This document shows positions 1 through 64,000 of a stretch of 64,000 bases of DNA, one piece after another (position 1 is the first letter of the stretch; the number at the start of each line of letters is the position of its first letter). This DNA comes from Streptomyces rimosus (GTDB lineage: Bacteria; Actinomycetota; Actinomycetes; Streptomycetales; Streptomycetaceae). The DNA lies in NCBI RefSeq assembly GCF_008704655.1, contig NZ_CP023688.1, positions 2,790,001-2,854,000 of the forward strand. The letters are read 5' to 3'. A model generated the notes under the pieces. It was not told where the DNA came from and did not search any database. It saw only the letters and a program-made list of their open reading frames with translations. Made by a program: the position numbers and the translations under genes.

Positions 1-52
1 AGTTCACCGCCGCGTTGCTGTACGAGGACTTCTGCCAGGTCAGGCGTGACAT
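1..52 (-). CDS. DUF397 protein, third tandem copy (3' part outside window)
   Basis: Only the N-terminus is present. The minus-strand reading from ATG at 52 is MSRLTWQKSSYSNAAVN, the N-terminal signature of DUF397 proteins. The start lies inside the end of the preceding DUF397 gene (stop at 40-42), so the two genes overlap by 13 nt and are probably translationally coupled. The gene runs off the left edge. DUF397 proteins are small partners of XRE/DUF5753 regulators in actinomycetes, and the likely partner lies upstream at 478-1329. Family assignment rests on 17 residues and on near-identity of the nucleotides to the start of the next copy. Confidence 0.75.
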   Translation of the reverse strand, partial: MSRLTWQKSSYSNAAVN

Positions 53-273
53 GCTGGGCTCCACCCCTTCATCGTCCGTTCCACGCCGCTCTCCTTGGTC
101 ACCGCCAGGAACGCAGTCAACCCGTGACGGGTGGCCGACACGATCACCTCCGGGTCATCGCTCTCCCGGAGGCGTACGGTGCCGTCGGGCGCGGCGGCGA
201 CGTATATGCAGTCCCCGCCCTCGTTGCTGTACGAGGACTTCTGCCAGGTCAGGCGGGACGTGTCGGGCTTCAC
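40..273 (-). CDS. DUF397 domain protein, second tandem copy
   Basis: This gene encodes 77 aa and starts at GTG 273. Residues 9-16 (TWQKSSYS) and the core AAPDGTVRLRESDDP define DUF397, followed by a hydrophobic GLTAFL segment and the usual ESGV tail. The GTG start overlaps the TGA stop of the upstream DUF397 copy by 4 nt (GTGA), and its own end overlaps the third copy. The protein is longer than the neighbouring copy because of a short N-terminal extension and a tail ending WSPACHA. Family knowledge: DUF397 proteins act with XRE/DUF5753 DNA-binding proteins in developmental and antibiotic control (WhiJ-type systems). The specific role here is unknown. Confidence 0.85.
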   Translation of the reverse strand: MKPDTSRLTWQKSSYSNEGGDCIYVAAAPDGTVRLRESDDPEVIVSATRHGLTAFLAVTKESGVERTMKGWSPACHA

Positions 274-464
274 CCCCTCGCAGTTCGCCCCACACCGCTC
301 TCCTTGATCGCCGCCAGGAACGCGGCCAGCCCGTCGCGGGTGGCCGACAGGACCACTTGTGGATCGTCGCTCTCCCGGAGGCGCACGGTGCCGTCGGGGG
401 CGGCGGCGATGTTGACGCAGTTGACGGCGTCGGTGCTGAACGATGACTTCTGCCATGCGTACAT
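270..464 (-). CDS. DUF397 domain protein, first tandem copy
   Basis: This gene encodes 64 aa from ATG 464, reading MYAWQKSSFSTDAVNCVNIA then AAPDGTVRLRESDDP. It matches the second copy closely through the central motif and differs mostly at the N-terminus and in the tail (ESGVGRTARG). It begins 13 bp after the stop of the XRE/DUF5753 gene, so regulator and three DUF397 genes form one transcription unit. A longer in-frame reading to 725 overlaps the regulator and is a shadow. The likely role is modulation of the upstream DNA-binding protein, inferred from family context only. Confidence 0.88.
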   Translation of the reverse strand: MYAWQKSSFSTDAVNCVNIAAAPDGTVRLRESDDPQVVLSATRDGLAAFLAAIKESGVGRTARG

Positions 465-477
465 GTCTCTGCCCTTC

Positions 478-1329
478 TCAGATGTTCTTGGCGATTCGGC
501 GAATGAAGTCGCGACTCTTTCCTTGCGGAAGCGCGGCCTCTTCCATCCGGTCCAACACTGCGCGGTAGCGGTCGAGTTGCGCCTCCGCGGTGAGGTGTTC
601 GCAGCCATGGTCAGCATCCAGAGCGACCGTGCTGAGCTGCGGGATTGGGCCGGCCGCGTAGGTGATCGGCTGCCCGACGGCGGGGAAGTCGTTCGCGCCG
701 AAGGGGATGACCAGGACGGACACATTGGGCCGCTCGCTCATCTCGACGAGGTAGAGGAGCTGCTGTCGAGAGATGTCGGCACCGGCATACTCCAACCGCA
801 GTGCCGCCTCGTGGACCACAGCGGTGTACGGCTTCGGCGGATCGTCATACAGAACCGCCTGTCGCTTCATGCGGAAGGTCGCCCGATGCTCTACCTCATG
901 AGGGCGGAGCGTGGGCACACGGCGCCGGAACATGGCTCGGGCGTGCTCGGACGTCTGCAGCAGCCCCGGCATCGACGCCACCACCGCCACACGGATCGCG
1001 GAAGCATGGTGCTCGAACTCCGCCACTTCGACAACAGATGCGGGCAGTAGCTCCCGGTACTCGTCCCACCAGCCCCGCTCACGGCGCCCCGTCATGGACA
1101 CCAAAGCCTCGACCAAGTCGCCGTCGTCGCAGGAGTAACCACGCGCCATCGCACGCACACGGTCGGCGCTGACTCCATGCCGACCAGCCTCGATCATGCT
1201 CATGCGTGCTTGTTGGATACCGATCATTGCGGCGGCGTCCGTCGAACTCATGCCCGCTCGTTCACGCAGTCGACGCAGTTCGATACCCAGCCGACGCTGG
1301 CGCAGCGTCGGCGGTCCAGTTGCAGCCAC
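478..1329 (-). CDS. XRE-family regulator with DUF5753 domain
   Basis: This is a DNA-binding regulator of about 283 aa. An N-terminal XRE helix-turn-helix (RRLRERAGMSSTDAAAMIG, then QARMSMIEAGRHGVS) is followed by a DUF5753 domain with the family features WWDEYRELLP, PGLLQTSEHARAMF, LRLEYAGADISRQQL and NVSVLVIPFGAND. I chose GTG 1329 because a GAGGAG box sits 8 nt upstream; the in-frame GTG at 1353 has a poorer site. It heads the unit containing the DUF397 genes and is divergent from the small gene at 1457, with two palindromes between. Members of this class (WhiJ-like) control development or specialised metabolism; the target here is not known. Confidence 0.92.
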   Translation of the reverse strand: MAATGPPTLRQRRLGIELRRLRERAGMSSTDAAAMIGIQQARMSMIEAGRHGVSADRVRAMARGYSCDDGDLVEALVSMTGRRERGWWDEYRELLPASVVEVAEFEHHASAIRVAVVASMPGLLQTSEHARAMFRRRVPTLRPHEVEHRATFRMKRQAVLYDDPPKPYTAVVHEAALRLEYAGADISRQQLLYLVEMSERPNVSVLVIPFGANDFPAVGQPITYAAGPIPQLSTVALDADHGCEHLTAEAQLDRYRAVLDRMEEAALPQGKSRDFIRRIAKNI

Positions 1330-1386
1330 AGACCGCTCTCCTCTATCCCTCACACGAGTGAAATACGGATACCTTCCGCCGATTCC

Positions 1387-1419
1387 GCATAGACCTATGC
1401 GCTTTCAGATATAGCTATA
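1387..1419. promoter_or_regulatory. paired palindromes in divergent promoter region
   Basis: Two short palindromes lie side by side between the divergent XRE and small genes. They are GCATAG-AC-CTATGC (1387-1400) and the perfect TATAGCTATA (1410-1419). The surrounding stretch is unusually AT-rich for this chromosome. Position between a DNA-binding regulator and its divergent neighbour suggests autoregulatory operator sites overlapping the promoters. This is inference from position and symmetry. Confidence 0.5.
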
Positions 1420-1456
1420 CCAGACGCCAACTCCGCTAACAGCTAGGAGACTTCAC

Positions 1457-1756
1457 ATGGCCACCGTATCCCCACCCCCACCCCTCCCCGACCCTCCCGA
1501 GGGGTTCGCCCAAGAGGTCCAAGACCTGGTCGACGCCAGCGCGCCCCGTCTCTTCGCCGTTGTCGAGGAGTACGACGTCGGCGGGCTGCGGGACGCGCGG
1601 GTTGCTGCGTGGGGGCTCGCCTATGAGGACGGGCGGGCGGATGTGGCCGCCGTGAGCTGCGGGTTCCGGATGTCGGTGACGGCGCCGGAGCGCGCGGCAC
1701 GGTTCGCCTCGTTGCGGCCGGGCGTGGTGGGGAGCGTCGTATGGCCGGGGGCCTGA
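1457..1756 (+). CDS. small conserved protein divergent to XRE/DUF397 unit
   Basis: This gene encodes 99 aa from ATG 1457 with an AGGAG box 9 nt upstream. After a proline-rich start (residues 5-14) comes a compact acidic domain containing LFAVVEEYDVGG, VAAWGLAYEDGRADV and a C-terminal VVWPGA. There is no signal peptide or membrane segment. I do not recognise a named domain. Similar small acidic proteins accompany XRE/DUF5753-DUF397 loci in streptomycetes as far as I recall, and the divergent layout with shared palindromes supports a functional link. A role as a third component of that regulatory set is speculation. Confidence 0.75.
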   Translation: MATVSPPPPLPDPPEGFAQEVQDLVDASAPRLFAVVEEYDVGGLRDARVAAWGLAYEDGRADVAAVSCGFRMSVTAPERAARFASLRPGVVGSVVWPGA

Positions 1757-1901
1757 GGGCGACGGGCGGAACGGAACGGTTCGGTCGTCGCCGGTCATGA
1801 CGCGTCCGTCGGGACACGGAAGCCCGGATCTCCCGGATGCGTGCCCCACCGCCGCCTACCGTGGGTCCCGCCTTGCCTACACGTACCGGAGGTCGCCGGC
1901 C

Positions 1902-2234
1902 ATGGACAGAGAGATCGAAGTGGATCGGGCCGCCTGCGAGCGGACTCCGGACGCCATCCGCACGGCGTTGCAGCGGCGCCCGGACTGGCTGCAGTACTTC
2001 GAGCAGGACTGGCTCAGCGCGGCGGCGGATTTCGATCGTGCGGAGCTGGACCGGGTCGTCGACAAATGGTTCCCCTTCGCGTGCGCGTGCGCGACGCCCG
2101 GCTACCTGGATCAGGTGGAGCAGATGGCCAAGCGCCTGGCGGGAGGGGACACGGAAGGCATGGTCTTCCGGGACGCCGAGGGCAACGCGTACGACGCCGA
2201 GAACCGTCCCATCGACGTCGGCAGGTGCCCATGA
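1902..2234 (+). CDS. DUF6247-like putative antitoxin
   Basis: This gene encodes 110 aa from ATG 1902, chosen because GGAGG (1888-1892) lies 9 nt upstream; an in-frame start at 1797 lacks a comparable site. The region RTPDAIRTALQRRPDWLQYFEQDWL followed by a predicted helical stretch ending in a G-rich linker resembles DUF6247 proteins. Its stop overlaps the start of a RelE-like gene (ATGA at 2231-2234), the usual arrangement for antitoxin-toxin pairs with the antitoxin first. Neutralisation of the downstream toxin is inferred from the gene pair. The family call is moderately sure. Confidence 0.7.
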   Translation: MDREIEVDRAACERTPDAIRTALQRRPDWLQYFEQDWLSAAADFDRAELDRVVDKWFPFACACATPGYLDQVEQMAKRLAGGDTEGMVFRDAEGNAYDAENRPIDVGRCP

Positions 2235-2470
2235 CCGCTTACGTGATCAGGTACGCGGACCGCGCCGCACGGTGCAAGGCGGCCCTGGGCGCCGCGCAGC
2301 GGGCCTCTTTGGAGGAGTTGGAGAAACGGCTCAGCCTGAATCCGTTCGGCGCGCCCGCCAAAAGGCATCGGGACGACAGCTGGTCGGCCACGTTCGAGGG
2401 AGGCTTCGTCCAGTACGTGGTGTCCAACAGGCACGTCGTGATCAACGTCATCGATCTGGTGACCGCGTGA
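2231..2470 (+). CDS. RelE/ParE-like toxin
   Basis: This gene encodes 79 aa from ATG 2231. The pattern fits the compact RelE fold: N-terminal YVIRYADRAARC strand, helices with a dipeptide NPFG after the second helix (SLEELEKRLSLNPFG), a basic segment AKRHRDDSW and final strands VQYVVSNRHVVINVIDLV. RelE-type toxins cleave mRNA on the ribosome; ParE relatives attack gyrase, and the sequence alone does not decide between them. It overlaps the putative antitoxin by 4 nt and is followed by a strong hairpin, so the pair is a self-contained two-gene unit. Confidence 0.78.
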   Translation: MTAYVIRYADRAARCKAALGAAQRASLEELEKRLSLNPFGAPAKRHRDDSWSATFEGGFVQYVVSNRHVVINVIDLVTA

Positions 2471-2487
2471 TCCAGCCCCGCCACATA

Positions 2488-2526
2488 CGAAGGGGCGACC
2501 ACCGGCACCCGGTGGCCGCCCCTTCG
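2488..2526. terminator. bidirectional hairpin between relE-like gene and gltX
   Basis: The arms CGAAGGGGCG and CGCCCCTTCG enclose an inner stem CCACCGG/CCGGTGG with one unpaired base on each side. It lies between convergent genes and can serve both. There is no long T-tract, as is common in Streptomyces. Confidence 0.8.
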
Positions 2527-2547
2527 GCGTACGGCACAAGCCGCGCG

Positions 2548-4026
2548 TTACGCGCCCAGCTTCGCCAGCGCCGCGTCGATGCGCGCCAGCGTCCGCTCCT
2601 TGCCCAGGATTTCCAGGGACTCGAAGAGCGGGAGGCCGACGGTGCGGCCGGTTACGGCCACGCGGACCGGGGCCTGGGCCTTGCCGAGCTTGAGGCCGTG
2701 TTCCTCGCCTGCCGCCAGGACGGCCTGCTTGAGGGATTCGGCGCTGGACCAGTCGGCGGCCGAGAGCTTTTCGCGGGCGGTGGTGAGCAGGGCCACCGGG
2801 TCGCCCTTCATCGCCTTGTTCCAGGACGCCTCGTCCTCGACCGGCTCCTTGCGGAACAGGAAGTCGACGTTGGCGGTGATGTCGGAGAGGACCGTCAGGC
2901 GGGTCTGCGCGTGGGGGGCGATGGCCTGCCAGGCGGCCTCGTCGAAGTCGGCCGGGTCCCAGTTGGCGTGGGGGGCCTGGAGCCAGGGGCGGCAGGCCTC
3001 GGCGAACGCCTTCACGTCCAGGCGGCGGATGTGGTCGGCGTTGATCGCCTCGGCCTTCTTCAGGTCGAAGCGGGCCGGGTTGGCGTTGACGTCGGCGATG
3101 TCGAAGGCCGCGACCATCTCGTCGATGGAGAAGACGTCCTGGTCGGCGGAGAAGGACCAGCCGAGGAGGGAGAGGTAGTTCAGGAGGCCCTCGGGGAGGA
3201 AACCGCGCTCGCGGTAGAGGTTGAGGGACGCCTGCGGGTCGCGCTTGGAGAGCTTCTTGTTGCCCTCGCCCATGACGTACGGGAGGTGGCCGAAGAGGGG
3301 GATCGACTTGGCGATGCCCAGGTCGATCAGGGCCTTGTACAGGGCCACCTGGCGGGGGGTGGAGGACAGCAGGTCCTCGCCGCGCAGGACGTGGGTGATC
3401 TCCATCAGGGCGTCGTCGACCGGGTTGACGAGCGTGTAGAGGGGGGCACCGTTGGCGCGGAGGATGCCGTAGTCGGGCACGTTCTCCGGGGTGAAGGTCA
3501 GCTCGCCGCGGACCAGGTCGGTGAAGGTGATCGGCTCGTCCGGCATCCGGAAGCGGACGATCGGCTCGCGGCCCTCGGCCTCGTACGCGGTGATCTCGTC
3601 GGCGGTCAGCGCGCGGCACTTGCCGTCGTACCCGGAGGGCTTGCCGGCCGCGCGGGCGGCCTCGCGGCGGGCGTCCAGCTCCTCGGTGGAGCAGTAGCAC
3701 TTGTAGGCGTGGCCGGCGTCGAGCAGCTTCTGCGCGACGTCCTTGTAGAGGTCCATGCGCTGGGACTGCCGGTACGGCGCGTGGGGGCCGCCGATCTCGG
3801 GGCCCTCGTCCCAGTCCAGGCCCAGCCAGCGCATCGAGTCGAGCAGCTGGTTGTAGGACTCCTCGGAGTCACGGGCCGCGTCGGTGTCCTCGATGCGGAA
3901 GACCATGGTGCCCTGGGTGTGCCGGGCGAAGGCCCAGTTGAACAGGGCGGTGCGGACCAGGCCCACGTGGGGGTTGCCGGTCGGGGAGGGACAGAAACGG
4001 ACGCGGACGGGGGTCGCGTTAGCCAC
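2548..4026 (-). CDS. gltX: glutamyl-tRNA synthetase
   Basis: This gene encodes 492 aa. The class I synthetase charges tRNA-Glu with glutamate in the cytoplasm. Visible landmarks are the HIGH-equivalent [10 protein letters not shown] near residue 14, the catalytic-domain segment [18 protein letters not shown], and the KMSKS-equivalent KLSKR in the middle, followed by the helical anticodon-binding half. The length is normal for a bacterial GltX. Its ATG (4026) overlaps the stop of the upstream FAH-family gene by 8 nt, so the two are cotranscribed. The protein ends at a convergent terminator shared with the toxin-antitoxin pair. No glutamine/glutamate tRNA genes were seen beside it within the window. 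Confidence 0.98.
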
Positions 4027-4780
4027 GCTTGATCACCTTGTTGGTGAGAGTGCCGATGCCTTCGATGTGGACGGCGACCTCGTCGCCGTCCTGGAGGGGG
4101 CCGACCCCGGCCGGGGTGCCCGTGAGGACGACGTCGCCGGGGAGCAGCGTCATCGCCTCGGTGATGTGCACGATCAGGTCTTCGACGGAGCGGACCATCT
4201 CGCTCGTGCGGCCGAGCTGACGTTGTTCGCCGTTGACGGTGCACATGATCGTCAGGTCGCCCGGGTCCAGCTCCGTCTCGACCCAGGGGCCGAGCGGGCA
4301 GGAGGTGTCGAAGCCCTTGGCCCGCGCCCACTGGGACTCGCGCTGCTGTACGTCGCGCGCGGTGATGTCGTTGGCGCAGGTGTAGCCGAGGATGACGTCC
4401 TTGACGCGCTCGCGCGGGACCTCGCGGCACATCCGGCCGATGACGACGGCGAGCTCGGCCTCGTGGTGGACCTCCTGGGAGAAGGAGGGGTAGAGCACCG
4501 GGTCGCCGGGGCCGATCACCGAGGTGGAGGGCTTGAAGAAGGTGACCGGCACATCCGGGACCTCGTTGCCCAGCTCACGGGCGTGGGCGGCGTAGTTGCG
4601 GCCGACCGCGACGACCTTGTTGGGCAGGACCGGGGGCAGCAGGCGGACCTTGTCCAAGGGGACCTTGTGGCCCGAGCGCTCGAATTCGGCGAAAGGGTGT
4701 CCCTTGATGACGTCGATCTCGTCGCCGTCGAGGACGCCGAAGCCGACGTTGCCGTCGATGGAGAATCTGGCGATGCGCAC
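4019..4780 (-). CDS. fumarylacetoacetate hydrolase family protein
   Basis: This gene encodes 253 aa from GTG 4780, reading [20 protein letters not shown] as family members usually begin; an in-frame GTG at 4807 would add nine residues. The FAH fold is marked by [13 protein letters not shown], the metal-ligand region [41 protein letters not shown] and the C-terminal [21 protein letters not shown]. These enzymes hydrolyse, isomerise or decarboxylate beta-diketo or oxaloacetate-type acids; the substrate cannot be read from sequence. It overlaps gltX and is probably in the same operon. The same pairing occurs in other Streptomyces as far as I recall. Confidence 0.93.
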
Positions 4781-4865
4781 GGGTTGCCGCTGCCCCTCAT
4801 TGATCACTGGCCGGAGTTGACACTCCAGGCTATCGCGGGGGCGCGGCCGGCCCGCGTCCCCTTTG

Positions 4866-5099
4866 TCACACGGCCGCGTCCACGGCCGTTTCCGGCGCGG
4901 CGGCCTGCGCGGGAACGGTGTGCGGCGCGGGGGCGACCTTCAGGACGGTGCGGCGCGGGTTGGCGGTCTGCGTGGGCAGTTCGACGGCGTGCTCCGGCGC
5001 CTCGGCCGTGGCGCTCTGCAGCTCGTCGGCATCCTTGAGATGCGCGAGGGTGGTGCGCCGCGGGTTGGCTATGTTGCGGAACATCATCGTGGTCTTCAC
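4866..5099 (-). CDS. small protein with duplicated ANPRRT(T/V)L motif
   Basis: This gene encodes 77 aa from GTG 5099, with GAGG 8 nt upstream. The sequence contains ANPRRTTL at residues 11-18 and ANPRRTVL at 46-53, separated by an acidic linker and followed by an Ala/Pro-rich tail ending ETAVDAAV. It has no membrane segment and no signal peptide. I do not recognise the family. The repeated basic motif could be a recognition or processing site, or an interaction peptide. It stands alone, transcribed toward the FAH gene with an 85 bp gap. Coding is supported by the strong start site and third-position GC bias. Confidence 0.7.
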   Translation of the reverse strand: MKTTMMFRNIANPRRTTLAHLKDADELQSATAEAPEHAVELPTQTANPRRTVLKVAPAPHTVPAQAAAPETAVDAAV

Positions 5100-5711
5100 T
5101 GCTTCGGCCTCGCGTAGGGACGTCGGGAAACAGGGCCGTCCGGGAAAGTTCCGGGATTGCGGCCTTGTCATTTCGGGCAACTGTGTAAAGCGTCAGGCTA
5201 TGCGCGCTATTCCCCGCGGCGCTTCGGGAAAGTCGACAGGGCGCCTGTGAGTTTGCTCACGAAGTGTGTGACAAATGCCGCATTTCTCATGATCAACATC
5301 CACGGGCGAAACGGACATTGCTGGATTGAAGCCCACGTTCCGCTCCCGATCACCGCACCTGGGACAGGGGGCACGCGTGAGCGACTCGCGGGCATAAGTC
5401 CGTTATCGGCCGCGTCACTCTCTACGTGCGGTGACGTGTCCCGTACATTGCGTCACGCATGTCCCATGGGGCCGCACCGCCCTTGTTGGAGATCCGGCAC
5501 TGTGCTGGAATTCCACGGACCGCCGCAGGTATCCGCCGGACGGCGCGCAGGGGGCGCAGCGAAGCGCCGCGCGGTGGTGCCGCTCTCTCGGCCAGAGAGG
5601 GCAGCTCGCCGGTCACTCACGACCGCCAAACGGGGGCTCCGGTCCCCTACGACTCGACAACCGTCCCGCCGTTGACGCGGAGGGACGCCTGGTCCAGAGG
5701 TTGCGACGCTA
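5100..5711. other. gene-free divergent region before conservon 1
   Basis: About 610 bp carry no supported gene. The region is less GC-rich than its surroundings around 5180-5340, which suits promoters for both neighbours. It contains a small perfect hairpin (GTGAG-TTTG-CTCAC, 5247-5260) and a stem CTCTC/GAGAG near 5580-5600. An AGAGG box about 12 nt before GTG 5712 is the probable ribosome binding site of the first conservon gene. Confidence 0.5.
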
Positions 5712-8700
5712 GTGCAGGGACGTTTCAAGAGGGATGGGTCTCCCCAGGCCCGCCAGGGCCAAGGGGAAGCTGCGGCGGACCCGGAGCTGCGCGGCGGAAG
5801 CGACCGCGCCTCCTCGCCCCAGCATGGCCCGCGCACCGGCCCGGCGGCCGGCGGCGACTCCGCCGACGGCGCCGCGCCCAAGCCGGCCAAGGACGCCAAG
5901 GAGCCGAGCGGCCCCGGGGCGCGCATCGCCATGCGCAACTGGCGCATCAGCACCCGCCTGGTCTCCCTGCTGGCGCTCCCCGTCATCGCCGCGACCACGC
6001 TGGGCGGCATGCGCATCAACACGTCGCTGGAGAACATCGACCAGCTCGACAAGATGCAGCTGCTCACCGAGATGACGCGGCAGGCCACCGAGCTGGCCAG
6101 TGCGCTCCAGGTCGAGCGGGACAAGTCGGCCGGTCCGATCGCGGGCAGCGGCAACATCAAGGACGACGCCAACGTCGTCGCGCCGCGCGAGGCCACCGAC
6201 CGCGCCAAGCTGGCGTTCAACAAGGCCACCGGCAGCGTCCAGCGCGACGACCCGGCGATGGCCGGCGTGCAGGCGACCCTGCTGGACATCGGGCGTCAGC
6301 TCAACACGCTCAACGAGATCCGCAACAACGCGTACAAGGACGCCGACAACTCGGCCCGTACGGTCAGCAGCTACAACCAGCTGATCACTTCGCTGCTCGC
6401 GCTGTCCCAGGACATGGCGCAGGCGACCAGCAACCCCGAGATGATCCGCTCGACCCGTGCGCTGGCGGCGTTCTCCTCCGCCAAGGAGTACGCGTCGATG
6501 CAGCGCGCCATCGTCAGCGCCGGTCTCGCGCACAAGGGCGGCGCGCAGCTGTCCTCCAACGACCGGCTGGCCGGCCGTACCGCCGAGGACAACGAGAAGG
6601 CGGCCCGTGACCGCTTCTCCCAGATCTCCGAGGGCGCCAGCGACCTCACCAAGGGCCTGGACGGCAACAACGACGACATCAAGGCGGCCGTCGCCTTCGC
6701 GCACCGGGCGTTTGCCAGCGACAACGGCATCCGCAGTGAGGACTACAAGTACCTCGACTGGTACGACACCGACACCGTCAAGATCGAAGAGATGTCGAAG
6801 ATCGAGAGCTCGCTGCTCTCGCAGATGGAGCAGACATCCCGCGAGCTGCGCAACGACGCGACGCGCGAAGCGATCATCAACGGTGCGCTGATCCTGCTGG
6901 TCCTCGGCATCTCGCTGGTCGGCGCGTTCGTCGTGTCCCGGTCCATGGTGCGCTCGCTGCGCCGCCTCCAGGACACCGCGCAGAAGGTCTCCCAGGAGCG
7001 CCTGCCCGAGCTGGTCAAGCAGCTGTCCGAGTCGGACCCGCAGGACGTGGACACCTCCGTGGAGTCGGTCGGCGTGCACAGCCGCGACGAGATCGGCAAG
7101 GTGGCCGCGGCGTTCGACGACGTGCACCGCGAAGCCGTCCGGCTGGCGTCCGAGCAGGCGCTGCTGCGGGGCAACGTCAACGCGATGTTCACCAACCTCT
7201 CGCGCCGCAGCCAGGGCCTGATCCAGCGCCAGCTGTCGCTGATCTCCGAACTGGAGTCCCGCGAGGCCGACCCGGACCAGCTGTCCTCGCTGTTCAAGCT
7301 GGACCACCTCGCGACCCGTATGCGCCGTAACGGCGAAAACCTCCTCGTCCTCGCGGGCGAGGAGCCGGGCCGCCGCTGGACGCGCCCGGTCCCGCTGGTC
7401 GACGTGCTGCGTGCCGCCGCCTCCGAGGTGGAGCAGTACGAGCGCATCGAACTGAGCGCTGTCCCGCAGACCGAGGTCGCCGGCCGGGTCGTCAACGACC
7501 TCGTCCACCTCCTCGCCGAGCTGCTGGAGAACGCCACCTCCTTCTCCTCGCCGCAGACCAAGGTCAAGGTGACCGGTCACGCGCTGCCCGACGGCCGCGT
7601 CCTGGTCGAGATCCACGACACCGGCATCGGCCTGTCGCCCGAGGACCTGTCCGCGATCAACGAGCGGCTGGCCAGCCCGCCGACGGTGGACGTCTCGGTC
7701 TCCCGCCGCATGGGTCTGTTCGTGGTCGGCCGCCTGTCGCTGCGGCACGGCATCCGTATCCAGCTGCGGCCGTCCGACTCGGGCGGTACGACGGCGCTGG
7801 TCATGCTGCCGGTCGATGTCGCCCAGGGCGGCAAGAAGCCGCAGCCGGGCAAGGGCGGTCCGGGCGCCGGGCACGGCGAGGGCAAGCCCAGCACCCCGAA
7901 CGCCTCCGCCAACCGCCTCGCCGGCCTCCAGCCGCGCGGCCAGGTCGGCGCGGGCGGCGCGCGTCCGGCGCTGCCGGGCCGCGGCGGTCCGGGCGGCCCC
8001 GGTGGCCAGGGCGGTCCGGGTGCCGGCGCGTTCGGCGCCCCGGGCGGCCGTACGGGCAACCCGCCCGCGGGCCCCGCGAAGAGCACTCCCAACACTGGTC
8101 AGATGGGCGACGGGCGTCCGGCGCTGCCGACCCGTGGCGCGCCGGCCGGCGCGAACGCGGGCGCGGGTGCCGGTGACACCTCCCAGATGCCGACGGTCGC
8201 GCCACCCACCGGCGCGCCCCGCCACGACGAGCGCCCGCAGCTGCCGCAGCGCGGCGCGGCGGCGGAGCTGACCGGCGGTGCCGACGCGGGTGACGCCCCG
8301 CAGCCCGGCACCACGAGCTGGGGCGCCCGCCGCGAGCGCGGCGCCGCGGACGACTGGCCGATGGCGCCCCGCCAGGAGCAGGACCGGCCGCGGGGCCACG
8401 AGGAGCCGGAGACCGGCGCCTTCGCCCGGCCGGCGGCCGGCGGCCCCGGCGACACGGCCGAGTTCGCCCGTCCCGACTTCGACGCCCCGCCGCCCGCCGT
8501 CGGCGGTACGCAGGGCCGCGGCCCCGGCGACACCGGCGAGTTCGCGCGGCCGGACGCCTTCGGTACCGGCGCTCCGCAGCACGGCGAGCAGACCACCGGT
8601 GAGTACGCACTCCCCGCCGACCTGCGCAGCGAGTCCCCGCAGGGTCCCGGCGACACCGGGCAGTTCGCCCGCCCGGAGGCCGGGTTCGGCGACCGCTCGT

Positions 8701-9452
8701 ACGAGAACAACGGGTACGACGCCAACGCGGGCAGCGCCTTCGGCGGCGCGCCGCAGCAGCAGGGCGCCGGGACCACCGGCGAGTTCGCCCTGCCCGCCGA
8801 CCTGCAGAGCGGGTCGCCGCAGGGCACCGGCGAGTTCGCGATGCCGCCCCAGGAGCGGGAGCGCCCGGCCGACGGCTCCGGCGACCTGCTCGGCGGCGGT
8901 TCGCCGGCCGGTCCGGGCGACGGCCGTACGCCGATCTTCGACACCATCGAGTCGAACTGGTTCAGCCACCCGGCGTCCGGCGCCTCCGTGCCGCAGCAGG
9001 CCGGTGACGAGCCGGCGGCCCCGACGGCGGAGCACTCCGAGGCACCGCCGCTGCCGCGCCGCGAGCCCGGCGCCGCGACCGGTGCCGCGTCCGGCGGTAC
9101 GTCCGGCGCGGGCCTGAGCCTGAACGGGGCCGGCGCCGACGACCGCGGCCAGTGGCGCGCCTCGCCCAACGACGAGCGCTGGCGGCAGGCGGAGCAGATC
9201 CGCCAGCCCGCCGCGGGCGGCGTCACCACCTCCGGGCTGCCCCGCCGCGTGCCGCGCGCCAACCTGGTCGCCGGCACCGCGCAGCAGCAGTCGAACCAGA
9301 CCGGTCCGCAGGTCTCGCGTGCGCCCGACGACGTACGCGGCCGTCTGACCAACCTTCGCCGGGGTATCCAGCAAGGCCGTTACCGGGCCGAGGAGAACGC
9401 CTCCACCGGCAACCACGGCGTTGTCGACCCCACTCACCAGCAGGAGCGTTAG
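5712..9452 (+). CDS. cvnA: conservon sensor-kinase-like protein CvnA (first conservon)
   Basis: This gene encodes 1246 aa. A basic N-terminus leads to a membrane helix (about residues 77-98, STRLVSLLALPVIAATTLGG), a long extracytoplasmic helical sensor region of the nitrate/nitrite-sensing (NIT) type, a second membrane helix (EAIINGALILLVLGISLVGAFVV), HAMP-like and helical segments (LFKLDHLATRMRRNGENLLVLAG) and an ATPase domain with N-box ELLENATSFSSP and G-box DTGIGLSPEDL. About 500 Gly/Pro-rich residues follow, with repeated GEFA(R/L/M)P units, then a conserved tail. It is the first gene of a complete A-B-C-D conservon. Family knowledge places it as membrane sensor of a GTPase signalling complex. 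The start GTG 5712 has AGAGG upstream. Confidence 0.93.
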   Translation: MQGRFKRDGSPQARQGQGEAAADPELRGGSDRASSPQHGPRTGPAAGGDSADGAAPKPAKDAKEPSGPGARIAMRNWRISTRLVSLLALPVIAATTLGGMRINTSLENIDQLDKMQLLTEMTRQATELASALQVERDKSAGPIAGSGNIKDDANVVAPREATDRAKLAFNKATGSVQRDDPAMAGVQATLLDIGRQLNTLNEIRNNAYKDADNSARTVSSYNQLITSLLALSQDMAQATSNPEMIRSTRALAAFSSAKEYASMQRAIVSAGLAHKGGAQLSSNDRLAGRTAEDNEKAARDRFSQISEGASDLTKGLDGNNDDIKAAVAFAHRAFASDNGIRSEDYKYLDWYDTDTVKIEEMSKIESSLLSQMEQTSRELRNDATREAIINGALILLVLGISLVGAFVVSRSMVRSLRRLQDTAQKVSQERLPELVKQLSESDPQDVDTSVESVGVHSRDEIGKVAAAFDDVHREAVRLASEQALLRGNVNAMFTNLSRRSQGLIQRQLSLISELESREADPDQLSSLFKLDHLATRMRRNGENLLVLAGEEPGRRWTRPVPLVDVLRAAASEVEQYERIELSAVPQTEVAGRVVNDLVHLLAELLENATSFSSPQTKVKVTGHALPDGRVLVEIHDTGIGLSPEDLSAINERLASPPTVDVSVSRRMGLFVVGRLSLRHGIRIQLRPSDSGGTTALVMLPVDVAQGGKKPQPGKGGPGAGHGEGKPSTPNASANRLAGLQPRGQVGAGGARPALPGRGGPGGPGGQGGPGAGAFGAPGGRTGNPPAGPAKSTPNTGQMGDGRPALPTRGAPAGANAGAGAGDTSQMPTVAPPTGAPRHDERPQLPQRGAAAELTGGADAGDAPQPGTTSWGARRERGAADDWPMAPRQEQDRPRGHEEPETGAFARPAAGGPGDTAEFARPDFDAPPPAVGGTQGRGPGDTGEFARPDAFGTGAPQHGEQTTGEYALPADLRSESPQGPGDTGQFARPEAGFGDRSYENNGYDANAGSAFGGAPQQQGAGTTGEFALPADLQSGSPQGTGEFAMPPQERERPADGSGDLLGGGSPAGPGDGRTPIFDTIESNWFSHPASGASVPQQAGDEPAAPTAEHSEAPPLPRREPGAATGAASGGTSGAGLSLNGAGADDRGQWRASPNDERWRQAEQIRQPAAGGVTTSGLPRRVPRANLVAGTAQQQSNQTGPQVSRAPDDVRGRLTNLRRGIQQGRYRAEENASTGNHGVVDPTHQQER

Positions 9453-9875
9453 TTGAGTCCGATGAGCCAGGCGGCGCAGAATCTGAACTGGTTGATCACC
9501 AACTTCGTGGACAACACCCCCGGGGTGTCCCACACGGTGGTGGTCTCCGCGGACGGACTGCTCCTCGCCATGTCCGAGGGCTTCCCGCGCGACCGGGCCG
9601 ACCAGCTGGCCGCGGTGGCGTCCGGGCTGACCTCGCTGACCTCCGGTGCGTCCCGCATCTTCGAGGGCGGCGCGGTCAACCAGACCGTGGTGGAGATGGA
9701 GCGCGGTTTCCTCTTCATCATGTCCATCTCGGACGGATCGTCGCTGGCCGTACTGGCGCACCCGGAGTGCGACATCGGCCTCGTCGGTTACGAGATGGCC
9801 CTGCTGGTCGACCGCGCAGGCACGGTGCTCACACCGGACCTGCGCGCCGAGCTCCAGGGCAGCCTGCTGCACTGA
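9453..9875 (+). CDS. cvnB: conservon roadblock/LC7 protein CvnB (first conservon)
   Basis: This gene encodes 140 aa, starting at TTG 9453 directly after the cvnA stop, with AGGAG 6 nt upstream; an ATG at 9462 is too far from that site. It is a single roadblock/LC7 domain, with NWLITNFVDNTPGVSHTVVVSADGLLLAMS at the start and HPECDIGLVGYEMALLV near the end. Roadblock proteins bind or regulate small GTPases, here presumably CvnD. The copy in the second conservon differs at only a few residues, and their 3' halves are nearly identical in DNA. Confidence 0.95.
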   Translation: MSPMSQAAQNLNWLITNFVDNTPGVSHTVVVSADGLLLAMSEGFPRDRADQLAAVASGLTSLTSGASRIFEGGAVNQTVVEMERGFLFIMSISDGSSLAVLAHPECDIGLVGYEMALLVDRAGTVLTPDLRAELQGSLLH

Positions 9876-9972
9876 GTCCCGCCGAACGTCACGACCCGAC
9901 CCACCGCCCACCGTGCCGCACCCCCCACCGGCCCAACCCGACGACAGTCAGTTGTCCCGTCCGGAGGACCCC

Positions 9973-10383
9973 ATGACCCCGCCACCTGCCTCGCCCGGCC
10001 CGTACGGCGCCTACAGCCAAGCGCCGTACGGGGGCGAAGGTGACCAGCCGCTGGTCCGCCCGTACGCCATGACCGGGGGACGGACCCGGCCGCGCTACCA
10101 GCTCGCCATCGAGGCGCTGGTCAGCACGACCGCCGACCCGTCCCAGCTGCCCGGCCTGCTGCCGGAGCACCAGCGCATCTGCCACCTGACCCGCGAGGTG
10201 AAGTCGGTCGCCGAGGTCTCGGCGCTGCTGCACATCCCGCTGGGAGTGGCCCGGATCCTGGTCGCGGACCTGGCGGAGGCCGGCATGGTGGCGATCCACC
10301 AGCCGGGCGGCAGCACCGAGGCCGGCGGTACGCCCGACGTGACGCTGCTGGAAAGGGTGCTCAGTGGACTTCGCAAGCTCTGA
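9973..10383 (+). CDS. cvnC: conservon DUF742 protein CvnC (first conservon)
   Basis: This gene encodes 136 aa from ATG 9973 with GGAGG 7 nt upstream. A short Pro/Tyr-rich head precedes the DUF742 domain: PLVRPYAMTGGRTRPRYQLAIEALV, then a winged-helix-like region with PEHQRICHLTREVKSVAEVSALL and LGVARILVADLAEAGMVAIHQPG, and the conserved end LLERVLSGLRKL. Its last 20 nt overlap the GTG start of the GTPase gene, indicating coupled translation. The role in the complex is inferred from the conservon family. Confidence 0.94.
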   Translation: MTPPPASPGPYGAYSQAPYGGEGDQPLVRPYAMTGGRTRPRYQLAIEALVSTTADPSQLPGLLPEHQRICHLTREVKSVAEVSALLHIPLGVARILVADLAEAGMVAIHQPGGSTEAGGTPDVTLLERVLSGLRKL

Positions 10384-10963
10384 CGGAGCCGGGCCCGCCA
10401 CCGGTCAGGGCGGCGGGTCCACCACCTCCGCGAAGATCGTGGTGGCGGGCGGCTTCGGCGTGGGCAAGACCACGTTCGTCGGGGCCGTCTCGGAGATCAA
10501 CCCGCTGCGTACGGAGGCCGTGATGACCTCCGCCTCGGCGGGGATCGACGACCTGAGCCATGTCCAGGACAAGACCACGACGACCGTGGCGATGGACTTC
10601 GGCCGCATCACGCTGGACCAGGACCTGATCCTGTACCTGTTCGGCACCCCCGGCCAGGACCGCTTCTGGTTCATGTGGGACGACCTCGTCCGCGGCGCCA
10701 TCGGCGCCGTCGTCCTGGTCGACACCCGCCGCCTCGCCGACTGCTTCCCCGCCGTCGACTACTTCGAAAACAGCGGCCTGCCCTTCGTCATCGCCCTCAA
10801 CGGCTTCGACGGACACCAGCCCTACACCCCCGACGAAGTACGCGAAGCACTCCAGATCGGCCCCGATGCACCGATCATCACCACCGACGCACGCCACCGC
10901 AGCGAAGCCAAGAGCGCCCTCATCACCCTCGTCGAACACGCCCTCATGGCCCGCCTGAAGTGA
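10364..10963 (+). CDS. cvnD: conservon GTPase CvnD (first conservon)
   Basis: This gene encodes 199 aa from GTG 10364. A short Gly-rich head is followed by a P-loop GTPase domain: Walker A GGFGVGKTTFVGAVSEI, switch region KTTTTVAMDFGRITL, G3 LFGTPGQDRFWFMWDDLV and a NGFDG element near the usual NKxD position. It belongs to the Ras-like ATP/GTP-binding proteins that close each conservon and is the presumed signalling output. From 10586 to 10957 it is almost identical in DNA to the second conservon's GTPase gene. No clear T-tract terminator follows before the next conservon. Confidence 0.95.
   Translation: MDFASSDGAGPATGQGGGSTTSAKIVVAGGFGVGKTTFVGAVSEINPLRTEAVMTSASAGIDDLSHVQDKTTTTVAMDFGRITLDQDLILYLFGTPGQDRFWFMWDDLVRGAIGAVVLVDTRRLADCFPAVDYFENSGLPFVIALNGFDGHQPYTPDEVREALQIGPDAPIITTDARHRSEAKSALITLVEHALMARLK
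10586..10957 (+). repeat. near-identical tract shared by the two cvnD genes, copy 1
   Basis: By direct comparison, these 372 bp match 15885-16256 at a constant offset of 5299, with mismatches only at 10867/16166 and 10891/16190, both silent. Flanking sequence in the same genes is visibly more divergent, and the last codon before the stop also differs. A gene conversion tract is the simplest reading. Confidence 0.9.
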
Positions 10964-11385
10964 CCTTCCGAAGTCGCCTCGCCCACGGGTAAGTTGCCCC
11001 GGGCGACGAGAAGACCGGACCGGCGCCCCCGGGCGCCGGAAAGGTCGCGGGCGCACACCGGTTCCCGTACGCCGTCACGGGATCTGTGTCCTTGGCCACG
11101 CCGCCCCGCGCGTTCATAACGTTTCGACAGAGAATTCGCCCGCCGCGGACACCCGGCGCGCACACGCGGCTCCGCTGTGCGCACATTTCTCTCGCCTTTT
11201 GCCGCCGCTCGCCCTTAACGCCCCTTTTATCTGCGCCGCTCAGCGCGTTGCTCCGCTTTTGCCCAGTGTTTGGAACGCACGGTCCTGACGTGCTGAAATT
11301 CGCTGAACTCCGGAGTAGTAAGGCCCCGAAGAAAACGGCACGGTGCAAAAGAGCGCGGTGCCGGCGCCGAGAGGTTGTTGGTCGA
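10964..11385. other. gene-free spacer between the two conservons
   Basis: These 420 bp hold no supported gene. GC-rich inverted repeats occur near 11015-11040, possibly a weak terminator of conservon 1. The stretch 11090-11340 is much richer in A/T than its surroundings, with several TTT runs, and probably carries the promoter of conservon 2. GAGAGG at 11369-11374 is the likely ribosome binding site for the next gene. An in-frame extension of cvnA up to 11086 is rejected because its residues have no family resemblance. Confidence 0.55.
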
Positions 11386-14300
11386 GTGAGGCGAAGCAGG
11401 TCGAGCCCCGAGCCGCAGGAACCGCGGCGGGGCAACTTCACGCCACCGTCGCACAGCGCGGCGCCGGCCCCCGGCACGGCCGAGAGCCAGGTCGCCACCG
11501 CCCCGGTGAGCGGCGGACGGTTCCGCCCGCGCAACTGGCGCGTGGCCACCCGGCTCAACGCGATCCTGCTCATCCCCGTACTCGTCGCCCTGGTCTTCGG
11601 CGGCCTGCGCGTCAACAGCTCGGTCGAGACCTGGCAGGAAGCCCGGGACGCCGAGAACACCGCGAAGCTGGTACGGGCCGCCGCCGCCTACAGCCACGCC
11701 ATCATCGACGAGCGCGACCGCACCGCCGAGCCGCTGCTCTCCGGCAAGCGCGACGACGCGGCCGTACGCGAGGCACGCACGGCGACCGACACCGCGGCGC
11801 AGGCGTTCCACGCCGCGGTCAAGGAGATGCCCGACAAGGACGGCCTCAAGCGCCGCCTGGCCGCCTTCCAGAAGGCCGAGCCGGGCCTGCAGAAGCTGCG
11901 CGAGGCCGCCTACACCCCGCAGCTGCCCGGTGTGCAGACCGAAGAGGGCTACGTCGCCATCCAGCACCCGCTGATGGAGTTCGCCAACGAGCTGGGCCTG
12001 GGCACCGGCAACATCACCTCCTACGGCCGCACGGTCTACGCCGTCTCGCTGGCCAAGGCCGCCGAGTCGCTCACCCGCTCCATCGGCACCCACCTGCTGG
12101 TCGACCCGGCGTCCCCGCAGGGCGGCAAGGAGCACAAGAAGCAGCTGACCGCGTTCGCCTCGTACAAGTACCTGGAGAACATCGCCATCGGCGAATACAC
12201 CTCCGGCGGTACCCCCGAGGACGTCCAGCGGCTGAAGGACGACGCGGCCAAGCTCAAGCAGCGGGGCGCGCAGGAGGTCGCCAAGGCGCGCGAGCGCGCG
12301 GAGACCGCGGGCCGGCCGTTCAAGGCGCCGCCGGCCTTCGACGCGATGGTGAACGCCATCGCCTCCGGCGCCTCGCCGCAGCAGCTCGCGGCGCAGGGCA
12401 TCACGCCGGAGAGCTGGTTCACCGCGGCCACCGGCACGTTCGACATGTACCGGGCCATCGAGAAGGACCTCGCCGACAAGGCGGTGGACGAGGCGGCCGC
12501 GATCTCCTCGGACGCCCAGCGGTCCACCTTCGTCGACTCCGCGATCGTGATCGCCGCGCTGGTCATCGCCTTCCTGGTGGCGGGCATGATGGCGCGGCGG
12601 ATGAGCCGGAACATGAGCCGGCTGCGCACGGCGGCCTTCGGCATCGCCGAGCAGCGGCTGCCGAGCCTGGTCGACCAGCTCTCCCGTACGGACCCGGGCC
12701 GCGTGGACACCCGCGTACAGCCCATCCCGATCCACACCACCGACGAGATCGGCGAGGTGGCCCGCGCCTTCGACCAGGTGCACCGGGAGGCGGTCCGGCT
12801 CGCCGCCGAGCAGGCGCTGCTGCGCGGCAACGTCAACGCGATCTTCACCAACCTCTCGCAGCGCAACCAGGGCCTGATCGAGCGCCAGCTCACCCTGATC
12901 ACCGAGCTGGAGAACAACGAGGCCGACCCGGACCAGCTGGAGAACCTCTTCCGGATGGACCACCTGGCCACCCGTATGCGGCGCAACGGCGAGAACCTCC
13001 TCATTCTCGCGGGCGAGGAGCCGGGCCAGCGCTGGAACCAGCCGGTGCCGCTGATCGACGTGCTGCGCGCGGCGACCTCCGAGGTCGAGTCGTACGAGCG
13101 AATAGAGCTGTCCGGCGTGCCGGACGGCGACATCCACGGCACCGCCGTGACCGACCTCGTGCACCTGCTCTCCGAGCTACTGGAGAACGCCACCACGTTC
13201 TCCTCGCCGCAGACCAAGGTGCGGGTCGCCGCCACCCGGCTGCCGGACGGCCGGGTCATGATCGAGATCCACGACAAGGGCATCGGGCTGACCCCCGAGG
13301 ACTTCGCGGACATCAACCACAAGCTGGCCAACCCGCCGACCGTGGACGCCTCGGTCTCCCAGCGCATGGGCCTGTTCGTGGTCGGCCGCCTCGCCGACCG
13401 GCACGGCATCCGCGTCCAGCTGCGCCCGTCCGGCGAGCAGGCCGGCACCACCTCCCTCGTCATGCTCCCCGAGGCCATCACCCACGGCGGTGGCGGCGAG
13501 GAGGGCTACGACGACGACTTCACGGTCTCCCGGATCGTCCCCGAGCACGAGCAGGGCGGATACGCCGGCGACGGCCGCTCGGCCGCGGAACTCGGCTTCG
13601 ACGAGTCCGGTTTCGGGCAGCAGGGCGGCGCCACGCCGCTCGACCCGGTCAACCGCTCGCTGCTGCGCGAGGAGCGCCGGGCGGCGCTGGAGGCGCAGGC
13701 CGGTGGCGCGGGCGCCCAGAACCGGGCGCACGATCCCGCGCAGCAGCCGTACCAGGACCTGTCGGGACAGCCGTACCAGGATCCGTCGGCACAGCTGTTC
13801 CAGGACCCGGCGCAGCACGGTGGCGCGGGGTACGGGAACCAGCCGGGACAGCCGTATGCGGAACCTGGGCACGGGGCGTACGACGCCGGGCAGCCGCTGG
13901 GCCAGGGACTTGCCGAAGTCGGTCGCGACGAGGCCGCCGGCCAGCAGCCGTACGTGCCGTACGAGACGCGGCCGCGGGACGACTGGCCCGAAAACGGAGC
14001 GTACACCGGCTATTCGGGCCCGGAAACGGAATCGGACCGGAATCCGTCGGCCGCTCCCGCGGACAGCCCGGACCGCGTAGCATTCGAGCGTCCGGATCCC
14101 ACCCCGAACGACGCCCCGTCGCTGACCGACGCCGGCCTTCCGCGCCGCGGAGCCGGCCAGCCGCAGGCTCAGCAGCAGTGGCAGCCGTTCGAGGAGGCGT
14201 CCTCCAGGCCCCGGGCCCAGGAGGACCCGGCGGCCGCCCCGCAGGGGAACGCGCCGGAGTCCGGTTCGGACGGCTCCGAGTGGCGCTCGGCCAACGACGA

Positions 14301-14583
14301 GCGCTGGCAGCGGGCGGAGCGGCTGCGCGAGCCGAAGGCGGGCGGAGTCACTTCCTCCGGTCTGCCCCGGCGGGTGCCCAAGGCCAACCTGGTCGAGGGC
14401 ACGGCGGAGCAGAGCCCGCAGGGCGGCCCGCAGGTCTCCCGCGCTCCGGAGGACGTCCGCGGCCGGCTGAGCAACCTGCGGCGCGGGGTCCAGCAGGGAC
14501 GCAACGTGGGCACGGACCAGGAGGTCCCCCAGAATGACCAACAGGGCTTCGGCCCCGGCAGCACCTACGATCAGGAGCGTTAG
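11386..14583 (+). CDS. cvnA: conservon sensor-kinase-like protein CvnA (second conservon)
   Basis: This gene encodes 1065 aa from GTG 11386, giving the family-typical start VRRSRSSPEPQEPRRGNFTP. The membrane helix TRLNAILLIPVLVALVFGGL lies near residue 60. A NIT-like sensor region, a second helix (FVDSAIVIAALVIAFLVAGMMA), a HAMP/helical linker with LFRMDHLATRMRRNGENLLILAG and an ATPase domain (ELLENATTFSSP, DKGIGLTPEDF) follow. The C-terminal third is low complexity with repeated QPYQD/QLFQD units and ends in the same conserved tail as the first CvnA. The sensor regions of the two CvnA proteins are clearly different, so they probably sense different signals through similar downstream parts. 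Confidence 0.93.
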   Translation: MRRSRSSPEPQEPRRGNFTPPSHSAAPAPGTAESQVATAPVSGGRFRPRNWRVATRLNAILLIPVLVALVFGGLRVNSSVETWQEARDAENTAKLVRAAAAYSHAIIDERDRTAEPLLSGKRDDAAVREARTATDTAAQAFHAAVKEMPDKDGLKRRLAAFQKAEPGLQKLREAAYTPQLPGVQTEEGYVAIQHPLMEFANELGLGTGNITSYGRTVYAVSLAKAAESLTRSIGTHLLVDPASPQGGKEHKKQLTAFASYKYLENIAIGEYTSGGTPEDVQRLKDDAAKLKQRGAQEVAKARERAETAGRPFKAPPAFDAMVNAIASGASPQQLAAQGITPESWFTAATGTFDMYRAIEKDLADKAVDEAAAISSDAQRSTFVDSAIVIAALVIAFLVAGMMARRMSRNMSRLRTAAFGIAEQRLPSLVDQLSRTDPGRVDTRVQPIPIHTTDEIGEVARAFDQVHREAVRLAAEQALLRGNVNAIFTNLSQRNQGLIERQLTLITELENNEADPDQLENLFRMDHLATRMRRNGENLLILAGEEPGQRWNQPVPLIDVLRAATSEVESYERIELSGVPDGDIHGTAVTDLVHLLSELLENATTFSSPQTKVRVAATRLPDGRVMIEIHDKGIGLTPEDFADINHKLANPPTVDASVSQRMGLFVVGRLADRHGIRVQLRPSGEQAGTTSLVMLPEAITHGGGGEEGYDDDFTVSRIVPEHEQGGYAGDGRSAAELGFDESGFGQQGGATPLDPVNRSLLREERRAALEAQAGGAGAQNRAHDPAQQPYQDLSGQPYQDPSAQLFQDPAQHGGAGYGNQPGQPYAEPGHGAYDAGQPLGQGLAEVGRDEAAGQQPYVPYETRPRDDWPENGAYTGYSGPETESDRNPSAAPADSPDRVAFERPDPTPNDAPSLTDAGLPRRGAGQPQAQQQWQPFEEASSRPRAQEDPAAAPQGNAPESGSDGSEWRSANDERWQRAERLREPKAGGVTSSGLPRRVPKANLVEGTAEQSPQGGPQVSRAPEDVRGRLSNLRRGVQQGRNVGTDQEVPQNDQQGFGPGSTYDQER

Positions 14584-14584
14584 T

Positions 14585-15007
14585 GTGAGCCCGATGAGCC
14601 AGGCGGCGCAGAACCTGAACTGGTTGATCACCAACTTCGTGGACAACACCCCCGGTGTGTCCCACACGGTCGTGGTCTCCGCGGACGGTCTCCTCCTCGC
14701 CATGTCCGAGGGCTTCCCTCGGGACAGAGCCGATCAGTTGGCGGCGGTGGCCTCCGGCCTCACCTCGCTGACCTCCGGCGCCTCCCGCATCTTCGAAGGC
14801 GGGAGCGTCAATCAGACCGTGGTGGAGATGGAGCGCGGCTTCCTCTTCATCATGTCCGTCTCCGACGGATCGTCGCTGGCCGTACTGGCGCACCCGGAGT
14901 GCGACATCGGCCTCGTCGGTTACGAGATGGCCCTGCTGGTCGACCGCGCGGGCACGGTGCTCACACCGGACCTGCGCGCGGAACTGCAGGGCAGCCTTCT
15001 CAACTAG
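14585..15007 (+). CDS. cvnB: conservon roadblock/LC7 protein CvnB (second conservon)
   Basis: This gene encodes 140 aa from GTG 14585, one base after the cvnA stop, with AGGAG 8 nt upstream. It is a roadblock/LC7 domain almost identical to the first copy; visible changes include GGS for GGA in FEGG(A/S)VNQ, MSV for MSI and a final N for H. DNA between about 14865 and 14985 is nearly identical to 9733-9853. It presumably bridges CvnA and CvnD of this conservon, and cross-talk with the first conservon is plausible given the similarity. Confidence 0.95.
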   Translation: MSPMSQAAQNLNWLITNFVDNTPGVSHTVVVSADGLLLAMSEGFPRDRADQLAAVASGLTSLTSGASRIFEGGSVNQTVVEMERGFLFIMSVSDGSSLAVLAHPECDIGLVGYEMALLVDRAGTVLTPDLRAELQGSLLN

Positions 15008-15091
15008 CAGACAGGCAGTGCGTTTCCCGCCACCGCGCCGTAGGGTGCGGTGGCGCGACCGGCGTCAGATTGGCAAGTTGAAGGAGGAGAC

Positions 15092-15703
15092 GTGGCAACG
15101 CCCCCGAGCGGATACCCGTACGGCTCCGGACAGCAGTCCGGGCCCCAGGGCGAGCACCGGCACAACCCCTTCAACTTTCCTTCCGCGCCCAGCCGTCGGC
15201 AGCAGCAGCCGCCGCAGCCCCAGCAGCCGTACCAGCAGCGGCCGTACGACTCCCGGCAGCCGTACGAGCCGTCGCCGTACGAGCAGCCGCGGGCACCGCG
15301 CGTCCAGCCGGTACCGCCCCGGCAGCGGCGCAACGGGCCGTCGGCCCCCACGGGGGGCGCGCACAACCCGCTTGTGCGCCCGTACGCGATGACCGGGGGC
15401 CGGACCCGGCCGCGCTACCAGCTCGCCATCGAGGCACTGGTCAGCACGACCGCCGATCCCGCCCGGCTGCAGGGCCAACTGCCGGAGCACCAGCGCATCT
15501 GCCACCTCTGCCGCGAGATCAAGTCAGTGGCCGAGATCTCGGCCCTCCTCTCCATCCCCCTCGGCGTCGCCCGAATCCTCGTCGCCGACCTGGCGGAGGC
15601 CGGACTCGTCGCCATCCATCAGCCCGGCGGGGACGAGACCGCCGGCGGACAGCCAGATGTGACACTGCTCGAAAGGGTGCTCAGTGGACTTCGCAAGCTC
15701 TAG
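15092..15703 (+). CDS. cvnC: conservon DUF742 protein CvnC (second conservon)
   Basis: This gene encodes 203 aa from GTG 15092, with AAGGAGGAGAC immediately upstream, the strongest site in the conservon. The first 85 or so residues are a low-complexity Gln/Pro/Tyr segment (repeats of QPY and PYDS/PYEP), much longer than in the first CvnC. The DUF742 domain follows (NPLVRPYAMTGGRTRPRYQLA, PEHQRICHLCREIKSVAEISALL, LGVARILVADLAEAGLVAIHQPG) and ends LSGLRKL. The gene overlaps cvnD by 20 nt as in the first conservon. The long disordered head is the main structural difference between the two C proteins. Confidence 0.94.
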   Translation: MATPPSGYPYGSGQQSGPQGEHRHNPFNFPSAPSRRQQQPPQPQQPYQQRPYDSRQPYEPSPYEQPRAPRVQPVPPRQRRNGPSAPTGGAHNPLVRPYAMTGGRTRPRYQLAIEALVSTTADPARLQGQLPEHQRICHLCREIKSVAEISALLSIPLGVARILVADLAEAGLVAIHQPGGDETAGGQPDVTLLERVLSGLRKL

Positions 15704-16262
15704 CGGTGCAGCCCGCTCCACCACCTCCGCGAAGATCGTGGTGGCGGGCGGCTTCGGCGTGGGCAAGACCACGTTCGTCGGGGCCGTCTCAGAGATCAAC
15801 CCGCTGCGCACCGAAGCCGTGATGACCTCGGCGTCGGCCGGCATCGACGACCTCACGCACGCGCCGGACAAGACCACCACCACGGTGGCGATGGACTTCG
15901 GCCGCATCACGCTGGACCAGGACCTGATCCTGTACCTGTTCGGCACCCCCGGCCAGGACCGCTTCTGGTTCATGTGGGACGACCTCGTCCGCGGCGCCAT
16001 CGGCGCCGTCGTCCTGGTCGACACCCGCCGCCTCGCCGACTGCTTCCCCGCCGTCGACTACTTCGAAAACAGCGGCCTGCCCTTCGTCATCGCCCTCAAC
16101 GGCTTCGACGGACACCAGCCCTACACCCCCGACGAAGTACGCGAAGCACTCCAGATCGGCCCCGACGCACCGATCATCACCACCGACGCCCGCCACCGCA
16201 GCGAAGCCAAGAGCGCCCTCATCACCCTCGTCGAACACGCCCTCATGGCCCGCCTGCGCTGA
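15684..16262 (+). CDS. cvnD: conservon GTPase CvnD (second conservon)
   Basis: This gene encodes 192 aa from GTG 15684. It has the same P-loop GTPase as the first conservon (GGFGVGKTTF, TPGQDRFWFMWDDL, NGFDG), but its head before the domain is shorter. The C-terminal 124 residues differ from the other copy only at the last residue (R for K). A perfect hairpin with a T-tract follows 20 bp after the stop, so transcription of the second conservon ends here. No cytochrome P450 (CvnE) gene is attached to either conservon. Confidence 0.95.
   Translation: MDFASSSGAARSTTSAKIVVAGGFGVGKTTFVGAVSEINPLRTEAVMTSASAGIDDLTHAPDKTTTTVAMDFGRITLDQDLILYLFGTPGQDRFWFMWDDLVRGAIGAVVLVDTRRLADCFPAVDYFENSGLPFVIALNGFDGHQPYTPDEVREALQIGPDAPIITTDARHRSEAKSALITLVEHALMARLR
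15885..16256 (+). repeat. near-identical tract shared by the two cvnD genes, copy 2
   Basis: This is the partner of 10586-10957, with 370 of 372 bases identical. Both mismatches are silent third-position changes. Confidence 0.9.
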
Positions 16263-16281
16263 CCGGCCCCTCGACGCGACA

Positions 16282-16310
16282 ACCCCCGCACCTCGAGTGC
16301 GGGGGTTTTT
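16282..16310 (+). terminator. rho-independent terminator after conservon 2
   Basis: ACCCCCGCAC, a CTCGA loop and GTGCGGGGGT are followed by a run of T. This is an unusually classic intrinsic terminator for this chromosome. It ends the second conservon and also lies just beyond the convergent kinase gene. Confidence 0.92.
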
Positions 16311-16323
16311 GGGTGTGGGCGCG

Positions 16324-18078
16324 CTAACCGTTCAGATAATCGCCAACCGCCGTCACCAGCAGCGACAGCGACACCGCCCCGGCGTCCGGATGGCCGTGTC
16401 CGAGGGTGCCCATGCGGGCCGCGCGGCCACGGGAGGGGGTGAGGCCGGCGGTGGCCGAGGCGGCGCGGGTGGCGGACTGGGCGGCGGCCTTCCAGGCGCC
16501 GGGGAGGGGTTCGGCGGCGCGGGCGTGGAGTTCGGTACGGAACGGGTCCAGCGCGTCGAGCATCGTCTTGTCGCCCACCTGCGCGCCGCCCAGGTCCGAG
16601 ACGGCCCGCTGCGCGGCCTCGGCGGCGTCCGCGAGCAGTGCGGTGGAGTAGGTGTCCGCCTTGGCGAGTACGGCGCCGGTCTCGGCCAGCAGCGTGCCGT
16701 ACAGGGCCCCGGACGCGCCGCCCGAGGCGTCGGCCAGGGCGAGGCCGGCGGCGAGCAGCGCGGCGCCTGCCGAGCGGGGGTCGGCGGCCGGTCCCGGTTC
16801 GGACGCGCGGGCCGCGGCGACGGCGGCGCGCAGGCCCCGTACGATCCCGATGCCGTGGTCGCCGTCCCCGGCGACGGCGTCCAGCCGGCCGAGTTCGTCC
16901 TCGTTGGCGGCGATCAGGTCGAGTGCGGCCTGGAGGGCGGCGGTGGCCGGCAGGTCGGTGGCAGGGGTCGTACGGACGGGGGCGGCCGATGCGGCGGGTA
17001 CGGACTCCGCAGGCCGCTGGTCGTCGTGGCGCCCCGGCACGCTGCGGAACGCCGGGGTGTCGCAGGGCGCGTCGTACAGCTCGGCGAGTTCGTCGTCCAG
17101 GAGCATCACGGACAGCGAGACGCCCGCCATGTCGAAGGACGTGACGAACTCGCCGACCTCGGGGCGGTGCGGGTGCAGTCCGGCGGCGCGCAGCCGGCGG
17201 TTGACCTGGCGGTAGACGACGAACATCTCCTCGTACTTGGTGCGGCCGAGGCCGTTGAGGAGGACGGCGACGCGCCCGTCTCCCCCGGCGGGCGGCTCCG
17301 GGAGTTCGCGCAGGAGGTTGTCGACGAGCGCGTCGGCGAGTTCGGACGCGGTGAGGTGGCGGGTGGTGCGCAGGCCGGGTTCGCCGTGTATGCCCATGCC
17401 GAGTTCGGTCGTTCCGGCGTCGACGGTGAACAGCGGCTCGTTCGCGCCCGGCAGCGTGCAGCCGGCGAAGGCGGCGCCGAAGGTGCGGGTCATCGCGTTG
17501 GCGCGGGCCGCGAGCCGGGCCACGCCCGCCAGGTCGTCGCCGCGTTCGGCGGCCGCGCCCGCCACCTTGAAGACGAAGAAGTCACCGGCCACCCCGCGCC
17601 GGTCGCGGGACGGGTCGACCGGCTGCCCTTCGACCGGCGGCGGCCCGCTGGCCACGTCGTCGGTGACCAGGACCGTACGGACGTCGACGCCCTCGGCGGC
17701 CAGGCGGCGCGCGGCGAGGCCGAAGTGCATCACGTCGCCGGCGTAGTTGCCGTAGCTGAAGAGCACGCCCGCGCCGCCGTCCGCGGCCCGCGCGGTGCGG
17801 TAGACCTGTTCGGCGCTGGGGCTGGCGAAGACGTCGCCGACGGCCGCCGCGTCGGCGAGGCCGGGGCCGACCAGCCCGGCGAAGGCGGGGTAGTGCCCGG
17901 AGCCGCCGCCGATGACGACCGCGACCTTGCCGGGGCGCGGCGCGTGCCGCCCGACGACCCCGTAGGTGTCCGGGACCCGGCGCACCGTGCGGGCGTAGGC
18001 GTCGGCCAGGCCCTCCAGCCAGTCCTCACGGAAGGTCCCGGGGTCGTGGCCGGGGCCGGCGGCTGGGGTGGTCGTCAT
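16324..18078 (-). CDS. dihydroxyacetone-kinase-type fusion (DhaK-DhaL)
   Basis: This gene encodes 584 aa from ATG 18078, with GGAG 8 nt upstream; the GTG at 18087 overlaps that site. The DhaK domain spans about residues 10-330: VVIGGGSGHYPAFAGLVG binds the substrate region, and GMGIHGEPG carries the histidine that forms a hemiaminal with the ketone substrate. After a linker, the DhaL ATP domain (about 385-584) shows the Mg-binding signature AVAGDGDHGIGI and GGASGALYGTLL. This ATP-dependent single-chain form phosphorylates dihydroxyacetone or small keto sugars such as erythrulose. It is divergent from a polyol-permease-like gene, suggesting uptake and phosphorylation of a C3-C4 polyol or ketose. 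Confidence 0.93.
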   Translation of the reverse strand: MTTTPAAGPGHDPGTFREDWLEGLADAYARTVRRVPDTYGVVGRHAPRPGKVAVVIGGGSGHYPAFAGLVGPGLADAAAVGDVFASPSAEQVYRTARAADGGAGVLFSYGNYAGDVMHFGLAARRLAAEGVDVRTVLVTDDVASGPPPVEGQPVDPSRDRRGVAGDFFVFKVAGAAAERGDDLAGVARLAARANAMTRTFGAAFAGCTLPGANEPLFTVDAGTTELGMGIHGEPGLRTTRHLTASELADALVDNLLRELPEPPAGGDGRVAVLLNGLGRTKYEEMFVVYRQVNRRLRAAGLHPHRPEVGEFVTSFDMAGVSLSVMLLDDELAELYDAPCDTPAFRSVPGRHDDQRPAESVPAASAAPVRTTPATDLPATAALQAALDLIAANEDELGRLDAVAGDGDHGIGIVRGLRAAVAAARASEPGPAADPRSAGAALLAAGLALADASGGASGALYGTLLAETGAVLAKADTYSTALLADAAEAAQRAVSDLGGAQVGDKTMLDALDPFRTELHARAAEPLPGAWKAAAQSATRAASATAGLTPSRGRAARMGTLGHGHPDAGAVSLSLLVTAVGDYLNG

Positions 18079-18271
18079 CGGGCTCACTCCTTTGTTTCGT
18101 CCCTTGTTGGATTTAACACCCGCATCACATATCCGTCACCCCTCCTGGCCAAATCTCCCCCACTCGTTGCGAAGAAACTCCTGGAGAAGCCCCCGCATCA
18201 CACCTTGCATGTGAAGTTAACAAGGTTCATGCTGCCTGCATCACATCGGACCGCACCGCCCGGAGGCAGCC
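18079..18271. promoter_or_regulatory. divergent promoter region with repeated GCATCACA
   Basis: The 193 bp between kinase and transporter contain three direct copies of GCATCACA (18122-18129, 18195-18202, 18238-18245). CCTTGTT near 18102 has an inverted partner AACAAGG near 18219. A GTTAAC core (18216-18221) sits between GCATG and CATGC arms. The stretch is AT-richer than its neighbours. This looks like a regulator-controlled divergent promoter, but no regulator gene is adjacent. Confidence 0.5.
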
Positions 18272-19615
18272 ATGGCCCCACCGCAGCTCTCGCTCCCCGA
18301 CCGGCTGGGCATCCCCCGGCCACTGGTCCTCGGCTACCTCGGCGTGCTGCTGTTCATGGTCGGTGACGGTGTCGAATCCGGTTTCATCGCCCCGTACATG
18401 GCCGGACACGGCGCGGGCACCGAGGTGCACGCCTCGTATGTGATCACCGCGTACGGCGTGACCGTCATGCTCGCGTCCTGGCTCTCCGGCGCGCTGTCGG
18501 ACCTGTGGGGCCCGCGCCGCGTCATGCAGCTGGGCCTGGCCGTGTGGGTCGTCTTCGACGTGCTCTTCCTGGTCCTGGCGCTGGGGCCGGGCAACTACCC
18601 GCTGATGCTGGTCTTCTACGGCCTGCGCGGCTTCGGCTACCCGCTCTTCGCCTTCGGCTTCCTGGTGTGGATCACCGCCACCGCGCCGGCGGCCCGGATG
18701 GGCACCGCGGTCGGGTGGTTCTACGTGGCCTTCACCGGCGGCCTGCCCACCCTCGGCTCGCTCGTCGCGGGCGCCACCAACCCGTGGTTCGGCCAGTTCG
18801 GCACCCTGTGGGTGGCGCTCGGCATCATCGTCCTGGGCGGCGTCTGCTGTCTGCTCGGCGTCCGCGAGCGCACCGGCTTCGCCCGGCTCGCGCCGCCGGA
18901 GGTGCGGCCCGTGCAGTCGCTGATGTCCAGCCTGTCCATCGCCTGGACGCACCCGAAGGTCGCCGTCGGCTGTGTGGTGCGCGTCATCAACACGGCGCCG
19001 GAGTTCGGCTTCCTGGTGTTCCTGCCGACGTTCTTCGGCGAGGAGCTGGGCTTCGGGCAGGGCCGCTGGCTGACCCTGCTGGCCGTCATCTACGGCACCA
19101 ACGTGCTGTGCAACCTGCTGTTCGGGGCGATCGGCGACCGGATCGGCTGGCGGCGCACCATCGCCACCTTCGGCGGCCTCGGCTGCGCGGTCACCACCCT
19201 CACCCTCTACTTCGTGCCGAAGGCCGTCGGCGGGCACTACTGGGTGGCCATCGCCGTCGGCATGCTCTACGGCATCACGCTGGCCGGGTTCGTGCCGATC
19301 TCCGCGCTGATCCCGGCCCTCGCGCCGGACAACAAGGGCGGCGCTATGGCCCTGCTCAACCTGGGCGCGGGCGGCGCGGCCTTCGTCGGCCCGGCCATCG
19401 TGAGCGTCCTCCTCGGCCCGTTCGGCCCGGCGGGCGTCGTGATCGTCTTCGCCGCGCTGTACGTGCTCTCCGCCGGCCTGACGCTGTACCTGAAGCTGCC
19501 GGAGCCCACCGCCGGGCAGGGCGGGGACGGCGACACGGTGGCCCCGGCCGTCGCGGCTGCCCCCGCACCGCCGTACGCGGAAGCCGGGCCCGGCGGCGGG
19601 GCCCGGCTTCCGTGA
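18272..19615 (+). CDS. MFS transporter, polyol permease-like
   Basis: This gene encodes 447 aa from ATG 18272 with GGAGG upstream. It has twelve hydrophobic segments of a major facilitator, with the loop motif GALSDLWGPRRVM after helix 2, MVGDGVESGFIAPY in helix 1 and GDRIGWRRT in the mid-protein repeat. The pattern resembles the polyol permease branch (RbtT/DalT/CsbX type). The C-terminal 25 residues are cytoplasmic and Ala/Pro-rich. Divergence from a DhaK-DhaL fusion supports uptake of a small polyol or ketose that the kinase then phosphorylates. Substrate identity is inference. Confidence 0.85.
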   Translation: MAPPQLSLPDRLGIPRPLVLGYLGVLLFMVGDGVESGFIAPYMAGHGAGTEVHASYVITAYGVTVMLASWLSGALSDLWGPRRVMQLGLAVWVVFDVLFLVLALGPGNYPLMLVFYGLRGFGYPLFAFGFLVWITATAPAARMGTAVGWFYVAFTGGLPTLGSLVAGATNPWFGQFGTLWVALGIIVLGGVCCLLGVRERTGFARLAPPEVRPVQSLMSSLSIAWTHPKVAVGCVVRVINTAPEFGFLVFLPTFFGEELGFGQGRWLTLLAVIYGTNVLCNLLFGAIGDRIGWRRTIATFGGLGCAVTTLTLYFVPKAVGGHYWVAIAVGMLYGITLAGFVPISALIPALAPDNKGGAMALLNLGAGGAAFVGPAIVSVLLGPFGPAGVVIVFAALYVLSAGLTLYLKLPEPTAGQGGDGDTVAPAVAAAPAPPYAEAGPGGGARLP

Positions 19616-19618
19616 CGG

Positions 19619-20281
19619 CTACGGCTTGGGGCACTGCTTCCACGCGAAGTGGTACTTGGTGTTGATGCTGCCGTCCGTGGAGTCCATCGCCATGAAGCTG
19701 GTCAGCTTGGGGTCGGAGCCCTTGGCGTCCACCCGCAGCTCGGTGTTGATGTTGAAGTAGCGCTTCTCGCCGCAGGGGGCGTAGACCAGCGCGTCGATCT
19801 CGGTGTCGTCCGAGCTCTGCCAGTTGGCGTCGTACGGGCCGGTGAAGCGGTGGCTCTTGCGGTCGGTCTGGGCGCTGCCCTGGAAGTAGTAGCCCGCCTG
19901 CTGGAGGCCGATGGCGCCGGGCGCGAGCTGGGCGTAGCCGCGGTAGTCGGCGCGGGCGATGGCGTAGGTGAAGCCCTGCGGCACCTGGACGTTCAGGGCG
20001 ATCTGGCAGTTCTTGCGGGAGTCCGTGGGTCTGCTGTCCTTGCCCGCCTGGGCGAGGTATTCGCTGTACGTCACGGTGAACGCGGTGTTGTCGGGCGCGA
20101 CGGCGACCGCGGCGCTGCCGGGGCGGCAGCCGGAGCCGTTGACGGTGGCGACATTGATCGTGATCTTGCCGTCCGGCGGCGCGTCGCCGATCCGGGATGC
20201 CTGAGCGGAGGCGGGGGACGCCGCGCCGGCGAGGATCAGCAGCGATGCCGCGGCGGCGCCGGCACCCAGGGTGCGGAACAT
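19619..20281 (-). CDS. secreted DUF4360-like protein
   Basis: This gene encodes 220 aa from ATG 20281. A Sec signal peptide (MFRTLGAGAAAASLLILAGAASPASA) covers residues 1-26. The mature part, beginning QASRIGDAPPDGKITINVATVNGSGC, matches the DUF4360 family of secreted proteins, with cysteines spaced as potential disulfides (GSGC, KNC, YAPC, KQC). The C-terminus is FAWKQCPKP. Function is unknown for the family. The stop lies 3 bp from the stop of the convergent transporter gene. Any enzyme activity is not evident. Confidence 0.85.
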   Translation of the reverse strand: MFRTLGAGAAAASLLILAGAASPASAQASRIGDAPPDGKITINVATVNGSGCRPGSAAVAVAPDNTAFTVTYSEYLAQAGKDSRPTDSRKNCQIALNVQVPQGFTYAIARADYRGYAQLAPGAIGLQQAGYYFQGSAQTDRKSHRFTGPYDANWQSSDDTEIDALVYAPCGEKRYFNINTELRVDAKGSDPKLTSFMAMDSTDGSINTKYHFAWKQCPKP

Positions 20282-20467
20282 GGGTCTTCCTTCCGGTCGT
20301 CCGGGGACCGCTCCCGGGTCGGCGGTACGGGGACGCCGGGAGCGCCATGACGAGCGCATGTCAGCACGGGGATCACCGAATGGACAGCTCCCGGCACCGG
20401 AGTCGGTGCGAACCTACGCCTTGATTCGGCCGTCGCAGCAACGGAGCGAAAGGGGCGAACAAAGCGG

Positions 20468-20526
20468 ACGGCCGACGCCTCGGGCCCGGTACTCGCGGGG
20501 AGTACCGGGCCCGAGGCGTCGGCCGT
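20468..20526. terminator. 27-bp perfect hairpin downstream of pccE
   Basis: Arms 20468-20494 and 20500-20526 are perfectly complementary over 27 bp with a five-base loop (GCGGG). The hairpin lies 3 bp past the pccE stop and probably terminates the carboxylase operon. There is no T-tract. It is one of the longest perfect stems in the window. Confidence 0.85.
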
Positions 20527-20529
20527 TGT

Positions 20530-20736
20530 TCAGCGCTGCCAGCTGCCGGCGCCCTGGAAGCCGTGCTGGCGCTCCAGGCGGCGCCAGCGGGCGCTGGTGG
20601 CGCGCCGGCGGCCCGGGACCGCGGCGGGCCGGTGCGCGGCGCGGGCGAGCAGGACGGCGGTCAGCGCCGCCAGCTCCTCCTCGCTGGCGTCACCCTTCTC
20701 CACGCGGATGGGGCTGGTCTGAACGGGAGTGGTCAC
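20530..20736 (-). CDS. pccE: acyl-CoA carboxylase epsilon subunit
   Basis: This gene encodes 68 aa from GTG 20736 with GGAG about 5 nt upstream. The N-terminal segment IRVEKGDASEEELAALTAVLLARA is the helical epsilon-subunit signature found beside actinobacterial carboxyltransferase genes. The C-terminus is basic with WRRLERQHGFQGAGSW. Epsilon subunits bind the biotin carboxylase alpha subunit and stimulate the holoenzyme. The gene follows the beta-subunit gene by 53 bp in the same direction, as in other Streptomyces. The alpha subunit is not in this window. Confidence 0.93.
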   Translation of the reverse strand: MTTPVQTSPIRVEKGDASEEELAALTAVLLARAAHRPAAVPGRRRATSARWRRLERQHGFQGAGSWQR

Positions 20737-20789
20737 ATCTTCTCCGGTCTGCGAAAGGTCCGGTCGGTATCGGTGGTCGCCGTCCGCCC

Positions 20790-22373
20790 CTACTGGGGCG
20801 GGTTGCCGTGCTTGCGGGCGGGCAGGTCGGCGTGCTTGTTGCGCAGCATCTCCAGCGAGCGGATGAGCACCTCGCGGGTCTCGGCGGGGTCGATCACGTC
20901 GTCGACCAGACCGCGCTCGGCCGCGTAGTACGGATGCATCAGCTCGGACTTGTACTCCTTGACCATCCGGGCCCGCATCGCCTCCGGATCGTCCGCCTCC
21001 GCGATCTGCTTACGGAAGATCACGTTGGCCGCGCCCTCGGCGCCCATCACGGCGATCTCGTTGGTCGGCCAGGCGTAGGTCAGGTCCGCGCCGATGGACT
21101 GCGAGTCCATGACGATGTACGCACCGCCGTACGCCTTGCGCAGCACCACCGAGATCCGCGGCACCGTGGCGTTGCAGTACGCGTACAGCAGCTTGGCGCC
21201 ATGCCGGATGATGCCGCCGTGCTCCTGGTCCACACCCGGCAAAAAGCCCGGCACGTCCAGCAGCGTGACGATCGGGATGTTGAACGCGTCGCACATCTGC
21301 ACGAAGCGGGCGGCCTTCTCGGACGCCTCGATGTCCAGCACCCCGGCCAGCGACTGCGGCTGATTGGCGATCAGGCCGACGACCTCGCCGTCCAGCCGGG
21401 CCAGCGCCACGATGATGTTGGTGGCCCAGCGCTCGTGGACCTCCAGGAACTCGCCGTCGTCGACCAGCTCCTCGATCACCGCCCGCATGTCGTAGGGCCG
21501 GTTGCCGTCCGCCGGCACCAGGTCCAGCAGCGCGTCGCCGCTGCGGTCGGCGGGGTCCTCACAGGCCACCGACGGCGGCTGCTCCCGGTTGTTCTGCGGC
21601 AGCAGCGACAGCAGGAAGCGCACCTCCTCCAGGCACGTCTGCTCGTCGTCGTAGGCGAAGTGGCACACCCCGGAGGTCTCGGCGTGCACATCCGCACCGC
21701 CCAGTCCGTTCTGGGTGATCTCCTCGCCGGTCACCGCGCGCACCACGTCCGGGCCGGTGATGAACATCTGCGAGGTCTCGCGGACCATGAACACGAAGTC
21801 CGTCAGCGCCGGGCTGTAGGCCGCGCCGCCCGCGCACGGGCCGAGCATCACCGAGATCTGCGGGATCACGCCCGACGCCTTGGTGTTGCGCTGGAAGATG
21901 CCGCCGTAGCCGGCCAGCGCCGAGACACCCTCCTGGATGCGCGCCCCGGCCCCGTCGTTCAGCGACACCAGCGGCGCACCCGCCGCGATGGCCATGTCCA
22001 TGATCTTGTGGATCTTGGTGGCGTGGGCCTCGCCCAGCGCCCCGCCGAAGATACGGAAGTCATGCGCGTAGACGAACACCGTCCGCCCGTGCACCAGACC
22101 CCAGCCGGTGATCACACCGTCGGTGTAGGGCTTCTTCGCCTCCAGGCCGAACCCGGTCGCCCGGTGCCGGCGCAGCGGCTCGACCTCCCGGAAGGAGCCC
22201 TCGTCCAACAGCAGCTCGATCCGCTCACGCGCGGTGAGCTTGCCCTTGGCGTGCTGCGCCTCGGTCGCCCGTTCGCTGGGGCCGCGCCGGGCCTGCTCAC
22301 GGATGGCGTGCAGCTCGGCGACCCGCCCGCGGGCATCGTTCGCCTCGGCGGGCACATCTTCGACAGTGGTCAT
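20790..22373 (-). CDS. pccB: propionyl-CoA carboxylase beta subunit (carboxyltransferase)
   Basis: This gene encodes 527 aa. The carboxyltransferase transfers CO2 from biotin to propionyl-CoA (or acetyl-CoA), giving methylmalonyl-CoA or malonyl-CoA for polyketide and fatty acid synthesis. Landmarks are the N-terminal AKGKLTARERIELLLDEGSF, the oxyanion-type loops GGALGEAHATKIHKIMDMA and GAGARIQEGVSALAGYGGIF, and the C-terminal half with VPRISVVLRKAYGGAYIVM. The length is typical for PccB/AccB. A canonical promoter cannot be fixed, but an inverted repeat 30-46 bp upstream of the start is operator-like. The epsilon subunit gene lies directly downstream. Confidence 0.96.
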   Translation of the reverse strand: MTTVEDVPAEANDARGRVAELHAIREQARRGPSERATEAQHAKGKLTARERIELLLDEGSFREVEPLRRHRATGFGLEAKKPYTDGVITGWGLVHGRTVFVYAHDFRIFGGALGEAHATKIHKIMDMAIAAGAPLVSLNDGAGARIQEGVSALAGYGGIFQRNTKASGVIPQISVMLGPCAGGAAYSPALTDFVFMVRETSQMFITGPDVVRAVTGEEITQNGLGGADVHAETSGVCHFAYDDEQTCLEEVRFLLSLLPQNNREQPPSVACEDPADRSGDALLDLVPADGNRPYDMRAVIEELVDDGEFLEVHERWATNIIVALARLDGEVVGLIANQPQSLAGVLDIEASEKAARFVQMCDAFNIPIVTLLDVPGFLPGVDQEHGGIIRHGAKLLYAYCNATVPRISVVLRKAYGGAYIVMDSQSIGADLTYAWPTNEIAVMGAEGAANVIFRKQIAEADDPEAMRARMVKEYKSELMHPYYAAERGLVDDVIDPAETREVLIRSLEMLRNKHADLPARKHGNPPQ

Positions 22374-22401
22374 GTATCGACGGTACGTGGCCCGGGCCCT
22401 C

Positions 22402-22419
22402 GGAACCGATGTCGGTTTC
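22402..22419. promoter_or_regulatory. inverted repeat upstream of pccB
   Basis: AACCGA-TG-TCGGTT (22404-22417) is a perfect 6-bp inverted repeat about 30 bp upstream of the pccB ATG, on the 260 bp gap before the lyase gene. Position fits a repressor site in the pccB promoter or leader. The cognate regulator is unknown. Confidence 0.45.
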
Positions 22420-22633
22420 GTACAACGTCGGAAGCGATTTGGTGGGCAAGCAGAACAGAAGCCGCCTGTACGTGGCCCGCATCCGGCCTGATGGGCACGC
22501 CGGAAGGCCCGGTCGGTATGTATGGGCCCGACAAAGCGCGCCCGGGCGACGTTGTGGTCCTCCGATGCTTGACCACGCCCCGGCGGGGCACGGCCGCACC
22601 CCGGAACCTGCCTTGATCAGGGAGAACGGCCGG

Positions 22634-25078
22634 TCAGCGCGGGGCGACCGTACAGGTGTGGGTGGTGCAGGCGGTGCCCGGGGTGACGCGCAGCCGTAGC
22701 GCCGGCGTGATCGCGAGGACCGTGACGGAGGGGTCGGCGGCGAGCACGGCGCGGACCGGGCGGTCCCAGACCACCTCGAACGGCTTGCCGGTACGCGGCG
22801 GCTCGGCCACGCACAGTGACGCCGTCCGCCCGCCGTGCCTGCCCTGCGCGGCGTGCGCCGGGCGCTCGCGCAGCAGGACGCTCGCGGGCGCCGAGACGGT
22901 CAGGCCGCCCGCCGAACCGGCCTGCCAGAAGTTCGCGGCGGTCAGGCCGAGCGACGGGACCGCGACCGCCTGCCGCTCGCCGGTGTTGGCCAGGACGGTC
23001 AGCCAGCGGCGGTCGGCGGCCCGTGCGGCCAGGGCGCGCGGCCCCGCGCCGGGCATCAGCAGGTACGCGTACGCGGCGTCCGCCGGGTCGGTGCCGTGGT
23101 CGAGCCAGAGGGTCAGGTAGCGGCGGGTGAAGGGTTCGGGCGAGCCGCCGGTGTTGATGTCGCTCCAGGCTCCGGTCCGGGTGTCGCGCAGCGCGTACGG
23201 AACCTGGTCGGCGCCGCCGGGGAGGCGGGGGAAGACGTATCCGCCGTGCCCGGCGAGGTGGATCCAGCGGGCGCGCGGGAAGGACAGCCGCCGACCGGGC
23301 TCCGCGGACCGCCGTACGCCGTCCACGGTCAGTACGGGCGCCCCGTCCGGGCCCAGGTTGCGGTTGTCCACGACCGTCTCGGCGGGCACGCCGTCGCGGG
23401 AAGTGATGCCGGCGCCCAGGCAGACCACGCAGTCCGCGGCGAAGAACCACGACTTCTTGGCGCGCAGGGTCGAGGAGAGGCCGCGCACGTCCTGTCCGAC
23501 CGCGGCGAACTCGCCGTCGGTGGTCCCGCCGACCCACCGTGCGGCGGGCTTGGGCTCGCCCCAGCCGCCGCCCTCGTTGTCGGCCAGCCGCTTGGTGGAG
23601 ACGGTCGTGCCGGGCAGGCGGTACGGGTCGACGGTGGGCCAGAAGGCGTCCGTGTACTGGCCGCCCCCGAAGTCGTGGCCCCACCAGTAGAGCATTCCGG
23701 CGCCGGTGTGCCAGCCGCGCGGATTCTCGCCGTTGCCGTTCTCGTAGTACGTGATGCGGTCCGATGCCATGGCCAGGCCGGCGGCCCAGCCGGGGCGGCG
23801 GTGCACGGCCCGGTCCATGGCCGGGAAGAGCCGGTGGGCGACGGGTTCCGGCGCGACCGGGCCGCCGTCGTCCGCGAGCGTCTTGAGGCGGGCCAGGTCG
23901 GCGACCTCGTACTGCCGGTCGGCGAGGACCGGATAGCTGGTGTCCCGCCGGATCCAGCCCCGGACCATCGCCTGCCAGCGCTCCCGCTCCTGGGGCGTGG
24001 CCGCTTCCGCGAGCAGCGCGACGGCCGCGACCAGCGCGTGACCGTGGAAGTGGTCGCTGCGCATCACCCGGCGTTCGTCGGTGCGCTGGTAGCCGCGGCT
24101 TATGGCGCGGCCGTTGACGCTGTCCATCATCAGGCCGTTGTGGAGCAGCGGCGCGTAGGCGTGCTCCACGCTGTCGAAGATGATCTGGCGCTTCGGGTCG
24201 GTGACGGCCCAGTCGGACCCGCCGAGCAGCAGGAAGAGGCGGCCGAGCCCGTCGAGCAGGACGAATCCGTAGGTGCCGGAGTAGGCGACCCAGGTGTGCT
24301 GGACGAAGGAGCCGTCGGCGTAGAGGCCGTCGCCCTTGGTGACGTACGGGAAGACCGGCGACAGGGCGTCGCGGGCCAGTGCGATCTTCGCCGGGGCCCG
24401 GCCGAGGATGCCGCGCAGGGCCACGACACGGCACAGGTCGACGCGGTTGGCGCCGGTGCTGGTGCCCGTGTAGTCGCCGAGCATGGCGTCCGGGACGAAG
24501 TGGTCGACGGCGGCGAGGTACCGCTCCCGCCGCTCCTGGCCGAGCTGCTCGTACAGCATCGCCACGGTGTCCAGGAGGAGCCGGGGGCTGCCGATCTGCC
24601 ACTCCCACCAGTTGCCGTACCGCGTGGTGCCGGAGTGGTAGACGGTGTCGTGTACGTGGTCCAGGCCCCGGACGAGGTCGGCGGCGAGGCCGGTGTCACC
24701 GGTCAGGCCGGTGCCGGGCTGGAGGTACGCGCGGGCCATGGTGGCGAGGCGCCCGTAGCTGCGGGTGATGCCGGCCGGCGGGTCGAAGGGGCTGTCGGGC
24801 CAGAGCGAGCCGGCGGCCGGGCGCATGGCCGTACGGAAGCCGCGGGCCAGCTCGCCGGTCTCCTTCAGGCGGGCGGCGTACGGCTCGGCGGCGGGGTCGT
24901 AGCCGGTGCCGAGCTGGATGCCGAGCCAGCGGCGGCGCAGTACCTCGTACGGGTCGCCGTCGGCGGCGTGCGCGACGGCGGACGGGCCGGTGAGCGCGGG
25001 CGCCAGCGCCAGGCCGAGCGCGCCCGCTCCGGAGAAGCCGAGGAAGCCGCGGCGGGACCAGAGGGGGTAGGGCGGCAC
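22634..25078 (-). CDS. secreted polysaccharide lyase family 8 enzyme
   Basis: This gene encodes 814 aa from GTG 25078 with AGAGG 7 nt upstream. A Tat signal (RRGFLGFSGAGALGLALAPAL) occupies the first 39 residues. The alpha/alpha barrel half contains NWWEWQIGSPRLLLD, the catalytic-Asn region TGTSTGANRVDLC, and the His/Tyr region SFVQHTWVAYSGTYG, followed by beta-sandwich domains (NGNGENPRGWHTGAGMLYWW, KSWFFAADCVVCLGAGI). This pattern defines PL8 lyases acting on hyaluronate, chondroitin or xanthan by beta-elimination. The precise polymer cannot be decided here. It is a single-gene unit reading away from the YceI gene. Confidence 0.93.
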   Translation of the reverse strand: MPPYPLWSRRGFLGFSGAGALGLALAPALTGPSAVAHAADGDPYEVLRRRWLGIQLGTGYDPAAEPYAARLKETGELARGFRTAMRPAAGSLWPDSPFDPPAGITRSYGRLATMARAYLQPGTGLTGDTGLAADLVRGLDHVHDTVYHSGTTRYGNWWEWQIGSPRLLLDTVAMLYEQLGQERRERYLAAVDHFVPDAMLGDYTGTSTGANRVDLCRVVALRGILGRAPAKIALARDALSPVFPYVTKGDGLYADGSFVQHTWVAYSGTYGFVLLDGLGRLFLLLGGSDWAVTDPKRQIIFDSVEHAYAPLLHNGLMMDSVNGRAISRGYQRTDERRVMRSDHFHGHALVAAVALLAEAATPQERERWQAMVRGWIRRDTSYPVLADRQYEVADLARLKTLADDGGPVAPEPVAHRLFPAMDRAVHRRPGWAAGLAMASDRITYYENGNGENPRGWHTGAGMLYWWGHDFGGGQYTDAFWPTVDPYRLPGTTVSTKRLADNEGGGWGEPKPAARWVGGTTDGEFAAVGQDVRGLSSTLRAKKSWFFAADCVVCLGAGITSRDGVPAETVVDNRNLGPDGAPVLTVDGVRRSAEPGRRLSFPRARWIHLAGHGGYVFPRLPGGADQVPYALRDTRTGAWSDINTGGSPEPFTRRYLTLWLDHGTDPADAAYAYLLMPGAGPRALAARAADRRWLTVLANTGERQAVAVPSLGLTAANFWQAGSAGGLTVSAPASVLLRERPAHAAQGRHGGRTASLCVAEPPRTGKPFEVVWDRPVRAVLAADPSVTVLAITPALRLRVTPGTACTTHTCTVAPR

Positions 25079-25224
25079 GGTCCGTCCTCTCCGTGAGCGT
25101 CAACTGCGTACGGAAACGGTCTGGTTGAACGGTGTCCGACGGTCTAGCACGGGCCCCGCCCCTCCGACAATGCCCATGACATGCCGACCGCGGACACCTC
25201 GCATCACTCCCCCGTGGGCCAAAT

Positions 25225-25275
25225 GTTGAAACTTGAACTAGATCCCGCTACGCTCATTCTCGTTGAAGGTTTAAC
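25225..25275 (+). promoter_or_regulatory. promoter with two GTTnAAnnTTnAAC boxes before yceI
   Basis: GTTGAAACTTGAAC (25225-25238) and GTTGAAGGTTTAAC (25262-25275) share the palindromic pattern GTTnAAnnTTnAAC. A promoter TTGAAA (25226-25231), 17 bp, TACGCT (25249-25254) fits between: box 1 covers the -35 and box 2 covers the expected start of transcription. The layout suggests repression by a dimeric MarR-type protein binding both boxes. The regulator is not adjacent. Confidence 0.65.
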
Positions 25276-25297
25276 AACCCACTTCCGAGGAGGAGCC

Positions 25298-25924
25298 ATG
25301 GCTCTGTTCACCCGCAAGCGCGCCACGGCCACGGCCACGGACGCCGCCCGCACCACCGCCGTCCTCGACGCCGACCCGGCCCTCGCCCGGCTGACCGGCG
25401 ACTACACCATCGACCCCGCGCACAGCCGGATCGGCTTCACCGTGCGGCATGCCATGGTCACCAACGTCCGCGGCGCGTTCGGCACCCACGAGGGCACCCT
25501 CCACCTCGACGGCGCCGACCCGGCCCGCTCCACCGCCTCCGTGGACGTCACGATCGCCTCCGTCGACACCGGCATCGCCGACCGCGACGCCCACCTGCGC
25601 GGCAGCGACTTCTTCGACGCCGAAGCCTTCCCCCTGATGACGTTCCGCTCCACCGCCGCCGAGCGGGTCGGCGACGCCACCTACCGCGTCACCGGCGACC
25701 TGACGATCAAGGACGTCACCCGGCCGCTCACCATCGACCTGGAGTACCAGGGCACGGCGACGGACGTGTACGGCGCCGAGCGCGTCGGCTTCGAGGGCAG
25801 CGCCGAGATCCTGCGCTCCGACTGGGGCCTGACCTGGAACGCGGCGCTGGAGACCGGCGGCGTGATGGTCAGCGACAAGGTCAAGCTCACCTTCGACATC
25901 TCCGCGGTCAAGGCCGCCGCCTGA
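25298..25924 (+). CDS. YceI family lipid-binding-like protein
   Basis: This gene encodes 208 aa from ATG 25298, preceded by GAGGAGGAGCC. A basic/Ala-rich head (about 30 residues) has no signal peptide. The YceI lipocalin-like barrel follows: GDYTIDPAHSRIGFTVRHAMVTNVRGAFG, ASVDVTIASVDTGIADRDAHLRGSDFFD, FRSTAAERVGD, LTIKDVTRPLTIDLEYQG, GFEGSAEILRSDWGLTWN and the end GGVMVSDKVKLTFDI. YceI proteins bind polyisoprenoids and respond to base or oxidative stress; cytoplasmic versions are common in Streptomyces. It is a single-gene unit with a likely repressible promoter. Confidence 0.94.
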   Translation: MALFTRKRATATATDAARTTAVLDADPALARLTGDYTIDPAHSRIGFTVRHAMVTNVRGAFGTHEGTLHLDGADPARSTASVDVTIASVDTGIADRDAHLRGSDFFDAEAFPLMTFRSTAAERVGDATYRVTGDLTIKDVTRPLTIDLEYQGTATDVYGAERVGFEGSAEILRSDWGLTWNAALETGGVMVSDKVKLTFDISAVKAAA

Positions 25925-25945
25925 GCCGAAGGCTCCCGCAAAACC

Positions 25946-25992
25946 CCGCGGCCCCGCACCGTCCTCCCCCAAGGACCGGTACGGGGCCGCGG
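25946..25992. terminator. hairpin between convergent yceI and cimA
   Basis: Arms CCGCGGCCCCG (25946-25956) and CGGGGCCGCGG (25982-25992) enclose an inner GTCCT/AGGAC stem. It can terminate both convergent genes. Confidence 0.75.
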
Positions 25993-26012
25993 TCACATTC
26001 CGCGCCCGGCGG

Positions 26013-27623
26013 CTACTCCTGCGGCTCGACGCCCGCCCGCAACAGCCCGTACGCGTACGCGTCGTCCAGCGCCTGCCAGGACGCCGCGATGACGTTCTCC
26101 GCGACGCCGACCGTGGACCACTCCCCCTGCCCGTCACTGGTGGACACCAGGACGCGGGTGGTCGAACCGGTACCCAGGCGGCCCTCCAGGATGCGGACCT
26201 TGTAGTCCACCAGCTCCAGCCCGGCCAGCTGCGGGTAGATCCGCTCCAGGGCCACCCGCAGCGCCCGGTCCAGCGCGTGCACCGGACCGTTGCCCTCCGC
26301 GGTGGCCACCAGCCGCTCGCCCTTGGCCCACAGCTTCACGGTCGCCTCGTTGGCGTGGGTGCCGTCCGGCCGGTCCTCGACGATCGCCCGCCAGGACTCC
26401 ACCTCGAAGTACCGGCGCGGCCGCCCCTCCACCTCCTCGCGCAGCAGCAGCTCGAACGAGGCGTCGGCGGCCTCGTACGTGTACCCGGCCAGCTCGCGTT
26501 CCTTGACCCGCGCCACCACCCGGCCGACCAGCTCCCGGTCGCCGCTCAGGTCGAAGCCCAGCTCCTTGCCCTTGAGCTCGATGGAGGCGCGCCCCGCCAT
26601 GTCGGAGACCAGCATCCGCATGCTGTTGCCGACCAGCGCCGGGTCGATGTGCTGGTACAGGTCCGGATCGACCTTGATCGCGGAGGCGTGCAGCCCGGCC
26701 TTGTGCGCGAACGCCGAGACGCCGACGTACGGCTGGTGGGTGGACGGGGTGAGGTTGACGACCTCGGCGACGGCATGCGAGATCCGGGTGGTCTCGGCCA
26801 GCTTGCCCGGCGGCAGCACGCGGCGCCCGTACTTCAGCTCCAGAGCGGCCACGACCGGGAAGAGGTTGGAGTTGCCGACCCGCTCGCCGTAGCCGTTGGC
26901 GGTGCACTGCACGTGGGTGGCGCCCGCGTCCACGGCGGCGAGGGTGTTGGCCACCGCGCAGCCCGTGTCGTCCTGCGCGTGGATGCCCAGGCGCGCCCCG
27001 GTGTCCGCCAGCACCGTCCGTACGACGGCCGAGACCTGCGCGGGAAGCATCCCGCCGTTGGTGTCGCACAGCACGACCACATCGGCGCCGGCCTCGCTCG
27101 CGGTCCGGACGACCTCCTTGGCGTACGCCGGGTCGAGGGCGTACCCGTCGAAGAAGTGCTCACAGTCGAGGAAGACCCGGCGGCCCTGCGCGCGCAGGTA
27201 CGCGACGGTGTCCCGCACCATCGCGAGGTTCTCCTCCGGGGTGGTGCGCAGCGCCAGTTCCACATGCCGTACGTGCGACTTGGCGACGAGGGTGACGACC
27301 GGCGCCCCGGACTCCAGCAGGGCCGTGACCTGCGGGTCGTCCTCGACCCGCACGCCCGCCTTGCGGGTGGCGCCGAAGGCGACCAGCTGGGCGTGCTTGA
27401 AGTCGATCTCCGCGCGGGCCCGCTGGAAGAACTCGGTGTCCCGGGGGTTGGCGCCGGGCCAGCCGCCCTCGATGAAACCCACGCCGTAGTCGTCCAGGTG
27501 CCGGGCGATGGTGAGCTTGTCGGCGACGGTCAGGTTGATCCCCTCACGCTGCGCGCCGTCGCGCAGCGTGGTGTCGAAGACGTGGAAGGCGTCGGACAGT
27601 GAGGGTTCGGGTACGTCCGTCAT
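26013..27623 (-). CDS. cimA: citramalate synthase
   Basis: This gene encodes 536 aa from ATG 27623 with GGAG upstream; a longer in-frame reading to 27953 is leader, not protein. The enzyme condenses pyruvate and acetyl-CoA to citramalate, the threonine-independent entry to isoleucine. The HMGL-like TIM barrel shows FDTTLRDGAQREGINLTVADKL, GFIEGGWPGANPRD, DCEHFFDGYALD and HAQDDTGCAVANTLAAVDAGATHVQCTANGYGER. A C-terminal LeuA-type regulatory domain follows (VDYKVRILEGRLGTGSTTRVLV). The family also contains 2-isopropylmalate synthases, but the N-terminal motif set is of the CimA type. A leader peptide and attenuator-like hairpin lie upstream. Confidence 0.92.
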   Translation of the reverse strand: MTDVPEPSLSDAFHVFDTTLRDGAQREGINLTVADKLTIARHLDDYGVGFIEGGWPGANPRDTEFFQRARAEIDFKHAQLVAFGATRKAGVRVEDDPQVTALLESGAPVVTLVAKSHVRHVELALRTTPEENLAMVRDTVAYLRAQGRRVFLDCEHFFDGYALDPAYAKEVVRTASEAGADVVVLCDTNGGMLPAQVSAVVRTVLADTGARLGIHAQDDTGCAVANTLAAVDAGATHVQCTANGYGERVGNSNLFPVVAALELKYGRRVLPPGKLAETTRISHAVAEVVNLTPSTHQPYVGVSAFAHKAGLHASAIKVDPDLYQHIDPALVGNSMRMLVSDMAGRASIELKGKELGFDLSGDRELVGRVVARVKERELAGYTYEAADASFELLLREEVEGRPRRYFEVESWRAIVEDRPDGTHANEATVKLWAKGERLVATAEGNGPVHALDRALRVALERIYPQLAGLELVDYKVRILEGRLGTGSTTRVLVSTSDGQGEWSTVGVAENVIAASWQALDDAYAYGLLRAGVEPQE

Positions 27624-27727
27624 GCTGCTCAGGGCTCCTGTCGGGTCTCGGTATACCGGAATAACCGGTTCCACCGCCCCCTCGTGGTCCCTCGCGCTTC
27701 GCCGCCGGCGATGGGTGGGCCGGAAAC

Positions 27728-27757
27728 GAAAAGACCCCTCGCGGATGCGAGAGGTCT
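27728..27757 (-). terminator. attenuator-like terminator in cimA leader
   Basis: On the minus strand, AGACCTCTCGC, a four-base loop and GCGAGGGGTCT form an 11-bp stem with one mismatch, followed by TTTTC. It sits 105 bp upstream of the cimA start and after the leader peptide. No upstream gene on this strand needs it, so it is best explained as a transcription attenuator. Confidence 0.75.
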
Positions 27758-27811
27758 GCGCGCGGGTCTGGGACGACGGCGACCGCGCCGTACTCGGTAC
27801 GTACGGGGCGG

Positions 27812-27862
27812 TCACTGCGGACCGGCGCGCCTGCTGCCAATAATCGTGGCGAGGGTGGGCAC
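27812..27862 (-). CDS. putative cimA leader peptide with tandem Ile codons
   Basis: This reading frame encodes 16 aa (VPTLATIIGSRRAGPQ) from GTG 27862 to TGA 27812-27814. It contains Leu and two adjacent Ile codons, both ATT, an uncommon codon in this genome where ATC dominates. It precedes the terminator hairpin at 27728-27757 and the isoleucine-pathway gene cimA. The arrangement matches ribosome-mediated attenuation, where Ile shortage stalls translation and prevents the terminator. No good ribosome binding site precedes the GTG, so translation is not proven. Confidence 0.6.
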   Translation of the reverse strand: MPTLATIIGSRRAGPQ

Positions 27863-27945
27863 GGGCGTCAGTTTGCCATACGTTCCCGGGGGGGGCGGCC
27901 GGGTGTCTCACAGTTCGGGCCGCCGGGGGTGGCCCGTTCCCGATT

Positions 27946-27967
27946 GTCCTCAAACGCCGGACGGGCT
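27946..27967 (+). repeat. 22-bp short interspersed repeat, copy 1
   Basis: The sequence, beginning GTCCTCAAACGCC and ending GGACGGGCT, is identical to 28011-28032. I recall the same string recurring in intergenic regions of many Streptomyces genomes. This copy is intergenic, upstream of cimA. Confidence 0.8.
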
Positions 27968-28010
27968 TGATTTCGCTTGGCTGCGGGTCGTCAGGGCTGA
28001 CGCTTCCTGT

Positions 28011-28032
28011 GTCCTCAAACGCCGGACGGGCT
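28011..28032 (+). repeat. 22-bp short interspersed repeat, copy 2
   Basis: This copy is identical to 27946-27967. It overlaps the 3' end of the MFS gene, so its reverse strand encodes the last residues SPSGV and supplies the TGA stop. Confidence 0.8.
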
Positions 28033-29349
28033 ACTTTTCGCCGGTTGCGGTCCTGACTCGGCTCCTTGCTCTGCGCGCTGTACGCGGTTCAGGTCGATCG
28101 TCCTCGTCTCCCGCATCGTGACGTAGACGATCAGGGACACCGCCGCGCAGCCCGCCACGTACCAGTAGTAGCCGGATTCGATGCCGCCCTTCTTGAACCA
28201 GAGGGCCACGTATTCGGCCGTGCCGCCGAAGAGGGCGTTGGCGATGGCGTACGGGAGGGCGACGCCGAGGGCGCGGATGCCGGTGGGGAAGAGTTCGGCC
28301 TTTACGCAGGCGTTGATCGAGGTGTAGCCGGTGACGACGAGGAGGGCCAGCAGGGAGAGGCCGAGCGCGGGCCAGAAGCTGCCGGCGTGCTTGAGCAGCG
28401 TCATGATCGGCACGGTCAGGAAGGTCGAGCCGACGGCGAAGGTGATCAGCAGCGGGCGGCGGCCGATCCGGTCGGAGAGCCGGCCCGCCAGCGGCTGGAT
28501 GCACATGAAGATGAACAGCGCGCAGAAGCTGACCAGCGAGGCGGTGGGCTTGTCCAGGCCCGCGGTGCCGGACAGGTACTTGGTGAGGTACGTGGTGTAC
28601 GTGTAGTACGCGACGGTGCCGCCCATGGTGAGCGCGATGACGAGGAACGCCTCGCGCCGGTGCGCCCACAGCGCCTTGATCGTGCCGCGCGCCGGGTCGT
28701 TGTGCGCGCTGTCGTCCTGCGCGTACACCTCCGTCTCCAGCATGTTGCGCCGCAGGTAGAAGACGATGGCGGCACCGAGCGCGCCGATGATGAACGGGAT
28801 GCGCCAGGCCCAGCTGTGCAGGGCGTCCTCGGACATGGTGCGCTGGAGGACGATCTGCAGGCCGAGGCCGAGGAGCTGGCCGGCGGTCATGGACACGTAC
28901 TGGAAGCTGGAGGCGAAGCCGCGGCGGTCCGGCGCGGACGCCTCCGTGAGGTACGTGGCGCTGGCCGCGTACTCGCCGCCGACCGAGAGCCCTTGCAGCA
29001 TGCGGGCGATGAGCAGCACCGCGACGCCGCCGTAGCCGGCCACCGCGTAGGTGGGCGCGACGGCGATGAGGATGGCCGAGGCGGACATCAGGGTGACGGT
29101 GAGGGTCAGCGCGGCCTTGCGGCCCTTGCGGTCACCGACCCGGCCGAGCAGCCAGCCGCCCACCGGCCGCATGAAGAAGCCGACCGCGAAGATCCCCATG
29201 GTGTTCATGAGGTTGGCGGTGTCGTTGCCTTTCGGGAAGAAGGAGTCGGCGAAGTACACCGCGAAGCTGGCGTACACGAACCAGTCGAACCACTCGACCA
29301 TGTTGCCGGCCGAGCCGACCCAGATCTTCTTCCACTGCTCTCGTCCCAT
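28015..29349 (-). CDS. MFS metabolite:proton symporter (KgtP/ShiA-like)
   Basis: This gene encodes 444 aa with twelve membrane segments. The start MGREQWKKIWVGSAGNMVEWFDWFVYASFAVYFA, the loop GRVGDRKGRKAAL, QGLSVGGEYAASATYLTE and the mid-protein GRLSDRIGRRPLL are typical of the metabolite:H+ symporter branch that takes up alpha-ketoglutarate, citrate, shikimate or proline/betaine. The substrate is not readable. The last six codons before the stop come from a 22-bp interspersed repeat. It is convergent with nothing and lies behind the cimA leader region, 107 bp after the beta-propeller gene start side. Confidence 0.92.
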   Translation of the reverse strand: MGREQWKKIWVGSAGNMVEWFDWFVYASFAVYFADSFFPKGNDTANLMNTMGIFAVGFFMRPVGGWLLGRVGDRKGRKAALTLTVTLMSASAILIAVAPTYAVAGYGGVAVLLIARMLQGLSVGGEYAASATYLTEASAPDRRGFASSFQYVSMTAGQLLGLGLQIVLQRTMSEDALHSWAWRIPFIIGALGAAIVFYLRRNMLETEVYAQDDSAHNDPARGTIKALWAHRREAFLVIALTMGGTVAYYTYTTYLTKYLSGTAGLDKPTASLVSFCALFIFMCIQPLAGRLSDRIGRRPLLITFAVGSTFLTVPIMTLLKHAGSFWPALGLSLLALLVVTGYTSINACVKAELFPTGIRALGVALPYAIANALFGGTAEYVALWFKKGGIESGYYWYVAGCAAVSLIVYVTMRETRTIDLNRVQRAEQGAESGPQPAKSSPSGV

Positions 29350-29456
29350 GACCGATCACGGTCGCCGACCGGCGCCCGCCGCGGCAAGGGTGCGGCGGGC
29401 AACGATCACGCTTTGTTACCTGCGGGTGGACGGATTGCCGCGTTCGTCGGCGCCGC

Positions 29457-30719
29457 TCAGCGGGTGTGCCGCAGGAACACGTCGGTCTCGTGGTTGGTGT
29501 CGCCCGCGACCAGATCGTCCAGGTGCGATTCGAAGACGGCCTTGCGGCCGTCCGCCGTCATCCCGTCGGGCCCGGCGGTGGCCGCCCTCGGCTTGCCGTC
29601 GGTGCCGGGGCTGACCAGCGTGTCCTGCCCGGTCTTCAGGTCCTTGACGTACAGCCCGTACTCGACGCCGTAGGAGTGCAGCAGCAGCCGTCGGCCGTCC
29701 GGGCCGATCGCGTCGGCTTCGGCGTACTGGTTGCCGTTGATGCCGTCCACCCGCCGGATCGCGCCGGTGCGGGTGTTCCGTACGAAGACGTAGGAGCGTG
29801 CCTCGTCCGGCACCGGCACGATGTTCTTGGCCGCGGAGTTGAACGCGACGGTGCGGCCGTCGGCGCTGATCAGCGGGTCGGTGGAGCCCGAGGTGGCGGG
29901 CAGGCCGTCGGCGGTGGTGTCGATCTGCCGCTGCTCGCCGGTGCGCAGGTCGGCGAGGTGGATGTCGGCCCAGTCGCGGTCGCCGCCGGGGCCGCCGCCG
30001 CGGCGGCTGCGCTCCCGGTAGACGACGCGGGAGCCGTCGGCGCTGATCCGCGGGGAGTCGAAGGCGCGCCCTTCCTCGGCGGGGACCCGGCTGGCCCGGC
30101 GCGTCGTCCCGGTCCGGCGGTCGCGTACGTAGATGCGGCCCATCTCCTCCTTCTCCGGCGGGACGGCGGACTGGCGGCCGACGAAAGCGACGTAGCGGCC
30201 GTCGGCGCTGAGCGCGGGCGACTCGCCGCCGTCGTAGCCGGTGTCCATGCCGAGGTCGGCGCGCTCCAGGCGGCCGGTACGGATCTCGTACACGTAGACG
30301 TGGTACCGGCCGCCCGTCTCGGCGTTGAAGGCGACATACCGGCCGTCCGCGCTGATCGTGGCGAGGTCGGCGTTGCCGTGGCCGAGCGGGGCGTTGAGGC
30401 GGCGGGTGGTGCCGGTGCGGCGGTCGCGCAGGAAGACGTCGCGGACGAGGGCGCCGTCGTTGTCGTCGCCCGGGACGAGGTTGTCGGCCTCCGAGTCGAA
30501 GGCGACGTACCGGCCGTCGGCGCTGATCGCGGCGTTGTACGAGCCGCCGCCGACCGCCTCGGAGCCGTCGGGGGCGGTGTTCACCCGCTCGGTGCGCGGC
30601 CCCTGGCCACCCGCCGCCGCGGGCGGGCCGCCGGCCGCCACCGCCCCCACCAGCACGGCGACCGCGACGGCACCCGTCAACGTAGGTCTGCCACTGCGCG
30701 TACCCCTGTCCACGCCCAT
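29457..30719 (-). CDS. secreted TolB-like beta-propeller (PD40 repeat) protein
   Basis: This gene encodes 420 aa from ATG 30719. A signal peptide runs to about residue 38 (TGAVAVAVLVGAVAAGGPPAAA). The mature part consists of repeats built around (I/L)SADGRYVAF with RDRRTGTTRR-type strands, counted at least six times: AAISADGRYVAFDSE, ATISADGRYVAFNAE, PALSADGRYVAFVG, PRISADGSRVVY, PLISADGRTVAFNS and GMTADGRKAVFES. This is a six-bladed TolB-type propeller, likely extracellular and protein- or ligand-binding. No enzyme motif is seen. A TTGACC/TTGTAT promoter lies upstream. It forms its own transcription unit. Confidence 0.88.
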   Translation of the reverse strand: MGVDRGTRSGRPTLTGAVAVAVLVGAVAAGGPPAAAGGQGPRTERVNTAPDGSEAVGGGSYNAAISADGRYVAFDSEADNLVPGDDNDGALVRDVFLRDRRTGTTRRLNAPLGHGNADLATISADGRYVAFNAETGGRYHVYVYEIRTGRLERADLGMDTGYDGGESPALSADGRYVAFVGRQSAVPPEKEEMGRIYVRDRRTGTTRRASRVPAEEGRAFDSPRISADGSRVVYRERSRRGGGPGGDRDWADIHLADLRTGEQRQIDTTADGLPATSGSTDPLISADGRTVAFNSAAKNIVPVPDEARSYVFVRNTRTGAIRRVDGINGNQYAEADAIGPDGRRLLLHSYGVEYGLYVKDLKTGQDTLVSPGTDGKPRAATAGPDGMTADGRKAVFESHLDDLVAGDTNHETDVFLRHTR

Positions 30720-30769
30720 GCTTCCCCCCGGAAACACCCGCCTCCGGCCCTGCGCCGGAGCGCGAGGGG

Positions 30770-30799
30770 ATACAACCGCGTCTCCTGCGACAGGGTCAA
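30770..30799 (-). promoter_or_regulatory. promoter of the beta-propeller gene
   Basis: On the minus strand, TTGACC (30794-30799) and TTGTAT (30770-30775) are separated by 18 bp, about 50 bp upstream of the ATG at 30719. It resembles a vegetative (HrdB-type) promoter. Confidence 0.55.
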
Positions 30800-30850
30800 T
30801 CCGCTCTTTTCCGTACAACCGGTACGAGGGTTGGGGCGTCCGCACAGCTT

Positions 30851-31501
30851 TTAGGGCACATTCGGGGCGCCCGCCGGCGCCAGCGCCTCGTCCAGGAACT
30901 CCGCCACGTGCCGCAGCACCTGCTCCCGGTCCAGGCCCGGCAGGCCGACGACGAGATGCGTACCGAAGCCGTCCAGCAGCGCGCGCGTACGGGTGGCGAA
31001 GCGGTCCGCGTCCACCGTACGCAGCTCGCCCTTCGAGGCGCCCTCGGCCAGGAGCGCCACCAGATCGCGGTGCCAGGCCAGTTCCAGGTCGAGCTGGCGC
31101 TCGCGGGCCCCGTCGTCCGCATTTTGCGAGCGGTTCCACACCTCCAGCCACAGGGTCCAGCGCGGGTCCCGGCGCCCTTCGGGCAGGTACAGCTGCACCA
31201 GCGCGTCGAGCCGTTCGCGCACCGGAACACGCTGAGCAAGCGCGGCTCGCCGCCGGGCACCCAACTGCTCCTCGCTCCACTGAAGGGTCTGGAGCAGCAG
31301 CTCGTCCTTCGTACCGAAGTAGTAGAGGATGTGCCCGCTGCTCATCCCGACCTCGCGGCCCAGTCCGGCCATGGTCAGCCGTTCCAGGCCCGCTTCGGCG
31401 ATGGTGGCCATCGCCGCGGCCAGGACCTGCTCGCGGGGCTGGGTGAGCCGCCGCCGGGGTCGGCGGACCGGTCCGGGCACGAGAACCTCCGGGTGCGTCA
31501 C
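30851..31501 (-). CDS. TetR-family transcriptional regulator
   Basis: This gene encodes 216 aa from GTG 31501, whose codon overlaps the stop of the agmatine deiminase gene (GTGA), so the two are translationally coupled. The N-terminal TetR helix-turn-helix reads QVLAAAMATIAEAGLERLTMAGLGREVGMSSGHILYYFGTKDELL. The C-terminal ligand domain includes LYLPEGRRDPRWTLWLEVWNRS and FGTHLVVGLPGLDREQVLRHVAEFLDEAL. It probably controls its own operon; two TTAGAGC-containing sites lie upstream of the deiminase gene. Ligand unknown, perhaps agmatine or a polyamine. Confidence 0.92.
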   Translation of the reverse strand: MTHPEVLVPGPVRRPRRRLTQPREQVLAAAMATIAEAGLERLTMAGLGREVGMSSGHILYYFGTKDELLLQTLQWSEEQLGARRRAALAQRVPVRERLDALVQLYLPEGRRDPRWTLWLEVWNRSQNADDGARERQLDLELAWHRDLVALLAEGASKGELRTVDADRFATRTRALLDGFGTHLVVGLPGLDREQVLRHVAEFLDEALAPAGAPNVP

Positions 31502-32547
31502 ACGGTGCCCACCTTGGGCTGCTGCTGGGTGATGCAGTGGATGCCACCGCCAGCAGCAAAGATCGTACGGGCGTCGGCCTGCACCACCGCGCGCTCCGGG
31601 AACAGCCGCCGGAAGATCGCGGCGGCCTCCTCGTCGCGCGGGTCGCCGAACGCGCACAGCACCACGCCGCCGTTGCACAGGTAGTGGTTGATGTAGGAGT
31701 AGTCCACCGGCTCGCCGTCCGCCTCCACCACGGTCGGCGCGGGCACCTCGACCACCTCCAGCCGCCGGCCGCGCGCGTCCGTCGAGGCACGCAGCAGCTT
31801 GACGATCTCCGCACACACCGCGTGGTCGGGGTGGGCCGGGTCGGGCTGGGTGTGCGCGACGACGACGCCGGGGCGGGCGAACGCCGCGACGATGTCCACG
31901 TGCCCGCGGGTGCCGAAGCGCCCGTAGTCGGCGGTCAGTCCGCGCGGCAGCCAGATCGCCTTCGTGGTGCCGAGGCAGGCGTGGATCTCCGCCTCGACCT
32001 CTTCCCGGGTACGGCCCGGATTGCGCCCCGGGTCGAGCTGCACGGTCTCCGTCAGCAGCACCGTCCCCTCGCCGTCCACATGCAGCCCGCCGCCCTCGTT
32101 CACCAGCGACGAGCGGTACGTACGGGCCCCGGCCAGCCCGCCCACGTACCCGCCGATCTCCGCGTCCCGCTCCCAGCACGCCCAGTCCTGCTCGCCCCAC
32201 CCGTTGAACACCCAGTCCACGGCGCCCAACTGCCCACGCCCGCCAACCAGGAAGGCAGGCCCGATGTCCCGCATCCACGCGTCATCCAGCGCCCGCTCGA
32301 CCACGTCGATCCCCGCCCCGAGCAACAGCCGCGCTCCGTCTGCCTGCCCGGGACCCGCCACCACCGTGACCGGCTCGAACCGCCGCACCGCCCGCGCGAC
32401 CGCCGCCCACGCCCGCCGGGCCCGCTCCAACTCCTCGCCGCCTTCCTCCCCGAAGGTGGCGTTGACCCCCGGCCAGGCCATCCAGGTCCGCTCATGCGGA
32501 GCCCACTCGGCAGGCATACGGAAGCCGTCGGCGGCTGGGGTGGTCAT
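31498..32547 (-). CDS. aguA: agmatine deiminase family enzyme
   Basis: This gene encodes 349 aa from ATG 32547 with GGAGG upstream. The guanidine-group-modifying fold converts agmatine to N-carbamoylputrescine and ammonia. Family motifs: EWAPHERTWMAWP, DDAWMRDIGPAFLV, VDWVFNGWG, LVNEGGGLHVDGEGTVLLTE, GTRGHVDIVAAFARPG, DYSYINHYLCNGGVV and the catalytic-cysteine end AGGGIHCITQQQP. The length is normal for AguA. It is cotranscribed with a TetR gene and sits between ilvE and the propeller gene, with its own operator-like region. The symbol is by family; activity on agmatine is not shown. Confidence 0.9.
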   Translation of the reverse strand: MTTPAADGFRMPAEWAPHERTWMAWPGVNATFGEEGGEELERARRAWAAVARAVRRFEPVTVVAGPGQADGARLLLGAGIDVVERALDDAWMRDIGPAFLVGGRGQLGAVDWVFNGWGEQDWACWERDAEIGGYVGGLAGARTYRSSLVNEGGGLHVDGEGTVLLTETVQLDPGRNPGRTREEVEAEIHACLGTTKAIWLPRGLTADYGRFGTRGHVDIVAAFARPGVVVAHTQPDPAHPDHAVCAEIVKLLRASTDARGRRLEVVEVPAPTVVEADGEPVDYSYINHYLCNGGVVLCAFGDPRDEEAAAIFRRLFPERAVVQADARTIFAAGGGIHCITQQQPKVGTV

Positions 32548-32592
32548 GGGGTCCTCCGGGCTCGGGGCGGGGTGGCGGCGCTTGTTGAGGCT

Positions 32593-32675
32593 TTAGAGCG
32601 GCACACTAACGAGGAGAGTCCCGTACGCCAACCATGTACCGGAAACAGAATCAAGGAACTTAGAGCAGTGCTCAA
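32593..32675. promoter_or_regulatory. candidate TetR operators upstream of agmatine deiminase
   Basis: TTAGAGCAGTGCTCAA (32660-32675) has symmetric TTnGAGC/GCTCnAA arms. A related half, TTAGAGCG, occurs at 32593-32600 with CTAA 9 bp further on. The region is AT-rich and lies directly upstream of the deiminase-TetR operon, a typical autoregulation layout. Confidence 0.5.
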
Positions 32676-32713
32676 TACGGTGTGGCCTGCGCCGCCCCGC
32701 CCGCCCCCCGAAA

Positions 32714-32755
32714 CGCCGAACGGCCCCCCGGCAAGCGCCGGGGGGCCGTTCGGCG
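32714..32755. terminator. perfect 19-bp hairpin after ilvE
   Basis: Arms 32714-32732 and 32737-32755 pair perfectly around an AAGC loop. It lies 14 bp past the ilvE stop and ends that transcript. Confidence 0.9.
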
Positions 32756-32769
32756 ATGTGCGGCTCGGG

Positions 32770-33855
32770 TCAGCCCAGCGGATGCATCCAGCCGTGGCTG
32801 TCCGGCGTGGCGCCCGTCTGGAGGTCCAGGAGGGCCTTGCGGAGCTTCATGGTGACCTCGCCGGGCTTGCCGTCGCCGACGGTCCAGGAGGCGGCCTCGG
32901 ACTTGACGGAGCCGACGGGGGTGATGACGGCGGCGGTGCCGCAGGCGAAGACCTCGGTGAGGGAGCCGTCCTCGGTGGCGGCCTTCCAGTCCTCGACGGA
33001 GATGCGGCCCTCGGCGGCCTCGTAACCGAGGTCGGTGGCGATCTTCAGAAGGGAGTCGCGGGTGATGCCGGGGAGCAGGGAGCCGGACAGCTCCGGGGTG
33101 ACGATCTTGTTCCCGTACACGAAGTACAGGTTCATGCCGCCCATTTCCTCGATCCAGCGGCGCTCGATCGCGTCCAGCCAGACGACCTGGTCGCAGCCGT
33201 GCTGGGCGGCCTGGGCCTGGGCGACGAGGGAGGCGGCGTAGTTGCCGCCGGTCTTGGCGGCGCCGGTGCCCCCGCGCACGGCGCGCACGTACTCCTGGGA
33301 CAGCCAGACCGAGACCGGCTTGACGCCGCCGGTGAAGTAGGCGCCGGCGGGCGAGGCGATGACGATGAACAGGTACTCGTTGGCCGGCCGGACGCCCAGG
33401 CCGACCTCGCTCGCGATCATGAAGGGGCGCAGGTAGAGCGATTCCTCACCGGAGGCGGGCACCCAGTTCTTGTCCTGCCGGACCAGCGCGTCGCAGGCCT
33501 CGATGAAGGTCTCGACGGGCAGCTCGGGCATGCCCAGGCGGCGGGCGGAAGCCTGGAAGCGGCGGGCGTTGGCGTCCGGGCGGAAGGTGGCGACGGTGCC
33601 GTCGGGCTGGCGGTACGCCTTGAGGCCCTCGAAGATCGTCTGCGCGTAGTGCAGCGTCATGTTGGCCGGGTCCATCGACAGCGGCGCGTACGGCACCAGC
33701 TGGGCGTCGTGCCAGCCGCGGCCTTCCGTCCACTTGATCGTCACCATGTGGTCGGTGAAGTACCGGCCGAAGCCGGGGCTGGCCAGGATCTTCTCCCGCT
33801 CCGCGTCGGACAGCGGGTGGGCGGAGGGCTTGAGCTCGATCGTGGGCGTCGTCAT
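32770..33855 (-). CDS. ilvE: branched-chain amino acid aminotransferase
   Basis: This gene encodes 361 aa. The PLP enzyme makes the last step of Leu, Ile and Val synthesis, transferring the amino group from glutamate. The N-terminal [28 protein letters not shown] and [28 protein letters not shown] are of the IlvE type II group. The PLP lysine lies in [20 protein letters not shown], and the end shows [15 protein letters not shown] and [17 protein letters not shown]. The gene is monocistronic, ending at a perfect hairpin. A GATAAT-like -10 about 100 bp upstream (33957-33962 on the minus strand) is a weak promoter candidate. Confidence 0.97.
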
Positions 33856-34098
33856 GAGTGCGTGTCCTTCACCGGTGAGGTTATGGGGCCGCGCTCACGA
33901 ACTCCTAGCCGTTACAGGACGTCCGGTACTCCCCTCGTACGGCGGCTCCACGTTCGATTATCGCTCCCGAGCTGCCGGGGAGGAAACGCCGTGCTGCGAA
34001 GGACGGGACGCCCCGGCTCCGGGACCGGACCCGTGTGCGCCTGCCAGGGGTCGATGGTCGCACCGAATCCGGCGGCAGCACAGTCGCGGGTATGCGTG

Positions 34099-34129
34099 AC
34101 AGCGCCGGGGCGGTGCGCCCCGGCGCTGT
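34099..34129. terminator. hairpin downstream of leuB
   Basis: ACAGCGCCGGGGC (34099-34111) and GCCCCGGCGCTGT (34117-34129) form a perfect 13-bp stem with a GGTGC loop, 30 bp after the leuB stop. It separates leuB from ilvE; the remaining 240 bp to ilvE hold only promoter sequence. Confidence 0.88.
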
Positions 34130-34159
34130 GGGCGGCCGGCCGCCGGCCGGGCCGGTGCC

Positions 34160-35200
34160 TCAGCCCGCCACCCGGGAGGCCAGCGCGTCGCCGATCTCGC
34201 CGGTGGTGCGGGGGGCCGTGCCGCGGGCTTCGAGGTCGGCGGCGACGGCGCCTTCGATACGGGCCGCCTCGGCCTCGTAACCGAGGTGGCGCAGGAGGAG
34301 GGCGACGGACAGCACGGTGGCCGTCGGGTCGGCCTTGCCGGTGCCCGCGATGTCCGGGGCCGAGCCGTGCACCGGCTCGAACATGGACGGGAAGGCGCCG
34401 GTGGGGTTGATGTTGCCGGAGGCGGCCAGGCCGATGCCGCCGGTCACGGCGGCGGCGAGGTCGGTGAGGATGTCGCCGAAGAGGTTGTCGGTGACGATCA
34501 CGTCGAACCGCTCGGGCTGTGTGACGAAGAAGATCGTCGCGGCGTCCACGTGCAGATAGTCGGTGGTGACCTCGGGGAACTCCTCGCCCACCTTGTCGAA
34601 GATCTTCTTCCACATGTGGCCCGCGTGCACCAGGACGTTGTTCTTGTGGACCAGCGTCAGCTTCTTGCGCGGCCGCGCGGCGGCCCGCGCGTACGCGTCC
34701 CGCACCACCCGCTCCACGCCGTACGCGGTGTTCAGGCTGACCTCGGTGGCGACCTCGTGCGGGGTGCCGGTGCGCAGGCTGCCGCCGTTGCCCGTGTACG
34801 GGCCCTCGGTGCCCTCGCGGACGACGACGAAGTCGATGTCGGGGCGGCCGGCGAGCGGCGTCGCGGTGTTCGGGAAGAGCTTCGACGGGCGCAGGTTGAC
34901 GTAGTGGTCGAAGGCGAAGCGCAGCTTCAGGAGCAGGCCGCGCTCCAGGACGCCGGAGGGTACGGACGGGTCGCCGATCGCGCCGAGCAGGATCGCGTCG
35001 TGCTCCTTGAGGGACTCCAGGTCCGCGTCCGGCAGCGTCTCGCCGGTGGCGTGCCACCGCCGGGCGCCGAGGTCGTACTCCTTGGTTTCCAGCTTGACGT
35101 CCTGCGGGAGGACCGCGCCGAGGACCTTCAGTCCTTGGGCGACGACCTCCTGGCCGATACCGTCACCGGGAATCACTGCGAGGCGAATGCTGCGAGACAT
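34160..35200 (-). CDS. leuB: 3-isopropylmalate dehydrogenase
   Basis: This gene encodes 346 aa from ATG 35200. It oxidatively decarboxylates 3-isopropylmalate to 2-ketoisocaproate precursor with NAD in leucine synthesis. Key segments: [85 protein letters not shown] and the NAD-binding [29 protein letters not shown]. The length is that of the shorter actinobacterial LeuB. It is monocistronic, divergent from the metallophosphoesterase gene, and separated from ilvE by a strong terminator. Confidence 0.97.
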
Positions 35201-35329
35201 GCCTGGACCCTACTCTTCGTCCCATTGGTTGACACATGCCGTCCGGGATACGGACACATGAGGAGCCGGTCACCTGCCGTTCACCCGGAGGGCTTCCGCT
35301 CGTCGAACAGCGGTGCGACGTTGCGCAGC

Positions 35330-36895
35330 ATGGACACACCACGCGTGGGCATCCCCGAACCGCTGGCCGGCCGCCTGAGCATGCCCGAGCAGCACGAGTA
35401 CCTCCGGACGAAACTGACCCGCCGAGGACTGCTGCGCACCTCCGCCGTCACGGCGGGTGCCGTCGCGGGCGGCGGGCTGCTGGCGGCCCCCGCCCAGGCC
35501 GCCTCCCCCACCCTGCTCTCCTCCCCCGCCACCGGCGCGGTGCACGGCTCGCTGGTCGCGCCGTTCGGCCGGCACCTGGCCTTCGGCGCCGACCCCCGCC
35601 ACCAGATGCGCGTCTCGTGGCAGGTGCCGTTCGCGGTCAAGCGGCCGTTCCTGCGTGTGGGACTGCGGCCGTGGGACCTGAGCCGCAAGATCCAGGCCGA
35701 GGTACGGGACCTGCACACGCCGTCGCTGAGCAAGAAGCTGCCCGCGGTGGACCAGTACTACCTGCACGCGGCGCTCGACGGGCTGCGGCCGGGCACCACG
35801 TACTACTACGGCGTCGGCCACGACGGCTTCGACCCCGCCGACGCCCGGCACTTCGGCACCCTCGGCACCTTCCGCACCGCACCGGCCCGCGCCGAGCGGT
35901 TCGTCTTCACCGCCTTCGGCGACCAGGGCGTCAGCTACCACGCGCTCGCCAACGACCAGCTCATCCTGGGCCAGAACCCGTCCTTCCACCTGCACGCGGG
36001 CGACATCTGCTACGCCGACCCGGACGGCAGCGGCACCGACCACGACACCTACGACGCGCGCCAGTGGGACCAGTTCCTGGCACAGACCGAGTCGGTGGCC
36101 AAGACCGTGCCGTGGATGGTGACGACCGGCAACCACGACATGGAGGCGTGGTACTCCCCCAACGGGTACGGCGGCCAGAACGCGCGCTGGACCCTGCCGG
36201 GCAACGGTCCCGACGCCGAGAGCGCGCCCGGCGTCTACTCCTTCACGTACGGGAACGTCGCCGTCGTCGCGCTCGACGCCAACGACGTGTCGTACGAGAT
36301 CCCCGCCAACCTCGGCGTGACCGGCGGCCGGCAGACGAAGTGGCTGGACCGCAGGCTCGGCGAACTGCGCGCCACGCGGGGGATCGACTTCATCGTGGTC
36401 TTCTTCCACCACTGCGCCTTCTCCACCACCAACTCGCACGCCTCGGAGGGCGGGGTGCGCGACGCGTGGCTGCCGCTGTTCGAGAAGCACCAGGTGGACC
36501 TGGTGGTCAACGGCCACAACCATGTCTACGAGCGGACCGACGCGATCAAGGGCGGCCGGGTCTCGAAGAAGGTGCCGATCGGCGAGACGGTGGACTCCAC
36601 GCGCGAGGGCATCGTGTACGTGACGGCCGGCGGCGCGGGCAAGTCGCTCTACGACTTCCCGGTGCCCGACAGCTACGAGGGTCACGTCAAGGATCTGGAC
36701 CATGTGGACACGTACCACTGGGCCAAGGGCAGGGAGAAGGTCAAGGAGACGGTGCAGTGGTCGCGGGTGCGCTACACCGGCTACTCCTTCATCGCCGTCG
36801 AGGTCCTGCCGGGCCACCGGCCGCGGATGAAGGTCACCGCGCTCGCCGAGTCCGGGGAGAGCGTCGACCGCTTCGAGGTCACCCGCCGCCGCTGA
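35330..36895 (+). CDS. Tat-exported purple-acid-phosphatase-like metallophosphoesterase
   Basis: This gene encodes 521 aa from ATG 35330; an in-frame ATG at 35258 would add 24 residues and cannot be excluded because neither has a strong ribosome binding site. A Tat signal (LTRRGLLRTSAVTAGAVAGGGLLAAPAQA) ends near residue 60. A fibronectin-like N-terminal domain (QMRVSWQVPFAV, LRPGTTYYYGVGHDG) precedes the metallophosphatase domain with HAGDICYAD, TTGNHDME, FFHHCAFST and NGHNHVYERT, the metal-ligand motifs of purple acid phosphatases. It is probably a cell-surface or secreted phosphomonoesterase for phosphate scavenging; no pho box was identified. Confidence 0.93.
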   Translation: MDTPRVGIPEPLAGRLSMPEQHEYLRTKLTRRGLLRTSAVTAGAVAGGGLLAAPAQAASPTLLSSPATGAVHGSLVAPFGRHLAFGADPRHQMRVSWQVPFAVKRPFLRVGLRPWDLSRKIQAEVRDLHTPSLSKKLPAVDQYYLHAALDGLRPGTTYYYGVGHDGFDPADARHFGTLGTFRTAPARAERFVFTAFGDQGVSYHALANDQLILGQNPSFHLHAGDICYADPDGSGTDHDTYDARQWDQFLAQTESVAKTVPWMVTTGNHDMEAWYSPNGYGGQNARWTLPGNGPDAESAPGVYSFTYGNVAVVALDANDVSYEIPANLGVTGGRQTKWLDRRLGELRATRGIDFIVVFFHHCAFSTTNSHASEGGVRDAWLPLFEKHQVDLVVNGHNHVYERTDAIKGGRVSKKVPIGETVDSTREGIVYVTAGGAGKSLYDFPVPDSYEGHVKDLDHVDTYHWAKGREKVKETVQWSRVRYTGYSFIAVEVLPGHRPRMKVTALAESGESVDRFEVTRRR

Positions 36896-36961
36896 GCGGA
36901 CCGGGACGGGCGTGCCCGCGCGCACCGCGCGCCGCACGCCCGCCCACCGGACGGCCGGAGG

Positions 36962-37093
36962 TCAGTGCCCGGTCGAGCCGCCGTTGTCGCGGCGGTCGAG
37001 CGCCCGCTGGAGCGCGGCGGCGGCGTTCTTGCGGTCGGCCTCGTTGGTCGCACGGGCGGAGTGCCGGATTCTGCGGACAGCGGTCTTGGTCAT
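36962..37093 (-). CDS. 43-residue basic protein
   Basis: ATG 37093 is preceded by GGAGG at 6 nt, a near-ideal site. The protein is MTKTAVRRIRHSARATNEAD followed by RKNAAAALQRALDRRDNGGS and TGH: highly basic, with an amphipathic helix-like Ala/Leu stretch. There is no membrane segment. The family is not recognised. It may be a nucleic-acid- or ribosome-associated small protein. A perfect 16-bp palindrome and an AT-rich promoter-like stretch lie 125-200 bp upstream. The gene is convergent with the phosphoesterase gene. Confidence 0.72.
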   Translation of the reverse strand: MTKTAVRRIRHSARATNEADRKNAAAALQRALDRRDNGGSTGH

Positions 37094-37448
37094 GATGCGC
37101 CTCCAATGCCAAAGCCCCGAGAAATGAAACGGAAGCGTCCTTCCGGAAACGGCCGAAAAGCGCGGGGGCCTCGGCACAGCAGGGATCACCTGCCCACACA
37201 GCCGGGCCACACCCGCCACCGCTCGATCGAGCGGAACGTTCAGCTTCTACAACGCTAAGCCAGCAACGCCGTGCTGTCTGCACAATTACTTGGGCTTCCT
37301 ACTATTTGAGACGGGCTATGGCCTGAGGTGCACGATCGGGTGATCGGTCGAGATCCGGGCGCGGGCGGGGACACGGCTCCGTAGCGTGACGGCGTCGCTT
37401 GTGCCATGGGGCCGGGCGCGCCCACACTTGAGGAGGAGGTGCTACGCC
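37094..37448. other. divergent regulatory region of the 43-aa and Uma2 genes
   Basis: These 355 bp have no gene. A 16-bp perfect palindrome lies at 37219-37234. The stretch 37240-37315 is markedly AT-richer than the rest, with promoter-like elements on the minus strand. A GGAGG box at 37432-37438 serves the Uma2 gene. Longer minus-strand readings through this region are shadows. Confidence 0.55.
37219..37234. promoter_or_regulatory. perfect 16-bp palindrome
   Basis: CCGCTCGATCGAGCGG is completely self-complementary. It lies in the 5' region of the 43-residue gene. It may be an operator or RNA hairpin; no binding protein is known. Confidence 0.55.
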
Positions 37449-38108
37449 ATGACCGCTCTTGCCCATGAGACCCCCTGGGGCTTCGCCCCCGAACCGTCCG
37501 GCCAGGAGGTGCCCAGGCCGGATCTGGATGAGGTCCTGTGGCAGGCGTGGGAAGCCATGGAACTCCCCGAGGGCTTCCACGCCGAGATCATCGAGGGGTT
37601 CATCGAGGTGTCGCCGACAGGCTGTTACGCGCACAGCCAGATCGCCAACAAGCTGCGCCGCGCCGCCGACAGATATTTGGCCGACGGACCGTACGCGGGT
37701 CACCAGGACACCAATGTGGTCCACGATCGCAAGGTTTGGATTCCCGACGTGATCATCGCCCTTGAGGATTTCGAGGCGCAGGACGTCATCGAACACGGAG
37801 TCGGAGTCAAAGCCTCTGCTGTGGAGGTGGCCGTCGAAGTGGTCTCCCCTGGCCACAACAGCATCACGCGCGACCGCGTCCGCAAGCGCCGTGCCTACGC
37901 CCGTGCTGGCATCCCCGTCTATGTCCTCGTCGACGACCATGATCTCCGCGGCATCGTCACCGTGTTCACCTCCCCCATGCCCGACAAGGGCGACTACGCC
38001 GCCGAACACCGAGTCCCCTACGGCACCGACATCACCATCCCCGAAGGCCCCGCCAAGGGCTTCGTCATCGACGAGACGATCACCGGCCCCCCACGCGGCG
38101 ACCGCTGA
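37449..38108 (+). CDS. Uma2-family (DUF820) PD-(D/E)XK nuclease-like protein
   Basis: This gene encodes 219 aa from ATG 37449 with GGAGG upstream. It is a typical Uma2 protein: MELPEGFHAEIIEGFIEVSP carries the first acidic residue, VWIPDVIIAL the catalytic-Asp strand and VEVAVEVVSPGHNSITRDRVRKRRAYARAGIPVYVLVDDHD the E-x-V and K region of the restriction-endonuclease-like fold. Multiple Uma2 genes are usual in Streptomyces, and their role is unknown; nuclease activity is predicted by fold only. No methylase or mobile element is adjacent. The gene ends at a strong hairpin shared with pruA. Confidence 0.93.
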   Translation: MTALAHETPWGFAPEPSGQEVPRPDLDEVLWQAWEAMELPEGFHAEIIEGFIEVSPTGCYAHSQIANKLRRAADRYLADGPYAGHQDTNVVHDRKVWIPDVIIALEDFEAQDVIEHGVGVKASAVEVAVEVVSPGHNSITRDRVRKRRAYARAGIPVYVLVDDHDLRGIVTVFTSPMPDKGDYAAEHRVPYGTDITIPEGPAKGFVIDETITGPPRGDR

Positions 38109-38112
38109 CCGT

Positions 38113-38160
38113 ACGCGGACGGCCCGGCCCCCCACCAAAGGGGCGCCGGGCCGTCCGCGT
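38113..38160. terminator. bidirectional terminator between Uma2 gene and pruA
   Basis: ACGCGGACGGCCCGGC (38113-38128) pairs with GCCGGGCCGTCCGCGT (38145-38160). The inner CCCC/GGGG lengthens the stem. Convergent genes flank it. Confidence 0.88.
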
Positions 38161-38176
38161 GCTACGGGGCTACGGC

Positions 38177-39808
38177 TCAGCCCATGTGCGGGTAGCGGTA
38201 GTCCGTCGGGGCGACCATCGTTTCCTTGATGGCGCGGGGGGACATCCAGCGGATGAGGTTGAACTTGGAGCCGGCCTTGTCGTTGGTGCCGGAGGCGCGG
38301 CCGCCGCCGAAGGGCTGCTGGCCGACGATGGAGCCGGTGGGGCGGTCGTTGAGGTAGAAGTTGCCGGCCGCGAAGCGCAGCTTCTCCGACGCCTCGACGA
38401 GGACCTGGCGGTCCTGGGCGAGGACGGCGCCGGTCAGGGCGTACGCCGAGGCGGACTCCATCTGCTCCAGCATCGCGTCGAAGTCGGCGTCCTCGTAGAC
38501 GTGGACGGCGATGATCGGGCCGAAGTACTCGGTCTTGAAGACCTCGTTCTCCGGGTCGGAGCAGGCGATCACGGTCGGGCGCACGAAGTAGCCCACCGAG
38601 TCGTCGTACGTGCCGCCCGCGACGATCTCGCAGGTCGGGTCCTGCTTGGCGCGGTCGATCGCGGCCTTGTTCTTGGCGAAGGAGCGGTCGTCGATGACGG
38701 CGCCGATGAAGTTCGACAGGTCGGTGACGTCGCCCATGGTCAGGCCCTCGACCTCGGCGACCAGGTCGTCCTTGAAGCCGCCCTCCCACAGGGAGCGCGC
38801 GATGTAGGCGCGGGAGGCCGCGGAGCACTTCTGGCCCTGGTACTCGAAGGCGCCGCGGGTGATGGCGGTCTTCAGGATCGCCGGGTCGGCGGTCGGGTGG
38901 GCGACGATGAAGTCCTTGCCGCCGGTCTCGCCGACCAGGCGCGGGTAGGAGCGGTAGTTCGTGATGTTCTCGCCGACCGCCTTCCACAGGTACTGGAAGG
39001 TGGCGGTGGAGCCGGTGAAGTGGACGCCGGCCAGCTCCGGGTGCGGCAGCGCGACCTCGGAGACCTCCTTGCCGTCGCCGGTCACCAGGTTGATGACGCC
39101 CTTGGGCAGGCCGGCCTCCTCCAGGAGCTGCATGAGCAGGATCGCGGAGTGGGTCTGCGTGGGGGACGGCTTCCAGACGACGACGTTGCCCATGAGGGCG
39201 GGCGCGGTCGGCAGGTTGCCGGCGATGGCGGTGAAGTTGAAGGGCGTGATCGCGTAGACGAAGCCCTCCAGCGGGCGGTGGTCCAGGCGGTTCCAGACGC
39301 CGTTCGGCTGGATGGGCGGCTGCTCCTGGAGCAGTTCGCGCGCGAAGTGGACGTTGAAGCGCCAGAAGTCCACCAGCTCACAGGGCGCGTCGATCTCGGC
39401 CTGCTGGGCGGTCTTGGACTGGCCGAGCATCGTGGAGGCGGCGATGGTCTCGCGCCACGGGCCGGACAGCAGGTCCGCGGCCTTGAGCAGGATCGCGGCG
39501 CGGTCGTCGAAGGACATGGCGCGCCAGGCCGGGGCGGCGGCCAGGGCGGCGTCGATGGCGTCCTGGGCGTCCTGGCGGGTGGCGTTGGCGTACGTGCCGA
39601 TGACCGCCTTGTGGTTGTGCGGCTGCACGACGTCGAAGCGCTCGCCGCCGCCCATCCGCTTCTCGCCGTTGATGGTCATCGGCAGCTCGATGGGGTTCTC
39701 GGCCAGCTCCTTGAGCTTGGCCTCCAGGCGCGCCCGCTCGGGGGAACCGGGGGCGTAGCCGTGCACCGGCTCGTTGTACGGGGCGGGGACGTGGGTCACG
39801 GCGTCCAT
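38177..39808 (-). CDS. pruA: L-glutamate gamma-semialdehyde (P5C) dehydrogenase
   Basis: This gene encodes 543 aa from ATG 39808. It oxidises glutamate semialdehyde to glutamate with NAD, the second step of proline catabolism. The aldehyde dehydrogenase fold shows FNFTAIAGNLPTAPALMGNVVVWKPSPTQ, FTGSTATFQYLWKAVGEN, LVGETGGKDFIV with the general base region, and the catalytic cysteine in YQGQKCSAASRAYI. The length and the DAVTHVPAPYNEPVHGYAPGS start match the stand-alone PruA group (RocA2-type). Its gene follows proline dehydrogenase by 108 bp on the same strand; the spacer contains a hairpin (39891-39909). Confidence 0.97.
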   Translation of the reverse strand: MDAVTHVPAPYNEPVHGYAPGSPERARLEAKLKELAENPIELPMTINGEKRMGGGERFDVVQPHNHKAVIGTYANATRQDAQDAIDAALAAAPAWRAMSFDDRAAILLKAADLLSGPWRETIAASTMLGQSKTAQQAEIDAPCELVDFWRFNVHFARELLQEQPPIQPNGVWNRLDHRPLEGFVYAITPFNFTAIAGNLPTAPALMGNVVVWKPSPTQTHSAILLMQLLEEAGLPKGVINLVTGDGKEVSEVALPHPELAGVHFTGSTATFQYLWKAVGENITNYRSYPRLVGETGGKDFIVAHPTADPAILKTAITRGAFEYQGQKCSAASRAYIARSLWEGGFKDDLVAEVEGLTMGDVTDLSNFIGAVIDDRSFAKNKAAIDRAKQDPTCEIVAGGTYDDSVGYFVRPTVIACSDPENEVFKTEYFGPIIAVHVYEDADFDAMLEQMESASAYALTGAVLAQDRQVLVEASEKLRFAAGNFYLNDRPTGSIVGQQPFGGGRASGTNDKAGSKFNLIRWMSPRAIKETMVAPTDYRYPHMG

Positions 39809-39916
39809 GTCGGCCGTCTCCTTCGGTCGGGGGTGTGCGGGTGCGTCACGTTGTGGGGCGCCCGGCCGCGGCGGCGGCCCGGCGCGCGGGGTCCGGCCGC
39901 GGGCCGGACGCCTGGC

Positions 39917-40843
39917 TCAGCCCTTGGTGGCGAGCGAGCGCAGGAAGAACACGAGGTTGGCGGGCCGCTCGGCGAGGCGCCGCATGAAGTAGCCGTACCA
40001 GTCGGTGCCGTACGGGATGTAGACACGCATCCGGTGGCCTTCCGCGACCAGGCGCTGCTGCTCGGCCTCGCGGATGCCGTAGAGCATCTGGAATTCGTAC
40101 TCGGCGGGCTTGCGGCCGAAGCGGCGGGCCAGCTCCTGGCCTATCGCCACCATCCGCGGGTCGTGCGACCCGATCATCGGGTAGCCCTTGCCCGCCATCA
40201 GGATCTTCAGGCAGCGTACATACGCCTTGTCGACCTCCCGCTTGTCCTGGAACGCGACCGTCGCGGGCTCCTTGTAGGCACCCTTGACCAGGCGCACGCG
40301 GGAGCCTTCCCAGGCCAGCGCGTGGCAGTCCTCCTCGGTGCGGAAGAGGTAGGACTGGACCACCGCGCCGGTCTGCGGGAAGCGGGCGCGCAGCTCGCCG
40401 AGGATCGCCAGGGTCGAGTCGACCGTGGTGTGGTCCTCCATGTCGAGGGTGACCGTGGTGCCGGCCTCGGCGGCGGCCTCGACGACCGGGGTGACGTTCT
40501 TCAGCGCCAGGTCGTGGCCGCCGGGCAGGGCCTGTCCGAAGGCGGAGAGCTTGACCGACATCTCGGCGCGCTCGCCGAGGCCCAGGTCCTTCAGGGCGGC
40601 GGTCAGGCGGAGGTAGGCGTCGCGGTTGCGCAGCGCCTCGGCCGGGTCGGTGATGTCCTCGCCGAGGTGGTCGAGGGTGACCTCCATACCGCGGTCGGCA
40701 AGGGACCGTACGGCGGCCATGGACGCGTCCAGCTCCTCGCCGGCGACGAAGCGGTCCACGACCGGGCGGGTGACCGGAGCGGCCGAAACGATACGGCGGA
40801 TGCTGTCGCTGCGCGCTGCTGCGAGAAGCACGGGACCCAGCAC
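39917..40843 (-). CDS. putA: proline dehydrogenase
   Basis: This gene encodes 308 aa from GTG 40843, with GGAGG 6 nt upstream; the far longer in-frame reading is noncoding. The flavoenzyme oxidises proline to pyrroline-5-carboxylate and passes electrons to the membrane quinone pool. The monofunctional short-form TIM barrel shows VTLDHLGEDI, MSVKLSAFGQ, LDMEDHTTVDSTLAIL, RLVKGAYKEP, IGSHDPRMVAIG, EYEFQMLYGIRE and YIPYGTDWYGYFMRRLAERPAN. It is divergent from the PucR regulator gene and precedes pruA, so proline is taken to glutamate by this two-gene unit. The symbol is by function; the protein is monofunctional, not the long PutA. Confidence 0.95.
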   Translation of the reverse strand: MLGPVLLAAARSDSIRRIVSAAPVTRPVVDRFVAGEELDASMAAVRSLADRGMEVTLDHLGEDITDPAEALRNRDAYLRLTAALKDLGLGERAEMSVKLSAFGQALPGGHDLALKNVTPVVEAAAEAGTTVTLDMEDHTTVDSTLAILGELRARFPQTGAVVQSYLFRTEEDCHALAWEGSRVRLVKGAYKEPATVAFQDKREVDKAYVRCLKILMAGKGYPMIGSHDPRMVAIGQELARRFGRKPAEYEFQMLYGIREAEQQRLVAEGHRMRVYIPYGTDWYGYFMRRLAERPANLVFFLRSLATKG

Positions 40844-40944
40844 GGGGCACCTCCACGATTCAGGGTGACATTGCCGGACAGGCGCCGGGCAGGCGGGCGC
40901 GACGGCAAGATGAGCCACCTGAAACTTAAGGATCTCGCTACTTC

Positions 40945-40981
40945 CCGGCCATCGACAGCTGTCTGGCCTTCGTGGCCGGGA
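40945..40981. promoter_or_regulatory. inverted repeats in the proline dehydrogenase/PucR divergent region
   Basis: GACAGCTGTC (40954-40963) is a perfect palindrome inside wider arms CCCGGCCA and TGGCCGGG. The region separates proline dehydrogenase from the PucR regulator and is the natural site for PucR control. Confidence 0.5.
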
Positions 40982-41107
40982 TCTCAGACAGATGTATGAC
41001 AATGGTGGACGACCACAACGGCACCGGTGGGCGCACGTCCCCCGGTGACCGCACGGACACCGGGGGCACACCGCCCCGGGGAGCGACGGAAAGGAGCCGC
41101 GCGGCGC

Positions 41108-42436
41108 ATGCGGGGCGATTACCAACAGCTCGTGGACGAGATCTCGGCCGCCCTCGGCGCACCGGCCACCCTTGAGGACCGCGATTTCGGGCTGATCGCC
41201 TTCGGCGCCCACGAAGGCGACGACGACCTGGTCATGGACCCGGTACGGACCCGGTCGATCCTCCAGCGCCGCTCGACGGCGGCCGTACGGGCCTGGTTCG
41301 AGGCGTTCGGCATCGCCCGCGCGACGACGGCGCTGCGCATCCCGCCCGACCCGGCGGCCGGCGTCTTCAAGGGGCGCATCTGCCTGCCCGTACGCCATCG
41401 CGGCATCGTCCACGGCTACGTCTGGCTGCTGGACGACGGCCACCTGACCGACCTGGAGCTGGGCGGGGGCGGGACGCCTCCGGACCCCCGTATCGAGCAG
41501 GCGATGGAGTCGGCCGCGGGCATCGGCGCCCTGCTGGCGGCGGAGGCGCGCGCGGGCGCCGAGCTGGGCGACCTGCTGCGCGCGTTGCTGCTGTCGCGGC
41601 CCGGGGAGCGTTCCTCCGCGGCGGCGGCGCTGCGCGACGGCCTGCGCTCCGCGCCGGACGCGCCCCTGATGGTGGTCGCGGTGACGCCATGGGACGTCCC
41701 CGAGGCCGATCAGGCGCCACTGCCCAATCTGCCGGGGCTGCTCGCCGCCTGCACACTGCCCGCCGCGAATGCGTCCGCAAACGGGTCCACGAATGGCGCC
41801 GAGGCCCCGCGCCCGGCCCCGTCCGCCGCCCCGTCCGCCCCGGCGGCACGCCGCGCCACCCCCGCCCCGCCGCCGCGCGCGACCGCCGACGCCCCGTCCC
41901 TGGCGGCTCTCGTACGGCTGCGCTCGCCGTCCTCCCTCGCCGCGGCCCACACGGTGGCCGAACACCTGCTGCGCTCCCCGCGCGCGGGCGGGGGCCTGGC
42001 GCCGTCCGGGGCCGGTTCCCCTACGTTGCCGGTGGCCGCCGGGCTCGGTACGCCCGTACGGGAGTTGGCCGGATTGCCCACCACCTGGCACGAGGCGCTG
42101 GCCGCGGCGCGGGCCGCCCGCGCCGAGCCGCGGCTGGGCCCGGTGGCCGAATGGGCCGCCATCGGCTCGTACCGCCTGCTGACCGGCCTGCCGTCGGCCG
42201 AACCGGACTCGACCGTCCGCCCTCTGCTGGCGCCCGCGCACAGTGAACTCGCCCGTACCGCCGAGGTGTTCCTCGACTGCGCGGGCCAGGCGGGCCGCGC
42301 CGCCCAGGCGCTCGGTATCCACCGCCAGACGCTTTACTACCGGCTCGGCCGCGTCGAGAAGCTGACCGGTCTGGACCTGGACGAGGGCGGGGACCGGCTG
42401 CTGCTGCACATGGCGCTGAAGACGGCGCGGTTGTGA
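41108..42436 (+). CDS. PucR-family transcriptional regulator
   Basis: This gene encodes 442 aa from ATG 41108. The N-terminal part reads [39 protein letters not shown] and has a GAF-like centre ([19 protein letters not shown]). An Ala/Pro-rich linker (about residues 220-300) leads to the C-terminal PucR helix-turn-helix: [58 protein letters not shown]. PucR proteins respond to substrates of the pathway beside them. Divergent position next to proline dehydrogenase makes proline-dependent activation of put genes the likely role. The Ala/Pro linker inside the protein is longer than usual. Confidence 0.92.
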
Positions 42437-43143
42437 GGCGATGGCGGCAGGCACCGGTGCGGTAGTGAGGTGTCGGTGGCAGGCACCGGCGTCGTGGTGA
42501 GGTGGTGGTGGCATGTGCCAGGGGCGTCCCGGCCCGGTGGTCAGGCGGGGCGGCGCTGTAGATCGCTCCGGCTCGCGCGCCGTGCGCCCCGAGCGCGCAC
42601 GGCCTCCGCATCCAACGGCCCGCACGCGAATACGCATTGTTGAGTACTGGACAGGCGAGAGGTCCGGACGCACGATGTGAGTCGGCGGGCACCCGGAAAC
42701 CTGAGGCGAATCGGGCTGTCCGCACAGGGTGCGGCCGCCGCCGGGAGAAGAACCGGAACCGGCGGCGACCGGTACCGGGCGACGGGGCTCCTCTTCCCCC
42801 TCACCCGGCACTGACCGCCCTTCCTGGTGGGCCGGGGGCGCGCGGGAGGGCCCCTGGCTGGACAGGCCGGGAAGGGCGGGGCCGGAGTCGCTTCGTTCGC
42901 TGCGTGGCGCGGATCTCCGGCCGATCATGGGTGGGAACTGCTCGGCGACCTCTGGGTCTGGGAGATCCGGGCCCGGCGGCAGCTGCTGCCTGGTCCCGTA
43001 CGGCGAGCCTAGAACCTGGCGGCGCGTCCGGACAAGTGGCACACGGTCAAATACCGAACGCTATCGGCCGGTTGACCAGCCGGGCCGAACACGGTGCGGG
43101 CGGACCGTCGTGCCAACAGGAACCGGCCGGTCCACCGCCGGTC
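42437..43143. other. 700-bp region without a supported gene
   Basis: Neither strand shows a convincing protein here: readings in all frames are low-complexity Arg/Gly/Pro strings with no ribosome binding site. The left part contains 32-bp imperfect repeats (42443-42526). An AT-rich stretch near 42630-42650 on the minus strand looks promoter-like, but I could not find a convincing product. The right end lies past the stop of the TetR gene. Confidence 0.55.
42443..42526. repeat. 32-bp imperfect tandem repeats
   Basis: Two full units and a partial third begin GGCGGCAGGCACCGG, GGTGGCAGGCACCGG and GGTGGCATGTGCC. Each is about 32 bp with related GTGAGGTG ends. They start 7 bp after the PucR gene. 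Confidence 0.6.
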
Positions 43144-43806
43144 CTAGACCGCCCCGGCCCCTCCCCCGGAACTCCCCTCCCCCATCGCGCCGCCTTCACC
43201 TTCCGTACACCCCGCGCGCGGCCCGAGCACCGAGCCCGACAGGACCCGCCGCATCGCCTCCACGAGGTCCCCGCCCGAGGGCACCGACCCGGGGTTGATC
43301 AGGGACTGCACCATCAGGCCGGTGAGCAGCGCCTGGTAGAAGGAGCCGACGACGCGCGCCGTCTCCGCGTCGACCGCGCTGTCCGGCACGCCCTCGAAGA
43401 CCGCGACCAGCCCCTCGCCGCCCTCCGGCAGGACCGGGGCCAGCGCGGTGCGCAGCTCGGGGTCGCGGGGCAGCAGGCCGAACACCTCGACCTGGGAGGT
43501 CACGAACTCCCGCTGCTCCTGGAAGCGGCGCAGGATCAGGTCCCACATGGCCGCGAACCGCTCCACCGGGTCGCCCTCCGGCGCCGGCCCGCCGGCCTCG
43601 CCCGTATCGGCGAACCCCGCGCCCCACTCCGCGGCGGTCTCCACCAGCGCCTGGCGCATCAGGACGTCCTTGGAGCCGTAGTGGTAGCCGATGGAGGCCA
43701 GGTTGGCGCCGGAGGCGGCCACGATGTCGCGGGCGGTGGTGCGTGCGTACCCCTTGTCGAGCAGGCAGCGCTTGGCACCTTCCAGCAGGTCTTCGCGGTG
43801 TCCCAT
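43144..43806 (-). CDS. TetR/AcrR-family regulator
   Basis: This gene encodes 220 aa from ATG 43806. The helix-turn-helix is LLEGAKRCLLDKGYARTTARDIVAASGANLASIGYHYGSKDVLMRQAL. The ligand-binding half contains FAAMWDLILRRFQEQREFVTSQVEVFG and VGSFYQALLTGLMVQSLINP, followed by a Gly-rich tail. Neighbours do not reveal the target: no efflux gene is adjacent. GGACA-CC-TGTCC (43827-43838) just upstream of the start is a candidate autoregulatory site. It is a stand-alone gene. Confidence 0.92.
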   Translation of the reverse strand: MGHREDLLEGAKRCLLDKGYARTTARDIVAASGANLASIGYHYGSKDVLMRQALVETAAEWGAGFADTGEAGGPAPEGDPVERFAAMWDLILRRFQEQREFVTSQVEVFGLLPRDPELRTALAPVLPEGGEGLVAVFEGVPDSAVDAETARVVGSFYQALLTGLMVQSLINPGSVPSGGDLVEAMRRVLSGSVLGPRAGCTEGEGGAMGEGSSGGGAGAV

Positions 43807-43916
43807 GCGGTCAGCCTAAGTCCGCCGGACACCTGTCCTGTACGGGCGTCTCATACGGCTGTCCGTCCTTGATACGCCCATATATGTACGGAGGGACGCG
43901 ATCGCCCCTGCCCGTA

Positions 43917-43965
43917 CGGAGAGCCCGGCCCGCCACACACGCGGTGCGGCGGGCCGGGCTCTCCG
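43917..43965. terminator. 18-bp hairpin after the PRC-barrel gene
   Basis: CGGAGAGCCCGGCCCGCC (43917-43934) pairs perfectly with its complement at 43948-43965. It is 42 bp past the stop of the minus-strand DUF2382 gene. Confidence 0.85.
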
Positions 43966-44007
43966 AACGGCGGAACCGCCGGAAGCGGCGGCGCCTCGCG
44001 TGCCTCC

Positions 44008-44973
44008 CTACCGGCCCCGCTCGGGCCCCATGCCGCCCCGCTCCGGACCCGGGCCGCCCCGGTTCCGGCGGCCGCGACGGCCGGTGGCCTTGCCGTCGTC
44101 GAACTCCACCTCTTCGCGGTGGACTTCGGTGTTGACCTCCTGCTGCTCGGTGACCCGCTCGGTCTCCAGCCGGATGCGCTCGACGGGCACGCTCTCCTTG
44201 CGTACGACGGCCTGCTCCTCGTAGAGCGTGACCTCGACCTCGCCGTCACCGAGCTTGTGCTGCCCGGTCCGGCCGGTGCGGCGCTCCTCGTCGCTGATCT
44301 TCTCGCGGACGAGGTGCGCCTCGTCGTGGCTGACCGGAACGGTGCGGTGCACCTCTTCGGTGGTCACGTGCTTGCGCAGCCGGGCGCGGCCCGCCTCGTG
44401 CGCCTCGGTGCCCAGCTCGACGTGCTCCTCGGAGATGATCATCTCCGGGTTCTGCTCCTTGGCGCGCGCGTCGGTGTCCCGGCCGCGGGACATGGCACCG
44501 GCCCCGGCACCCGCCAGCGGCCTGGACTCGGTCCGCTCCCGGCGGCGCTCCTCCGGCGGGCGCATGCCGGGCGCGCCGGCGGCTCCGGCGGTACCCATTC
44601 CGGCACCGGCGGCCGTGGTGCGGCCCGGTACCGTGCCGGACGGCGCGGTGCCCGGACGCGCTATCCCGTAGTGCCGGTACAGCCGCTCCTCCTCGCCCGG
44701 TTCCAGGTGGCCGTCCGCGTCGATCCGCGGCGCGTCCTTGATCTGGTCCTTGGTGTACGGAACCTGGCACTCGTCGCCCACGCGCCGGGCACCGGCGAGC
44801 GGTACGAAGGTCTCCTTCATGCCGAACAGACCGGTCCGCACGGTGATCCACTCGGGCCTGTCGGTGGCGTCGTCCCGGTATATCTGCTGGACCGAGCCCA
44901 CCTTGGTGCCCTCCGCGTCGACCACGTTCTTGCCGGTCAGCTCCTGAGGGTTCTCACCCAGGGGTGCGTTCAT
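44008..44973 (-). CDS. PRC-barrel and DUF2382 domain stress-type protein
   Basis: This gene encodes 321 aa from ATG 44973 with AAGGAGAG upstream. Residues about 10-95 form a PRC barrel (LTGKNVVDAEGTKVGSVQQIYRDDATDRPEWITVRTG, FVPLAGARRVGDECQVPYTKDQI). A Gly/Ala/Met-rich linker (about 110-200) follows. The DUF2382 domain spans about 210-300: IISEEHVELGTEAHEAGRARLRKHV, RTVPVSHDEAHLVREKI, EVEVTLYEEQAVVRKESVPVERIRL. The tail is Arg/Gly-rich. Such proteins are widespread in actinomycetes and Deinococcus-like organisms and are linked to osmotic or general stress; biochemical role unknown. It is a single-gene unit. Confidence 0.92.
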   Translation of the reverse strand: MNAPLGENPQELTGKNVVDAEGTKVGSVQQIYRDDATDRPEWITVRTGLFGMKETFVPLAGARRVGDECQVPYTKDQIKDAPRIDADGHLEPGEEERLYRHYGIARPGTAPSGTVPGRTTAAGAGMGTAGAAGAPGMRPPEERRRERTESRPLAGAGAGAMSRGRDTDARAKEQNPEMIISEEHVELGTEAHEAGRARLRKHVTTEEVHRTVPVSHDEAHLVREKISDEERRTGRTGQHKLGDGEVEVTLYEEQAVVRKESVPVERIRLETERVTEQQEVNTEVHREEVEFDDGKATGRRGRRNRGGPGPERGGMGPERGR

Positions 44974-45238
44974 GGCGTCGCTCTCCTTCCGCACGCGCCG
45001 GCAGGGGGCACGCGCAGTTCCCATTGCGCGTCGCCCCGCGAAGCGCAGCGAGTCGGAAAACCCCCGGAACACCGGTCCGGCGGCGTGTTTCCGGGGCGCC
45101 CGGCATCACCCCGCGCTACGCCGAACGGGTGAATCGTTGCGGGATCACCCAACGGCTCCCGACACCCGTACGGCACCGGGCCCGGACTCCCGCCGCAGCG
45201 GAGGTCCGGGCCCGGTGGTGCACGGTCCGGCCGTGGCG

Positions 45239-46831
45239 TCAGTCCGTGAGGTTGACCGCGCGCGCCGAGGTGGCGCCGATCTCCTCGGCGATCTCGGCCA
45301 GCACCGCCGGCGGGATGGTGTCGTCCACGGTCAGCGCGACCAGCGCCTCGCCGCCCGCATCGGCCCGGGAGACCTGCATGCCCGCGATGTTGATGCCCGC
45401 CTCGCCGAGGATCCGGCCGAGGGTGCCGACCACGCCGGGGCGGTCGCCGTAGCGCAGGAAGGCCATGTGGTCGGCGAGCGCGAGGTCGATGGAGTGCTCG
45501 CCGACCGCGACGATCTTCTGCTGGTTCTTGTTGCCGGCCAGCGTGCCGGAGATGGAGATCTCGTCGCCGCCCGCGAGGGTGCCGCGCACCGTGACCACGT
45601 TGCGGTGCTCGGCCGACTCGCTGCTGGTGGTCAGGCGCACCTCGACGCCGCGCTCCTGCGCGAACAGCGGGGCGTTCACATACGAGACGGTCTCGGCGAC
45701 CACGTCCTCGAACACGCCCTTGAGCGCGGACAGTTCCAGCACCTTGACGTCATGCTGGGTGATCTCGCCGTACACCTCGACGTCGAGGCGGACCGCGACC
45801 TCACCGGCCAGCGCGGTGAAGATCCGGCCCAGCCGCTCGGCCAGCGGCAGTCCCGGCTTGACGTCCTCGGCGATCACGCCGCCCTGGACGTTGACCGCGT
45901 CCGGCACCAGCTCGCCCGCCAGCGCCAGGCGCACCGACTTGGCGACCGCGATGCCCGCCTTCTCCTGTGCCTCCCCCGTGGAGGCACCGAGGTGCGGGGT
46001 GGCGACGACCTGGTCGAACTCGAACAGCGGGGAGTCCGTACAGGGCTCGCTGGCGTACACGTCCAGGCCGGCGCCGGCCACCCGGCCCTCCTTGAGGGCG
46101 CTGGCCAGCGCGGCCTCGTCCACGATGCCGCCGCGCGCGGCGTTGACGACGCGCACCGTCGGCTTGACCTTGCGCAGCGCGTCGTCGCCGATCAGGCCGA
46201 TGGTCTCGGGGGTCTTGGGGAGGTGGACGGTGATGAAGTCCGAGACCTCCAGCAGCTCCTCCAGGGAGACCAGCTTCACGCCCATCTGCGCGGCGCGGGC
46301 GGGCTGCACGTACGGGTCGTACGCGACGATCTTCATGCCGAAGGCGGACATGCGCTGCGCGACCAGCACGCCGATCCGGCCGAGGCCGACCACGCCGAGG
46401 ACCTTCTCGGACAGCTCGACGCCGGTGTACTTGCTGCGCTTCCACTCGCCGTTCTTCAGCGCGGTGTTGGCCTGCGGGATGTTGCGGGCGGTGGCGATCA
46501 GCAGGCCGCAGGCCAGCTCGGCGGCGGTGACGATGTTGGAGGTCGGCGCGTTGACGACCATCACGCCGGCCTTGGTGGCGGCGGACACGTCGACATTGTC
46601 CAGGCCGACGCCGGCGCGGGCGATGACCTTCAGTTTGCGGGCGGCGGCGATGGCCTCGGCGTCCACCTTGGTGGCGCTGCGCACGAGGATCGCGTCGACG
46701 TCGGCGATGGCCGGCAGCAGCTCCGCGCGGTCGGCGCCGTTGCAGTGCCGGATCTCGAAGTCCGGGCCGAGGGCGTCGACGGTGGCGGGCGAGAGTTCCT
46801 CGGCGATCAGAACGACAGGTTTCGAGCTCAC
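45239..46831 (-). CDS. serA: D-3-phosphoglycerate dehydrogenase
   Basis: This gene encodes 530 aa from GTG 46831, a normal length for the long SerA form. It oxidises 3-phosphoglycerate as the first step of serine synthesis. The substrate domain (VVLIAEELSPATVDALG) is interrupted by the NAD domain with VVGLGRIGVLVAQRM and RVVNAARGGIVDEAALASAL; the catalytic His lies in VVATPHLGASTGEAQ. An intervening ASB domain and a C-terminal ACT domain (GDRPGVVGTLGRILGEAGINIAGMQVSR) mediate serine feedback. It lies downstream of ilvC with a 300 bp gap. The gap probably carries its own promoter. Confidence 0.97.
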   Translation of the reverse strand: MSSKPVVLIAEELSPATVDALGPDFEIRHCNGADRAELLPAIADVDAILVRSATKVDAEAIAAARKLKVIARAGVGLDNVDVSAATKAGVMVVNAPTSNIVTAAELACGLLIATARNIPQANTALKNGEWKRSKYTGVELSEKVLGVVGLGRIGVLVAQRMSAFGMKIVAYDPYVQPARAAQMGVKLVSLEELLEVSDFITVHLPKTPETIGLIGDDALRKVKPTVRVVNAARGGIVDEAALASALKEGRVAGAGLDVYASEPCTDSPLFEFDQVVATPHLGASTGEAQEKAGIAVAKSVRLALAGELVPDAVNVQGGVIAEDVKPGLPLAERLGRIFTALAGEVAVRLDVEVYGEITQHDVKVLELSALKGVFEDVVAETVSYVNAPLFAQERGVEVRLTTSSESAEHRNVVTVRGTLAGGDEISISGTLAGNKNQQKIVAVGEHSIDLALADHMAFLRYGDRPGVVGTLGRILGEAGINIAGMQVSRADAGGEALVALTVDDTIPPAVLAEIAEEIGATSARAVNLTD

Positions 46832-47092
46832 GTGGTCTTCATCCTCACTAATCCTGGGGGCCCCTCCCGTACCCCTTGCGGCAACGGGGGAGGACGGCCG
46901 TCCCGACGGCCGAAGGCGGTGAAGGGGGCAGCCGCGTGGAAGACGCACGACGCTGTGAGCCTGACGCGCTTGTGCTGTGCAGTGTAGTGGCGGGCCCCTT
47001 CCGTTCATCCGCCGTTTCGGAAGGATCACCCGGCAGTGGTGTGACGGGATGGACAACACCGCGGTGCGGGTGCGGCCGGCCGTCATGGCGAA

Positions 47093-47120
47093 CGGGGCCG
47101 CAGCGTGTGCCACGGCCCCG
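47093..47120. terminator. hairpin downstream of ilvC
   Basis: CGGGGCCG (47093-47100) and CGGCCCCG (47113-47120) flank a 12-base loop, directly after the ilvC stop at 47132. It is a moderate terminator candidate between ilvC and serA. Confidence 0.6.
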
Positions 47121-47131
47121 CGCCGAACGGC

Positions 47132-48193
<1,062 letters not shown>

Positions 48194-48232
48194 TCAGGGG
48201 TCTCGCGATACGGTCCGTACGGGCCCGTACGC

Positions 48233-48757
48233 TCAGGCGGAGCGGTCCAGTGCGCGCAGCGAGCGGTCCGTGATGGACCGGGCGCCGCGCCCTATGGCGA
48301 TGGTGCCGGACTGCACCAACTCCTTGATGCCGAACGGCTCCAGCATCTTGAGCATCGCTTCGAGCTTGTCGCTGCTGCCGGTCGCCTCGATCGTCACCGC
48401 GTCCGGGGAGACGTCGACGGTCTTGGCACGGAAGAGCTGGACGATCTCGACGATCTGCGAGCGGGTCTCGTTGTCGGCGCGCACCTTGGCCAGCACCAGT
48501 TCCCGCTGGACCGCGGAGCCGGGTTCCAGCTCGACGATCTTCAGGACGTTGACGAGCTTGTTGAGCTGCTTGGTGACCTGCTCCAGGGGGAGCGATTCGA
48601 CACTCACCACGATGGTGATGCGGGAGATGTCGGGGTGCTCGGTGACGCCGACGGCGAGCGAGTCGATGTTGAATCCGCGGCGGGAGAACAGCGCGGCGAT
48701 CCGGGCCAGGATGCCGGGGGTGTTCTCCACCAGGACGGAGAGCGTGTGCTTGGACAT
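48233..48757 (-). CDS. ilvN: acetolactate synthase small (regulatory) subunit
   Basis: This gene encodes 174 aa from ATG 48757. The N-terminal ACT domain reads TLSVLVENTPGILARIAALFSRRGFNIDSLAVG and binds valine for feedback inhibition. The C-terminal domain contains LVLAKVRADNETRSQIVEIVQLFRAKTVDVSPDAVTIEATG. It activates and regulates the IlvB catalytic subunit. The gene begins 45 bp downstream of ilvB and is followed by ilvC, consistent with one operon. The length is typical for actinobacterial IlvN/IlvH. Confidence 0.97.
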   Translation of the reverse strand: MSKHTLSVLVENTPGILARIAALFSRRGFNIDSLAVGVTEHPDISRITIVVSVESLPLEQVTKQLNKLVNVLKIVELEPGSAVQRELVLAKVRADNETRSQIVEIVQLFRAKTVDVSPDAVTIEATGSSDKLEAMLKMLEPFGIKELVQSGTIAIGRGARSITDRSLRALDRSA

Positions 48758-48802
48758 GGTCGGTCTTCTTCCTTCTATCCGCGTCTCGCGCGTCCCGGTG
48801 GC

Positions 48803-50671
48803 TCAGTCGTCTTCGCTGTCGCCGAAGTCGGGGCGGACGCCGCGGGCCGCCATGACCTCGTCGTTGGAGGTGCCGGCCGCGACCATCGGCCAGACCTGGG
48901 CGTCCTCGTGGACGATGAAGTCCACCACCACCGGCCGGTCGTTGATCGCGTTGGCCTTGGCGATCACCGCGTCCAGCTCGGCCGGGTCCTCGCAGCGCAT
49001 CGCGACGCAGCCCATCGCCTCGGCCAGCTTGACGAAGTCCGGCACACGGGTGCCGGCGCCGGCCACCCCGGCCGTGGCGGCGCAGTCCTCGGGGCCGCTG
49101 TGCAGGACGGTGTTCGAGTAGCGCTGGTTGTAGAACAGCGTCTGCCACTGGCGGACCATGCCCAGGGCGCCGTTGTTGATGATGGCGACCTTGATCGGGA
49201 TGTTGTTCAGCGCGCAGGTGACCAGCTCCTGGTTGGTCATCTGGAAGCAGCCGTCACCGTCGACGGCCCAGACCGTACGGTCGGGACGGCCGGCCTTGGC
49301 GCCCATCGCGGCCGGGACGGCGTAGCCCATCGTCCCGGCGCCGCCGGAGTTCAGCCAGGTGGACGGTGTGTCGTAGTCGATGAAGTGGGCGGCCCACATC
49401 TGGTGCTGGCCGACGCCCGCCGCGTAGATGGTGCCCTCGGGGGCCAGCTCGCCCAGGCGCTGGATGACCTGCTGCGGGGCCAGGCTGCCGTCGTCCGGGT
49501 GGGTGTAGCCGAGCGGGTAGGTCTCGCGCCAGCGGTTCAGGTCCTTCCACCAGGCCGTGTAGTCGGCGCTGTGGCCGGCGGCGTGCTCGGCCTGGAGGGC
49601 GACGACCAGGTCGGCGATGACCTCGCGGGCGTCACCGACGATCGGCACGTCGGCCGCGCGGTTCTTGCCGATCTCCGCCGGGTCGATGTCGGCGTGCACG
49701 ATCTTGGCCAGCGGGGCGAAGGAGTCCAGCTTGCCGGTGACCCGGTCGTCGAAGCGGGCGCCGAGCGCGACGATCAGGTCGGACTTCTGCAGGGCCGTGA
49801 CGGCGGCGACCGTGCCGTGCATGCCGGGCATGCCCAGATGCTGCGGGTGGGTGTCGGGGAAGGCGCCCAGGGCCATCAGGGTGGTGGTGACGGGCGCGCC
49901 GGTCAGCTCGGCCAGCACCTTCAGCTCGGCGGTGGCGCCGGACTTCAGCACACCGCCGCCGACGTACAGGACCGGGCGCCGGGCCTCGGTGATCAGCCGG
50001 GCGGCCTCGCGGATCTGCTTGGCGTGCGGCTTGGTCACCGGGCGGTAGCCGGGCAGGTCGGTGTGCGGCGGCCAGGAGAAGGTGGTCTGCGCCTGGAGGG
50101 CGTCCTTGGCGATGTCCACCAGGACCGGGCCCGGGCGGCCCGTGGAGGCGATGTGGAACGCCTCGGCGATGGTGCGGGGGATCTCGGCCGCGTCGGTGAC
50201 CAGGAAGTTGTGCTTGGTGATCGGCATCGTGATGCCGCAGATGTCCGCCTCCTGGAAGGCGTCCGTGCCGATCGCCTTGGAGGCGACCTGGCCGGTGATC
50301 GCGACCATCGGGACGGAGTCCATGTGGGCGTCGGCGATCGGCGTGACGAGGTTGGTGGCACCGGGCCCCGAGGTGGCCATGCAGACGCCCACCTTGCCGG
50401 TGGCCTGGGCGTAGCCGGTGGCGGCGTGGCCGGCGCCCTGCTCGTGGCGGACCAGGACGTGACGGACCTTCGAGGAGTCCATCATCGGGTCGTACGCGGG
50501 GAGGATGGCGCCCCCCGGAATGCCGAACACGGTGTCGGCCCCGACCTCTTCGAGCGAACGGATGAGGGACTGCGCGCCCGTGACGTGCTCCACGGTGGCG
50601 GGCGCGTGCGCCCCGCCGGAGTGACGGGCCCGCGGCTGCGGATGGTGGGCCCCGGTGGCCTGCTCGGTCAT
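48803..50671 (-). CDS. ilvB: acetolactate synthase large (catalytic) subunit
   Basis: This gene encodes 622 aa from ATG 50671. The TPP- and FAD-dependent enzyme condenses pyruvate with pyruvate or 2-ketobutyrate. The N-terminus has a 35-residue extension before [28 protein letters not shown]. The catalytic-Glu region is [22 protein letters not shown], the FAD domain centre is [16 protein letters not shown], and the TPP-binding motif is [31 protein letters not shown]. It is the first gene of the ilvB-ilvN-ilvC cluster. A 175-bp leader with a peptide, hairpin and intrinsic terminator precedes it. Confidence 0.98.
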
Positions 50672-50725
50672 CTGCGTCTCTTCTCGAAGCTGAGGGTTTT
50701 GGTGGGGTATGGGGGCAGTTATGCA

Positions 50726-50761
50726 ACAAAAAACCCCTCGTGCCGTGAGGCAAGCGAGGGG
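50726..50761 (-). terminator. ilvB attenuator terminator
   Basis: On the minus strand, CCCCTCG pairs with CGAGGGG, followed by a run of six T. The stem-loop lies 55 bp before the ilvB ATG. It is the transcription-stop part of the attenuator. Confidence 0.92.
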
Positions 50762-50779
50762 AGCGCGCCGGTGCGGAGC

Positions 50780-50803
50780 GCTGGGTTTCTTCAGTGACCC
50801 AGC
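50780..50803 (-). promoter_or_regulatory. ilvB leader pause hairpin
   Basis: GCTGGGT and ACCCAGC (minus strand) enclose a ten-base loop just after the leader peptide stop codon. It likely pauses RNA polymerase or competes with the antiterminator. Confidence 0.75.
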
Positions 50804-50804
50804 T

Positions 50805-50846
50805 TCAGCCGACGCGCTTTCCAAGTACGAGAATTCGGGTGCGCAT
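50805..50846 (-). CDS. ilvB leader peptide
   Basis: The 13-residue peptide [13 protein letters not shown] starts at ATG 50846 and stops at 50805-50807. It contains Ile-Leu-Val-Leu in a row, then a second Val, so ribosome stalling senses all three branched-chain amino acids. It is followed by a hairpin (50780-50803) and the terminator (50726-50761), the classic attenuation layout. I recall an equivalent leader in other Streptomyces ilvB genes. The start is only about 8 nt past the predicted -10, so translation is probably leaderless. Confidence 0.9.
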
Positions 50847-50853
50847 GGAACTG

Positions 50854-50883
50854 ACCCTCCCCCCGGGGCCAGCCGAGTGTCAA
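50854..50883 (-). promoter_or_regulatory. ilvB promoter
   Basis: TTGACA (50878-50883) and GAGGGT (50854-50859) on the minus strand are spaced 18 bp. The -35 overlaps the stop codon of the preceding same-strand gene. The predicted transcript start coincides with the leader-peptide ATG. Confidence 0.65.
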
Positions 50884-53883
50884 GTGGGTGGGACGGAGGT
50901 CTCACTATTTGGGCGCAGCGGAGGCCGTGCCAGGGCCGCCTCCGCTGCGTCCCGGCCGTCCCCCGGCGCGAATCGCCTGGGCAGTTCGCCCAGCACCCGT
51001 CCGGGTGACACCGGTTCGCGCCCCTTCTTGACGTGGCGTACGGGCAGGCCCGTACCACTGAGCACCACCGCCCGGCCCTCGCTGCCCGGACCCGGCACCG
51101 GATAGCCGCCCTGGGTCAGCGCGCGGCGCAGCCGGTGTTCGTCCAGCGGCCCGGAGAAGGCCATGCCCTGGCCGTGGGTGCAGCCCATCGAACGCAGCGC
51201 GACGACCTGCTCGGGCAGGTCGACGCCGTCCGCGACGGACTGCATGCCGAGGTCGGCGGCGATCCGCAGCAGCCCGGACGTGATCTTGTGCAGCCGGGCG
51301 GAGTCCACCACCCCGTCGACCAGGTCGCGGTCCAGCCGCAGCACGTCGACGGGCAGCCGGCGCAGCGCGCCGATGGCGGCCGCGCCACTGCCGAAGCCGT
51401 CCAGGGCGATCCGCACCCCCAGGCGGCGCAGGGCGACCAGACGCCGCTCCAGCTCCTCCAGAGGTATCCGCGGATCGGTGTCGGCCAGCTCCAGGACCAG
51501 CGACCCGGACGGCAGGCCGTGCCGGGACAGCAGCGCCTCGATGCTCTTGGGCGGCAGCGCGCGGTCCAGCAGCCGGTGGGCGGAGATCCGCACGGCCACC
51601 GGGACCGGATGGCCCGCCCGGTGCCGGCCGGCGGCCTGCTGCACCGCCTCCTCCAGCTGCCAGCGGCCCAGCTCGGCGGTCCGGTCGCCGTCCTCCTTGA
51701 GACGGCCGCGGTCACCGACCCGCAGGAACTCGGCGGGGGTGAAAAGTATGCCCTGGGCGGAGCGCCAGCGGGCGAGCGCGGCGACCGCCGTGATCCGGCC
51801 GTCGGCCAGCTCCACCACGGGCTGGTGCAGCAGTGCGAACTCGCCGTCGTGCAGCGCCGTGCGCAGCTTGGTGGCCAGCTCGGCGCGGCGCACCACGTCG
51901 GCCTGCATCTGGGGTGCGTACAGCTTGACGCAGCCCTTGCCGGCCTGCTTGGCGCGGTACATCGCCAGGTCGGCGTTGCGCATCAGGGGGCCGGGGGTGA
52001 TGCCCGGCTCGGCGAAGGCGACGCCGATGCTGGCGGCGACCCGGACGTCCCGGCCGTCGATCTTGTACGGCTCGGAGAGCCGGATGCGCAGCCGGTCGGC
52101 GACCTCCAGGATGCGGTGCTCCCGGGCGGCGTGGTCACGGGTGCCGTCGCCCATGATCAGCGCGGCGAACTCGTCGCCGCCCAGCCGGGCCGCGGTGTCC
52201 CCGGCCCGTACGGATTCGGCCAGTCTGCGGGCGGCCTGGACGAGCAGTTCGTCGCCCGCCTGATGGCCGATGGTGTCGTTGACCTGCTTGAAGCCGTCCA
52301 GGTCGATAGAGCACGGCGGTGCCCGGATCGGTGGCGCGGCGGCCGGTCAGCGCCTGGCTGACCCGCTCGGTGAACAGGGCCCGGTTGGGCAGGTCGGTGA
52401 GCGCGTCGTGCGAGGCGTTGTGCTGGAGCTGCGCCTGGAGGCGGACGCGTTCGGTGACGTCGCGGGAGTTGAAGATCAGGCCGCCGTGGTGGCGGTTGAC
52501 CGTGGACTCCACGTTGAGCCACTTCTCCCCGCCGGGGCGGTTCTCCCCTGCCCGGAACCGGCACTCGATACGGGTGGTCGGTTCCTCCTCGGGCTTGGCC
52601 GCGAGGAATCTGCGCACCTCGTGCACCACGCGTCCCAGGTCCTCGGGATGGATGAGGGAGGCCAGCTCGGAGCCGACCAGTTCCTCCGCGTCCCGGCCGT
52701 AGACCCCCGCGGCGGCGGGGCTGACGTAGCGCAGTATCCCGGTCGGCGCGGCGATCATGATGACGTCGCTGGAGCCCTGGACCAGGGAACGGAAGTGGTT
52801 CTCCTTCTGGGCCAGTTCCTGCGTGAGGGTGATGTTGTCGAGCAGCATGATGCCCTGACGCACGACCAGGGCGAGGACGACCGTGCAGCCCGTGAAGAGC
52901 ACCACGCGGTCGATGCGGCGGCCGTCCAGGACGTTGTACAGGATGCCCAGGGTGCACACGGCGGCGGCCAGGTACGGGGTGAGCGCGGCGAGCGAGCCGG
53001 CGATGGGCCGGGTGGCCGCCGAGGTGGCCGGCGGTGTGCGCGGCGCGGAGCGCTCGGTGGCGGCCGGCGCGGTGTCGCCGCCGGGCAGCCGTCGGGCCAC
53101 CCACGGCGCGTACGTCAGAAGCATCGAGCCGGCGAACCAGCCGGCGTCCAGGATCTGGCCGGAGCGGTAGTGCTCGCGCAGCAGCGGCGAGCTGAACAGC
53201 GCGTCGCACAGCACCGTCAGGGCCAGCGCCGCGATGGCGGTGTTGATCGCCGAGCGGTGCGCCGAAGAGCGCTTGAAGTGCAGCGCGAGCACCATGCTCA
53301 CCAGCACGATGTCCAGCAGCGGATAGGCCAGCGCGAGCGCGCCCTGCGGCACGCTCTGGCCCTGGAAGTGCGCGGTGTGCGCGAGCGCCAGGCTCCAGGA
53401 CAGCGTCAGCAGCGAGCCGCCGATCAGCCAGGCGTCCAGCCCCAGGCACACCCAGCCGGCCTTGGTCACGGGCCTCTTGGCGAGGACGAGCAGGCCGACG
53501 ATGGCGGGTGGTGCGAAGAGCAGGAAGCAGAAGTCGGCGAGCGACGGACTCGGGACCGGCTCGCGCAGCACGAATTCGTACCAGCCCCAGATGCCGTTGC
53601 CGAGCCCCGCCATCGTGGAGGAGGCGGCGAACAGCAGCCAGGCGGGTCGAAACCGGCCGTGGTGCCTGCGGGAGTACAGGAAGCAGGAACCGGCGGCCGC
53701 GAAGGCGGCCAGGCTCAGTCCGAAGTCGCCCATGAACAGGGCGAGTTCGGTAGATCCCCAGCCGAGCGCGGCGCCCAGGGCGTAGCCGCCGCAGACCACC
53801 GCGAGCACGACCTGCGGCACCACGCCCGGGGCCCCGCCGGCCTGCACCGGCGGCCGGGTGAGGACCGCGCCCGTGGCGCTCAC
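50880..53883 (-). pseudogene. membrane PAS-GGDEF-EAL protein with a frameshift
   Basis: The product is a c-di-GMP enzyme in two frames. From GTG 53883 (GGAGG upstream) the first frame gives about ten membrane helices (LALFMGDFGLSLAAFAAAGS, VCLGLDAWLIGGSLLTLSW), a PAS domain (HFRSLVQGSSDVIMIAAPTG) and the GGDEF start HDALTDLPNRALF, ending AVLYRPG. At about 52306-52310 the frame breaks: the metal-binding stretch IDLDGFKQVNDTIGHQAGDE continues in another frame, which runs through RAGD-TAARL-GGDEF to the stop at 50880. Restoring two bases (TAT to TACAT-like) rejoins them. The EAL domain is degenerate: AVAALARW replaces AVEALxRW, and DGFGSG replaces DDFGTG. Whether this is a pseudogene, sequencing error or programmed shift cannot be decided here. 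Confidence 0.85.
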
Positions 53884-54215
53884 CGCTCTCTCCTCCCGTG
53901 CGCCGCGGGGCCTCGTCGTGGTCGGTGCGCGCGTGACACCCGACGCGCCCAGGGCCCCGGAGGTGTCCCTCCAGGTGATCGCGGAGTGCTTGTTTCGCGA
54001 TTCGTCCATCGGCCGTACATCGCCCGTCGCCCCCCTCGGTTCCGGTCTTTCGCACTGCGCCGCATCACTCCCGGCGCGGCCCCCGCTCGGACGATACACC
54101 AGGATCGTCACTCAGGGACATAGCCGCTCTACGCAGCGTGACTGCGGGTGGTATGCGGATACCCAGTGCAGTCGTACGGCCCCGTAGAGCTACCCGCAAG
54201 GGGGTCGGGCAGGAT

Positions 54216-55178
54216 TCACCCGGCCGTAGCCACGACGTTGCGCAAGGGCTCGCCGGTGGCGAAGCGCGACAGCTGATCTCTCATGAGACGCTTCGCGCGG
54301 GGCAGGAAGGCAGAGCTGGGGCCACCGACGTGTGGAGTGATGAGCACGCCGGGAGCGTGCCACAACGGGTGTCCGGCGGGCAGCGGTTCCGGGTCGGTGA
54401 CGTCCAGGGCCGCGCACAGCCGACCGGATTCCAGCTCCGCAAGCAGCGCCTTGGTGTCCACGACGGCGCCGCGCGCGACGTTCACCAGCAGCGCCCCGTC
54501 CTTCATCCGCGCCAGGAAATCGCTTCCTACCAGGCCACGGGTGGTGTCGGTGAGCGGCGTCGCGATGATCACGACGTCCGCTTCGGGCAGCACGGCGGGC
54601 AGTTCGGCGAGCGGAAGCACGGGCCCGCGCACGGTCTCACGTGCGGTGCGCGCAATGCGTGCCACCCGCGCACACTCGAAAGGCGTGAGCCGGTCTTCGA
54701 TCGCACTGCCGATCGAGCCGTAACCCACGATGAGCACCGTCTTGTCGGCGAGAGCGGGCCGGAAGCCGGTCGCCCACCGCTCCTCGTCCTGGCTGCGGAC
54801 GAAGTCCGGGATGCCGCGGAGCGCGGCGAGCGTGAGGGTCAGCGCCAGCTCTGCGGTGCTGGCATCGTGCAGTCCACGGGCGTTGCACAGCTGGGTCCCA
54901 GGGGGCATGTGGGGCAGCGCGGGCAGCATGTGCTCGATTCCGGCGGTCAGCGTCTGTACGGCCCGCAGGCCGGTCATCTCCGGCAACGGTCGTACGGACG
55001 CCTCAGCGCCCTTCATGTACGGGACCACATAGAAGGCGCAGCGGGCGGGGTCGGCGGGGAACTCCGGCCCGGCGTCCCAATGGACGTAGCGGAAGCAGTC
55101 CGGGAGTCCGCCGACCTCGTCGGGAGGGATCGGGAGCCATACGTCGTTCGCGGCGGTGCGCGGGTCCTCAGGTGCCAT
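54216..55178 (-). CDS. D-2-hydroxyacid dehydrogenase
   Basis: This gene encodes 320 aa from ATG 55178. The NAD(P)-dependent oxidoreductase has the substrate domain first, TAGIEHMLPALPHMPPGTQLCNARG, then the Rossmann motif LIVGYGSIGSAIEDRL, the Arg region LLVNVARGAVVDTKALLAEL, the acid in LDVTDPEPLPAGHPLW and the catalytic histidine in VLITPHVGGPSSAFL. It reduces a 2-keto acid to a D-hydroxy acid or the reverse, with substrate undetermined. It is distinct from SerA in lacking ACT and ASB domains. It is divergent from an aldo/keto reductase gene, with about 87 bp between starts. Confidence 0.92.
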   Translation of the reverse strand: MAPEDPRTAANDVWLPIPPDEVGGLPDCFRYVHWDAGPEFPADPARCAFYVVPYMKGAEASVRPLPEMTGLRAVQTLTAGIEHMLPALPHMPPGTQLCNARGLHDASTAELALTLTLAALRGIPDFVRSQDEERWATGFRPALADKTVLIVGYGSIGSAIEDRLTPFECARVARIARTARETVRGPVLPLAELPAVLPEADVVIIATPLTDTTRGLVGSDFLARMKDGALLVNVARGAVVDTKALLAELESGRLCAALDVTDPEPLPAGHPLWHAPGVLITPHVGGPSSAFLPRAKRLMRDQLSRFATGEPLRNVVATAG

Positions 55179-55265
55179 GGCCAGAGGCTATGCGATGCCC
55201 TCCGTGCCCAGACGTTAGTTTGGTCAGGCCCTTGATCGGGGGCGAGGGGATGGAGGCACGACCGC

Positions 55266-56258
55266 GTGGAGCGCAGGACAATCGGGGCTACAGCGCTCGA
55301 AGTGGGTGCTATCGGACTCGGCTGCATGCCGATGAGCTGGGGGTACACCGAGTCGCAGCGCAACGGGGAGGGCTCGCTGCGCGCCGTGCACGCCGCGCTC
55401 GACCGGGGCTGCACCCTGCTGGACACCGCCGACATGTACGGTCCGTTCACCAACGAACTGCTGGTCGGCCGGGCCCTGAAAGAGCGCCGCGCGGAGGCTT
55501 TCGTTTCGACCAAGGTGGGGCTGCTGGTGGGCGAGCAGCACATCGTCGCCAACGGGCGGCCCGGGTACGTGAAGCGGGCCTGCGACGCCTCGCTGCGCCG
55601 CCTCCAGACCGATGTGATCGATCTCTACCAGCTGCACCGGACCGACCCCGAGGTGCCCATCGAGGAGACCTGGGGCGCGATGGCGGAACTGGTGGCGGCC
55701 GGAAAGGTGCGGTCGCTGGGGCTGTGCGCGGTGGGCGCGCGCGCCGGGCGCCGCCGGGGCACGCGGCTGTACGACGGGACGCTGCGCCAGTTGGAGCGCG
55801 TCCAGCAGGTGTTCCCGGTCAGCAGCGTGCAGGCCGAGCTGTCGGTGTGGTCGAAGGAGGCGCTGGAACAGCTGCTGCCGTGGTGCGTCACGCGGGGCGT
55901 GGGTTTCCTCGCCGCGATGCCGCTGGGCAACGGCTTCCTCACCGGCACACTGACGCCCGGCCAGGGCTTCGAACCGGAGGACATACGGGCCCGGCACCCG
56001 CGCTTCACGGCCGAGATGATGGCCGCCAACCAGCCGGTGGTGGCCGGTCTGCGCCGGGTCGGCGCGCGCCACGGGGCCACGCCGGGGCAGGTGGCGCTGG
56101 CGTGGGTACTGGCGCAGGGGCGGCATGTGGTGCCCGTACCGGGGACGAAGAAGGAACGTTGGGCCGCCGAGAACGCCGCGGCGGCCGGCCTGGTACTGGA
56201 CCGCCGGGACCTGGCGGAGATCGCGGCGCTGCCACCGGCGCGGGGGTCCTGGGACTGA
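55266..56258 (+). CDS. aldo/keto reductase
   Basis: This gene encodes 330 aa from GTG 55266. It has the NADPH-dependent TIM-barrel with the catalytic tetrad visible: Asp and Tyr in LLDTADMYGPF, Lys in VSTKVGL, His in IDLYQLHRTDP. The coenzyme-binding end shows VALAWVLAQGRHVVPVPGTKKERWAAENAAAAG. The subgroup resembles bacterial YakC-like reductases. The insertion GARAGRRRGTRLYDGTLRQLER near residue 160 differs from the usual loop and may reflect lineage divergence. Substrate unknown. The gene is divergent from a D-2-hydroxyacid dehydrogenase and followed by a minisatellite. Confidence 0.92.
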   Translation: MERRTIGATALEVGAIGLGCMPMSWGYTESQRNGEGSLRAVHAALDRGCTLLDTADMYGPFTNELLVGRALKERRAEAFVSTKVGLLVGEQHIVANGRPGYVKRACDASLRRLQTDVIDLYQLHRTDPEVPIEETWGAMAELVAAGKVRSLGLCAVGARAGRRRGTRLYDGTLRQLERVQQVFPVSSVQAELSVWSKEALEQLLPWCVTRGVGFLAAMPLGNGFLTGTLTPGQGFEPEDIRARHPRFTAEMMAANQPVVAGLRRVGARHGATPGQVALAWVLAQGRHVVPVPGTKKERWAAENAAAAGLVLDRRDLAEIAALPPARGSWD

Positions 56259-56307
56259 GTCCGGGGCCGGGCGCCGGCGTCAACTTAGCAGGGTGGGGGC
56301 AGCGGGG

Positions 56308-56644
56308 CGGGTGACGGGAGCGGGGCGCCCGGCGGGCGGTTGACGGGCGCGGGACTACGGCAGCCGGTTGACGGGCGTGGGGCGACAGCGGTCGGTTGAC
56401 GGGCGCGGGGCGGTGGTGGCCGGGTGGGGGGCATGGGGCTACGGCGGGCGGCTGACGGGTGTGGGGCGACGGCGGGCGGTTGACGGGCACGGGGCGGTGG
56501 CGGCTGGTTGACGGGCGCGGGGCTACGGCGGGCGGTTGACGGGAGCGGGGCGACGGCGGGCGGTTGACGGGCACGGGGCGGTGGCGACCGGTTGACGGGC
56601 ACGGGACCACGGCGACCGGTTGACGGGCGCGGGGCGGTGGGTCG
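56308..56644. repeat. 28-bp minisatellite, 12 units
   Basis: About twelve tandem units with period 28 bp occupy the gap between two genes. Each contains a variant of CGGTTGACGGGCGCGGGG followed by a variable ten-base part alternating GCGGTGGCGG- and CTACGGCGG-like versions. Units 2-12 are 56337-56644, each exactly 28 bp; the first is 29. Since 28 is not a multiple of 3, no frame encodes a repeated peptide. All units point the same way. Confidence 0.9.
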
Positions 56645-56715
56645 GAGTGGGGGCCTGACTTGGGGGGTGGGGTGTGGTGTCGTAAGGCGGGTTCCGTCGA
56701 CGAGAGGACTTCGCC

Positions 56716-57867
56716 GTGCAACGACGCTCCGTGACCTCCGTGTTGGCCGCCGCCTCGCTGCTGCTCGCGGCGGGGTGCTCGTCCGGCGGCGCGCCGGGCG
56801 GGGCCGGCTCCGCCGCCGCCTCGTCCCCGGGCGGTCCGCGGCCCTCCGCCTCCGTCTCCGCCCCGCCCGCCAAGGGCTCGGTGACGGTGACCGGCACCCT
56901 CACCACGGATCTCACCTCACCCTGGGGAGTGGCCGCGCTGCCGGGCGGTGACCTGCTGGTGTCCTCGCGCGACACCGGCAAGGTCTGGCGGGTGGCGGCG
57001 GACGGCGGCCGCAAGACCGAGCTGGGGACGGTGCCGGGGGTGGCGCCGGGCGGCGAGGGCGGCCTGCTGGGGCTCGCGGTGGCACCGTCGTACGGCCGGG
57101 ACCACCAGGTGTACGCGTACTTCACCACCGAGTCCGACAACCGCGTCGCCCGCATGCTCTACGACGAGAAGAAGCCCGCGGGCCAGCAGTTGGGCGCGCC
57201 CGACACGGTGCTCAAGGGCATCCCGAAGGGAACGGTCCACAACGGCGGCCGGATCGCCTTCGGTCCGGACAAGATGCTCTACGCGGGCACCGGCGAGACC
57301 GGCGACACCGGCCTCGCGCAGGACAGGAAGTCGCTGGGCGGCAAGATCCTGCGCATGACGCCGGACGGGCAGCCGGCACAAGGCAATCCCGACGCCGGTT
57401 CGGTGGTCTACAGCTACGGGCACCGCAATGTGCAGGGCCTGGCCTGGGACGCCGAAGGGCGGCTGTGGGCGGCCGAGTTCGGCCAGAACACCTGGGACGA
57501 GCTGAACCTGATCGAGCCGGGCAAGAACTACGGCTGGCCCGAGGTGGAGGGCAAGGGGCGGGGCGACGCACGGTTCGTGGACCCGGTGGCGCAGTGGGCC
57601 ACGGCGGACGCCTCGCCGAGCGGCATCGCGTACGCCGAGGGTTCGATCTGGATGGCGGGGCTGCGCGGCGAGCGGCTGTGGCGGATTCCGCTCGCCAGTC
57701 GGCAGGCGTCGGCGCCGCCGCAGGCGTTCCTCAAGGGGGAGTACGGGCGGCTGCGTACGGTCGTGCCGGCCGGTGACGGCGGGCTGTGGCTGGTCACCAG
57801 CAACACGGACGGGCGCGGGGAGCCGAAGAAGGGCGACGACCGGATTCTGCGGCTGAAGGTGAGTTGA
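56716..57867 (+). CDS. PQQ-dependent sugar (glucose/sorbosone) dehydrogenase lipoprotein
   Basis: This gene encodes 383 aa from GTG 56716. The lipoprotein signal (VTSVLAAASLLLAAGC, lipobox LAAGC) anchors it outside the membrane. A Ser/Ala/Pro linker (about residues 24-55) precedes a six-bladed propeller of the GDSH/Asd type: LTSPWGVAALPGGDLLVSSRDTGKVWRV, GLLGLAVAPSYGRDHQVYAYFTTE, HNGGRIAFGPDKMLYAGTGETGD, YSYGHRNVQGLAWD and WDELNLIEPGKNYGWPEV. These enzymes oxidise aldoses or sorbosone with PQQ or act as uncharacterised propellers. PQQ synthesis genes are not in the window. It is a single-gene unit downstream of the minisatellite. Confidence 0.92.
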   Translation: MQRRSVTSVLAAASLLLAAGCSSGGAPGGAGSAAASSPGGPRPSASVSAPPAKGSVTVTGTLTTDLTSPWGVAALPGGDLLVSSRDTGKVWRVAADGGRKTELGTVPGVAPGGEGGLLGLAVAPSYGRDHQVYAYFTTESDNRVARMLYDEKKPAGQQLGAPDTVLKGIPKGTVHNGGRIAFGPDKMLYAGTGETGDTGLAQDRKSLGGKILRMTPDGQPAQGNPDAGSVVYSYGHRNVQGLAWDAEGRLWAAEFGQNTWDELNLIEPGKNYGWPEVEGKGRGDARFVDPVAQWATADASPSGIAYAEGSIWMAGLRGERLWRIPLASRQASAPPQAFLKGEYGRLRTVVPAGDGGLWLVTSNTDGRGEPKKGDDRILRLKVS

Positions 57868-58029
57868 CGGTGAATTGACGGCTGCCCGGCCGGTGCGCGC
57901 CTCTCGGTGGGTGCCCACCGGAGCGCGGCAGGCGGCCCACGCGGGAGCTAATCGGTCCGCACTCGCCCGTTTCGTTCCGTTGGTGCCTACACTCGTCGTA
58001 CGGGACAGGCCACGTCGTCAGGGGGCGGG

Positions 58030-58212
58030 ATGTTCAACCTGGTGGAGGAGTTGTTCGCGCCGGGGCGCAAGCACACCGACGAGGAGCGGCGACGGCTGAC
58101 CCTGGTGGTCACCGACACCGGCGACAGCGATCCGGGCAAGGGGCCGATAGATCTGTCCTCGGGCAAGGTCACCATCCGCCTGCCGGAGCAAGGTCCGCCG
58201 CCGGAGTCCTGA
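58030..58212 (+). CDS. DUF6191 family small protein
   Basis: This gene encodes 60 aa from ATG 58030 with a GGGGGCGGG box. The sequence MFNLVEELFAPGRKHTDEER followed by RRLTLVVTDTGDSDPGKGPI and DLSSGKVTIRLPE is the DUF6191 pattern as I recall it. The family is found only in actinomycetes and has no known function. The gene is convergent with the large LuxR regulator gene and may be independent of it. No signal or membrane segment. Confidence 0.82.
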   Translation: MFNLVEELFAPGRKHTDEERRRLTLVVTDTGDSDPGKGPIDLSSGKVTIRLPEQGPPPES

Positions 58213-58267
58213 CGGACGGCCGCCCTCGCGCCCGGCCCGCCCACACCGCGCCGCCTACCCCGCGCCG

Positions 58268-61200
58268 CTACCCCGCCGCCTGCTCCGCCGGGGCGAACAA
58301 CCGCAGCCGATGAGCCATCGCACCCGCCTCCCCGCGGCCGGAGACGCCCAGCTTGGCCAGGATGTTGGAGACATGGACGCTGGCCGTTTTGGGCGAGATG
58401 AACAGCTCGTCGGCTATCTGGCGGTTGCTGCGCCCGGCCGCGACCAGGCGCAGCACGTCCCGCTCCCGTGGGGTCAGGCCGAACGTCTCGACGGGCGGTA
58501 CGGCGGCGGGCCGCGCGGCCTCCCATTCCGGCCGCGCCGCCAGCGGTATTCGGGCGCGCTGGGCGAGCCCTTCGATGCCGTCGGTGAGCGACCCGGCACC
58601 CATCTCGCGGGCCGCCTCGCGGGCCTGGACGAGCAGCAGCGCGGCGGCCTCGCGCGGCGTGCGGCCCTCCAGTCCGTCCGTCGCCCGCGCGGCGTCGTGG
58701 AGCAGCGCCTCGGCCCAGCGGTAGCAGGCCACGGCGAGTTCGTACGGGCGCTCCACCTGCTTGAAGGCGGCTACCGCGGCGGCCCATGCGTCCGGCGCCG
58801 CGCCGTCTTCGGCGCGCAGCAGCTCGGCCTCGACGGCGCGGCCGTACGCCGCCCAGACGGGGGACACGGCGGGCGTGCTCTTCGCGGCCTGCTGGATGCG
58901 CGCGAGGGCGGCGGGCCGCTCCGGCTCGGCGGCGGGCAGGCCGCGCAGCTCCGACTCGGCGGTGGCCGCCGCCCACAGCAGCGGCCAGACATAGCGCTGG
59001 GTGCCGGGCGGGAAACCGCTCTCCATGGCCTGCCGGAGGATGTCGCGTACGTCCGCCACGCGGCCCCGGGCGGCGGCGATCTCCAGGGCGTACCGGGCGA
59101 GGGGGATGTAGTGCTGCGGTTGCGGGTCGTGGTTGCCGTAGTGCTCGCGGGCCACGGTCAGATTCCGCTCCGCGCGGTCCACGTCGCCCTCCTTCAGGGC
59201 GAGGTCCGCGAGGCGGTTGGTGGCCAGGGCCCGGGAGCGGGCGCTCAGCGAGCGGCGGCGGGCGTCCAGGGCCGCTTCGCGCGCCTGCTTCCAGCGGCCC
59301 AGTGACTGGAGGGACTCGGCGCGGTTCCCGCTGACCCAGCTCGTGCTCTCCTTGAGGCCGTAGTGCTCGGTGAGCGCGAGGCCCCGGTCCGCCACCTCGA
59401 CGGCTTCCGTGGAGCGGCCCACGCCTTCCAGCGCCGAGGAGAGGTTGATGTGCCCGCGGGCGACCACCGAGGAGCAGCCGCGGGCCACCGCCCGCTCCAG
59501 GACCGCACGCAGCTGCTCCAGTCCGCCCTCCACATCGCCCGAATCGACCCGCAGGCCGGCCAGGGTGACCAGCGAATTCAGCTCCTGCTCCGTGTCGCCG
59601 ACGAGCCGGGCCAGCTCCACGGCGCGCTCGGCCGTGGCAAAGCTCTCGGAGCCGGGGGTGTGCAGCATCGCCCAGGTCGCGGACTGGGCGAGCACCGCGG
59701 CGTGCACGGAGGACGGCGGCAGGCCGCGCACCAGCTCCTGGGCGCGGGCCAGTTCGGCCCAGCCGTCGCCGCGGCCGGTGCCCTGCACGAGGCGGGAGCG
59801 CTGGAGCAGGAACCACGCCGTGCGCAGCGGGTCCTTCTCCGCGTCGAGGGAGCGCAGGGCGCGCTTGGTGATCGTGAAGGCGCGCTCGGTGTCCCCGGAC
59901 AGGCGCGCGGCCACCGCGATCTCGGCGAGCAGGTCCATGAAGTGCAGCGCGTCGTCGTCGCAGCCGCAGGCCGGGTACGCCTCGGCGTAGTCCGCCGGGC
60001 GCACGGCGCGGCGGACCTCCTTGGGGGCGTCGTCCCACAGCTCCAGGGCGCGGTCCAGCAGGCGCAGCTGCTCCGTGTAGGCGTGGCGGCGGCGGGCCTG
60101 GACGGAGGCGGCGAGCACGGCGGGCAGCGCCTTGGCCGGGTCGTGGGCGTGGTACCAGTAGCTGGCCAGGCGGGCGGCGCAGGTCTCGGCGCGGACCAGC
60201 GAGGGGTCGGCCTCCAGGGCTTCGCCGTACCGGCGGTTGAGGCGGGTGCGCTCGCCGGGCAGCAGGTCGTCGACGACGGCCTCGCGGACCAGGGCGTGGC
60301 GGAAGCGGTAGCCCGTGCCGTCCCGGTCGGGCACCAGGGTGTTGGAGCCGACGGCGGCGCGCAGCGCCTCGATGAGGTCGTCCTCGGGCAGGCCGCAGAC
60401 GGCGGCGAGGAGTTCGTGTTCGACGGTGGAGCCGCCCTCGGCGGCCACCCGCACGACCCGCTGGGCGTCCTCGGGCAGCGCCTCGACGCGGACGAGCAGC
60501 AGGTCGCGCAGCGGGTCGCTGAGCCCGGTCAGGCAGCCGTCCTCGATGCTGCGGGCCAGCTCCTCCACGAAGAAGGCGTTCCCCTCGGAGCGCTTGAAGA
60601 CCCGGTCGACCAGCGCCTCGTCGGGGTCGCGGCCGGTGATGCCGGCGATCTGGGTGCGGACCTCGGCGCGGGTGAAGCGGGCCAGTTCGACGCGGCTGAT
60701 GGTGCGCATACGGTCGATCTCGGCCAGGAAGGGGCGCAGCGGGTGCCGGCGGTGGATGTCGTCGGAGCGGTAGGTGGCGACGAGCAGGATGCCGGCGTCG
60801 TTCAGGGCGCGCAGCAGGTAGGAGAACAGCTCCCGGGTGGAGCGGTCGGCCCAGTGCAGGTCCTCGATGACCACGACGAGCGGCCGGTGGGCGGCGAGGC
60901 GCTCCAGGAGCCGGGCGGTCAGCTCGAAGAGGCGGGCGCGGCCCTGCTCGTCGTCGCGGCCGTCACCGGCGGTCTCGCCGAGCTCGGGCAGGATGCGGGC
61001 CAGTTCGCCCTCCTGGCCGGCGACGGCGGCGGCCAGTTCGCCCGGCAGCTGGGCGTTGAGCAGGCGCAGGACCGCGGAGAAGGGGGCGAACGGCAGGCCC
61101 TCGGAGCCGATCTCGATGCAGCCGCCGATGGCGGCCAGGACGCCGTCGGCCCGCGCGGCGGACGCGAACTCCTCGATGAGCCGGGTCTTGCCGACCCCCG

Positions 61201-61369
61201 CCTCACCGCCGATGAGCAGCGCCCGGGGCTCGCCCGTCTCCTTGATACGGGCGAGAGCGCCGCGCAGCGTGTTCAACTCGCTGCCACGGCCGACGAACAC
61301 CGGACTGACGGACCTGGTTTCCACGTCGCTGAGCATCGCACAGGGGTCTGACAACGCGGGAGTGGTCAT
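58268..61369 (-). CDS. LuxR-family large ATP-binding (LAL) regulator
   Basis: This gene encodes 1033 aa from ATG 61369 (alternative GTG at 61375). The N-terminal AAA+ STAND domain carries [17 protein letters not shown], Walker A [16 protein letters not shown], Walker B [23 protein letters not shown] and a sensor region [22 protein letters not shown] long TPR-like helical middle (about residues 450-930) follows. The C-terminal LuxR helix-turn-helix is [46 protein letters not shown]. Such LAL proteins activate antibiotic or catabolic genes on sensing ATP and a ligand. The target is not obvious here. A 59-aa gene lies immediately upstream on the same strand. Confidence 0.95.
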   Translation of the reverse strand: [1033 protein letters not shown]

Positions 61370-61449
61370 GGTCACGCGCGACGGCTCCCGTGGCCCCGGT
61401 CGGGCCGCGGGAGCCGTGGCGATGGAGCAGCGCACGGCCGGCCGGCTGA

Positions 61450-61629
61450 TCATGCGGCCTCGGTGAACCGGTCGGGCCGGCCGCTCACCCGCCTTTCGGA
61501 GCCGTTGTCCCTGGACTCGGCCCGGCGCGCGCGGCGCGCCTTGCGGGCCTCGTTGGCCAGCCGCTCCCGGTCGGCCTGGCGCCGCAGTTCCTCGTAGCGG
61601 ACGCGGAGTTCGAGTTCCCCGTAGAACAT
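61450..61629 (-). CDS. 59-residue basic protein upstream of LAL regulator
   Basis: ATG 61629 is preceded by GGGAG 6 nt upstream. The protein is MFYGELELRVRYEELRRQAD RERLANEARKARRARRAESR then a short tail ending RFTEAA, a strongly charged helix with heptad-like Leu spacing. It is not a named family that I recognise. It ends 80 bp before the LAL start and is probably cotranscribed. The constant charge pattern and GC3 bias support coding. It may form a coiled coil or bind nucleic acid or the LAL partner. Confidence 0.78.
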   Translation of the reverse strand: MFYGELELRVRYEELRRQADRERLANEARKARRARRAESRDNGSERRVSGRPDRFTEAA

Positions 61630-61872
61630 GGTGTGCTCCCTGGTTCAGGCTTTGGCACGGTGACACCTGGTGGCGGTGTCCTGTTGACGTGCTCCAGCCT
61701 GCTCGCCCAGGGGGGCGGCCCGCATCGGGCAGGTTCCCGATCTCGCGGGGTGCGGGGGCCTTAGCCGCGCGGGGCCCCGGACCGGCCGTTCCTTAGACGG
61801 CCGCGTACGGCCTTAGGGAATGCCGGATTCCGGGGCCCCGCTGGGGCTCGCGCCCTCAGGAAGAACGGCTCC

Positions 61873-62511
61873 TTAGGAACCGGGGGTGCCGGCTCCACCG
61901 CTCTTGGGCAGCGTGGGCAGGCTCGCGAACAGGTCGAAGTACATGCCGGCGGAGACGATGATCCCCAGCACGCCGAGGGCCAGTCCGCCCCAGGCCACGG
62001 CCCGTACCCAGGCCGGGCGGGTACGGGTGAGGACCAGGCCGGCGACCACCACGGCGAGCAGCGCGAACAGGCCGTTGACGAGGGCGTGGGTGTGCCAGGG
62101 GGCGCCGTAGACGGTGCCGATCTGGTCGGTGGCCTTGCCGGTCTGCAGCTTGATCTGGCCGAGCAGCGTCTGGCGCTCGGCCAGGACCGTGCCCATCCAG
62201 GTGCCGGTGAGCGAGGCCAGGCCCAGCCCGGCGGCGACGACGGCACCGGCGCCGGACGCCACCGAGCCGGTCGCGGTGGCGGCGGCCGGCGGCACGTCCT
62301 CCTCGGCGTCCTCGGGTTCCTCCCGGTCCTCGTCGGCGTCGGCGCCGCGCGGGGCGTCCTCGTCGACCGCGGCGCCGGCGGCCGGTCCCCCGTCCGCCTT
62401 CTTGGCCTCGGGAGCCTCGGACGTGCCGGTGGCCTCCGTCGTACCGGGGGTCTCGGCGGCCTCGGCCGCCTTCGTGTCGTCGGTGCGCGCTTCGGTCTTC
62501 GTCGTGTCCAT
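61873..62511 (-). CDS. acidic-headed three-helix membrane protein
   Basis: This gene encodes 212 aa from ATG 62511. The first 85 residues are a disordered acidic/Ala-rich cytoplasmic head (EAAETPGTTEATGTSEAPEA, EDREEPEDAEEDVPPAA). Three membrane helices follow: SVASGAGAVVAAGLGLASL, HALVNGLFALLAVVVAGLVLT and VAWGGLALGVLGIIVSAGMYF. The short extracytoplasmic loop contains QTGKATDQIGTVYGAPWHTH. The family is not named to my knowledge. It lies 130 bp downstream of the MMPL gene on the same strand and may be cotranscribed with it. Confidence 0.78.
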   Translation of the reverse strand: MDTTKTEARTDDTKAAEAAETPGTTEATGTSEAPEAKKADGGPAAGAAVDEDAPRGADADEDREEPEDAEEDVPPAAATATGSVASGAGAVVAAGLGLASLTGTWMGTVLAERQTLLGQIKLQTGKATDQIGTVYGAPWHTHALVNGLFALLAVVVAGLVLTRTRPAWVRAVAWGGLALGVLGIIVSAGMYFDLFASLPTLPKSGGAGTPGS

Positions 62512-62642
62512 GGGCGCGACCGTAGGTGCCGCGTCTGAGAGACATATGAGAACGCCCGTGACGCAAGGGAAACCGGCCACGTCGGTGTACGTACGGGCCG
62601 TCCGGGGCGCTCGAGCGAGCCCGCCCGCCCCGGTCCCGCCCC

Positions 62643-64000
62643 TCACCGCCGTACGAGCTTCCCGTCGCCCCGCCGCGCCCCCGGGACGGCAAGCGGAACC
62701 GCAACCGGAACCCCGGCTCCGTCCGCCCCGGGGTCCGGCGCCGTCCCGTGTTCCGGGCCCCCTTCCGCTTCCGCTTCCGGCGGCTCGATGCTGATCCGCG
62801 GCAGCCGCCGCTCCAGCCACCCCGGCAGCCACCAGTTCGCGCCGCCGAGCAGGTGCATCAGGGCGGGCACGAGCAGGGTGCGCAGGACGAAGGCGTCCAG
62901 GGCGACGGCGGCGGCCAGGCCGATGCCGAACATGGCCACGATGCGGTCGCCGCTGAGCACGAACGCCGCGAAGACCGCGATCATGATGACCGCCGCCGAG
63001 TTGATCACCCGGCCGGTCTCGGCCAGCCCGACCCGTACGGCGCGGCAGTTGTCGCCGGTGCGCCGCCACTCCTCGTACATCCGGCTGACCAGGAAGACCT
63101 GGTAGTCCATGGAGAGCCCGAACAGCACCGACACCATGATCACCGGCAGGAACGGCTCGATCGGGCCCGCGCTGCCCAGCCCGAGCGGTTCGCTCCCCCA
63201 CCCCCACTGGAAGATCGCCACCACGATCCCGAACGAGGACGCGACGGCCGCGACGTTCATCGCGGCGGCCTTCAGCGGTATGCCGATGCTGCGGAAGGCG
63301 AGGAGCAGCAGGACGCAGCCCAGGCCGATGACGGTGCCCACGAAGAGCGGCAGTTTGCCCACGATGACGGCCGCGAAGTCGTCGTAGCTCGCGGTCACCC
63401 CGCCCACGTGGACCTTCATGCCGGTGCCCTCGGCGGCCTTCGGCAGCACCTCGTCGCGCAGCCGTTCCACCAGGTCGGAGGTCTGCCGGGACTGCGGGGA
63501 GCCGTCCGGTACGACGGTGATCACGCCCGTGCTGCCGCTGCCGTCGAACTCCGGGCCCTGGACCTGCGCCACGCCCGGCGTGCCGCGCAGTTCGGCCGGC
63601 AGCCGGTCGAAGGCGAGCCGGTCCTTGGCCCCGTCGAGGTCGCCGACCAGGGACAGCGGCCCGTTGGAGCCCGGGCCGAAGCCCTTGGCGAGCAGGTCGT
63701 ACGCCTGGCGGGTGGTACTGGTGGCGGGGTTGTTGCCCTGGTCGGAGGTGCCCAGGTGCAAGGAGAGCGTGGGCAGCGCCAGCAGCAGCATGAGGGCCGC
63801 GGCGGCCGCCCCGAGCAGCTTGGGATGCCGTTCTACGAAGCCGGACCAGCGCGCGGCGAAGCCCGCGGGCGGCTCGGGCAGGGGCCCGTCGGCGGCCAGC
63901 CGCCGCCGTTCGCGCCGGCTCAGCGCCCGCTCCCCGATCACGCCGAGCAGCGCCGGGAGCAGGGTGATCGAGGCGGCGACGGTCAGGACGACGGTGAGCG
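62643..64000 (-). CDS. MMPL-family transporter (5' part outside window)
   Basis: This is the C-terminal part of at least 452 residues of an RND/MMPL exporter; the reading continues off the right edge with a membrane helix (TVAASITLLPALLGVIG). Visible parts: a cytoplasmic basic loop SRRERRRLAADGP, helix HPKLLGAAAAALMLLLALP, an extracytoplasmic domain with TSDQGNNPATSTTRQAYDLLAKGFGPGSNGPL, and a second membrane bundle with FLPVIMVSVLFGLSMDYQVFLVSRMYEEW and GRVINSAAVIMIAVFAAFVLSGDRIV. These transporters export lipids or drugs by proton exchange. Only the second half-repeat is in the window; the C-terminal tail is Glu/Pro-rich. Substrate unknown. Confidence 0.93.
   Translation of the reverse strand, partial: LTVVLTVAASITLLPALLGVIGERALSRRERRRLAADGPLPEPPAGFAARWSGFVERHPKLLGAAAAALMLLLALPTLSLHLGTSDQGNNPATSTTRQAYDLLAKGFGPGSNGPLSLVGDLDGAKDRLAFDRLPAELRGTPGVAQVQGPEFDGSGSTGVITVVPDGSPQSRQTSDLVERLRDEVLPKAAEGTGMKVHVGGVTASYDDFAAVIVGKLPLFVGTVIGLGCVLLLLAFRSIGIPLKAAAMNVAAVASSFGIVVAIFQWGWGSEPLGLGSAGPIEPFLPVIMVSVLFGLSMDYQVFLVSRMYEEWRRTGDNCRAVRVGLAETGRVINSAAVIMIAVFAAFVLSGDRIVAMFGIGLAAAVALDAFVLRTLLVPALMHLLGGANWWLPGWLERRLPRISIEPPEAEAEGGPEHGTAPDPGADGAGVPVAVPLAVPGARRGDGKLVRR

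Follow-up and report, generated by a model that had tools for sequence, protein, structure and literature searches.

The 64,000-nucleotide window analysed here, from Streptomyces rimosus, carries cimA behind a short reading frame with two neighbouring isoleucine codons and a hairpin ending in a run of T. This arrangement raises the question of whether transcription of cimA is set by the supply of isoleucine, and if so, by what device. The parts of the locus are as follows.

27875-27870, minus strand: -10-like box CAAACT, with TGG directly 5' of it, recognized from sequence, 7 nt upstream of the GTG
27862-27812, minus strand: leader reading frame MPTLATIIGSRRAGPQ, GTG start at 27862, 16 codons plus TGA (stop at 27814-27812)
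27844-27842 and 27841-27839, minus strand: putative control codons ATT ATT, Ile7 and Ile8
27830-27820, minus strand: arm A (GCGCGCCGGTC) of the upstream hairpin, within the reading frame, its first base 14 nt past the first base of Ile7
27815-27779, minus strand: inner hairpin B, enclosed by A and C; part of the long form seen in the genus, missing from the compact form
27768-27758, minus strand: arm C (GACCCGCGCGC), the partner of A, flush with the terminator
27757-27732, minus strand: intrinsic terminator hairpin, 11 pairs with a loop of 4, no spacer after arm C
27731-27724, minus strand: T-rich terminator tail (TTTCGTTT)
26013..27623, minus strand: cimA, citramalate synthase, 536 aa, the enzyme that opens the pyruvate route to isoleucine

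The original prediction had placed an isoleucine-sensing attenuator at 27728..27862. These coordinates cover the frame and the hairpin, but they omit the -10-like box and the tail bases 27727-27724. The 16-codon frame itself was found on the minus strand as described, with a single leucine besides the two adjacent ATT codons. ATT is indeed rare, as the isoleucine codons of five long reading frames in the window comprise 69 ATC, 1 ATA, and 1 ATT (1 of 71). The predicted hairpin with its T-run is present, and the downstream product is, as had been claimed, a citramalate synthase (TIGR00977, 624 bits versus a cut-off of 450). The terminator hairpin lies 108 nt from the cimA start at 27623, and an MFS transporter gene (29349-28015) is located upstream of the leader on the same strand. 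None of 200 shuffled sequences folded as well as the leader RNA (z -3.91). A scan of 1 kb for terminators found one terminator-like site compared to 0.7 expected in shuffles, and thus by itself it did no better than chance. A search of the window against Rfam at gathering scores returned no matches, that is, no known riboswitch or T-box.

Two further features of the locus were observed. The terminator loop (27746-27743 in the window, and in relatives) is strongly conserved as ACCC, ATCC, or mostly NNCC, which is unusual for a plain terminator. In the interval between the terminator and cimA, a block like GGTGGAACCGGTTATTCCGGTAKACCGA with a small palindrome (27676-27648, minus strand) is common to many members of the genus and absent from others, such as L020 and L021; it may act as a further promoter, as an operator, or in translation.

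To follow the leader within the genus, we searched 101 genomes with CimA. A close ortholog was present in 100, while the remaining genome (G081) had only a distant relative (best E 4.6e-10). The regions upstream of the 100 main copies, one second copy, and six paralogs were then scanned with a pattern search. We found the leader before the main cimA copy in all 100 genomes, whereas the search detected none at L087, the second copy, or at any of the six paralogs, which are 54-69% identical. Isoleucine was kept in every one of the 100 leaders, and its first codon was always ATT. The second position was occupied by ATT in 60 leaders, ATC in 26, ATG in 13, and ACG in 1, and 14 leaders carried only a single isoleucine codon. 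The frame began with GTG in 96 cases and with ATG in 4. A -10-like box (xAxxxT plus an upstream TG) was positioned 6-7 nt before the start in 99 of the 100 leaders, as compared to 12% at shifted positions, and no Shine-Dalgarno-like 5-mer was found upstream of the leader start in any of them. The start codons in the genus had been picked independently of the box, while those outside the genus were picked partly by it; thus, only the genus figures test the box. Together, these features suggest that the leader transcript is leaderless, beginning at or next to the GTG.

The RNA around the codons was equally constant, with arms A and C each exact in 99 of the 100 leaders. The peptide was less so. 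In 21 leaders, one base fewer between the isoleucine codons and A shifts the frame, so that SAPV... replaces RRAGPQ; these leaders retain the RNA of arm A and the isoleucine codon, while the remaining peptide is altered. Thus, the isoleucine codons and the RNA appear to be selected and the rest of the peptide not.

Two other candidate elements were considered in the genus. In a few species (L166, L177, L026, L057, L061), the -10 box and the start codon are surrounded by perfect inverted repeats of 12-13 bp. The mean longest stem was 5.51 in the genus versus a swap maximum of 5.22, from related sequences, and 4.62 versus 4.62 outside the genus; the idea that such a repeat serves as an operator throughout was dropped, since it is striking in a few species and not general. 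A pairing of the isoleucine codon region with a downstream GATCAT was visible in some genus leaders and missing in others, and was dropped by eye.

The leader extends far beyond Streptomyces. With a threshold of E up to 0.1, a covariance model (R1) built from 38 genus leaders matched 149 of 150 genomes of the family, covering 17 of 17 genera, and 145 of 296 genomes of the class. We examined 62 further loci, 60 chosen for diversity among a larger number of matches and two returned with the search; 59 were outside the genus and three (L205-L207) were second hits within it. Of these 62 chosen matches, 53 precede cimA, and nine had no cimA match downstream (L168, L175, L181, L186, L192, L203, L205, L206, L207). 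One locus (L161) gave no reading frame to the script, leaving 52 peptides to be read outside the genus. Geometry was obtained for 48 of them, after removal of L182 and L183, which had no scripted terminator and hairpins visible by eye, and of L166 and L184, in which A:C was mis-set.

Outside the genus, the leader takes a compact form of about 80 nt, in which a reading frame of 8-21 codons is followed by A:C and then by the terminator; examples of its peptides are MALPLIIA, MLAASIIT, MHRTAIIIN, and MTVRQIIF. All 52 peptides contain isoleucine, 46 of them with adjacent isoleucines, and besides the start it is the only residue common to all. Isoleucine was thus found in each of the 152 leader peptides read, which outside the isoleucine run vary widely. 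The original prediction had named the lack of a conserved isoleucine-containing frame as a ground for refuting it, and this comparison did not refute it. It accounts for 19.5% of residues in the 52 peptides compared to 2.4% in the CimA of the window. Inspection by eye of 20 cimA upstream regions from genomes missed by R1 revealed six further leaders.

A second model (R2) was built from 39 compact leaders, none of them from the genus. In the 9.36-Mb genome of the window, R2 gave one strong match, the window leader (E 2.1e-18), followed by the next at 3.0e-4. At E up to 0.01 it matched 208 of the 296 class genomes, and cimA is present in 236 of them; because R2 also finds leaders of ilvB and other genes, the two tallies are not a count of co-location. 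In a sample of the whole phylum, 68 of 198 genomes matched, 58 of them outside the class and many weakly. A scan of named genomes gave at least 80 cimA-related loci, 77 of those listed having upstream sequence. Among the matches listed, an R2 match lay upstream on the same strand in 48 of the 77 cimA-like loci, in Streptomyces, Streptomonospora, Nonomuraea, Acrocarpospora, Kribbella, Pedococcus, Isoptericola, Cellulosimicrobium, Symbioplanes, Kutzneria, Micromonospora, Amycolatopsis, Cellulomonas, Pseudonocardia, Demequina, Motilibacter, and Nocardioides. Several of these loci had been used before (L276, L279, L289, L290, L328, L333), and the collection is thus not independent. Again among the matches listed, 29 of the 77 loci had no R2 match upstream. 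The 14 of these that were inspected include two copies of about 60% identity, distant homologs, a Brachybacterium MAG in which cimA sits close behind another frame, and the Ilumatobacteraceae MAG locus described below.

Several loci stood apart from this pattern. The Ilumatobacteraceae MAG locus missed by R2 (L345) encodes the peptide MTRHIAAGIIIC upstream of cimA and has a pair of adjacent hairpins there whose sequence is unrelated; the leader design may thus reach Acidimicrobiia. In one family of the class (f18), eight genomes (L214-L221) carry another conserved block before cimA with no obvious T-run, around GGCGGCGAACCCGTCTCCGTCGCGCG...CCGGTC, which was seen by eye in seven of the eight; one genome of this family has an isoleucine leader before ilvA (L181). 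At L186, a leader MFALVIIM with flush hairpins precedes a 107-aa reading frame without an NCBIfam match, and the genome that holds it (G412) has another leader before cimA (L187).

The original prediction had also proposed a check of hairpin conservation in many Streptomyces. We found that both helices, A:C and the terminator, covary outside the genus. In a sequence-only alignment of the 39 compact leaders, 92.3% of cells pair compared to 40-54% in slid controls, and two-sided changes occur in 14 of the 21 pairs of the two helices. The 67 two-sided cells compare with a shuffle mean of 19, and none of 500 shuffles, which ignore relatedness, was as high. In the 38-leader genus alignment, six pairs had two-sided changes, all within hairpin B because arms A and C are nearly invariant there.

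The spacing of these elements is equally regular. Counted from the first base of the first isoleucine codon, the start of A lies 12-15 nt downstream in 99 of the 100 genus leaders; outside the genus, the distance is 9-15 nt in 47 of 48. A ribosome extends some 12-13 nt past the codon in its A site, and thus one stalled at the first isoleucine codon would halt about where A begins. The start of A is at most 17 nt from the stop codon in 78 of the 100 genus leaders and in 47 of the 48 others, within the stretch that a ribosome at the stop codon would cover. The other 22 genus leaders, which include the frameshifted ones, have 23-27 nt between the start of A and the stop, so that A would be only partly covered. 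At the other end, arm C directly abuts the terminator, with a spacing of 0 in 99 of the 100 genus leaders and in 40 of the 48 other cimA leaders (139 of 148 together).

This geometry agrees with constrained folding of seven sequences, in all of which A:C was kept when the first isoleucine codon was occupied and lost when the stop codon was occupied. The terminator stem (at least its upper eight pairs) was retained in all 28 combinations of the seven sequences with four ribosome states in constrained or equilibrium folding, and hence no thermodynamic switch was seen. The folds thus fit a putative ribosome-position gate on A:C, but do not support an effect of it on the terminator. We also sought an overlapping antiterminator, by constrained folding of the seven sequences before and after the right arm of the terminator is made and by extension across the junction. 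No antiterminator whose pairing would exclude that of the terminator was found; A:C abuts it without overlap and both fold together. Nor was a pairable extension across the C-terminator junction found in the cimA leaders, although the script maximizes stems, so this describes the junction and is no independent test of it. The textbook attenuation originally proposed therefore holds for the isoleucine frame, the terminator, and the agreement between codons and gene shown below, but not for an antiterminator that overlaps the terminator. In our reading, the leader would work like an attenuator, and we do not class it as trp-type.

Related leaders before other genes allowed codon identity to be compared with gene function. 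Those of ilvB encode MQTIVVVRWRAA, MRSSLVLEQRAV, or MTSRRDRVVP and, outside the class, peptides ending in LVLIT, VLVLVM, or FVLILM. The threonine dehydratase gene ilvA is preceded by MQLHLMAIT (L181, a single checked locus), leuS by MRAVRLLLSEPR (L207, a single checked locus, cut by the locus end), and leuA by MSQNLLLT (a single checked locus). The fit was poorer for leuB (L259), which follows MSFSQVVIIR. Downstream genes were assigned by NCBIfam (L168, L175, L192, L245, L181, L207, L244), with scores below the curated cut-offs for ilvA (L181) and leuS (L207); of the 17 ilvB-linked leaders, four were above the HMM cut-off (L168, L175, L192, L245) and the others were assigned by a short sequence motif. 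Isoleucine, valine, and leucine make up 19.5, 4.8, and 7.9% of the 52 cimA peptides versus 9.6, 21.7, and 22.9% of the 17 ilvB-linked ones, a comparison in which only the ratio among the three is informative, as the ilvB peptides had been picked by their content of these residues. These comparisons support an agreement of codon identity with the downstream gene: isoleucine for cimA and ilvA, leucine/valine/isoleucine for ilvB, and leucine for leuA and leuS. IlvA and CimA provide two routes to 2-oxobutyrate for isoleucine, and thus isoleucine codons before both genes make sense.

In 23 leaders before other genes (L250 was left out of the counts), the spacing between C and the terminator ranged from -3 to +4; it was 0 in six and within 1 nt in 15, and the stems overlapped by 1-3 nt in nine. 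Strict flushness is thus a mark of cimA leaders, while adjacency is a mark of the wider family. Two observations belong to this wider group. In four loci outside the class (L248, L252, L253, L254), leaders ending in LVLIT or LVLIR are followed by a reading frame of about 90-120 aa before an acetolactate synthase frame, although the sequence of L254 ends short of the latter. In the same genome as the window, a similarly laid-out leader, MRAVHLLLSGPR, precedes by eye a leuS-like frame (G000:C1:6275249-6275321, L267; weak model match, E 0.225).

Taken together, we consider it likely, with a probability of about 0.75, that the leader controls cimA through ribosome-mediated transcription attenuation, with charged tRNA-Ile as the signal sensed. 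Sequence comparison shows the frame, its isoleucine codons, both helices, the zero spacing in cimA leaders, and the agreement of codon with gene; a leaderless start, translation, stalling, read-through, and a steric step are what we infer. RNA polymerase would start at the GTG, with a 70S ribosome translating the leaderless frame close behind. When isoleucine is plentiful, the ribosome would run to the stop codon and cover arm A; with A:C prevented, the terminator would fold and transcription would end about 135 nt from its start. When isoleucine is short, the ribosome would stall at the isoleucine codons with its leading edge just before A, leaving A to pair with C. Because A:C ends exactly where the terminator stem begins, we propose that it would block closure of the base of that stem in the RNA exit channel of the polymerase, with read-through into cimA as the outcome: the base would close deep in the channel, and a helix starting at the next base would need the same place. 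In a variant of this step, A:C would park the stalled ribosome against the terminator and the polymerase. The steric step by itself is the least certain part of the scheme and is put forward tentatively, as one that may well prove wrong. The lack of strict flushness in leaders before other genes weighs against it. The same observation weighs against a broader proposal, which we consider rather unlikely: the leaders would form an actinobacterial RNA family not confined to one class, with codon swaps in a leaderless mini-ORF as the sole source of specificity, and an antiterminator would not need to compete for bases, as a hairpin abutting the terminator would either keep its base from closing within the polymerase or dock the stalled ribosome at that point.

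The folding results bear directly on a classical attenuator whose overlapping antiterminator escaped simple folding, in the form of a pseudoknot, a partly melted A:C, or shared boundary bases. The stems of C. glutamicum ilvBNC share three bases (PMC11857589), and the overlaps of 1-3 nt in nine of the 23 leaders before other genes point the same way; the zero spacing in 139 of 148 cimA leaders and the lack of a pairable extension across their junction argue against it, and we regard it as distinctly unlikely. The near invariance of arms A and C within the genus could instead reflect an RNA element that answers to a protein or another signal, with the isoleucine frame translated but its codons not the sensor. 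The changes of candidate codons in the S. coelicolor ilvB leader, which were without effect as told in PMC1262725, fit such an element and speak against a simple form of attenuation by codons. Outside the genus, however, the arms change sequence yet stay paired, which argues against a sequence-specific protein site, and isoleucine is retained in all 52 peptides as the only residue besides the start; this makes such an element improbable.

We consider it very improbable that the hairpin simply terminates transcription of the upstream transporter gene and that the frame is incidental. The MFS gene does lie on the same strand and terminators are common, but the frame, the box, A:C, and the terminator stay together with cimA from family to family, whereas farther upstream the sequence differs, as judged by eye. 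The end of the leader peptide, RAGP, presumably resembles SecM, so that it might stall the ribosome by itself, and RAGP (or RAGR) is indeed found in 78 of the 100 genus peptides. Yet 22 genus peptides do without RAGP, 21 of them through the frameshift, in which the RNA of arm A stays the same, and RAG is absent from 42 of the 52 peptides outside the genus. The frameshifted leaders, which keep the RNA and lose the motif, rule out such arrest as the common mechanism, and for the leader itself we hold it to be extremely improbable. Attenuation by the ribosome at the isoleucine codons remains our preferred reading.

The attenuator proposed here has experimentally studied relatives, described below from the parts of the cited reports available. 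In C. glutamicum ilvBNC, an antiterminator (36-79) and a terminator (77-113) adjoin and share a trinucleotide, mutations in the terminator stem raise expression seven- to eightfold, earlier codon changes, as cited there, abolished valine control, and loss of the start codon reportedly reduced expression by 80% (PMC11857589); the ilvB-II motif has a conserved uORF (PMC10272879). The cimA leader resembles both in its putatively leaderless or near-leaderless frame rich in branched-chain amino acid (BCAA) codons, a hairpin beginning within that frame, and an adjoining terminator base. The ilvBNC leader differs in its gene (ilvB), its mixed isoleucine/valine/leucine codons, a third, anti-antiterminator hairpin, and the 3-nt overlap of its stems, while in cimA leaders isoleucine predominates, no third hairpin was seen, and the stems abut without overlap. 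The ilvB1 attenuator of M. tuberculosis has an early-terminated transcript and a BCAA-coding uORF, and a ribosome at the stop codon is said to mask the antiterminator (PMC13236596). Its codons are LVVI and it was seen experimentally, in contrast to the cimA case, which we infer from sequence.

In Streptomyces, a transcriptome-based survey of S. lividans lists eight leader peptides in the part available: ilvL, leuL1/2, trpL1/2, alaL, thrL, and metL (PMC8079986). Like the cimA leader, these are short frames before amino-acid genes, most of them reported as leaderless. The leuS leader at L207 carries the leuL2 peptide, and its A:C hairpin is 1 nt from its terminator. A 2005 survey, as far as its text was available, reports no conserved upstream structures for genes of other pathways (PMC1262725), and cimA is not among the genes named for Streptomyces leader peptides in the available parts of these two surveys (PMC8079986; PMC1262725). 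The T-box before ileS in Actinobacteria, described in the latter, also senses charging of tRNA-Ile, but it binds the tRNA directly and needs no reading frame. The original prediction did not recall attenuation at citramalate synthase as described, and our search of the open-access literature, to which subscription papers do not belong, likewise found no cimA attenuator. We take the cimA leader as a probable new, widespread member of the actinobacterial leaderless BCAA attenuators.

By comparison of these leaders, many actinobacteria probably switch cimA by sensing isoleucine supply. If this is true, an isoleucine-specific sensor would control, at the level of transcription, the committed step of isoleucine synthesis across many actinobacteria, among them antibiotic producers. 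Branched-chain precursors feed polyketide synthesis, and strain work could thus make use of the switch. With its codons swapped by nature between genes, the family would also serve as a comparative system for how non-overlapping actinobacterial antiterminators work, and it bears on why changes of the S. coelicolor ilvB codons reportedly had no effect.
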